A DNA stretch of 32,083 nucleotides from Verrucomicrobiota bacterium (GTDB lineage Bacteria; Verrucomicrobiota; Verrucomicrobiia; Opitutales; Opitutaceae). The notes beneath the pieces are model-generated. The model was given only the letters and a program-made list of their open reading frames with translations. It made no database searches and was not told the DNA's origin. Of the stretch, positions 1-32,083 are shown piece by piece. A program made the position numbers and the translations under genes. The stretch's first letter is position 1; each line of letters opens with the position of its first letter. Location of the stretch: contig JAPLTN010000011.1 in the NCBI GenBank assembly GCA_026398135.1, positions 1 through 32,083 on the forward strand. Reading direction: 5' to 3'.

Positions 1-5
1 GCGCC

Positions 6-113
6 TGCCAAAAGGCACTCGCGAAATCAGCAATGTAGTGCCGAAAATCGCCCCTTAAATTACACAAGTGCCTCAAATACAACAAAACCATCTTTCAAAC
101 TGCGGAACTCGGG
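6..113. repeat. Left copy of 108-bp inverted terminal repeat (probable IS end)
   Basis: Bases 6-113 are the exact reverse complement of 31976-32083, with no mismatch over 108 bp. Pairing stops at 113/114. The next four bases inward (114-117) are CTAG. The repeat is less GC-rich than the surrounding genes and contains no ORF of its own. It runs off the window at base 1, so the full element is not visible. The best reading is one end of an insertion sequence or other multi-copy repeat. A transposase is not visible, so the family is unknown. Confidence 0.85.
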
Positions 114-175
114 CTAGCGGTCAAACCAAAGCTACCCACTGAAAAAAGCGAAGAACCATAATAAACCGATGCTTC

Positions 176-276
176 GTGAGCGGGAAACCATGCCCGGCCA
201 AGGCGACCGAGGCGGAGGTGGCCGAGCGGGCCATGCCGCCGAGGGCAACGCGGGCCCAGCTAGGTTTCCCGCTCAC
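176..276. repeat. 101-bp palindromic element with 14-bp arms
   Basis: The arms GTGAGCGGGAAACC (176-189) and GGTTTCCCGCTCAC (263-276) are perfect reverse complements. A second pairing, GCCCG (192-196) with CGGGC (251-255), lies just inside, so the element can fold into an imperfect long hairpin. It encodes nothing recognisable. It is comparable in size to REP/MITE-type elements, but copy number cannot be judged from one window. Confidence 0.6.
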
Positions 277-371
277 CCGTAGGGCGCACGCAGGGTGTCG
301 GGGTATTTTGAAGACAGCTCCAAGCCGGGCTGCGGGCGCGTTAGTTCTCCTTAGCCAAAAGTCCCCTGAAA

Positions 372-452
372 TTGGCCGGGGACGGCCAAAGCCACACATT
401 GCTGCCAGCAAAATGACCTGCTTCTTTTGTGGTGTTGGCCGTCCCCGGCCAA
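372..452. repeat. Inverted repeat with 18-bp perfect arms
   Basis: The arm at 372-389 (TTGGCCGGGGACGGCCAA) and the arm at 435-452 (TTGGCCGTCCCCGGCCAA) are exact reverse complements around a 45-nt centre. Each arm also begins TTGGCC and ends GGCCAA, so each arm has inner dyad symmetry. This could be a non-autonomous repeat or a strong RNA hairpin downstream of the minus-strand coaX. No U-run suggests an ordinary terminator. Confidence 0.65.
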
Positions 453-517
453 AAAAGGTAAAGCGCACATGAGCGGGAACTCCACCTCGGGGTTTAACAA
501 AGTAGAATCAGGGCGTG

Positions 518-1318
518 TCAGGGATGGTTTAAGGCATACGCGGCGGCGAGGCCGGTGAGCGTGAGGTCGGGTACGTTGCGGGCGGGTTGGCGGAGGCGGT
601 TTTTAACGACCTCGGCCGCGCCACCGGAGAGAAAAATCTCGGCCGGGGGCAATCCACGCTCGGCAAACTCGGCCAGCACGGCGTCGAGCAGGGCTTGGAT
701 GAGACCGGCGTAACCGACCACGGCGCCGATGCGGATGGCCTCGGCCGTGGATTTGCCGATCACGCTGGTAATGGGCGTGGTTAAATCGGTGACGAGCGGG
801 AGCTGCGCGGTGCGTTCGTGAAGGTAGCGGGTGACGAGGGCGGGGCCGGGCGTGATGATGCCGCCTTCGTAGCCGCCGGTCGGAGTGACCAGGTCGAAGG
901 TCACGGCCGTGCCGAGATCGATAACGATGGCGGGCAGGCCGGGGGCGAGGGCGTGAGCCCCGGCGGCGTTGGCGAGGCGGTCCTGGCCGATCTCGGCGGG
1001 ACGCGGGTAAGTGATGGGCACACCGAGCCGGACCTCATGGGTGAGTTGCCAGGCGGGCAGGCGGGCGGCGGCGGCGCAGGCATGGAGCTTTGGAGTGGCG
1101 GCGGGGACTACGGAGCAAAAGGCGAGGGAGCGGGGAGCGGGGAGCGAGGAGCGAGGAGCCAGAAGGTAGGCGGGGAGGCCGGTGGCGGGGTCGTCGAGTT
1201 GCGGGGTGGGGATGTCGCGTTGGCCGGTGAGTTGTCCGTCTTGGTGCCAGGCGAGGTGGGTATGGGTGTTGCCAATATCAACGCAGAGGAGGGCGGCGGC
1301 GGCGTATTCGGGGTGCAT
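518..1318 (-). CDS. coaX: Type III pantothenate kinase
   Basis: Phosphorylates pantothenate, the first step of coenzyme A synthesis, in the cytoplasm. The 266-aa protein shows the CoaX pattern. An N-terminal ASKHA phosphate loop (VDIGNTHTHLAW) is followed by a mid-protein GQDRLANAAGA motif. After it come the second nucleotide-binding segment (IDLGTAVTFDLV), GGIITPGP, and a C-terminal LSGGAAE loop. Length fits the family at about 250-270 aa. The ATG at 1318 is preferred over an upstream GTG at 1354, because the protein then begins a few residues before the conserved phosphate loop. The gene lies 10 bp downstream of the birA stop on the same strand, so the two are probably co-transcribed, and both serve cofactor metabolism. 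A coaX-birA pairing is common in bacteria. Confidence 0.95.
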   Translation of the reverse strand: MHPEYAAAALLCVDIGNTHTHLAWHQDGQLTGQRDIPTPQLDDPATGLPAYLLAPRSSLPAPRSLAFCSVVPAATPKLHACAAAARLPAWQLTHEVRLGVPITYPRPAEIGQDRLANAAGAHALAPGLPAIVIDLGTAVTFDLVTPTGGYEGGIITPGPALVTRYLHERTAQLPLVTDLTTPITSVIGKSTAEAIRIGAVVGYAGLIQALLDAVLAEFAERGLPPAEIFLSGGAAEVVKNRLRQPARNVPDLTLTGLAAAYALNHP

Positions 1319-1328
1319 GGCGGGCGGC

Positions 1329-2321
1329 TTACTTCTTGGAAAGGGTGACTTCACCGGCGCGGTAGCGTTCGGTGCGGCCGTCGGCGAGGCGGAGCAGGAG
1401 GCTGCCTTCGGGGTCGATGCCGAGCACGGTGCCGGTGATTTCGCGGTCGCCTTGGTGCAGGGTCACGGCGCGGCCCTTGAGGGTGTCGAAGCGTTGCCAG
1501 AGGCCGGGGAAGAGCGCGGCGTAGCTGCCGTCGATAAACGCGGCGTAGGAATCGAGCACGCGGCCAATGAGGGCGGCGGCGAATTTATTCGGGTCGAGCG
1601 GCGCGTTGCTGTGTTCGGCGAGCGAGGTGGCGCGGGCGGCCAGCTCGGAGGACCAGCCGTCGGCGGGGGCGCGGAGATTGAGACCGAGGCCGAAGACGAG
1701 GTCGTGAATGCGGTCGGCGTCCATGCGGGCCTCGGTGAGCATGCCGCCGGCTTTGCGCCCGTCGAAGAGGAGATCGTTGGGCCATTTGAGGCCGGGGGTG
1801 ACGCGGCAGAAAGAGGCGACGAGGGCGCAGACATTGACGCCCATCCAAAGCGTAAAAGTCTGCATGCGGGCGGGCTCGACTTCGGGGCGGAAGGCGAAGC
1901 TGGCGTAGAGGTTGCCGTCGGTGGCGCTGTGCCAGGCGCGCCCGAGGCGGCCGCGGCCTTTTTCCTGACGGCGGGCGAGGACCACGAGGGGAGCAGGGGC
2001 GCCGGTGGCGAGGAGGCGCACGGCTTCATCGTTGGTGCTGCCGATGGTATCCGAGTAATGGAGGCCGGGGGTGAGCGCGGAGGGCCGGCGATAGGCGTCG
2101 ATGAGGGCCGGGTGGAGAAAATCGGGCCGGGCCGACAGACGGTAGCCCCGGGCATGGAGGCTCTCGATCGCGAAACCCGCTTCTCGCAGACGTTCGAGAT
2201 GTTGCCAGACGGAGACGCGGCTCACGCCGAGGCGGCGGGCGAGATCGGCGCCGGAGACGACGCCCTCTTCGCCCGCTTCGAGCAAGGCTTGAAGGATGAG
2301 CTGATCGGCCTGGGCGGACAT
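1329..2321 (-). CDS. birA: Biotin--[acetyl-CoA-carboxylase] ligase with N-terminal HTH (BirA)
   Basis: Activates biotin to biotinyl-AMP and transfers it to the carboxyl carrier protein of acetyl-CoA carboxylase. The 330-aa protein has an N-terminal winged helix (residues about 8-62, with GADLARRLGVSRVSVWQHL), so it may also bind DNA as a biotin repressor. The ligase core follows, with STNDEA, the adenylate loop GRGRLGR (122-128) and KWPNDLLF with the catalytic Lys near 179. A C-terminal SH3-like domain carries GTVLGIDPEGSLLL. The ATG at 2321 is chosen because the upstream extension to 2426 is Pro-rich and unlike the family. It precedes coaX by 10 bp and is divergent from the AbiEii-type module. 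Confidence 0.95.
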   Translation of the reverse strand: MSAQADQLILQALLEAGEEGVVSGADLARRLGVSRVSVWQHLERLREAGFAIESLHARGYRLSARPDFLHPALIDAYRRPSALTPGLHYSDTIGSTNDEAVRLLATGAPAPLVVLARRQEKGRGRLGRAWHSATDGNLYASFAFRPEVEPARMQTFTLWMGVNVCALVASFCRVTPGLKWPNDLLFDGRKAGGMLTEARMDADRIHDLVFGLGLNLRAPADGWSSELAARATSLAEHSNAPLDPNKFAAALIGRVLDSYAAFIDGSYAALFPGLWQRFDTLKGRAVTLHQGDREITGTVLGIDPEGSLLLRLADGRTERYRAGEVTLSKK

Positions 2322-2496
2322 AATAGCGGGGAGCTTGGAGCGGGGGGCGGTGAGGGACGGAAGGACTGGGATCTGAGGGAAGGAGCGGAGGTGTGGCAAT
2401 AGCAGGCAGGCTGGCTGAGGTCGCAAGTTGAGAGCTGAGCAGCGGCAGTATTTAGCCTGCCCTTGCCTTGCCCGTGGCGGGAACTAAACTGTACTT

Positions 2497-2850
2497 ATGG
2501 CTTTAGTTCTCGCTCCGAACCCGGGTCTTCGCGCCGCCGCCCCGATGACCTTTAGCGTCGAGGAGCGCACTGTGCTTCTGAACATGGCCCGAAAATATAT
2601 CTGGTGGATGCAGCCGGAGGAAGCGCTGTGCTATCCTGCGCGCGTTATTGCCCAGGTGATGAATCTAGGTGTGTTTGAGGATGCGTTTGGCCTTCTGGAA
2701 CTGCTAGGCGCTGATCGCCTGGTGGACGTTTTGTGTCGCGCGGAAGCAGGGCAATTTAGTCCGGAATCCTGGCATTTTTGGCATTATCGGCTCGATCTGG
2801 TGCAGGCAGATGAACCCATGCCCCCACTGCTGGTGCGGCACATCCCTTAG
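2497..2850 (+). CDS. Small protein, probable partner (antitoxin candidate) of AbiEii-like protein
   Basis: This 117-aa acidic soluble protein has no domain I can name with certainty. It contains ARKYIWWMQPEEAL near the start and a C-terminal SWHFWHYRL segment, a Trp/His-rich block. It ends 31 bp before the AbiEii-like gene, on the same strand. That order (small protein, then nucleotidyltransferase) is what toxin-antitoxin modules often show, so an antitoxin role is inferred from position only. A second in-frame ATG at 2545 (MTFSVEERT) is an equally good start, and neither has a clear ribosome-binding site. Confidence 0.7.
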   Translation: MALVLAPNPGLRAAAPMTFSVEERTVLLNMARKYIWWMQPEEALCYPARVIAQVMNLGVFEDAFGLLELLGADRLVDVLCRAEAGQFSPESWHFWHYRLDLVQADEPMPPLLVRHIP

Positions 2851-2881
2851 CGTGGTTTACCCGCTGCGCATATGGCCGAGA

Positions 2882-3559
2882 ATGAAGACCTTTACCCCAA
2901 AATTTGAGATCTTGCCGACAGAGCAGGTCGCGCTCTGGCCCCAGTTGCGGCCAATCTCCGAGCTTGGGTTTATACTCTATGGCGGCACGTCAATCGCGCT
3001 ACGGCTGGGGCACCGAAGGTCGGTGGATTTTGATTTTTTCACCTCCGGGCCGGTGGATCGTACGCAGTTGAGAAAAGTGCTTCCGTTTTTATCCACCTCG
3101 CAGGTTTTGCAGGACAAGGGCGAGGCCTTCGAGGTTATCACGGCCAAGGGGGTAAAAGTGGCCTTTTTTGGGGCTTTGGACTTTGGGCACTTGGAAGAGC
3201 CGGAGCGCAGTGAGGACGGGGTCGTCGTAGCCGCTTCGTTGAACGATCTGATGGCCCATAAACTGAAGGTTATCTTACAGCGTTCGGAGGCGAAGGACTA
3301 TCAGGACATCGCGGCCCTGTTTCGGGCGGGGCTAAGCGTGGCACAAGGGCTGGCGTCGGCCGAGTGGTTGTTCCATCCCGCGTTTCCGATTCAGCATTCG
3401 TTACGCGCTCTCACTTATTTCGAGGATGGTGATCTTGAACGTTTAAACCTTCGCGATCGGGCGGATTTGGTAGCAGCGGCTAAAACCGTAAAACTTCCCT
3501 TGCCGGAGGTTCGAGGGCACCCGGGTCTTGGTGCCTGCACCTGGGTCCACCCTGAGTGA
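2882..3559 (+). CDS. Nucleotidyltransferase of the AbiEii/AbiGii toxin family (DUF1814-like)
   Basis: A 225-aa protein with the minimal nucleotidyltransferase signature of the AbiEii family: YGGTSIALRLGHRRSVDFDFF, giving Gly34-Gly35 and the metal-binding pair Asp49/Asp51. The downstream helix LNDLMAHKLKVIL and the KDYQDIAAL motif are also typical. Characterised members transfer nucleotides to tRNA acceptor ends and act as toxins in type IV toxin-antitoxin or phage-abortive systems. Whether this one does so is inference. The ATG at 2882 is preferred to 2810, which would overlap the upstream gene and add a Cys/Trp-rich tail. With the preceding small gene it forms a compact two-gene accessory module between housekeeping genes. 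Confidence 0.85.
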   Translation: MKTFTPKFEILPTEQVALWPQLRPISELGFILYGGTSIALRLGHRRSVDFDFFTSGPVDRTQLRKVLPFLSTSQVLQDKGEAFEVITAKGVKVAFFGALDFGHLEEPERSEDGVVVAASLNDLMAHKLKVILQRSEAKDYQDIAALFRAGLSVAQGLASAEWLFHPAFPIQHSLRALTYFEDGDLERLNLRDRADLVAAAKTVKLPLPEVRGHPGLGACTWVHPE

Positions 3560-3628
3560 AACCCGGTTTAGCGACGCGGTTTTCGCGGTGTGAGATAAAC
3601 ACCCTCCGGCAGCGCGGTTTTCCTGCGC

Positions 3629-4555
3629 TCAGCTTTGCCAGTCGAGGGCAATGTCAGCCCAGGCGGATTTGTGGACGAGGGCGCCGGTGGACACGAAATC
3701 GAGGCCGAGGCCGGCGTAGCGCGGAAGGGTTTTCAGGGTGATGCCGCCACTGGCTTCGGTAAAGGCACGGCCGGCGATGAGGGCGAGGGCTTTTTTGATT
3801 TGGGCCGGGGGAAAGTTGTCGAGCAGCACGACATCGGCTCCGGCGGCGAGCACGGCGGGGAGTTGGTCTAAACGGTCGATCTCGACCTCGACGGCGAGGT
3901 CGGGCGCGGCTTTTTTGGCGCGGGTGACGGCGGCGGCGAGGTCGTCGGGTGATCCGAGCAGGGCAAGGTGGTTGTCCTTAAGCATGACACGGTCGAAGAG
4001 ACCGAGGCGGTGGTTCCAGGCTCCGCCGCAGGCGACGGCGTATTTTTCCAGCATACGGTAGCCCGGGGTGGTCTTGCGGGTGTCGAGCAGGCGGGTGCGA
4101 CCGGGGCCGAGCGCGGCGACGTGGGCGGCGGTGGTGGTGGCGACGCCCGAGAGACGTTGCAGGAAATTCAAAGCGACGCGTTCGGCGGCGAGCAGGATTC
4201 GGGGGTCGCCTTCGAGGGTGGCGAGCACATCGCCGGCGGCGGCGGCGTGGCCGTCGCGGGTGAGGGGCTGCACCGATGCGCGAGCACCGTAAGCGGCGAG
4301 AATAAGCGGGAGAAGCGGCAGGCCGCAGACGACTAAAGCAGTACGGGCGACGAGATGGGCGCGGCCCAGACGCGGCGGAGTGGCGAGGGCGGCGGTGGAG
4401 CGGTCGCCAGTTCGGGAAGGTTTCTGGCGGAGGCCAAGTCCGGCCAAGTCCTCGTCGCGGGCAAATTCGATCAAGCGGCGCAGGTAGGCGGGATCGAGGT
4501 CCGCCCAAGTAAGGCGCAGGAGCAGGCGGTCGAGGTCAGCGGCGGCAGGCGGCAT
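3629..4555 (-). CDS. nadC: Nicotinate-nucleotide pyrophosphorylase (carboxylating)
   Basis: Converts quinolinate and PRPP to nicotinate mononucleotide in de novo NAD synthesis. The 308-aa protein has the two-domain NadC layout. An N-terminal alpha/beta sandwich carries GDVLATLEGDPRILLAAERVALNFLQ with the LSGVAT segment. The barrel has TRKTTPGYRMLEKYAV, CGGAWNHRLGLFD, MLKDNH and VEVEIDRLDQL. The C-terminal EASGGI and GVDF-like (GLDFVSTGAL) strands bind phosphate. A TTG start at 4591 would add 12 residues. The ATG at 4555 is chosen because the minus-strand sequence TATATT just upstream of the TTG could be a promoter -10 box. The gene is divergent from mscS. Confidence 0.93.
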   Translation of the reverse strand: MPPAAADLDRLLLRLTWADLDPAYLRRLIEFARDEDLAGLGLRQKPSRTGDRSTAALATPPRLGRAHLVARTALVVCGLPLLPLILAAYGARASVQPLTRDGHAAAAGDVLATLEGDPRILLAAERVALNFLQRLSGVATTTAAHVAALGPGRTRLLDTRKTTPGYRMLEKYAVACGGAWNHRLGLFDRVMLKDNHLALLGSPDDLAAAVTRAKKAAPDLAVEVEIDRLDQLPAVLAAGADVVLLDNFPPAQIKKALALIAGRAFTEASGGITLKTLPRYAGLGLDFVSTGALVHKSAWADIALDWQS

Positions 4556-4723
4556 GCGCGGAGTGGAGGAGAAGCGGGCGGAAATGTCCAACGGCCAATA
4601 TAGTTTAGCAGGGGGGACTGACCGAGGACGGTAAACTCACCAGTACAAATTCCTTTATCTTGAAGGGGACGGACTCAGGCCCCACGTGTGATAGGCCCAC
4701 CGCTAACGCTAATCCACTGAGCC

Positions 4724-5881
4724 ATGCCCGCACATCTGACCATGATTCTGGAGCTTGTTGCGCTGAGCCTCGGGCTTGTGCTTTGGGTAACCATAATCTG
4801 GCGCACGCGACGCATCATCCTCGAAAGGCTTAACAACCTCGCGGTGCAGAGCGCCCGCGCCATCGCCTCACGACGGCTGCGCAGAATAAGCGCGCGCCGC
4901 ATGATGCAGATCGCGCGCATCGGTACGCGGCTGATGAGCGTCCTGCTGTTGCTGGGCGGGGTATTTGTCTGGGCAACCCTTACCATGGAGGTCATCCCCG
5001 CCACGCGTGAAGCAGCGCGCGCGGTCGAGCGGCTTTTTTTCGAAAAGTTTCAATCCTTGGGTCTGGCTGCGGCGAGCGCCCTGCCCGACCTCGCGATCGT
5101 GGCTTTCATTTATTTTCTGGCTCGGGTGGCGCACGAGTTTTTCAACCACTACTTTCTCGCCATCGCGGAGGAGGAAGTGGAAAGCGCGTTTTTCGATCCC
5201 GTCACCGCCGCGACCACGCGCCGGCTGGTGGACATCGGCATCTGGATCGTGGCCTTGGTGGTCGCGTTCCCCTACCTGCCGGGCAGCAACTCGGATGCCT
5301 TTCGCGGCGTGTCCGTTTTGGCCGGGCTGATGCTCTCCTTGGGGTCGACCAATCTGGTGGGCCAGTTTACCAGCGGCCTTTCCTTGATCTACGGGCGCGT
5401 GCTGCGTCCCGGGGACTACGTTGAAACCACGCAAGGTGAGGGCGTGGTTGAGCGAATCGGGGTCGTGGCCTGCACGCTACGCAGCCCGCGCGACGAATAT
5501 CTTTCCATTCCCCACTCGGTGGTGGCGGCGGGCCTTAAAAACTACTCCCGCGCGGAAACCGGGGTACGCTTCGCCACCGAAGTGACGATCGGCTACGACA
5601 ATCCCTGGCGGCAGGTGCGCGACCTTCTGCTCGCCGCCGCCGCCGACACCCCGGGCATCCGCGCCGATCCCCCGCCGCTGGTGCGTCAGGCTGCGCTGGA
5701 GGATTTCTTCGTGCGCTACGAATTGCTTTTCACGCCCGACGCCCCGGCCAACCGCATTGCGCTGCTCGGCCAGTTGCACGCCAACATCCAGGACCGCTTC
5801 CACACTGCTGGCGTACAAATCATGTCGCCCCACTACCTCGGCGACCCGGCGCAGGCCAAGATTCCTGCGCGAAACGCTTAG
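4724..5881 (+). CDS. MscS-family mechanosensitive ion channel
   Basis: An inner-membrane channel that would release solutes on hypo-osmotic shock. The 385-aa protein has predicted membrane helices near residues 8-27, 69-87, 120-137 and 168-187. The pore-lining segment follows at about 195-225 (LAGLMLSLGSTNLVGQFTSG). The cytosolic beta domain comes next, with VLRPGDYVETTQGEGVVERIG, LSIPHSVV and LKNYS, all hallmark MscS positions. It is longer at the N-terminus than E. coli MscS, as in YnaI/MSL-type members. A stop codon lies directly in frame upstream, so translation starts at the ATG at 4724 or the ATG at 4742. The physiological trigger cannot be read from sequence. Confidence 0.9.
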   Translation: MPAHLTMILELVALSLGLVLWVTIIWRTRRIILERLNNLAVQSARAIASRRLRRISARRMMQIARIGTRLMSVLLLLGGVFVWATLTMEVIPATREAARAVERLFFEKFQSLGLAAASALPDLAIVAFIYFLARVAHEFFNHYFLAIAEEEVESAFFDPVTAATTRRLVDIGIWIVALVVAFPYLPGSNSDAFRGVSVLAGLMLSLGSTNLVGQFTSGLSLIYGRVLRPGDYVETTQGEGVVERIGVVACTLRSPRDEYLSIPHSVVAAGLKNYSRAETGVRFATEVTIGYDNPWRQVRDLLLAAAADTPGIRADPPPLVRQAALEDFFVRYELLFTPDAPANRIALLGQLHANIQDRFHTAGVQIMSPHYLGDPAQAKIPARNA

Positions 5882-5940
5882 GCCGCCACCGGCGCGCTTG
5901 CACCGGCGAAGCCCGCCCGCGACGCTGTTTGCTCCACCGC

Positions 5941-7167
5941 ATGCTTGGCCGAGCCACCGACTATCTCAGTGTTTTCAAAACCGCCACCCGGGCGCGTTGG
6001 GATCTGCTCACCCCGTTCGCTTTGCTGGCGCTGAGCAGCATCGGCGTCGCGTTTATCTACTCGGCCCAGTTCTCCACCCCGCTGGCCAACTGGATTAACC
6101 AACTCGTCTGGCTGACCGCGGGTACCGGTATCTACGTTGCCGTCTCCCTGGTCGATTATCGCATCTGGCTGAGTATCTGGCACTGGTTTTATCTCGCTTG
6201 CCTGCTTCTGCTTATCCTCGTGCTTCTGCCCGGAATCGGCGAGGAGCGCTACGGCGCGCAGCGCTGGCTGGATTTTGGTATTTTCGCACTCCAGCCCAGC
6301 GAACCCGCCAAAGCCGCCGTGCTTTTCGCCACCGCCTCCATGCTCATGCGGGCGCGGCTCGGGTCGATTCGCCAGTCCCTCGACACCTTGGGCAAGTTGG
6401 CCCTTGCGGCGGGCGGTCCCATGTTGCTGATTCTACTCCAGCCGGACCTCAAGTCGGCCATTGTGCTACCCCCCATGGTGTTTTCCATGCTCTATGTTTC
6501 CCGCCTCTCGTCCCGCTTTTTCGCGGGCGCGCTCGGCGCGTTTCTCGTGGTGGTAAGCCTGGTCGCCTGGGATATGCGCGGCTACATGAAGTTTATTGAG
6601 GACAACAACTTGTCTTACCAGCGCGACCGCGGCCGCTACGAGGCCACCTCGTGGATTCCACTCAAGGATTACCAGCGCAACCGCATCGTCAGTTTCGTCG
6701 CTCCGGACAAGATAGACCCCATGGGTATAGGCTGGAATCAACGCCAGTCGCTGATCTCGGTCGGCAGCGGCGGCCTCACCGGCAAGGGCTGGACCGAGGG
6801 CACGCAGGCCCAGCTGGGCTACCTGCCACGCGCCGTCGCGCATAATGATTTTATCTTCTCCGTCATCGCCGAGGAGAAGGGATTTTTGGGAAGTCTCACC
6901 GTACTAGGCCTTTTTGGCATCGTTTTGATCAACGGCATCCGCATCGCCGGACTTGCCCGCGACCGTTTCGGCACTCTGCTTGCCGTCGGGGTCACGGTCC
7001 TGTTCGCGGTACATGTGTTCGTTAACATCGCTATGACGATAGGTCTCGTGCCCATCACGGGCATACCGCTTCCCTTTATTAGCTACGGTGGCTCCTTCGT
7101 GCTCAGTTGTTGTTTGCTGCAAGGACTCGTCCAGAGCGTCTATCGCTTCCGAAAGGACTTCACGTGA
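5941..7167 (+). CDS. rodA: Rod-shape-determining peptidoglycan polymerase RodA (SEDS family)
   Basis: A polytopic inner-membrane glycosyltransferase that polymerises lipid II in cell elongation with a class B PBP partner. The 408-aa protein carries the SEDS signatures: GAQRWLDFGIFALQPSEPAK, GNxG-like GSGGLTGKGWTEGTQAQLGYLP, the periplasmic loop HNDFIFSVIAEEKGFLGS, and the C-terminal GLVPITGIPLPFISYGGS. The Asp/Glu-containing loops and the short N-terminus fit RodA better than FtsW. The ATG at 5941 is preferred to the TTG at 5929. It follows the mscS gene by 59 bp and is followed on the same strand by the RNase E/G gene. Confidence 0.93.
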   Translation: MLGRATDYLSVFKTATRARWDLLTPFALLALSSIGVAFIYSAQFSTPLANWINQLVWLTAGTGIYVAVSLVDYRIWLSIWHWFYLACLLLLILVLLPGIGEERYGAQRWLDFGIFALQPSEPAKAAVLFATASMLMRARLGSIRQSLDTLGKLALAAGGPMLLILLQPDLKSAIVLPPMVFSMLYVSRLSSRFFAGALGAFLVVVSLVAWDMRGYMKFIEDNNLSYQRDRGRYEATSWIPLKDYQRNRIVSFVAPDKIDPMGIGWNQRQSLISVGSGGLTGKGWTEGTQAQLGYLPRAVAHNDFIFSVIAEEKGFLGSLTVLGLFGIVLINGIRIAGLARDRFGTLLAVGVTVLFAVHVFVNIAMTIGLVPITGIPLPFISYGGSFVLSCCLLQGLVQSVYRFRKDFT

Positions 7168-7272
7168 AACTGAACCTTTCCCGCGCCTCCGACCTCCCGA
7201 CCGGAATTTCCTGCGCCACCATCCGCGCACCAGGGTGCCCCGTCCAACCACAAAAACAGGACAACACCCACC

Positions 7273-9075
7273 ATGAACGACCGCACCCCGCACCACTCGC
7301 CCGACCGCGAGCCTGACTACGACCCCGAGCAGGACTCCGACGCGCCGCATCCAGATTCCGCCGATAGCGCCCAGACCAGCCTGGACGAACAACTTACCCA
7401 GCCGCCCGAAGAGCACGACCACGAACCGGTGGACCGCTCCGAACTCAAGGCCGGCGCCCAGGAACGCGCCAAACAACGCCCCCTCCTGCAAAAAATCCTC
7501 GCGGTTTTTAAGAAGGAAAAAACCTCCTTCCGCGAACTCATCATCAACAGCGAACCGCTGGAAAAACGCGTCGCCCTGCTGATCGACGGCGTGCTGGAAA
7601 AATTCGAAATCGAGCGCCACGACGCCGACCGCATGGTGGGTGGCATTTTTAAGGGCAAGGTCAAGAACCTCGACCCCGGCCTCAAGGCCGCCTTCGTGGA
7701 CATCGGCTACTCCAAAAACGCCTTCCTCCACTACTGGGATATGCTGCCCGCCGCCGCCGACTCCTCGGTCGAAGTCGTGCGCGTTAACAAAAAGAAAAAC
7801 TCCCTCCCCGCCGGCCAGGAGCCGACCGTGAAGGACATTCCCCAGCTCTACCCGCCCGGCTCCGAGATCGTCATTCAGGTCACCAAGGGCCCCATCGGCA
7901 CCAAGGGACCGCGCACCACCACCAACCTCTCCCTGCCCGGCCGCTACCTCGTGCTCACCCCGTTCTCCGATTCCTGCGGCATCTCCCGCAAAATCGAGGA
8001 CCCCAAAGAGCGCGCCCGCCTGCGCCAACTGGTCAACGAACTCACCATCCCCGAAGGCATGGGCGTGATCGTGCGCACCGCCGGCGAGGGCAAGAAATCC
8101 CGTTACTTCGTTCGCGACCTCCACCTGTTGCTCAAAACCTGGTCCGACATCCAGGCCAAGCTCAACACCCAGCGCGCCCCCCTCGCCCTCTACCAGGAGC
8201 CCGACATCGTCGAGCGCACCGTGCGCGACTTCCTCACCGAGGAGGTGGATCGCGTGCTCATCGACAACCCCGAGGACCACGTCCGCTGCCAGGCCTCCGT
8301 CGCCCAGATCAGCCAGCGCTCAAAAGGCAAGATCGCCCTCTACCAGAACAGCATACCGATCTTTGAACGCTTCAACATCGAGCGCCAGATCGAGCAGACC
8401 TACCAGCGCAAGGTCGCCCTGCCCTCCGGCGGCGAAATCATCATCGACGAGACCGAGGCCCTCATCGCCATCGACGTAAATACCGGCTCGCACAAAAACC
8501 GCGGCGGCGACGAGAAAAACGTCATTTACGCGGTCAACCTGGAAGCCGCCGTCGAAGCCGCCCGCCAGATCCGCCTGCGCAACCTCGGCGGCCTGATCAT
8601 CATCGACTTCATCGATATGAAGGAGCGTCGCCACCGCAACGGCGTTTACGAGAAGCTCTGCGAGGCCATGGCCGAGGACAAAGCCAAGAACCACATCCTC
8701 CCCATCAGCCAGCTCGGTATCCTTCAGATGACGCGCCAGCGCCAGCAGGAATCCCTCTCGTCGAATCTCTACACCGACTGCCCCTACTGCCGGGGCCGCG
8801 GCATCGTAAAGAGCGCCACCACCATGAGCGTGGAGCTGCAACGCAAACTCAGCGCCGTCATCCGCCGCCTCGTCGCGCGCAAGGACGGCAAAGAGTATCA
8901 GCTCCGCGTGATGGTACACCCCGGCATTTTGGAACGCCTGCGCAGCGAAGACGCCAACCTGCTCGTCCGCATGGAACGCGACTACGGCGTGAAGCTGGCC
9001 TTCCGCGCCGACCCCGCCTACCACTTGGAAAACTTCAAGATCATCAACGCCCTCACCGGCGAAGAATATCGCTAA
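7273..9075 (+). CDS. rng: Ribonuclease E/G family endoribonuclease
   Basis: A 600-aa single-strand-specific endoribonuclease for rRNA maturation and mRNA decay. Order of domains: an acidic Pro/Asp-rich N-terminal extension (1-60); an S1 RNA-binding domain (about 120-215, [23 protein letters not shown]-type start) with a Lys-rich insertion near 170-185; a 5'-sensor/RNase H region with [13 protein letters not shown]; and a DNase I-like catalytic core. In the core, metal ligands are Asp401 (AIDVNTG) and Asp445 (IIIDFIDM). A zinc-link motif CPYCRGRG (Cys503, Cys506) follows. There is no long RNase E-type scaffold tail, so it is closer to RNase G in architecture. A factor-independent terminator follows at 9127-9158. 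Confidence 0.95.
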
Positions 9076-9126
9076 GCTCCCGCGTCGTCCGTTGATCAGC
9101 AGGATGCACGTAAATGCTTCCACCTC

Positions 9127-9158
9127 AGCCCCGTAGCCCTGAAAGCGCGGGGCTTTTT
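9127..9158 (+). terminator. Rho-independent terminator after the RNase E/G gene
   Basis: AGCCCCG (9127-9133) pairs with CGGGGCT (9148-9154) and is followed by a run of T residues to 9158. It lies 51 bp after the RNase stop codon and would end the mscS-rodA-rng transcription unit. Confidence 0.85.
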
Positions 9159-9394
9159 CATGCCAGATAACGGCCCCGAATCAAGAATACCCCCCCATAA
9201 TGTGAAGTCTCGGTGTCCGTTGCAGAGAGCACGGCAGCGCTAAACCAACGATAATACTATATGCCGATCATTCCCCTTTTGGGAAACCATACCCAACCGA
9301 ATCGGCCGACAATGGGAGTTCCGCGCGCATCGCCGCCGAAATCAAAAACCGGAACTCATACCGGATATCCGATCACGTCCTTGATTGCACCCAA
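9159..9394. other. Intergenic region between convergent genes, no gene seen
   Basis: No supported ORF, tRNA or known RNA element. Composition is visibly less GC-rich than the neighbouring genes. The only structure noticed is a 10-bp palindrome, CGGATATCCG, at 9362-9371. Confidence 0.5.
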
Positions 9395-9427
9395 TAAAAA
9401 ACGCCCCCGGAAATCCGGAGGCGTTTT
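9395..9427 (-). terminator. Rho-independent terminator of the Lys-rich HTH gene
   Basis: On the minus strand AAAACGCCTCCGG pairs with CCGGGGGCGTTTT (one G-T pair) around a short loop, and the hairpin is followed by a T run (plus-strand A run 9396-9401). It lies 45 bp downstream of the stop at 9472. Confidence 0.88.
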
Positions 9428-9471
9428 GAATTAAAAAAGTAAGTTAAACCTTAACTATTAGCGAATAGCAA

Positions 9472-9918
9472 TTAGACAGCAGGCTCGGCTACAACCACGG
9501 GAGCGTCGACCTGGGCGACGGAACGGGTTTTGACCATTCCGAAGGCCTTCTTGATATTTTGAACGCTGGGCTGGGAAATACCCAGCTCCTTGGCGATCTC
9601 CTGACCGGTCTTGCCGGCCTCGGCGAGAGCTTTTACTTGAGCCTTCACCTCATCGGTGATTTTGGCGCGCTTGCCTTTGGAGGCCTTGGGAGCCTTTGGG
9701 GCTTTAGGAGCTTTGTCGGCTTTCGGGCCCTTAACCTTCTTTACGCCCTTACCATCAGCTTCCTTCAGGGCTTTGATAAAGTCGTTAAGGTTGGAGTAGC
9801 CGTAATCACTGGGCAGCTTGGATAGAGCGGCAACGCGGTCGGCGGAGAGTTTGGCCTCGGCTTGAGCGAGTTTGGCTTTGGCTTTTTCGAGTTCGGCGAG
9901 TTGATCGATGAATGACAT
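9472..9918 (-). CDS. Coiled-coil / Lys-Ala-Pro linker / helix-turn-helix protein, nucleoid-associated candidate
   Basis: A 148-aa protein of unnamed family. Residues 1-30 form a heptad-like helix (FIDQLAELEKAKAKLAQAEAK) suited to oligomerisation. The middle (about 58-85) is a basic PKA/APK-rich linker resembling histone H1-type tails. The C-terminal part (about 86-125: ITDEVKAQVKALAEAGKTGQEIAKELGISQPSVQNIKKAF) is a clear resolvase/Hin-type helix-turn-helix. The layout (oligomerisation helix, basic linker, DNA-binding head) parallels H-NS and other bacterial chromatin proteins, though the fold is not H-NS. It has its own terminator and an AT-rich upstream region, so it is probably monocistronic and well expressed. 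Function is inferred. Confidence 0.85.
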   Translation of the reverse strand: MSFIDQLAELEKAKAKLAQAEAKLSADRVAALSKLPSDYGYSNLNDFIKALKEADGKGVKKVKGPKADKAPKAPKAPKASKGKRAKITDEVKAQVKALAEAGKTGQEIAKELGISQPSVQNIKKAFGMVKTRSVAQVDAPVVVAEPAV

Positions 9919-9994
9919 ATCGCTGCTTACAAGGTGCGAATTTTTTTATTTATCAAGTACTATATTTAAAAAAATACGGACGCGAACAGCCCAC

Positions 9995-10780
9995 TCAAAT
10001 AGTCATCGCATGGTAACCGCCATCAACCACGATCTCAGACCCGGAGATAAGGGGTGCCGGCGGTCCAACCAATAATAATGTGGCTCCCATTAACTGCCGC
10101 GTCTCACCAAAACGCTTCATTGGCGTGTGCCCTGTAATCAACCAACCCGCTCCGGAGAAGCACTTTTTTATTTTGTTCGGCAGGGAAGAATCCAGGACTA
10201 CCCCATTCACCCTTACGTTCTTGAGCACCCATTCCTGCGCCAGATTCTTGGAAAGATTATGCACGCCCGCCTTGCTCGCGGAATAGGTAAAGACCTTGAT
10301 AAAAAGGCACTAAGCCCGATATGAAACCCATAAATGATGGATTCTCCTTCGCCACGCTCCACTAAATACTGACCAAATACTTGGCACCCCAAGAACACGC
10401 TCTTGTGGTTAATTGGCAATATGCGATCAACCTCGTCTTCGGTAATTTCCAAGAACGGCGTGGCGGAATGGGTTCCCGCCCCGTTAATGAGAATATCAAC
10501 CCGCCCGAACGTTCCAACAGCACCGCAAGTAGAGACTGTAATTCGGCCTTCGAGCTGGCCTCGGTCGTATGGAACCAAGCTTGGCGCCTCATGCTTCCCG
10601 AATTCGTTCCAAACGCACCCTGGTCCTTTCGGCATCGCGCCCGACTCATGCGGTATCCGCCCCCGCAACAGCTAAACCGCCGCCATCGCGCCACATAGTT
10701 CGCCGGTCCCTCCAATCACTACCGCCACTTTACCGGCGAGGGAAAACATCGAATTCAAATATCAGTGGGTTGCTCATCAT
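9995..10780 (-). pseudogene. Decayed short-chain dehydrogenase/reductase
   Basis: Segments of one SDR protein appear in order in different minus-strand frames. First is the N-terminal Rossmann motif FSLAGKVAVVIGGTGELCGAMAA (near 10745-10680). Next are [10 protein letters not shown] and [13 protein letters not shown], then [18 protein letters not shown]. Then come the [16 protein letters not shown] catalytic-helix region and the C-terminal GSEIVVDGGYHAMTI ending at the stop at 9995. The fragments are separated by frameshifts and stops: one shift just before the Rossmann motif, a TAG and a TGA soon after it, and a shift near 10260-10330. The YxxxK catalytic region is damaged. The protein resembles sugar-acid reductases such as mannonate or gluconate oxidoreductases. 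The substrate guess is weak, but the pseudogene call is firm unless the lesions are sequencing errors. Confidence 0.88.
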
Positions 10781-11192
10781 TTAGTTCTCCAGTGTTAAAC
10801 CAAAAACACCGGGCTTCAGTGCTAATATCTCTGAGCTTGGTTTCAGCGGGTAAAACGTTCTGCACGAAACCCAAAAAGAACAAACCGAGGCAAAGACTGA
10901 TGCGATGCACCTGATTAAAATCGCAGTGCCTGCTTAGTAAAAAACCGCGTCCCCTTGATCGGTCGATTTTATTCAAGGTATTTCAAAAACAAAAGAGTTT
11001 GGGCGGCCGGCCCGGGAAACACATTGAAGACGTTACGGGGCGAAAAACCCCCAGCCTCACGTCGTCCGACAATACCCCCAAGCTTGGGGCTCAACGCGAA
11101 AAGTCTCAAAGAAGCTGTCGCCGTTTTTATTCACCCAACGATTCGCGGTTGCCTGCCAGCCTCACACTCCTTCACGTTCGTCCTTTTCCATC
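10781..11192. other. AT-richer intergenic region
   Basis: About 410 bp without a supported gene, between the decayed dehydrogenase and the PpiD-like gene. A 73-codon minus-strand frame (10755-10976) has no recognisable feature and overlaps the pseudogene start. A perfect 14-bp palindrome CCCCAAGCTTGGGG lies at 11076-11089. The promoter of the downstream plus-strand gene must lie here, but no convincing boxes were identified. Confidence 0.5.
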
Positions 11193-12887
11193 ATGATTTC
11201 CTGGATCCAGCGCACCTTCCAACAGCACTTCAAATGGCTGTTTCTCATTCTATTGGGCGTCGTCATCGTCTCCTTTGTATTCATAACCAACGCCTCGTCA
11301 GGTCTCGGCAGCGCCGCCCAAGGCAAGCTCCCGCCCCGTCCCTTTCTCGATCTGGACCTGAGTAAAGCGGAAGACCAACGCCGCCTCGCCTCCGACGGCC
11401 AGCTCAGCGTTTATCTCCGCTACAACCCCGGCCGCGACATCCCCGAGGCCCAGCTCAGCCAATACTCGCTTCGTCGCTACGCCACCCTTCATCTAGCCGA
11501 CCGTATCGGCCTGCCCCAGCCTTCCGACACTCAACTCGTCGAACACATCCGCACCCTGCGCGCCTTCGCCGGACCGGACGCGAAATTCGAAGCCAAACGC
11601 TACGCTGATTTCACCGACTCGCTCCGTACCAACCCCCGTCTCACCGAAGCCGATGCCTCCCGCGTAATCGCCGAAGACGCCCGCATCGCCGCCTACGAAA
11701 AACTCCTCGCTGGCCCCGGCTACGTCCTTCCCGGCGACGTAAACGAAATCCTCGCCCGCCGCGACACCGTCTGGAGCCTGGCCATTGCGACCGTGGATGG
11801 CTCCGCCTTCGCCCCCCGTATCGACACCACCGACCTCGTTCTCAAGCCGTGGTTCGAAGCCAACCCCCGTCGCTACGAAATCCCGCCCCGCGTCTCCGTC
11901 GCCACCCTGCGCGTCTCCGCCGTCGCCCTGGCTGACACCGTAACTTTCACCGAGGTCGAGCTCCGCGCGGCCTACACCGCCAACCCCTCCCGCTATCCCG
12001 CCACTCCTGCAGAACCGGTTAAAACCGACCCGACTACCGGTGAAGACTTAAACGCGGCCGCCGCCTACGCCGCCGCCCGCCCCCTGGTCGAAGCCGACCT
12101 GCGCAAACAACGCGCCGAAAAAGCCGCGCTCGATTCCGCCGCCGACCTCGCCGTGCAAATTCTCGAACGCGGTATCAAACCGGCCGCGCTCCCGGCATTT
12201 CTCACCAGCTTCAAAAACGTCACCCTGGTGGAAACCGGCCCCGTCGGCACCGACTCCATTCCCGACGAACTCGGTGGCAACGCCGCCAGCAAACTCGCCG
12301 CCGAAGCCCTTCGCCTCTCCGCCGACCGCCCCTATTCCAACCCTGTCCCCATTCCCGGTGGAGCCGCCATCCTTGTCTGGCGCGAAAGCATTCCCGGACG
12401 CACTCCCGCTTTTGAGGAAGTCCGCGCCCGCGTTACCACGGATTATATAACCTCAGAAAAACGCCGCCTTTTCAACGAAGCCGGCCAAAAACTGCGCGCC
12501 TCCACCGCCGCCTCCACCGCCACCGGCCAGCCCTTCACTGACGCAGTCGCCGCCGCCGCCACCGCCGCCGGCCTCAAGGTCACGGTCAAAACCCCCGCGC
12601 CCTTCGCCATCAGTGGCGAATTCCCCGCCGATGTGGACTACAACGCTCTCCAAATCCTCAATACCCTCACCAAAGGCAAACTGAGCGAATTTCTTCCCAC
12701 CGGCGAAACGGCCGGCGAACTCGTTTACGCCCTCGATCAAAAACTGCCGGTGATCGACGTCTCCTCCCCCGCCTACGCCTCCGTGCGCGACGATCTTGCT
12801 GAAAACATCAGCCAATCCAGCGCTATGGCCCTGGTATCCGAGTTCGTGGAAGCCGAGCTAGCCAAAACCGCCCCGGTGGTTGAATAA
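11193..12887 (+). CDS. Membrane-anchored PpiD/SurA-like periplasmic folding factor
   Basis: A 564-aa protein with one N-terminal transmembrane helix (about residues 14-34, WLFLILLGVVIVSFVFI) and a large periplasmic part. The segment after the anchor has the SurA_N-type pattern: DGQLSVYLRYNP, ALRRYATLHLADRIGLP-like helix, then LRAFAGPDAKFEAKRYADF. The helix DVNEILARRDTVWSLA and the strand-rich PPRVSVATLRVSA plus ELRAAYTANPSRYP follow the order seen in PpiD, where a parvulin domain is inserted. The parvulin active site is not obvious, so isomerase activity is uncertain. A chaperone role in outer-membrane protein folding is inferred. It is followed by its own terminator at 12916-12950. Confidence 0.82.
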   Translation: MISWIQRTFQQHFKWLFLILLGVVIVSFVFITNASSGLGSAAQGKLPPRPFLDLDLSKAEDQRRLASDGQLSVYLRYNPGRDIPEAQLSQYSLRRYATLHLADRIGLPQPSDTQLVEHIRTLRAFAGPDAKFEAKRYADFTDSLRTNPRLTEADASRVIAEDARIAAYEKLLAGPGYVLPGDVNEILARRDTVWSLAIATVDGSAFAPRIDTTDLVLKPWFEANPRRYEIPPRVSVATLRVSAVALADTVTFTEVELRAAYTANPSRYPATPAEPVKTDPTTGEDLNAAAAYAAARPLVEADLRKQRAEKAALDSAADLAVQILERGIKPAALPAFLTSFKNVTLVETGPVGTDSIPDELGGNAASKLAAEALRLSADRPYSNPVPIPGGAAILVWRESIPGRTPAFEEVRARVTTDYITSEKRRLFNEAGQKLRASTAASTATGQPFTDAVAAAATAAGLKVTVKTPAPFAISGEFPADVDYNALQILNTLTKGKLSEFLPTGETAGELVYALDQKLPVIDVSSPAYASVRDDLAENISQSSAMALVSEFVEAELAKTAPVVE

Positions 12888-12915
12888 CGCGTCCCAATCC
12901 CATTTCGCACCCTCT

Positions 12916-12950
12916 CCCCCGGCAGCTGCTTTCCAGCACCGGGGGTTTTT
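12916..12950 (+). terminator. Rho-independent terminator after the PpiD-like gene
   Basis: CCCCCGG (12916-12922) pairs with CCGGGGG (12939-12945), followed by TTTTT (12946-12950). It lies 28 bp after the stop codon. Confidence 0.87.
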
Positions 12951-13051
12951 GCGCCCCCCCCCGCTAACCGCGCGTCCGATTGCCCCGCTTCTTGACCCCG
13001 CCGCTCCCGCCTGAAATCGTGCCGCACGTAAATACCTGACGCCGCCACGCC

Positions 13052-13300
13052 GTGCCCATCCACCATTACGCTCCCGCCTTGCTCCCCTGTAAGCTCTGCG
13101 GCGAAGGCTTCGATCACCACCAAGCCGCAACGGATCCCGCGCTCACTACCTGCCCGACCTGCGGACAAACCGTCACTCGCATCGGCATACAAACTTCACA
13201 CACCCCGAAACTTTTGCACCCCCTGTCCGTCTCCGAGGCCAAGAACCTGGGTTTTACCGTATTTAAAAAAACTTCCGCCGGCGAATTCGAACGTCAATGA
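13052..13300 (+). CDS. FmdB-like small zinc-ribbon protein
   Basis: An 82-aa protein starting with GTG (MPIHHYAP..., compare the MPIYEY start of FmdB-type proteins). It has a four-cysteine ribbon: Cys13/Cys16 (CKLC) and Cys34/Cys37 (CPTC), with GF and DP residues between as in that family. The rest (PKLLHPLSVSEAKNLGFTVFKK) is conserved-looking but of unknown role. Its stop overlaps the tolC start by ATGA, so translation is probably coupled. FmdB-type proteins are called putative regulatory or metal-binding proteins; the biochemical role is not known. Confidence 0.82.
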   Translation: MPIHHYAPALLPCKLCGEGFDHHQAATDPALTTCPTCGQTVTRIGIQTSHTPKLLHPLSVSEAKNLGFTVFKKTSAGEFERQ

Positions 13301-14886
13301 ACCACTCTGTCCGCACCACTCTGCTCGTAGCCACCGCACTCGCTTCCTGCATTGCCCTCGCGCAGCCCGAGCCCGCCGAGACCGGTCTTAGTGCCCTGCC
13401 CGCCCCTGCTCCCGCCACGCCAGTCGCCCCCGCCCCCGCCGTCCCCACCTCGCCCGTGGCGGCAATTCTCGCCGCCAAGCCGCCCGTCACTCCTTACGCC
13501 GATCCCCTCACCCTGGAGTCTGCCATGAACCAGGCCCTCGCCGCCAACTACGACGTGAAGCTCCAGCGCCTCACCTCAACCAGCGCGGCCGACAACGAAC
13601 AAATCGCCCTCTCCAACTTCGATACCACCCTCGCCGTCTCCGCCTCCACCGGTGCCTACGTGGACGCCTCCGGCACCACCACCAACCCCCGCACCGACTC
13701 CCGCGACTCCCGTCTCTCCGCCTCCCAACGCCTCTCCGCCACCGGGGCCACCGTCACCGCCTCGGGCAGCCTCGCCCGCAGTGAACGCAGCCCTGTCACC
13801 TCCCTGCTCAACCCCGCCTACAACTCCGACGTCGGCCTCGCCATCCGCCAACCCCTGCTCAAAGGCGCCGGCGCCACCATCAACCAATCCGCCATCGAAC
13901 GCGCCCGCCTCGGCACCGAGCGCGCCCGCGCCGATTTCGCCGCCCAGGTCTTCACCCTCGTGCGCGACGTCGAGGTCGCCTACGCCAACCTGGCCCTCGC
14001 CCGCGAACAAGTCGGCATCCGATCCTTCTCCCTCGAAGTCCGCAAAAAACTCCTCGAAGAAAACACCGCCCGGCGCGACACCGGCGTCGCCACCGATCTC
14101 GAAGTCCTTCAAGCCGAAGTCGGCGTAGCCACCGCCGCCCGCGATCTGGTGCTTGCCCGCCAGTCCGCCCAGGACCGCGAAGACGAACTGCAGCGCCTCC
14201 TCGGTCGGGATTCTTTCGAAAACCCCATCGGCCCCGTCGCCCTCGTCCAGTCCACCCCGCCTCCGGTGGATGTCGCCGCCAGCCTCCAGCGCGCCCGCGC
14301 CAACACCCCTGAATTCGCCTCCGCCGTCGCCTCCATCCGCCAGCAGGAGATCGACGTGCGCACCGCCAAAAACGCCGGCCTGCCCCAGCTCGATTTCGGC
14401 GTGCAAGGCGGCCTGAACGACACCTCCGCCCGTGCCAACGAAAGCACCAGCAACCTCTGGAATGGCGACGGCTACAGCTGGCAAATGGACCTCTCCCTCA
14501 GCATGCCCTGGGGCTTCCGCGCCGAACGCGCCCGCCTGCGCCAGGCCCGCTCCAGCCTGGATCGTGAAGAACTACGCCGCTCCCAGATTGAACAACAAAT
14601 CCTCGTGTCCGTGCGCGTCTCCGTACGCGCCGTCGAGACCGGCATCGAAAACCTCCGCCTCTCCGCCCTCACCGCCACTCTCGCCGCTCGCGAATACGAA
14701 GTGGAAAAAGCCCGCTACGACTCCGGCCTGTCCACCTTCCGCCGCGTCCAGGAAACCCAGGACGCCCTCGACCAGGCCCGCCTCGCCGAACTCCAAGCCA
14801 AGGTCAACCTGCGCACCGCCCAGGCCAACCTCGATCGCCTCGAAGGCACCGCTCCCGCCCGCTACCGGCTCAGCCTGCTTCCGTAA
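13297..14886 (+). CDS. TolC-family outer-membrane efflux protein
   Basis: A 529-aa outer-membrane channel of the TolC family. It has a cleavable signal peptide (about 1-23, ending IALAQ), then a Pro/Ala-rich linker. Two repeated helical-barrel halves follow, each with long amphipathic helices. Typical motifs are LTLESAMNQALAANYDVKLQR near the first helix, RDVEVAYANLALAREQ, RRDTGVATDLEVLQAEVGVATA and the matching late motif ARYDSGLSTFRRVQETQDALDQARLAELQAKVNLRTA. No membrane-fusion protein or pump gene is adjacent, so its partner and substrate are unknown. It starts within the stop codon of the FmdB-like gene and is followed after 9 bp by another zinc-ribbon gene. Confidence 0.92.
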   Translation: MNHSVRTTLLVATALASCIALAQPEPAETGLSALPAPAPATPVAPAPAVPTSPVAAILAAKPPVTPYADPLTLESAMNQALAANYDVKLQRLTSTSAADNEQIALSNFDTTLAVSASTGAYVDASGTTTNPRTDSRDSRLSASQRLSATGATVTASGSLARSERSPVTSLLNPAYNSDVGLAIRQPLLKGAGATINQSAIERARLGTERARADFAAQVFTLVRDVEVAYANLALAREQVGIRSFSLEVRKKLLEENTARRDTGVATDLEVLQAEVGVATAARDLVLARQSAQDREDELQRLLGRDSFENPIGPVALVQSTPPPVDVAASLQRARANTPEFASAVASIRQQEIDVRTAKNAGLPQLDFGVQGGLNDTSARANESTSNLWNGDGYSWQMDLSLSMPWGFRAERARLRQARSSLDREELRRSQIEQQILVSVRVSVRAVETGIENLRLSALTATLAAREYEVEKARYDSGLSTFRRVQETQDALDQARLAELQAKVNLRTAQANLDRLEGTAPARYRLSLLP

Positions 14887-16224
14887 GCGCGACCCATGCC
14901 CGGCACTCACGCTGCCAGCCGAACCTCGCCGTCCGAATGCCCGGTTTGCGGGGCAAACCTGCCACCCCGCGCCCTCGCCTGCCCGGACTGCGGAGCCGAT
15001 AAAAACACCGGCTGGGACGAAGACTCCACCCGCTACGATGGCCTCGACCTGCCCGACACCGCCTTCGCCGACGATGACAACGAATCTCCTTACCGTCGCA
15101 CCCGCCTCCAAACGCTCCACCTCGGCCCTCAGCGCGGCGATTTCCGCCTGCGCCGCGTAGAGCTCTTGATCGAACGCTTTGCGCAGGGAGATGTTACGCG
15201 CGATGCCGATCAAACCGATGATCTTCCCTTCGGGATTTCGGTACGGCAACTTGCTCGTCAACACCCACAGCTCCTTGCCCTCCGCCGTGCGTACCATTTC
15301 CTCCCGGTTGATAATCGGCATGCCGGTGCTCAAGACCGCACGCTCATCCTGCTCGTAGAGCCTGGCCAAATCCGCAGAGCAAAAATCAGCATCCTTCCGC
15401 CCCCGTAAACCGGCTGGCGTAGTGCCCATCCAGTTGGCAATCACCTGATTAGCCAATAAAAACCGCCCCTGCATATCCTTGATGAAAATCGCATCCGGCA
15501 ACCCCGTAAGCAAAGCCTCCAACAGATGCCGCTCCGTCGCCAGTGCTGACTCCGTGTTTTTCAGCTCGGTGACATCCCTCGAATACCCATAAATTCCAAT
15601 CACCCGCCCGGCCTGATCCAAAAGCGGAGCCTTCCACGTCAGACACCACGTCTCCGTGCCGTCTTCATACGTTTCCTTCTCCAGCTTAGCCTCCAGGCTG
15701 CGACCTGTGAGTATGATCTCCTGCTCATCGTCGAACGCCTGCTGCGCATGCTCCGTCGAAAAAAAGTCAAAGTCGCTCCGCCCGATCAAAAGCGACGGAT
15801 CCGAAACCCCAAAATGCCGGGCAATCGCCTGATTCGCCGCCAAAAATCTTCCGCACCGATCCTTGTAGAAAACCGGATCCGGCAGCAGCGCCAGTAACCG
15901 GTTAAAAAACACCGACTGCGCCCGCCCCGCGCGTTCCGCCAATGCCTGCGCTATCGACGCATCCACCACCTCGGGAGCATCATCGTTGGGCACCGCGCAC
16001 GAAGCCGCGTATGTATAAACCAAATCGATCGCCGCCGCCCGGTCCTTCTTCGGCCAGTCCGGTCCGATAACCGCCACCGTCACCGGATAAGCCTTCAGCG
16101 CCGCCTCCAAACTCGTCAAATCATCCACCGTCGGCAAAACTCTGGCCTCCTGAGCGAACGCAAGGGCCTTGATATCCTGCGATGCACAACCAACCGGCAG
16201 CAAATTACGGGGTATGGGGTCCAT
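14572..16224 (-). CDS. Tandem PAS-domain signalling protein, output domain missing
   Basis: The 550-codon frame has credible protein only for residues 1-380 (16224 down to about 15085). Residues 1-100 may be a degenerate receiver-like domain (VTVAVIGPDWPKKDRAAAIDLV). PAS 1 spans about 108-222 (LLPDPVFYKDRCGRFLAANQA, then GIYGYSRDVTELK) and PAS 2 about 232-348 (GLPDAIFIKDMQGRFLLANQV, then GLIGIARNISLRK). A coiled-coil linker (350-376, ELYAAQAEIAALRAEVERLE) follows. In related proteins such a linker leads to a histidine kinase, GGDEF or other output domain. Here the frame instead becomes Gly/Val/Ala-rich antisense of the zinc-ribbon gene and of the last 315 bp of tolC. The output domain appears lost by rearrangement. 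The true C-terminus is uncertain. Confidence 0.65.
   Translation of the reverse strand: MDPIPRNLLPVGCASQDIKALAFAQEARVLPTVDDLTSLEAALKAYPVTVAVIGPDWPKKDRAAAIDLVYTYAASCAVPNDDAPEVVDASIAQALAERAGRAQSVFFNRLLALLPDPVFYKDRCGRFLAANQAIARHFGVSDPSLLIGRSDFDFFSTEHAQQAFDDEQEIILTGRSLEAKLEKETYEDGTETWCLTWKAPLLDQAGRVIGIYGYSRDVTELKNTESALATERHLLEALLTGLPDAIFIKDMQGRFLLANQVIANWMGTTPAGLRGRKDADFCSADLARLYEQDERAVLSTGMPIINREEMVRTAEGKELWVLTSKLPYRNPEGKIIGLIGIARNISLRKAFDQELYAAQAEIAALRAEVERLEAGATVRRFVVIVGEGGVGQVEAIVAGGVFVPAGVFIGSAVRAGEGAGWQVCPANRAFGRRGSAGSVSAGHGSRLRKQAEPVAGGSGAFEAIEVGLGGAQVDLGLEFGEAGLVEGVLGFLDAAEGGQAGVVAGFFHFVFASGESGGEGGEAEVFDAGLDGAYGDAHGHEDLLFNLGAA
14896..15408 (+). CDS. Zinc-ribbon protein, C-terminus replaced at a rearrangement junction
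   Basis: The first 60-65 residues are convincing: a double CxxC ribbon (Cys15/Cys18 CPVC and Cys29/Cys32 CPDC), then KNTGWDEDSTRYDGLDLPD, a composition seen in small zinc-ribbon proteins with a downstream membrane helix. From about residue 64 (base 15085) onward the frame is an Arg/Leu/His-rich antisense reading of the PAS gene on the other strand and is not credible protein. The real gene is therefore probably truncated near 15085 and reads into foreign sequence until 15408. It follows tolC by 9 bp and was probably its operon partner. Confidence 0.6.
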   Translation: MPGTHAASRTSPSECPVCGANLPPRALACPDCGADKNTGWDEDSTRYDGLDLPDTAFADDDNESPYRRTRLQTLHLGPQRGDFRLRRVELLIERFAQGDVTRDADQTDDLPFGISVRQLARQHPQLLALRRAYHFLPVDNRHAGAQDRTLILLVEPGQIRRAKISILPPP

Positions 16225-16343
16225 TAAAGCAGAGGGGGTGGGGGATTCCTGCCTGAAACAAAGGGAGCATGGGCTAATCGCGCCCGGGGTAACGCCTATA
16301 TATCGGCACGGATAGCTTTTCCCTTAGAAAAATTAAGTACTAA

Positions 16344-17096
16344 TCATCCCAACGCCGCCTCGAATTTCACCGCATCCTCCGGAGTATCGACCCCCAGCCC
16401 CGGATCCGCCGTCACATCGCAGGCGATTTCAAAGCCGTTTTCCAACACCCGCAGCTGCTCCAGCTTCTCAATCCGCTCGTAACGCCCCGGCGGCAGCGTC
16501 GCAAATTTCTCTAGCAACCCCGCCTTGTACGCGTAGAGCCCGAGATGTTTGAAACACGGATTCTCCCGCACCCACTCGTCGTCCACCTTCCCCCCCAAAT
16601 CCCGCGCAAACGGCATCGGCGAACGCGAAAAATACAAGGAACGCCAGCCGCCACCCGGCGCGAAAACCACCTTCACCTGATTCGGGTTAACGAAATCCTC
16701 CGCGCGCAAAAACGGCGTCGCCAGCGTGGCCATCGCCGCCGCCCCCGCGATCAACTCCGCCAGCCGCCGGATTTGCGCCCCCGTCACCAAGGGCTCATCC
16801 GCCTGCACGTTGATCACCCGCTCCGCCCCTATACTCCGGTTCGCCTCCGCCAACCGGTCCGTACCGCTTTGATGACGCACATCCGTCATCACGGTTTGGA
16901 ATCCAGCCTCCTCCAACGGCGCCGCCAGCAGGCGATCATCCACCGCGAACCAAAGCGGAAACTCCGGCGCCTCCGCCCGGATACGCTCCGCCACCCACAA
17001 AACCAAAGGCTTGCCCTTCACCCGATGCAGCAACTTGCGCGGAAAACGCGTCGATTCCAGGCGGCAAGGCACGATGATGGCAACCGGGACATTCAT
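16344..17096 (-). CDS. kdsB: 3-deoxy-manno-octulosonate cytidylyltransferase
   Basis: Activates Kdo as CMP-Kdo for lipopolysaccharide inner-core synthesis, in the cytoplasm. The 250-aa protein has the family order: [17 protein letters not shown] with KGKPLVLWV (CTP binding), [26 protein letters not shown] with the metal-binding Asp, [42 protein letters not shown] and [12 protein letters not shown]. Length matches family members at about 250 aa. The ATG at 17096 is preferred over the GTG at 17105. It is divergent from the HPr gene, the start codons being 71 bp apart. Its presence argues for an LPS-bearing outer membrane. Confidence 0.95.
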
Positions 17097-17167
17097 AAGA
17101 GGCACACCCTGCCGCGCTGGTTTTTGGGTTGCAAGCCGACGTCACCCTGCGGACTTTGAGCCACTTA

Positions 17168-17458
17168 ATGGACAAGACCGACACCGCCGCCCAGCTCACC
17201 CGCGAGCTTGTTGTGCAGAACAAAATGGGTATCCACGCCCGCCCTGCCGCCATGATCGTGCGCATCACCAACAAGTTCAAAGCCGACGTCATGGTCGAGA
17301 AGGACGAGGAACAGGTGAACGGCAAATCCATCATGGGCCTCATGATGCTCGCCGCCGGCAAGGGCTCCAAAGTCAAATTCCTCGCCACCGGAGCCGACGC
17401 CGCCGCCATGCTCGACGAGCTCGACGCCCTCTTCGCCCGTAAATTCGACGAAGCCTGA
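17168..17458 (+). CDS. HPr-family phosphocarrier protein
   Basis: A 96-aa HPr-like protein. The active-site histidine is His23 in MGIHARPAA, and the regulatory serine is Ser54 in NGKSIMGLMMLAAGKGS, so both phosphorylation sites of HPr are retained. The ATG at 17168 is chosen over a TTG at 17129. No EI, EII or HPr-kinase gene is near, so it may work in a regulatory (nitrogen-PTS-like or HPr-kinase controlled) network rather than in sugar import. It ends 22 bp from the TatD stop in a tail-to-tail arrangement. Confidence 0.93.
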   Translation: MDKTDTAAQLTRELVVQNKMGIHARPAAMIVRITNKFKADVMVEKDEEQVNGKSIMGLMMLAAGKGSKVKFLATGADAAAMLDELDALFARKFDEA

Positions 17459-17480
17459 CCGCCAGGCCAGTCGCTACGCG

Positions 17481-18281
17481 TCAGATCCCGAAAAACGCCC
17501 GCGCATTCGCCGTGGTTCGCGCCGCCAGCTCCCCCAACGGCAAGCCCAGCGCCCGCGCCGCCGCTTCCGCCGTCAAACGCATGTAAGCAGGCTCGTTTTC
17601 CTTCCCGCGATGCGGCACCGGCGTGAGATACGGCGCATCAGTCTCCAACATCAGTCGTTCGATCCCCTGCGTCACCAGCGCCGCCCGCACCGGCTCGGCG
17701 TTTTTATACGTCACCACCCCGGTAAAAGACCCGCGCCCGCCGCGCCGCGCCAGCTCAGCCATCTCCGCCGGTCCTTCCGTGAAACAGTGAAACACCACCC
17801 GCGACCACGGCACCCCGCTCGCCTCGATCATTTCCAAACTCTCCTCGAACGCGCCGCGCGAATGCACCACCAGCGGACACCCCAAACGCGCCGCCAACTC
17901 CAACTGCGCCGCGAACGCCGCCCGCTGCCAGGTAAAGATCCGCTCCGCCCGCGCCGGGTCGTCCTTGGGCAAATGAAACCGGTCCAGCCCGCACTCCCCG
18001 AGCGCCACCGGCAACACGCCTTCGCCCCGCCAAAACGCCTCCAACTGCGCCACCTCCTCGCTCCAGCGTTCATCCACCGAACAGGGATGCAGCCCGGCCG
18101 TGTAATACACCACGCCTGGATGCCGCTCCGCCAGCCCCCGATAGAGCGACCAGTCGTCGCTCGCCGTGCCGATCGTCACCATGCGCGTCACCCCCGCCGC
18201 CGCCGCCCGCGCCAGCACGGCGGCCGTCTCACCGCGTTTCTCAAAACCTTCCAGGTGGGTATGCGTATCGATCAGTTCCAT
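17481..18281 (-). CDS. tatD: TatD-family metal-dependent hydrolase (DNase)
   Basis: A 266-aa TIM-barrel amidohydrolase-fold enzyme. Metal-site residues are all visible: IDTHTHLEGF (His-x-His), GECGLDRFH (Glu), VVHSRG (His), VFHCFTEG (His) and LETDAPYLTP (Asp). TatD/YcfH-type enzymes have 3'-5' exonuclease or DNase activity and are implicated in DNA repair and D-aminoacyl-tRNA hydrolysis. The exact paralogue cannot be fixed. It lies 21 bp downstream of the M32 carboxypeptidase gene, probably in one operon. The start has a purine-rich GGGGGA upstream, one of the few Shine-Dalgarno-like sites in the window. Confidence 0.93.
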   Translation of the reverse strand: MELIDTHTHLEGFEKRGETAAVLARAAAAGVTRMVTIGTASDDWSLYRGLAERHPGVVYYTAGLHPCSVDERWSEEVAQLEAFWRGEGVLPVALGECGLDRFHLPKDDPARAERIFTWQRAAFAAQLELAARLGCPLVVHSRGAFEESLEMIEASGVPWSRVVFHCFTEGPAEMAELARRGGRGSFTGVVTYKNAEPVRAALVTQGIERLMLETDAPYLTPVPHRGKENEPAYMRLTAEAAARALGLPLGELAARTTANARAFFGI

Positions 18282-18302
18282 GGTTAAAATCCCCCGTCGC
18301 GC

Positions 18303-19820
18303 TCAGCCGCCGTAACGTTGCTCCAAATACGCCAGCAAGGCCTCCGGCCCCAGCTCCGCACCCGTCACCCGCCTGGTCAGCGCGAACGCATCCTCGCGCC
18401 GTCCGTGCGCATGCACCTCGCGCCGCAACCAGCCCAGCAAACGCCCGAATTCGCCGCGCGAAAAATCCTCTTCCAAACCCGGCAGTCGCGCTTGCGCCGC
18501 CGTCCAGAGCTGGGCCGCGATCATGTTACCCAAGGTGTAGCTCGGGAAATATCCGAAGGCCCCGCCGCTCCAGTGCACGTCCTGCAACACCCCTTCACCC
18601 GCGTGCTCCGGCCGCCGCCCCAGCAACTCCTCGCTCAAATCATCCCACGCCGCCGGCAAATCCGCCACCGCCAGCTCGCCCGCGAAGAGACGCTTCTCCA
18701 GCTCGAAACGCAGCAGGATGTGCAGGTTGTAGTGCACCTCGTCGGCATCCACCCGGATCAAGCCGCCCGGCTCCACCGCGTTGGCCGCCGCATGCAAGGC
18801 ATCGCCCGAAATCCCCGCCAGCGGCCCGGGAAACGCCGCCCGAAACTCCGGCTCCAGCCCGCGCCAAAACGCCCGCGAACGCGCCACCTGGTTTTCCCAC
18901 AGCCGGCTCTGCGATTCATGCACCGCCATGCCCGCCGCCACCCCCAGCACCGTGCCCGCGTACGCCGCCGGCAGCCCTTGCTCATACAGGCCGTGCCCCG
19001 CCTCGTGAATCGAACTGTAGAGCGCATCCAGCGGTTGGTCCGCATCGAACCGCGTGGTCAGCCGCACATCGTCCCCCGATCCCTCGCAGAAAGGATGCAA
19101 CGACACATCCAGCCGCCCGCGCTCGTAATCAAAACCCAGACGCGCCGTCACCGCGCGCACCAGCCGCCGCTGCGCCTCCACATCAAAGCCGCGCAAAGCC
19201 ACCGGCCCCTCGCCACGCGCCAGCGCTTCACTCGCCGCCGCGTCGATTCGTCGCGCCAGCGGCACCAACCCGGCCCGCAAGCGCGTGAACAACGCGTCCA
19301 CCTGCGCCGCCGTCAGTCCCGGATCGTGCCGGTCGATCGCCAGATCGTAGGGTCGTTCGCCATAGCCGAGCAGCTCCGCCTCGCGCCGCGCCAGCGCCAG
19401 GTGTTTCTCCAAAAACGGCGCGAAAGCCCCGAAATCACGCGCCGCCCGCGCCGCCGCCCAGGCATGATACGCTTCGCTGGAAAGCCGCGCCTTCTCCGCC
19501 ACCAGCTCGGTCGGCAACCGGGTCGCCCGCTCGTAGTCGCGCCGCGCTCCCGCCACCACCAAGCGCGCCTCGGCATCGAGCTCCGCCCCACCCGCCTCGC
19601 ACGCCGCCAACACCGCGCCCAGACCCGCCGCCGTGCCCTCGGCATGGGCCAGCTCGGCCAACAAAGCCATCTGCTCACCCCGCCGCGCCGCCGCGCCCTG
19701 CGGCAGATTCACCTGCTCGTCCCAACCGAGCAGACCCGCGACCGAGCCCAACACGTGGATGCGCCGTAAACGCGCCAGCAACTCGCCATATGCAAAGGAT
19801 TTCGCTTGGTCAGTTTCCAT
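18303..19820 (-). CDS. Carboxypeptidase of family M32 (Taq carboxypeptidase type)
   Basis: A 505-aa cytoplasmic metallocarboxypeptidase that removes C-terminal residues from peptides. The zinc motif HEAGH is at residues 272-276, followed by the third-ligand region MAVHESQSRLWEN (Glu302). Other M32 landmarks are the N-terminal LLGWDEQVNLPQGAAARRGEQ, DVSLHPFCEGSGDDVRLTTRF, and the C-terminal GAFGYFPSYTLGN. Length fits the family at about 500 aa. The ATG at 19820 is chosen over 19877, whose extension is Gly/Arg-rich. It sits between a small conserved-looking gene and tatD on the same strand. Confidence 0.94.
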   Translation of the reverse strand: METDQAKSFAYGELLARLRRIHVLGSVAGLLGWDEQVNLPQGAAARRGEQMALLAELAHAEGTAAGLGAVLAACEAGGAELDAEARLVVAGARRDYERATRLPTELVAEKARLSSEAYHAWAAARAARDFGAFAPFLEKHLALARREAELLGYGERPYDLAIDRHDPGLTAAQVDALFTRLRAGLVPLARRIDAAASEALARGEGPVALRGFDVEAQRRLVRAVTARLGFDYERGRLDVSLHPFCEGSGDDVRLTTRFDADQPLDALYSSIHEAGHGLYEQGLPAAYAGTVLGVAAGMAVHESQSRLWENQVARSRAFWRGLEPEFRAAFPGPLAGISGDALHAAANAVEPGGLIRVDADEVHYNLHILLRFELEKRLFAGELAVADLPAAWDDLSEELLGRRPEHAGEGVLQDVHWSGGAFGYFPSYTLGNMIAAQLWTAAQARLPGLEEDFSRGEFGRLLGWLRREVHAHGRREDAFALTRRVTGAELGPEALLAYLEQRYGG

Positions 19821-19880
19821 GCGCGCACGCTGTCGAGCCAAGCCACCGCCGCAAGCCTCCGCGCCACCCGGGCGCACGGC

Positions 19881-20159
19881 TCACACCTTGGCGCCGTTGT
19901 CGCACTTGTAGTGCACCCGCCGCCGCAGCTCGGCCAGCGTGCGCTGCGCCGCGCGCTGCGCCGCCTCGGTATCGGGCGAACCCGGGATGATGCTGAGCGT
20001 GCCAGTGTCCGAACGCGCCGGGAGGTTTTCGTCCTGAATCATCCCGCCGATCAAAAGCAGTTGCTCCGCCCAAGGGCTGAGTCGCGTGTTGGGAAAACCC
20101 GTTTGCCGGGCCAGCCAAAGAAAAAACTTGGCCGGAGGAATATTTGCGTCGCCTGACAT
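19881..20159 (-). CDS. Small protein of unknown function
   Basis: A 92-aa soluble protein without a domain I recognise. It starts MSGDANIPPAKFFLWLARQTGFPN and ends with a basic AELRRRVHYKCDNGAKV tail. Codon usage and spacing (60 bp before the M32 start) support a real gene, first in the group with the M32 and tatD genes. It is divergent from msrB. Confidence 0.7.
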   Translation of the reverse strand: MSGDANIPPAKFFLWLARQTGFPNTRLSPWAEQLLLIGGMIQDENLPARSDTGTLSIIPGSPDTEAAQRAAQRTLAELRRRVHYKCDNGAKV

Positions 20160-20223
20160 GTCTTACAAGGTGCGCGGCGTCCGCCTCGCTCGTCAATCGT
20201 CACCTCAATCCCGTTTCACCGCC

Positions 20224-20778
20224 ATGCTCCGCTCCCTCCTCGCCACCCTCTCGTTCGCGCTCGTATTGACCTTCGCCGGCTGCGATTCCGCCGCTTCACG
20301 CGCCACCGCAGCCACCGCCGCCGACTCCACGCCGGCACCGGTTTTGCCCGCGCTCACCCCCGGCCCCGACGGCAAGGTCCGCCTCACCGACGCCGAGTGG
20401 CGGCAACGCCTCACCCCCGAGCAATACCGCATCCTGCGCGACGCCGGCACCGAGCGCGCCTGCAGCGGCGCATACTGGAAAGCCGAGGGCACCCCCGGCG
20501 TTTACCACTGCGCCGCCTGCGGCCTGGCCCTCTTCAACGCCCAGACCAAATTCGACTCCGGCACCGGCTGGCCCAGCTTTTACCAACCCATCGAAAAAGG
20601 CCGCATCCTCGAGCGCACCGACACCACCCTCGGCATGGTCCGCACCGAAACCCTATGCTTCCGCTGCGAAAGCCACCTCGGCCACTCCTTCGACGACGGC
20701 CCCGCCCCCACCGGCCTGCGCTACTGCATGAACTCCGGCGCCCTCATCTTCGTGCCCGCCGTCAAAGCCCAGCCTTGA
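20224..20778 (+). CDS. msrB: Peptide-methionine (R)-S-oxide reductase, predicted lipoprotein
   Basis: Repairs methionine-R-sulfoxide in proteins. The 184-aa protein starts with a lipoprotein signal (SFALVLTFAGC, lipobox Cys near residue 20), so it is probably anchored in the periplasm or outer membrane. The MsrB domain follows: EWRQRLTPEQYRILRDAGTERACSGAY, zinc-binding CAAC and CFRC pairs, TGWPSFYQPI, HLGHSFDDGP, and the catalytic RYCMNSGALIF. The Cys within CSGAY (Thr or Cys in relatives) may serve as resolving residue, by analogy only. The longer frame from 20086 would bury the signal peptide, so the ATG at 20224 is used. It would need an electron donor on the periplasmic side; none is encoded nearby. 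Confidence 0.94.
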   Translation: MLRSLLATLSFALVLTFAGCDSAASRATAATAADSTPAPVLPALTPGPDGKVRLTDAEWRQRLTPEQYRILRDAGTERACSGAYWKAEGTPGVYHCAACGLALFNAQTKFDSGTGWPSFYQPIEKGRILERTDTTLGMVRTETLCFRCESHLGHSFDDGPAPTGLRYCMNSGALIFVPAVKAQP

Positions 20779-20828
20779 GCCCGCGCTGAAGTCGGCGCAG
20801 CATAATGCCTTAACTTCTCCCGCCGCGC

Positions 20829-21281
20829 ATGTCCAAAGTCATCCAGTCCGCCACCGATCCCGTTAAACAGTTCTCCGTCTTCACCGAGAACCGCGTCGGC
20901 CGCCTCTCCGATCTCACCTCGCTCTTCCGCACCAACAACGTGCACGTAATGGCCCTCACCGTGCTCGACTTCACCGACACCACCATCCTGCGCCTCGTGG
21001 TGGACGACACCGACAAGGCCCGCGAGCTCATGGTGAACAACGATTTCCCCTACACCGAGTGCGACGTCCTGGCGGTCGAGATCAGCGACGAGTCCGACCT
21101 GCGCGAGGTCCTCGCCGCCCTGCTCGAAGCCGAGATCAACATCCACTACGTTTACAGCTTCATCAAACGCCCCGAGGGCAAGTCCGCCCTGGTGCTCAAC
21201 ATCGAGGACCCCGACGTCGCCGCCCAATCACTCAACACCCACGGCTTCCGCGTGCTCACCCAATCGGACATCACCCGCTGA
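20829..21281 (+). CDS. Tandem ACT-domain protein
   Basis: A 150-aa protein composed of ACT-type ligand-binding modules: FSVFTENRVGRLSDLTSLFRTNNVHVMALTV in the first and EVLAALLEAEINIHYVYSF with SALVLNIED in the second. There is no catalytic domain, so it is probably a stand-alone amino-acid-sensing regulator, as in the small ACT proteins near amino-acid or acetolactate pathways. The ligand is unknown. It starts 50 bp after msrB and is closed by the strong hairpin at 21306-21344. Confidence 0.87.
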   Translation: MSKVIQSATDPVKQFSVFTENRVGRLSDLTSLFRTNNVHVMALTVLDFTDTTILRLVVDDTDKARELMVNNDFPYTECDVLAVEISDESDLREVLAALLEAEINIHYVYSFIKRPEGKSALVLNIEDPDVAAQSLNTHGFRVLTQSDITR

Positions 21282-21305
21282 AACCGGGATCCCGTCTGCT
21301 TCATC

Positions 21306-21344
21306 CACAAAAAGGGCGGCCCCACTCGGGCCGCCCTTTTTGTG
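21306..21344. terminator. Bidirectional Rho-independent terminator
   Basis: A perfect 17-bp stem (21306-21322 with 21328-21344) around the loop CACTC. The A5/T5 runs at its flanks allow termination of both the ACT-domain gene (plus) and the triple-repeat protein gene (minus), which converge here. Confidence 0.92.
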
Positions 21345-21358
21345 CGATAAATTTACGC

Positions 21359-23383
21359 TCACTCCTCCGACGCCGCATCGGCCTCGATCGCCGACGCCGA
21401 GCGCCGCTTGGTGCGTGGACGAGCCCCTTTGGCCTCTACCGCCGCCGCCTTGGCCGGAGCCGCCTTGGCTGACTTGCGCACCGCCGCCTTGGCGGTCTTC
21501 GCGTTCACCCAGAGCGAACCGTCCTTGGCATAGCGGCTTATCCAGTAAATCTCCCCGGCGTGCTCGACAAAGACCGGCTTGGCCTCCGCTTCGCCTTCCG
21601 CCACGGGCGCGGGAACCGCGAGCCCATGCCCGGCCAGAATCGCGACCAAGGCCGCCTCCTCACGCCCCAACTCCTTGGCCAGAGTGGCCATCGATCCCGA
21701 CCAGCCGGTCTTGCTGCGGTTGGGCTTTAACAAGAGCCGCAAAGCCGACAACCGGGCCTCCGGCCCCGGAGCCGCCTCGACTGCGGACGGCGCGGGCGTG
21801 GACTCGGCTGCTGGCTCCGCCGCCACCGCCAGCGGAGGCATGGCACGCGGCACCGCGCGAAAGATCGGGGGTTCGTTCGTCGGCGCGGAAGCTTCCGCAG
21901 CCAGAGCCGCCGTTGCGGCGAGAGGAGCCGGGGCGGGCGCAACCGCCTCCGCACCGGACGAAGCCGGCGCACCCGGCGCGGTCGAGGCCACGCCCTCGCT
22001 GCGTTCGCGCGGAGTGGCCTCGCGGCCGTTGATCCACAGCACGCCGTTGCCGTCTTTATTCACCCAATACACATACTCGCCGATGATGTGGTTCTCCGCT
22101 TTTCCGTTGGCATTTTCGGAAGGCACCAACCCAAGCTCGGCCAGCGCCGCCTTCAGCACCGCCTCCTCAACCTTGAAATACTTGGCCAGATAAGAGCTGG
22201 AACCGGAATAACCCGGCCCGCGCCGGTTGCGCCGCATCTGCGGACGGATCAAATCCAGCAGCGCCTCGCCGGTCGGCAAACCATTCGCATGCGATACGGG
22301 GGCCACCGCGTTCGCCACCGGAGCCGACGACGACGGCTCCGCTCCCGCCACCACCTCGGCCGACGGTGCCGCCACCGCCACGGCCGCGGCCTGAGCCGCC
22401 TCGCGGGCCGCCGCCTGGGCGACCGCTTGCGCCCGGGCCGCCTCACGCGCCGCATCCCGCGCGGCCTGCGCCGCCGCCTGCTGGTCGCGTCGCGCCTGCT
22501 CGGCCGCCAGACGCTGGGCTTCGCGTTCGGCACGTCGGGCCTGCTCCGCCGCTTCCCGCGCCGCCTGCTCCGCCACCCGCTTGGCGCGCTCCGCCTCCGC
22601 CGCCGCATGCTCCTCGGCCAAGGCCACGAACACCGGATCAGCCGGGTCCAAGGGCTTGGCCGGAACGATACGATACTTCGGCCGCGGTTTCTCGCGGGTA
22701 TTTAGGAAATACTGACCGCGATTGTTCTTCTCCACCCAATAAAGATCGCCCTCGTATTCCACGTAAACCGGCGCGTCCGTATCGTGCTCGGGAATAACGA
22801 ACCCGCACTCCACCATCGCCCCGTGCAGGTCCGGCTCGGGCTGGTCCCAACGCTTGGCCAGATAGTTGAGCGCCACCGACTGGCCGGGCGTGGTCGGGTT
22901 CTTGCGCAGGTGCGGTTTGATCGCATCGAAAAACACCGGCAGATCGTCCTCGAACGCATCGTCGTTCCAATCATCGGAACCATGCGAAGCCTCGTCGGCC
23001 AGCGCCTCGGGATCGTGGTCACGGTCGGTGTCGCGCAAACGACGCAGGCTGTCGGGACCGGCCGCTTTGTCGCCCGCGCTCGCGCCCTCCGGCGCATCGG
23101 CCGAAGCGGCGGCGTCGCCGGCATGCTGTTTGTGCATCAACTCGGCGCGCAACTTGTCCGCCTCCGCCTTGGCAGCGGCGGCAACGGCCGCCTCAAGAGT
23201 CCATTCGCGCTGGGTCGGACGCCGCACCAGACCGTTGAAAACGAGCGAGTTGTTAGCGTCGGCACGAAAGTCGATAATCTCCCACTCATCCTTGCCGAGC
23301 TGGTTTAGATAACTCTCCAGCATCGTAGCGGAGGCGAAGCCGCCCTTGCCGCTGGTAATCACTTTATATTCCCAAAGAGCCAT
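21359..23383 (-). CDS. Large protein with DUF4177-like N-terminus and three copies of an undescribed module
   Basis: A 674-aa protein. Residues 1-55 (MALWEYKVIT...LNQLGKDEWEIIDFR) resemble DUF4177. Three approximately 80-residue modules follow, at about 150-232, 374-455 and 546-630. Each starts with a helix plus a basic KPxxRKN/RRN/KPNRS loop. Next come PGxS or GxSGS, a YLAK/LAKxxx helix, a second helix ending in GxxxP, and an E-Y-x-G-D-x-Y-W-x-x-K beta pair with LWxN. This reads like a winged-helix or wing-plus-strand fold. Modules 1 and 2 are separated by an Ala/Arg/Glu-rich helical stretch (255-335, probable coiled coil), modules 2 and 3 by an Ala/Pro linker. The tail is basic (AKGARPRTKRRS). 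No signal peptide. The modular, basic composition suggests nucleic-acid or nucleoid binding; function unknown. The start at 23383 is set by the conserved-looking MALWEYKV. Confidence 0.85.
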   Translation of the reverse strand: MALWEYKVITSGKGGFASATMLESYLNQLGKDEWEIIDFRADANNSLVFNGLVRRPTQREWTLEAAVAAAAKAEADKLRAELMHKQHAGDAAASADAPEGASAGDKAAGPDSLRRLRDTDRDHDPEALADEASHGSDDWNDDAFEDDLPVFFDAIKPHLRKNPTTPGQSVALNYLAKRWDQPEPDLHGAMVECGFVIPEHDTDAPVYVEYEGDLYWVEKNNRGQYFLNTREKPRPKYRIVPAKPLDPADPVFVALAEEHAAAEAERAKRVAEQAAREAAEQARRAEREAQRLAAEQARRDQQAAAQAARDAAREAARAQAVAQAAAREAAQAAAVAVAAPSAEVVAGAEPSSSAPVANAVAPVSHANGLPTGEALLDLIRPQMRRNRRGPGYSGSSSYLAKYFKVEEAVLKAALAELGLVPSENANGKAENHIIGEYVYWVNKDGNGVLWINGREATPRERSEGVASTAPGAPASSGAEAVAPAPAPLAATAALAAEASAPTNEPPIFRAVPRAMPPLAVAAEPAAESTPAPSAVEAAPGPEARLSALRLLLKPNRSKTGWSGSMATLAKELGREEAALVAILAGHGLAVPAPVAEGEAEAKPVFVEHAGEIYWISRYAKDGSLWVNAKTAKAAVRKSAKAAPAKAAAVEAKGARPRTKRRSASAIEADAASEE

Positions 23384-23554
23384 AATTTGTAGGGTTTGCG
23401 TAAAAGCAGACTCACGCATCCCACAGCCGTCCGGCATTGCCCAGCCCATTTTCATATTCTTACGCCCAACCGCCAAAAACCTATACCCCACTCGCCCCGC
23501 AATTCTTGCGCTTGCCAAGCGCCGCCGCCGCCGCCTTTCCTCCGCCCCATTCCG

Positions 23555-23956
23555 ATGCGTCGCTTCTCCGCACTCCTTGTCCTCTGCGCCTGGCTCCTGG
23601 CCAGCGGCGCGCATTGGGACTTCGTGCAAGGCTTCGCCTGGGGCCGCATGATCGCCGCCTACAGCCGTACCATGCCGCTGGAACAGGCGATCAAACTTAC
23701 CTTTACCGCGGATAATCTCTGCGGCGTCTGCGAATTCGTCGCCGAGGGCAAAACCCGCACCGACGCCCTCCCGTCCTCCAGCCAGACCCCGGTCCCTGGC
23801 GAGTCAGTCGCGAAAGCCAAACCGCCCATCGCCCCCGCCCCCGAGCACCTTTTCGTTTTTTGCGCCGTGTCCGAGCCCAAGTGGCCGACGGAGCATTTCC
23901 TGCCCGACGCCCACGCGCGTCCCGCCCCGCCCGTAGAGCCGCCGCGGGCGGCCTGA
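23555..23956 (+). CDS. Small membrane-anchored CxxC protein at the head of the TonB receptor cluster
   Basis: A 133-aa protein with an N-terminal hydrophobic helix or signal (RFSALLVLCAWLLASGAHW). A short amphipathic stretch (FVQGFAWGRMIAAYSRTMPLEQAIK) and a Cys56-x-x-Cys59 pair (NLCGVCEFV) follow. The Pro-rich C-terminal part contains FVFCAV and scattered His residues. The layout recalls DUF2946-type proteins found beside TonB-dependent copper receptors, but I cannot confirm membership. It lies 213 bp upstream of TonB receptor 1 on the same strand. Metal or redox handling is inferred from the Cys pair and the position. Confidence 0.72.
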   Translation: MRRFSALLVLCAWLLASGAHWDFVQGFAWGRMIAAYSRTMPLEQAIKLTFTADNLCGVCEFVAEGKTRTDALPSSSQTPVPGESVAKAKPPIAPAPEHLFVFCAVSEPKWPTEHFLPDAHARPAPPVEPPRAA

Positions 23957-24169
23957 TCCCGGCGTCTGCCTGGGTTCGTGTAGGGTCTTCGCTTGCCGAA
24001 GACCGCGCGTTCCCGGCGCTCTCTCCCCAATCTCGCCCGGCCCGAGCCATGTCGCTCGCCGCCGCGTCCGCTCTGCCCAGCCAGACGGACCACCGCCCAG
24101 AATTCCCGCAAAACAGGGCCTCTTCCCGCCGCCGCCGCGCGTGCGCGAACGCCCCCGATACACCCGTTC

Positions 24170-26449
24170 ATGAACTTTTTCCCGTCTTTCCGTCCCCTCC
24201 TGCTCGCGCTGGCCACGGCCATCGCGCTCCACGCCCAAAGCGTGCCGCCGCCCTCTCCCGAAAAACCCGTCGTCCTCGATCCGCTCGAAGTTACAGGCAC
24301 TGCAAACGCCGGGGCCCTTTCGCCCTTCGTCGCCCCCCAAACCGTGCGCTCCATCGAAGCCCGGACCATAGCGGAAACCGTCAACGCCATTGACGCCGAG
24401 GACGCCGTCAAATACCTGCCCAGCCTCTTCCTGCGCAAACGCAACAACGGCGACACGCAGGCCGTGCTCGCCACCCGCGTCTGGGGCGTAAGCTCCAGCG
24501 CCCGCAGCCTGATCTACGCCGACGGCGTGCTGCTCTCCGCCCTCATCGCCAACAACAACACCATCGGCGGTCCCCGCTGGGGCCTGGTCGCCCCCGCCGA
24601 AATCGAGCGCATCGACGTCCTCTACGGCCCCTTCTCCGCCGCCTACCCCGGCAATTCCATCGGCGCCGTGATGGAAATCACCACCCGCCAGCCGACCCGA
24701 TTCGAAGCCTCGCTCCAACAGTCCGAGGCCTGGCAGCAGTTCTCCCTCTACGGCACCAAGGACAACTACCTCACCCACCAGACCGCCGCCTTGGTCGGCG
24801 ACCGCGTCGGCAAGTTCTCCTACTGGGTGAGCGCCAACCACCAAAACAGCCACAGCCAGCCCCTGAGCTTTGTCACCAGCGCCACCTTCCCCGCCGGCAC
24901 CACCGGCGCTTATGCCGCCAAAAACAAACTCGGCGCCCCCGCCAACATCGTCGGCGCATCCGGCCTCCTCCAGACCGACATGACCAACGCCAAGGTGAAA
25001 CTCGCCTACGACCTCACCCCCGCCCTGAGCGCCGCCTACACCCTCGGCCTGTGGCGTAACCGCGCCGACGCCGACGTCCAAACCTACCTCCGCGATTCCG
25101 CCGGCAAGCCCACTTTCAAGGGCCTCTCCGGCTTCGCCTCCGGCTACTACCAACTGGAGCAAGACCACTCCTCGCACAGTCTCTCGCTCAAGAGCGACAC
25201 CAAGGGCCCGTGGGACTTCTCCGCCGCCGCCTCGTTGTATCAATATGATCGCGACGCCCAGCGCTCGCCCGCCACCGCCTCCGCCACCGGCACCACCTTT
25301 GGCAAAGCCGGACGACTCGCCAGCCTGGAAGGCACCCAGTGGTCCACCCTCGACCTGAAAGCCGCCTGGCAGCCCGACGGCAAAGACAGCCCCCACGTCG
25401 TCAGCTTCGGTGCTCACCACGACCAATACCGTCTCGTCAACCCCACCTACAATACCGCCTCGTGGATCTCCGGCCCGGCCACCACCGTCTCCACCCGGGG
25501 CGACGGCAAAACCCGCACCCAGGCCCTCTGGGCGCAGGATGCCATCCGTCTCGCCCCCGGCCTGAGCCTGACCCTCGGCGCGCGCTACGAAGACTGGCGT
25601 GGCTACGACGGCTATAACGTCAACGGCGCCACCACCGTCCGCCAACCCGACGTGTCCGAAAACAACGTCTCGCCCAAGGGGGTGCTCACTTGGACTCCCG
25701 CCCCCGCCTGGTCCGTCACCGCCTCGCTGGCCCAAGCCTACCGCTACGCCACCGCCGCCGAACTCTACCAACTCGTCTCCACCGGCACCACCTTCACCGC
25801 GCCGAATCCCGACCTGAAACCCGACGACGTCGTCGCCGCCGAACTCCGTGTCGAGCGCGCCTTCAAAAAAGGCCGCGTGCAGGTCGCGCTCTTCCAGGAC
25901 GACATCCACGACGCCATCATCGCTCAGTTCCTTCCCCTCGGCCCCTCGGCCATTCCCGTCTCCTACCTGGCCAACGTGGATCACGTCCGCGCGCGCGGCG
26001 TCGAGCTCGTCGTCGAACGCCAGGATGTTCTAGCCGAGGGCTTCGATTTCTCCGGTAGCGTCACCTACGTCGATGCCGAGACCCTCGCCATCCGCGGCGG
26101 TGCCAGCGCCACCGGCACGCCCGCCACCATCATCGGCAAAAACCTGCCCAACATCCCCGACTGGCGCGCCACCGCGCAGATCGCCTACCGGCCCGACAAA
26201 CACTGGACCTACTCGCTCGCCGGTCGCTACAGCGCACGCCTCTACACCACGCTCGATAACTCCGACGTCTACTTTAACACCTACCAGGGCTTCTCCGCCT
26301 GGTTCGTGGCCGACGTGCGCGCCCACTACCGCGTCAACGACCGCTGGTCCGCCAGCCTCGGCGTCGATAACCTGCTCAACCGCGAATACTTCCTCTTCCA
26401 CCCCTTTCCGCAACGCACCGTGGTGGCCGACGTTAAGTTCTCGTTCTGA
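24170..26449 (+). CDS. TonB-dependent outer-membrane receptor 1
   Basis: A 759-aa receptor: signal peptide (about 1-23, ending ALHAQ), TonB-box-like region (KPVVLDPLEVTG) and plug domain (about 45-170). The plug has DAVKYLPSLFLRKRNNGD, LIYADGVLLSAL and IERIDVLYGPFSAAYPGNSIGAVMEITTRQP. A 22-strand-type barrel ends in VVADVKFSF with terminal Phe. The plug motif RKRNNGDTQAVLATR belongs to a receptor group I recall from Gammaproteobacteria and Sphingomonads whose substrate is not established. The start at 24170 is set by the signal peptide. A 12-bp perfect-stem terminator follows at 26468-26512, so part of the transcription may end here before the next gene of the cluster. Confidence 0.93.
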   Translation: MNFFPSFRPLLLALATAIALHAQSVPPPSPEKPVVLDPLEVTGTANAGALSPFVAPQTVRSIEARTIAETVNAIDAEDAVKYLPSLFLRKRNNGDTQAVLATRVWGVSSSARSLIYADGVLLSALIANNNTIGGPRWGLVAPAEIERIDVLYGPFSAAYPGNSIGAVMEITTRQPTRFEASLQQSEAWQQFSLYGTKDNYLTHQTAALVGDRVGKFSYWVSANHQNSHSQPLSFVTSATFPAGTTGAYAAKNKLGAPANIVGASGLLQTDMTNAKVKLAYDLTPALSAAYTLGLWRNRADADVQTYLRDSAGKPTFKGLSGFASGYYQLEQDHSSHSLSLKSDTKGPWDFSAAASLYQYDRDAQRSPATASATGTTFGKAGRLASLEGTQWSTLDLKAAWQPDGKDSPHVVSFGAHHDQYRLVNPTYNTASWISGPATTVSTRGDGKTRTQALWAQDAIRLAPGLSLTLGARYEDWRGYDGYNVNGATTVRQPDVSENNVSPKGVLTWTPAPAWSVTASLAQAYRYATAAELYQLVSTGTTFTAPNPDLKPDDVVAAELRVERAFKKGRVQVALFQDDIHDAIIAQFLPLGPSAIPVSYLANVDHVRARGVELVVERQDVLAEGFDFSGSVTYVDAETLAIRGGASATGTPATIIGKNLPNIPDWRATAQIAYRPDKHWTYSLAGRYSARLYTTLDNSDVYFNTYQGFSAWFVADVRAHYRVNDRWSASLGVDNLLNREYFLFHPFPQRTVVADVKFSF

Positions 26450-26467
26450 TCCGCAAAATCATCCCTG

Positions 26468-26512
26468 GCCGCGCCGGTCACACGCCGCCGCAAACGACCG
26501 GCGCGGCTTTTT
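26468..26512 (+). terminator. Rho-independent terminator between receptor 1 and the secreted His1 protein
   Basis: GCCGCGCCGGTC (26468-26479) pairs perfectly with GACCGGCGCGGC (26496-26507), followed by TTTTT (26508-26512). It lies 18 bp after the receptor stop, with the next gene starting at 26544. It would lower expression of the downstream genes relative to receptor 1 or separate two units. Confidence 0.9.
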
Positions 26513-26543
26513 CCAACCAACCGTATTTCTCATTTTTGTTTCC

Positions 26544-27338
26544 ATGAAACCACGCACTTTCCTCACCGCACTGGCGCTCCTTGCCTCCGTCCTGCCCGCA
26601 TCGGCGCACATCAGTTTTAAGACCCGCGACCTCGGCACCTTCGATGGCACGTCGTCCGTTTCCGTCACCATCGACAACCAGACCGTGCCCAACAACTCCG
26701 GCTGGGCCGACGGCACCTACCCCGCCCTGGCCGATTCCCACAAAGTCCGCGCCTTCCGCTTCACCCTGGCCGCACCCGCCACCATCACCCTGGCCGTCGC
26801 CGCTAATCCCGCCGCCACCGATAAATCCATCGGTGGACTGCTGCCCGCCTTCAGCCTTTATGCAGGACTGCCCCACCTCCCGCCCGATGCGCTCGACTAC
26901 GACCGCGCCCCCATCACCTCGGCCTGGCTCGCCACCCTCGCCGCCCCCCAGCCGAAAATCGGTGCCTTCGACGCGCTCCACACCTTCCGCATCGGTAGCG
27001 ACGCCGCCAAGCCCACCGGGACCGGCAGCTACGATTTCAGCGCTCTCTCCACCCTCACCTTCGTCGGCTACGCCGCCGACGGCGGCCCCGCCAACCTCGG
27101 CGAAGTATCCGGCGCCACCGGAGACGGCGCGGCCGACGGACGCGTCACCGGCACCTGGCAACTGCCCGCCGGCTCCTACACGGTTTTTGTCGGCGGCGCC
27201 GACCATGCCCACCGCGAGAAATCGGGCGTCGGCTACGGCGTCGCCGTCACCCTGAAAATCGTCGCGCCCCCCGCCGCCGCGAGCGCCGCTCACAACAGCC
27301 ACAAACCCGCCGCCGCCCAAGATAGCGCCAAACCCTGA
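26544..27338 (+). CDS. Secreted protein with predicted N-terminal histidine, metal-binding candidate
   Basis: A 264-aa exported protein of unnamed family. The signal peptide ends LPASA, and predicted cleavage after Ala21 leaves His22 as residue 1 of the mature protein (HISFKTRDLG). The mature part looks beta-rich (VRAFRFTLAAPATITLAVAAN, GTWQLPAGSYTVFVGGADHAHRE). Other histidines are at 66, 111, 146, 221, 223, 250 and 253, the last two in a Lys/Ala/Pro tail. A free N-terminal His is a copper ligand in CopC, LPMOs and related periplasmic proteins, which makes copper binding plausible here. Function is inferred. The gene sits between the receptor 1 terminator and a small membrane protein gene (24 bp gap). 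Confidence 0.85.
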   Translation: MKPRTFLTALALLASVLPASAHISFKTRDLGTFDGTSSVSVTIDNQTVPNNSGWADGTYPALADSHKVRAFRFTLAAPATITLAVAANPAATDKSIGGLLPAFSLYAGLPHLPPDALDYDRAPITSAWLATLAAPQPKIGAFDALHTFRIGSDAAKPTGTGSYDFSALSTLTFVGYAADGGPANLGEVSGATGDGAADGRVTGTWQLPAGSYTVFVGGADHAHREKSGVGYGVAVTLKIVAPPAAASAAHNSHKPAAAQDSAKP

Positions 27339-27362
27339 CCACCCATCGTCGTCACCGCCGCC

Positions 27363-27803
27363 ATGCTCGCCTACGCCGCCCTCTGGCTTCCGCCCGTCGC
27401 CGCCACTGCCATTCTCCTCGCCGCCACGCGCCGCACCTGGCGGCACCACCGCCGCTTCAAAACCGCCCTCGGCCTCACCCTCGCCTTCGCCGCTCTCACC
27501 GTCGGCCTCGGCTATCTCCCGCCCGCGCTCGCCACCGTCGTGGCCCCGCTGCTCGCCCTCATCGCTCTCTGCGTGGTCTGCACGCTCGGCGAATGGCGGC
27601 ACGCCCCCGACTTCGGCCAACGCGGCCTGCTCTGGCTTCTTCCCCGCGCCGCCGCCCCCGCCCTCCTCGGCGCCCTCGGCCTGCTCGCCACCCAGACGCT
27701 CTGGTTCGCCTCCCTAGCCCCCGACCTCCTCCAACTCCCCCTGCTCTTCACCGGCTCCCTAGCCTCCCTGCTCCCCTTTCCTCGCTCTTTTTTCCGTTCA
27801 TGA
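27363..27803 (+). CDS. Small integral membrane protein in the receptor cluster
   Basis: A 146-aa hydrophobic protein with about four predicted membrane helices: LAYAALWLPPVAATAILLA, the KTALGLTLAFAALTVGL region, TVVAPLLALIALCVVCTL, and LLGALGLLATQTLWFASL. Loops are basic or contain a few His residues (RRTWRHHRR). No family is recognised. Its stop overlaps the receptor 2 start as ATGA, which implies co-translation and a linked role. Confidence 0.75.
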   Translation: MLAYAALWLPPVAATAILLAATRRTWRHHRRFKTALGLTLAFAALTVGLGYLPPALATVVAPLLALIALCVVCTLGEWRHAPDFGQRGLLWLLPRAAAPALLGALGLLATQTLWFASLAPDLLQLPLLFTGSLASLLPFPRSFFRS

Positions 27804-29929
27804 ACTCAACCCAACTGCATCCCACCGCCCTTAAACTGGCCGCCCTGGCCACCTTGCTCGCTCCCGGCGTGCTTCTCGCCCAAGCCGCCCCGGCGGTGAC
27901 GCTCGACCCCGTCGAGGTCTGGGCCTCCAGCCAGCAGCCCACCCAAATCGCCAAACCCGGCGCGCTCGCCACCCGCACCGAAACCCCGCCCCTCACCACT
28001 CCGCAAACCACCGCCACCCTCAACCGCACCCTCCTCGACGAACAACAACTCAACACCCTCGCTGCCGCCTTGGTAAACGTCGCCGGTGCCGTCCCCACCA
28101 AGTCCGAAGAGATCGTGCTCGATCAGCCCAAGATTCGCGGCTTCTCCTCCGAAATCTACGTGGACGGCCTGCCCGCCTACGGAGCCACCGCCATCATCGA
28201 CCCCTCCACCTTGATCAACGTCCAGCGCATCGACGTCGCCAAGGGTCCCGCCTCCGCCCTCTACGCCGGCGGCGTCGGCGCGCCCTTGGGCGGTCTCATC
28301 AACCTCGAAACCAAAACCCCCGACTACACCGCCGCCCGCCGCGTCGTCGGTCTGCGCGCCGGGGAATACGCCGCCTACGGCGCCGAGATCGATGTCAACC
28401 AACCCCTCTCCGCCGACGGCCGCGCCGCCTTCCGCCTGACCGCCGATTACGGCTCCGCCGAAAGCCACCTCGACGCCGTCGAAAGCGAACGCCACAGCGT
28501 AAACCCCTCCCTCGCGATCAAACTCACCCCGCGCACCGAACTCGTGATCAAGGGCCAGTTCACCGAGGTTCACCAATATGAATACTCCGGCCTCCCCGCC
28601 GAACTCTTCATCCCCGGCAATCCCGCCTTCGTGCCCGGCCTAGACCGCGAACGCTTCCCCGGCGCCCTCAACTCCCCTGACACCACCATCGAGAACAAAC
28701 TCGGCACCGCCACTGTCCGCCACGAATTTTCCGAAGACTGGAGCGCCACCCTGCGCGGCCGCATTTACAACAGCGAGTTCAACGAATACTCCACCTTCCC
28801 CTTCGCCGCCTTCTTCCCCACGGTCGGCTCCACCTACACCTACCTTTCCGGCTACCTGCCCACCGAGGTGAACGAAACCACCGTCACCTTCCAGGTGGAC
28901 GGCCTCGTCGAGACCGGCCCGCTCCACCACCGCATCGCCGCCGGCCTCGATCATGACCGCGCGGACTACGCCGCAACCTTCGGCTTCACCCCCGTCGGCA
29001 CCCTCGATTTCAGCTCCAACGCCAACACCCTTTCCTTCATCGCCCCGGGTGCCCCTGGCATTGTGCAGAACGATACCTACGTCACCACCGCACTCTGGGC
29101 CCAGGACCAGATCCAGTTGCCCGGCCGGGTCCACCTTCTCGGCGGCCTCCGCTACACCCGCATCGAAATCGAGGAAAAGACCCCCGTTCGCGAAAACGGC
29201 TACGACGAAATCACCCCCCGCATCGGCGCGGCCTGGGAATTCATTCCCGGCATCTCACTCTTCGCCGCCCGCTCCGAAGGCTTCCGCGCCCCGTGGAGCG
29301 TCACCCTCGCTCCCGGCGACACCCTGAAGCCCGAGTCCTCCGTCCATCACGAAACCGGCTTTAAGTTTCAACACGCACCCACCGGACTGCACGGCACCGT
29401 GTCGGTCTACGAACTCGAGCGCGACAACGTCACCGTCTCCAACCCCGCCGTCCCCTTCACCTCCGTGCAGACCGGCCAGCAGCGCTCCCGCGGGCTCGAA
29501 ACCGACCTCATCTGGGAACCCACCCCCGCCTTCTCCCTCCTCACCGCCTATGCGTACACCGACGGCGAAGTCACCCGCGACACCACCGCCGCCAACGTCG
29601 GCAGCGACCTGCCCAAAATCCCCCTCCACTCCGGCCGCCTCGCCGCCCGCTACCGCTTCCAATCCGACGCACTCAAAGGCCTCGGTGCCGGACTCGGCGT
29701 GACCGCCGCCAGCAGCCGCGCCATCAAAATCCCCGCCTCCTACCGGGCCGAAGCCTACCACGCCTTCGACGCCCAGCTCTCCTACGCTTTCGGCCGCTAC
29801 ACCGTCGGCCTCAGCTGCGCGAACCTCACCGATGAGGACTATCTGGAAGCCTACCAATACCTGAGCGCCGACATCCTCATGCCCGCCCGCCCCCGCACCT
29901 TCTCGGTCAGCGTCCAAGCCGAATTCTAA
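27800..29929 (+). CDS. TonB-dependent outer-membrane receptor 2 (siderophore-receptor type)
   Basis: A 709-aa receptor with signal peptide (about 1-28, ending VLLAQ), TonB-box-like APAVTLDPVEVWA, and a plug. The plug carries DEQQLNTLAAALVNVAGAVP, IRGFSSEIYVDGLPAYG and VQRIDVAKGPASALYAGGVGAPLGGLINLETKTP. The barrel includes TALWAQDQIQLPGRVHLLGGLRYTRIE, ITPRIGAAWEF and GLETDLIWEPTPAFSLLTAYAYTDGEV, and the C-terminal strand is FSVSVQAEF. These features match ferric-siderophore receptors of the FhuE/FpvA group, although the substrate of such receptors cannot be read from sequence. Translation is coupled to the upstream membrane protein (ATGA) and the DJ-1/PfpI gene follows after 10 bp. Confidence 0.94.
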   Translation: MNSTQLHPTALKLAALATLLAPGVLLAQAAPAVTLDPVEVWASSQQPTQIAKPGALATRTETPPLTTPQTTATLNRTLLDEQQLNTLAAALVNVAGAVPTKSEEIVLDQPKIRGFSSEIYVDGLPAYGATAIIDPSTLINVQRIDVAKGPASALYAGGVGAPLGGLINLETKTPDYTAARRVVGLRAGEYAAYGAEIDVNQPLSADGRAAFRLTADYGSAESHLDAVESERHSVNPSLAIKLTPRTELVIKGQFTEVHQYEYSGLPAELFIPGNPAFVPGLDRERFPGALNSPDTTIENKLGTATVRHEFSEDWSATLRGRIYNSEFNEYSTFPFAAFFPTVGSTYTYLSGYLPTEVNETTVTFQVDGLVETGPLHHRIAAGLDHDRADYAATFGFTPVGTLDFSSNANTLSFIAPGAPGIVQNDTYVTTALWAQDQIQLPGRVHLLGGLRYTRIEIEEKTPVRENGYDEITPRIGAAWEFIPGISLFAARSEGFRAPWSVTLAPGDTLKPESSVHHETGFKFQHAPTGLHGTVSVYELERDNVTVSNPAVPFTSVQTGQQRSRGLETDLIWEPTPAFSLLTAYAYTDGEVTRDTTAANVGSDLPKIPLHSGRLAARYRFQSDALKGLGAGLGVTAASSRAIKIPASYRAEAYHAFDAQLSYAFGRYTVGLSCANLTDEDYLEAYQYLSADILMPARPRTFSVSVQAEF

Positions 29930-29939
29930 AATAACCATC

Positions 29940-30869
29940 ATGCCCGCCCCCGCCTCGCCCGTCCCGCCCCGCCGCGACTTCCTCCGCCAGATCGCCGCCC
30001 TCGCGCCCTTGCTCGCCCTGAGCTCGGTCGCGCGGGCGGGCGAGGCCACCACCGCCGCCGAAAAACTCGACGCCCACCACAAACAGGGCCCGCTCCAGCC
30101 TTCGCCCACCGCCGCCCAGCTCGAAGCCCATGAAAAACTCATGGCCATTCCCGACATCCAGATGCACGGCGCCGAACAGATCGCCCTGCTGATCTACCCC
30201 GGCTTCACCGCCCTGGATCTGGTCGGCCCCCATTACTTTTTTGCCTGCCTCATGGGGGCCAAGGTCCATCTCGTCACCACCCAGCCCGACCTCGCGCCTC
30301 TCGCCAGCGACCTGGGTCTGGCCATCACCCCAACCTGCACCCTCGCCGACTGCCCCGCCGACCTCGATGTGCTCTTCATCCCCGGCGGCACGCACGGCAC
30401 CCTCGCCGCCGCGCGCGATCCCGCCGTCGTAGCTTTCGTCCAGGACCGCGCCTCGCGCGCCCGCCACACTGCCAGCGTCTGCACCGGCTCCTTCGTGCTC
30501 GGTGCCGCCGGCCTGCTCCGCGGCAAACGCGCCACCAGCCACTGGATCGCCCGCGAATCCCTCACCGCCTTCGGAGCCACCCCGGTCGATGAACGCGTCG
30601 TCTGGGACGGCAGCCTGGTCACCGGCGCGGGCGTCACCGCCGGCATTGATCTGGGGCTCGCCCTCGTTGAACGCCTGCGCAGCCGCACCTACGCTGAAGC
30701 TCTCATGCTCCAGGCGGAGTATGCCCCCGCTCCACCCTTCCCCATCGTCACCCCGCGCACCGGAAACCCCGCGCTGGTGAACGCCCTCCACCAAATGTAC
30801 CAACCCCTGCGCGACGGCGCGGCCGAGATCGGTGCCGCGCTCGCCGCCACCCCCTTGCCGAAACCCTGA
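29940..30869 (+). CDS. Exported DJ-1/PfpI-family protein resembling isonitrile hydratase
   Basis: A 309-aa protein. It starts with a twin-arginine-type signal (RRDFLRQ at 11-17, hydrophobic AALAPLLAL, then ARA), so it is probably exported folded. The DJ-1/PfpI domain begins near residue 80 (AEQIALLIYPGFTALDLVGP) and carries the nucleophile elbow ASVCTGSFVLGAAGLLRGKRAT with Cys181-Thr182. It continues with TSHW, FGATPVDERVVWDG and VTGAGVTAGIDLGLALVE. In isonitrile hydratase InhA the catalytic Asp lies in the LDL segment and the Cys-Thr pair is required. All three are present (Asp93, Cys181, Thr182). Cytoplasmic location is usual for the family, so an exported copy is odd. Isonitrile hydration is a hypothesis; AraC-type regulator relatives share this fold, but no HTH is present here. 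Confidence 0.88.
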   Translation: MPAPASPVPPRRDFLRQIAALAPLLALSSVARAGEATTAAEKLDAHHKQGPLQPSPTAAQLEAHEKLMAIPDIQMHGAEQIALLIYPGFTALDLVGPHYFFACLMGAKVHLVTTQPDLAPLASDLGLAITPTCTLADCPADLDVLFIPGGTHGTLAAARDPAVVAFVQDRASRARHTASVCTGSFVLGAAGLLRGKRATSHWIARESLTAFGATPVDERVVWDGSLVTGAGVTAGIDLGLALVERLRSRTYAEALMLQAEYAPAPPFPIVTPRTGNPALVNALHQMYQPLRDGAAEIGAALAATPLPKP

Positions 30870-30901
30870 ATCCGGCAAACTTGCCCGTCATTTCCCACCA
30901 C

Positions 30902-31360
30902 ATGCACCACCGCTTCGAACTCGCCCCCGCCTCCCGCCGCGCCGACTGGCCCAAGGCCCTCTCCTTCGCCATTGCCACCGGCGCGCCCGCCTACGTCGCC
31001 ATCTATCTAATCGGCGACCACAACCTCGCCCTCACCGCCATCGTCGGCAGCATCTGCTTCCTCGGCACCTTCATCGTCGGCCTGGCCATGGCCACCGGCA
31101 CCTCCGGCCACCTCGCCCTCACCGCCGACAGCCTGCTCCTGCAAAGCGGACACCTCCAAGCCGCCGTCCCGCTCGCTGAACTCGATCTCGCCGCCGCCCG
31201 TATCGGCATTCCCCAAGAGTCCTTATCCGGCCCCGGACTCCGCCTCGATACCCGCACCTCCCACGCTGTCACCATTCCCCGCCGCCACGGCCCCGCCGTA
31301 GTCGTCACCCCGCTCGATCCCGCCGAATTTATCCGCACCCTCCAACTCCGCCACCCATGA
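30902..31360 (+). CDS. Small membrane protein with PH-like soluble domain
   Basis: A 152-aa protein with two predicted membrane helices near residues 20-40 and 45-67 (PAYVAIYLIGD, AIVGSICFLGTFIVGLAMATG). A beta-rich C-terminal half follows (LALTADSLLLQSGHLQAAVPLAELD, VTIPRRHGPAVVVTPLDPAEFIRTLQ). The pattern fits bacterial PH-domain membrane proteins. The ATG at 30902 is chosen over a TTG at 30881. Its stop overlaps the CusF-like gene as ATGA, so it belongs to the cluster, but its role is unknown. Confidence 0.78.
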   Translation: MHHRFELAPASRRADWPKALSFAIATGAPAYVAIYLIGDHNLALTAIVGSICFLGTFIVGLAMATGTSGHLALTADSLLLQSGHLQAAVPLAELDLAAARIGIPQESLSGPGLRLDTRTSHAVTIPRRHGPAVVVTPLDPAEFIRTLQLRHP

Positions 31361-31686
31361 AAACCATCCAGTTCGCACTAGGCCTTGCCGCCGCCTCCCT
31401 CGCCGTCGCCCAACCCGTTCAAGATACCAAACCCGCAACCACCACCGCCCCCAGCCCAGGCCACCCGCTCAAAGGCGTCATCGTCGAAATCGTCGCGGAA
31501 AAGAAAGCCCTGCTGGTCAAACACGAGGAAATCCCCGGCGTCATGCGCGCCATGACCATGCTGCTTAAAGTGGACGCACCCACCCTCGCCGCCGCCAAAA
31601 AAGGCCAGGCCATCACCGCCACCCTCCACAAACACTCCGACGGCTGGTGGCTGGAAACCGTCACCCCCCTCGCCCCCACCCCCTGA
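31357..31686 (+). CDS. CusF-like periplasmic copper-binding protein
   Basis: A 109-aa exported protein with signal peptide (about 1-18, ending AVAQ). After a Thr/Pro linker comes a small OB-fold domain: HPLKGVIVEIVAEKKALLVKHEEIPGVMRAMTMLLKV, then KKGQAITATLHKHSDGWWLETV. This is the copper-binding CusF_Ec-type domain with His56 and the methionines Met63, Met66 and Met68 (HEEIPGVMRAMTM pattern). E. coli CusF uses His, Trp and two Met to bind Cu(I). Here the Trp is not at the usual place, and Met63 may substitute. It ends 2 bp before a remnant of a copper receptor gene. This is the strongest single evidence that the cluster deals with copper. Confidence 0.9.
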   Translation: MKTIQFALGLAAASLAVAQPVQDTKPATTTAPSPGHPLKGVIVEIVAEKKALLVKHEEIPGVMRAMTMLLKVDAPTLAAAKKGQAITATLHKHSDGWWLETVTPLAPTP

Positions 31687-31688
31687 CC

Positions 31689-31832
31689 GCCGGGGTGGAC
31701 AACCTGCTCGACGCCACCTACGCCGAGCACATCAGCCGCAGCGGCGCCGCCGTGGCCGGCTGCCTCGACACCACCCGCGTCAACGAACCCGGCCTCAACC
31801 TCTGGGTTATATCAATTCCCCCATGGTTTTAG
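31689..31832 (+). pseudogene. C-terminal remnant of a TonB-dependent copper receptor
   Basis: Starting 2 bp after the CusF-like stop codon, one frame encodes AGVDNLLDATYAEHISRSG and then AVAGCLDTTRVNEPGLNLWV. This matches the last strands of TonB-dependent copper receptors (OprC/NosA type), which end with GVDNxxDxxYAEH, then RVNEPG and an aromatic. The upstream 600 or more codons are absent, so a large deletion has joined the CusF gene to the receptor tail. The match also ends at about 31808, after which the frame reads ISIPPWF and stops, so the final beta strand is missing as well. No start codon or signal exists, so it cannot make a working receptor. Confidence 0.82.
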
Positions 31833-31975
31833 ACTATGAAACGATAATTGGTGTAGCAACGGTCGCTGACCGGTGCGGTTTAGAGGCCGGAACCGGTCAC
31901 CGACCGGTTCTACATTGTGACAAAGTCTAAATTCATCGGGACTTTGGTATGAGTCGTGGCTACAGTTTTACTTAA
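31833..31975. other. Gene-free right flank
   Basis: About 140 bp with no gene, AT-richer than the cluster. Contents are the 22-bp-arm inverted repeat at 31853-31913 and otherwise unremarkable sequence up to TTAA (31972-31975), which abuts the right terminal repeat. Confidence 0.6.
31853..31913. repeat. Imperfect inverted repeat with 22-bp arms
   Basis: The arm 31853-31874 (GTAGCAACGGTCG...) and the arm 31892-31913 (ending ...CGACCGGTTCTAC) are reverse complements with three mismatches, around a 17-nt centre. It lies in the gene-free right flank, between the receptor remnant and the IS-like end. It could be a small dispersed repeat or a hairpin that ends transcription of the cluster, though no U-run follows. 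Confidence 0.65.
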
Positions 31976-32083
31976 CCCGAGTTCCGCAGTTTGAAAGATG
32001 GTTTTGTTGTATTTGAGGCACTTGTGTAATTTAAGGGGCGATTTTCGGCACTACATTGCTGATTTCGCGAGTGCCTTTTGGCA
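31976..32083. repeat. Right copy of 108-bp inverted terminal repeat (probable IS end)
   Basis: Exact reverse complement of 6-113. The sequence reads CCCGAGTTCCGCAG outward from 31976 and runs to the last base of the window. Inside it GCACT/AGTGC and TGCC/GGCA can form short hairpins. The base just inside is the A of TTAA (31972-31975). The element is cut off by the window end, so its length and content are unknown. Confidence 0.85.

Follow-up and report, generated by a model that had tools for sequence, protein, structure and literature searches.

Little is known about how copper is released from imported complexes in Gram-negative bacteria. Among the described systems closest to the locus analyzed here are the CruR-CrtA-CrpH operon of Bordetella pertussis and genes controlled by CutF-like nascent exported copper sensors. 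In the available parts of the reports on the former (PMC9426467, PMC12914433, PMC13038864), a CxxC-containing ORF with a proline C-terminal motif precedes a gap and a TonB receptor gene, and related operons also carry PepSY_TM, PCuAC, SCO, and OprC-type genes. The gap of the CruR-type operon is given as 162 bases (PMC9426467), and the CrtA paper, as far as its available text goes, states that the in vivo ligand of the receptor remains to be identified. CutF-like sensors combine an export signal, a Cys copper motif, and proline-rich last residues, and their downstream neighbors include TonB-like, PCuAC, and CusF genes (PMC9973294, available part).

The window, a 32,083-nucleotide stretch of a contig from an Opitutaceae bacterium (Verrucomicrobiota), contains a plus-strand gene cluster whose first gene, P1, resembles these sensors in all three respects. 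The cluster comprises the following features.

23555..23956, + strand: P1, CruR/CutF-like upstream ORF with a hydrophobic N-terminus, a CxxC, and the C-terminal ARPAPPVEPPRAA
23957..24169, + strand: gap of 213 bases separating P1 from receptor 1, a putative CruR-type control site
24170..26449, + strand: TonB-dependent receptor 1 (PF07715 and PF00593 over cut-off)
26544..27338, + strand: exported protein whose mature N-terminus is His (...LPASA|HISF, assigned by eye)
27363..27803, + strand: small membrane protein; its ORF shares 4 bases with the start of the receptor 2 ORF
27800..29929, + strand: TonB-dependent receptor 2, FoxA/FhuA-like siderophore-receptor subfamily (TIGR01783)
29940..30869, + strand: DJ-1/PfpI protein (PF01965), exported, with a Tat-like signal
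30881..31360, + strand: small protein between DJ-1 and CusF, no Pfam or NCBIfam family
31357..31686, + strand: CusF-like periplasmic copper-binding protein (PF11604)
31679..31809, + strand: remnant of an OprC-type TonB copper receptor, 3' end only (TIGR01778)

Everything that the first-pass annotation had named (the CxxC protein, two TonB receptors, the His-led exported protein, the exported DJ-1, CusF, and the TonB-copper scar) is present on the plus strand, at the coordinates it gave or close by. The two small proteins at 27363 to 27803 and 30881 to 31360 are additions to its list. The former is 39% identical over 98 amino acids to a protein of L099, a further cluster headed by P1, and has no Pfam family over cut-off. 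The ten ORFs judged in the remaining window are housekeeping-type or unassigned and were rejected as parts of the system. Since parts of the arrangement are found again at other loci, we regard it as more than chance.

P1 opens the cluster in the order typical of CruR/DUF2946-type operons, with a first gene, a long gap (213 bases), and a TonB receptor. Its CxxC is CGVC (residues 56 to 59; C56 and C59), and it ends in RPAPPVEPPRAA, the R of this EPPRAA end sitting 62 residues past the CxxC. Unlike CruR, P1 has no match to DUF2946 (PF11162) or to any other Pfam family, and its conserved proline-arginine motif is of the PPxxPPR type. A C-terminal RAPP arrest motif approximately 45 residues past the CxxC, as in CruR/DUF2946 proteins, was not found in P1; both differences count against a copper-operon assignment. 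P1 is present in 94 of the 120 genomes of the host's taxonomic family. We opened 40 loci in 39 of these 94 genomes, a hand-picked, non-random set in which several genera are repeated and two loci (L106 and L107) run into contig ends. The CxxC occurs in all 40, and PPPR or EPPR near the P1 end in 34, with a close variant at the end of four of the other six. A TonB receptor ORF starts 6 to 213 bases 3' of P1 in 28/40 loci and lies anywhere downstream on the P1 strand in 30/40, and CusF follows in 14/40, these neighbors having been detected with query sequences from the same loci. With its CxxC and frozen proline-arginine C-terminus, P1 has a CruR/CutF-like layout and is a candidate for the copper-responsive upstream ORF class. 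Expression goes up in response to copper under CutF and down under CruR; putative control by P1 could run either way.

Linkage of the DJ-1 gene with TonB receptors and copper genes elsewhere, proposed as a check in the first-pass annotation, was borne out. Of the 21 exported loci, 15 have a TonB receptor immediately upstream of DJ-1 and nine have copper genes in the neighborhood, compared with none of 15 non-exported loci in either case, both neighbors having again been detected with query sequences from the same loci. Eight of the 15 controls (L017 to L024) are actinobacteria, which lack the type of outer membrane in which TonB receptors work, so that the fair control group numbers seven. Against these seven, receptor linkage persists (15/21 versus 0/7; Fisher p 0.0014, loci not independent), and the copper-gene excess is weak (9/21 versus 0/7; p 0.06). 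Export was assigned by eye (20 of the 21 proteins have a twin-arginine pair, and L041 has RK). L032, from the exported clade and without a twin-arginine signal, was counted as non-exported, L046 (exported, hydratase-like, at a contig edge) belongs to neither group, L029 and L030 are one species, and in control L059 a TonB receptor is encoded on the opposite strand at a distance of 4.4 kb. The copper genes are Pfam-confirmed in the window, L012, L014, L042, L043, L053, and L057, and not in L010 and L013.

Several of these loci echo the window. L010 reads P1-HisP-surface protein-receptor 2-DJ1-CusF, L042 P1-like-...-DJ1-SCO1, and L014 and L057 DUF2946-receptor-DJ1. L012 carries SCO1-PCuAC-receptor-receptor-DJ1-PCuAC, and L053 carries receptor-PCuAC-receptor-DJ1-receptor-PepSY_TM, together with a DUF2946-like gene that gave no Pfam match. 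In addition, DJ-1 is fused to CusF in L094 and to YHS in L099, each downstream of P1 and TonB receptors. Class-wide, 52 of 384 genomes match the DJ-1 part of the former fusion, with no alignment reaching the CusF part; the L094 genome is missing among the matches listed and therefore lies outside this sample. The plasmid DJ-1 search matched 1136 records (30 listed, nine opened: H1 to H7, H18, and H19), and no plasmid record covered 80% of the DJ-1-CusF fusion. Five kinases and regulators encoded beside methanotroph DJ-1 copies were scanned, and none reached heavy-metal cut-offs. Carriers of a receptor-DJ-1 pair include Methylocystis iwaonis, Methylosinus sp. C49, and Piscinibacter sakaiensis.

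Together, the linkage, the copper-sensor-like layout of P1 (compare PMC9426467 and PMC9973294, in their available parts), and the DJ-1-CusF fusion make the copper reading of the cluster well supported. The cluster is probably a copper-acquisition operon in which the exported DJ-1 acts on an imported copper complex. Its counterevidence lies partly in the same data set: 12 of the 21 exported DJ-1 loci have no copper gene within the DNA examined, six have no receptor directly upstream, and L013 contains a NicO nickel-transport family gene.

The window receptors themselves raise the question of iron. Both carry Plug and barrel domains over the Pfam cut-offs. Receptor 2 scores 293.5 against the NCBIfam siderophore-receptor family TIGR01783 (cut-off, 223.5), and matches FoxA in the PDB at an E value of about 1e-45. 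Its score with CrtA (9rvq) is 69 bits versus about 159 with FoxA, and identification of receptor 2 as CrtA was rejected on this basis. Receptor 1 has weak PDB matches only, and 9rvq is not among them at E<=0.001; CrtA (9rvq/9rvx) is thus the closest structure for neither receptor. Receptor 2 could accordingly import a ferric siderophore that DJ-1 modifies, the copper genes being chance neighbors. In one published data set, a Caulobacter zur mutant shows reduced expression of CC1775 (DUF2946), CC1778 (TonB receptor), and CC1780 (ThiJ/PfpI), among mostly Fur-regulon genes with which CC1775-CC1782 is grouped. This tie to iron regulation, like the siderophore class of receptor 2, weighs against the copper-acquisition operon, and some PepSY_TM proteins are ferrisiderophore reductases according to the available text of PMC13038864. 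The recurrence of CusF, SCO1, PCuAC, and DUF2946/P1 at exported DJ-1 loci (9/21) and the DJ-1-CusF fusion speak against this reading, and we consider iron uptake improbable.

The window also contains copper genes. CusF scores 35.4 against PF11604 (cut-off, 27). The receptor remnant aligns to positions 590 to 631 of 637 in the TonB-copper model TIGR01778 (E 6.8e-11, under the whole-protein cut-off), leaving 42 of the 637 positions of an OprC copper receptor, and its 131 bases share 90.8% DNA identity with the 3' terminus of a complete OprC-type gene from another genome of the genus (L068). A full-length TIGR01778 match over cut-off occurs in one of 15 genomes of the genus (G1231). In L068, a P1 relative with the C-terminus PVPPPRFAA precedes the intact receptor gene, which favors the copper-acquisition operon; the absence of a CxxC from that relative speaks against it. 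The His-led exported protein carries D64-S65-H66 and has no Pfam family over cut-off, and its AlphaFold model (two-row alignment; mean pLDDT, 43.9) was not used. PEP-CTERM-like tails, below curated cut-offs, are found on its homologues in L010, L025, and L027 and are missing from the window copy. Six surface-type proteins were scanned against NCBIfam, of which four matched no family and two gave sub-cut-off matches only.

The DJ-1 protein (PF01965; 112.4 versus a cut-off of 26.6) has RRDFLRQ near its start. The closest solved structure in both sequence and fold is 3ewn, a Pseudomonas syringae ThiJ/PfpI protein that falls within the exported clade, has Ser after the cysteine where the window protein has Thr, and bears no function in its entry title. 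Next by sequence comes isocyanide hydratase (E 4e-56; Foldseek E 1.5e-22; 48% identity in the alignment with 6ni5), the closest enzyme with known activity. D93, C181, and T182 of the window protein align with D17, C101, and T102 of the hydratase, and each of the 21 exported proteins retains this Asp-Cys-Thr triad. A study reportedly dealt with the hydration of diisonitrile in Streptomyces thioluteus. According to the available parts of PMC10792529 and PMC10971408, isonitriles can serve as chalkophores, and a defensive role is assumed for the hydratase. The carrier might then be an isonitrile chalkophore, with DJ-1 as a periplasmic isonitrile hydratase that converts isonitrile to formamide and frees the copper.

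The triad, however, also occurs in three of four regulator-type relatives compared (two named GlxA in plasmid records and two labeled by us), so it is not diagnostic of isocyanide hydratase, and we rejected it as proof of isonitrile activity. On the tree, the characterized hydratase lies outside a 27-member group that contains the window DJ-1 (UFBoot 97); owing to its poor alignment, the C38 paralogue from the host genome is not included in the second tree. The DJ-1 proteins of L094 and L099 come from other branches, and that of L099 has CNG instead of CTG. A search for the isonitrile synthase PF05141 was empty in all 15 genomes of the genus, with a search control that was equally silent. The copper-uptake part of the first-pass annotation is well supported, and its isonitrile-type carrier loses ground through the triad in regulators and the separation on the tree. 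We regard an isonitrile carrier, a special case of the copper-acquisition reading, as unlikely. Also rather unlikely in our view is a piracy module shared between phyla, in which a TonB receptor and a Tat-exported isonitrile hydratase-like DJ-1 would import a foreign copper-isonitrile complex and, by destroying the carrier in the periplasm, release its copper under nascent-chain copper-sensor control.

DJ-1 proteins from different branches occur in these operons, so that a general cysteine property may matter. The exported DJ-1 could bind copper as a thiol chaperone or redox protein, taking Cu from the imported complex and handing it to CusF without ligand chemistry, as the DJ-1-CusF and DJ-1-YHS fusions might indicate. 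Of the 21 exported proteins, 10 have an HDMS motif between signal and core, compared with none of the eight non-exported proteins checked, and papers on human DJ-1 are listed for DJ-1 with copper chaperone and Cys106. The hydratase-type triad in 21/21 exported proteins argues against such a role, as do the 11 of 21 without HDMS, among them the window protein, in which this stretch contains His and Met residues and no such motif. A pure chaperone role, another special case of the copper-acquisition reading, is possible but doubtful.

The distribution of DJ-1 is patchy: within the genus, one genome in 15 has a match at E<=1e-40, and within the phylum, eight in 387 have one at E<=1e-50 (seven opened, of which four are exported and TonB- or copper-linked). 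Such a pattern would fit an antidote that destroys isonitriles or similar copper-starving compounds of competitors and accompanies copper-uptake genes because such a poison starves the cell of copper, in line with the defensive role proposed for isocyanide hydratases (PMC10792529, PMC10971408; available parts). The TonB receptor directly upstream in 15/21 suggests substrate import rather than defense alone, and we hold the antidote to be very improbable.

In the copper-acquisition operon that we favor, P1 would sense copper during its own synthesis and set expression of the downstream genes, and the TonB receptors would deliver a copper complex to the periplasm, with receptor 2 (FoxA/FhuA siderophore class) as the likely partner of the exported DJ-1. 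The Tat-exported DJ-1 would apply its reactive cysteine to the complex, either changing the ligand, isonitrile hydration being one candidate, or removing the copper, which CusF and the His-led exported protein may then bind. A receptor-linked exported DJ-1, once found fused to CusF, is thus a concrete candidate for the copper-release step. Its pairing with a receptor recurs in unrelated bacteria and may reveal how copper is removed from a carrier molecule, and, if true, would give the exported relatives of isocyanide hydratase a physiological setting. The finding also points to a CruR/CutF-like upstream ORF family that is common in the host's taxonomic family and was missed by DUF2946 in the window.

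The locus differs from each known system in a specific manner. Compared to the CruR-CrtA-CrpH operon, it adds an exported DJ-1: the term "DJ-1" is absent from the main texts of PMC9426467, PMC12914433, and PMC13038864, and "isonitrile" and "PfpI" from those of the latter two. In contrast to the Pseudomonas isocyanide hydratase InhA, with which it has the DJ-1 fold and Asp-Cys-Thr triad in common, the window DJ-1 has a Tat-type signal and an N-terminal extension and is separate on the tree. Periplasmic ferric-siderophore hydrolases such as PfeE are TonB-receptor-linked enzymes that act on an imported metal carrier; the window locus would share this principle with them, whereas they differ in metal (iron), in their ester chemistry, and in enzyme family.

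The window takes up an entire contig, 32,083 bases long, from a source genome of 3.39 Mb (117 contigs). On one of its strands a gene cluster runs from position 23,555 towards the contig end, and every item that the first-pass annotation listed for it was borne out on the sequence:

23555-23956 (+): P1, upstream ORF with a CxxC motif
24170-26449 (+): TonB receptor 1
26544-27338 (+): HisP, exported protein with mature N-terminal His
following HisP (+): small membrane protein
27800-29929 (+): TonB receptor 2
29940-30869 (+): exported DJ-1 protein
following DJ-1 (+): small unassigned protein, then CusF
starting at the CusF stop codon (+): remnant (3' end) of an OprC-type receptor gene

The 131-base remnant is 90.8% identical to the terminal part of a complete OprC-type gene from a genome of the same genus (G1231), and its final residues are unlike those of the intact protein. 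From the remnant to the contig end (31810-32083) is about 270 bases.

P1 begins with a hydrophobic stretch, followed by the CxxC. Its middle varies and its end is frozen, reading A[CH]ARPAPP[VT]EPPRA[AV] in the window copy and in four close homologues. It is present in 94 of 120 genomes of the taxonomic family. Across the 40 P1 loci opened, the CxxC is universal (40/40), and 34 have PPPR or EPPR close to the C-terminus. In 28 of the 40, a TonB receptor ORF starts 6 to 213 bases 3' of P1 (30 with receptors anywhere downstream on the P1 strand), and CusF lies downstream in 14. A drifting middle with a fixed last dozen residues is the pattern predicted for an arrest peptide. The same layout is found in CutF-like proteins, for which the relevant passages of PMC9973294 give TonB-like, PCuAC and CusF neighbors. 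Because the window P1 has no match to DUF2946, the Pfam family of CruR type, it is named CruR/CutF-like and not a member. Read against the CruR upstream ORF of Roy et al. (PMC9426467), P1 points to copper. A P1 relative (E 3.4e-13) also heads the genus's intact OprC-type receptor; it ends in PVPPPRFAA and has no CxxC.

Related clusters differ in what lies behind P1. At a chromosomal site matching that of the window (marked by TatD, an M32 peptidase and a large protein labelled DUF4177-type by eye), G164 carries P1-HisP-surface protein-CusF. Two genomes of the window's genus (G102 and G220) carry P1-HisP-surface protein-another TonB receptor-CusF, and a MAG titled Opitutus sp. GAS368 (L010) has P1-HisP-surface protein-receptor 2-DJ-1-CusF-second P1. 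In the latter, receptor 2 is broken into two ORFs (L010:7867-9984), a frameshift or assembly error. These differences indicate a P1, HisP and CusF frame holding a changeable receptor module, of which receptor 2 plus DJ-1 is one example. The N-terminal His and D64-S65-H66 are kept in 5/5 HisP homologues. In CopC, a His at the N-terminus binds Cu(II) together with a DxH pair, and by this analogy HisP offers a lead for copper binding. In the clusters of L010, L025 (the G164 locus), L026 and L027, the probable signal of a second exported protein is likewise followed at once by His (HDH or HSH, by eye); that of L027 has a weak, below-cut-off choice-of-anchor M match.

Of 387 genomes from the phylum, 8 gave a match to the DJ-1 search profile A1 (E<=1e-50). 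Among the seven examined (G463 being the remaining one), the protein is exported in the window, G494, G475 and G281, and the three others lack linkage. Matches were found in 1/15 genomes of the genus (E<=1e-40) and, at E<=1e-75, in 6/337 of the class of Silicimonas and 1/321 of that of Piscinibacter, namely Piscinibacter itself. The neighborhood check proposed in the first-pass annotation upheld a link to TonB receptors, which immediately precede DJ-1 in the same orientation at 15/21 loci judged exported versus 0/15 loci of non-exported relatives. Since 8 of those 15 controls are actinobacterial, the fair comparison is 15/21 versus 0/7 (p 0.0014, a guide only, as are all p-values here, because the loci are related). 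Copper genes (SCO1, PCuAC, CusF, DUF2946 or P1) occur in the DNA examined at 9/21 exported loci versus 0/15 (p 0.005) or 0/7 (p 0.06). The best cases include L012, a Methylibium MAG (SCO1, PCuAC, receptor, receptor, DJ-1, PCuAC), L053 (receptor, PCuAC, receptor, DJ-1, receptor, PepSY_TM), L014 and L057 (DUF2946, receptor, DJ-1), and L042 and L043 (P1-like and SCO1 close to DJ-1). However, six of the 21 exported loci have no receptor directly upstream, 12 have no copper gene in the DNA examined, L013 lies near a NicO nickel-transport family gene, and receptor 2 itself belongs to a siderophore class.

Several further features accompany the exported DJ-1 genes. On Methylosinus and Methylocystis plasmids, a kinase and a regulator precede receptor and DJ-1; the pair adjoins pqqA and a methanol dehydrogenase cluster in Methylocystis (L029, L030) and not in two Methylosinus sp. 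C49 loci. In L042, L043 and L058 the gene immediately 5' of DJ-1 encodes, by eye, a prepilin-like protein, and the L027 cluster also has one (Pfam N_methyl over cut-off); L042 and L058 contain surface-type proteins close by as well. L015 and L016 have a di-haem cytochrome c peroxidase/MauG-family protein nearby (plus YtkA in L016), and no TonB receptor was found in the DNA examined around them. An HDMS motif, possibly copper ligands, lies between signal and DJ-1 core in 10/21 exported proteins (L012, L013, L014, L028-L031, L041, L053, L054).

DJ-1-type proteins also occur downstream of P1 in three loci opened regardless of DJ-1. Behind P1 and two TonB receptors, L094:2434-3474 (-) encodes a fusion of DJ-1 (78 bits) and CusF (31.6 bits) domains, each over cut-off; no second such fusion was found in 384 genomes of the class. 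By eye it is exported, its mature N-terminus perhaps HDHAGAHG. On the tree it clusters at UFBoot 100 with a DJ-1 paralogue that the window's genome encodes at another site, apart from the window DJ-1, so that more than one DJ-1 branch has been placed in P1-type operons. The others are DJ-1-YHS fusions (L099:6497-7423, L078:768-2636), the L078 one sharing its reading frame with a TonB plug domain, which may reflect barrel loss or an assembly fault.

As to chemistry, isonitrile natural products are termed chalkophores in the literature sampled, with the hydratase a likely defence. The window DJ-1 (AlphaFold model, mean pLDDT 72.8) is nearest in sequence and fold to 3ewn, a P. syringae ThiJ/PfpI structure, then to isocyanide hydratase, and the hydratase-type triad is complete in 21/21 exported proteins. 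However, the triad is also complete in 3/4 regulator-type relatives, and the tree, in which 3ewn and L032 fall into one group with the exported proteins (UFBoot 83), keeps the hydratase outside the wider group holding them (support 97). Isonitrile hydration is one candidate chemistry, and an unlikely one.

Taken together, the window cluster is probably a CruR-headed type of operon for copper acquisition. We lean towards a view in which the exported DJ-1, linked to a receptor, is a new component that would act on the imported complex; among the open-licence papers listed, titles and abstract openings yielded no description of exported DJ-1 in copper uptake. Among known systems, the Caulobacter CC1775-CC1782 cluster combines DUF2946, TonB receptor and PfpI (CC1780) genes. 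Its expression is down in a zur mutant, and the authors of that study assign fallen genes without a Zur site mostly to the Fur regulon, a grouping that counts against the copper reading.
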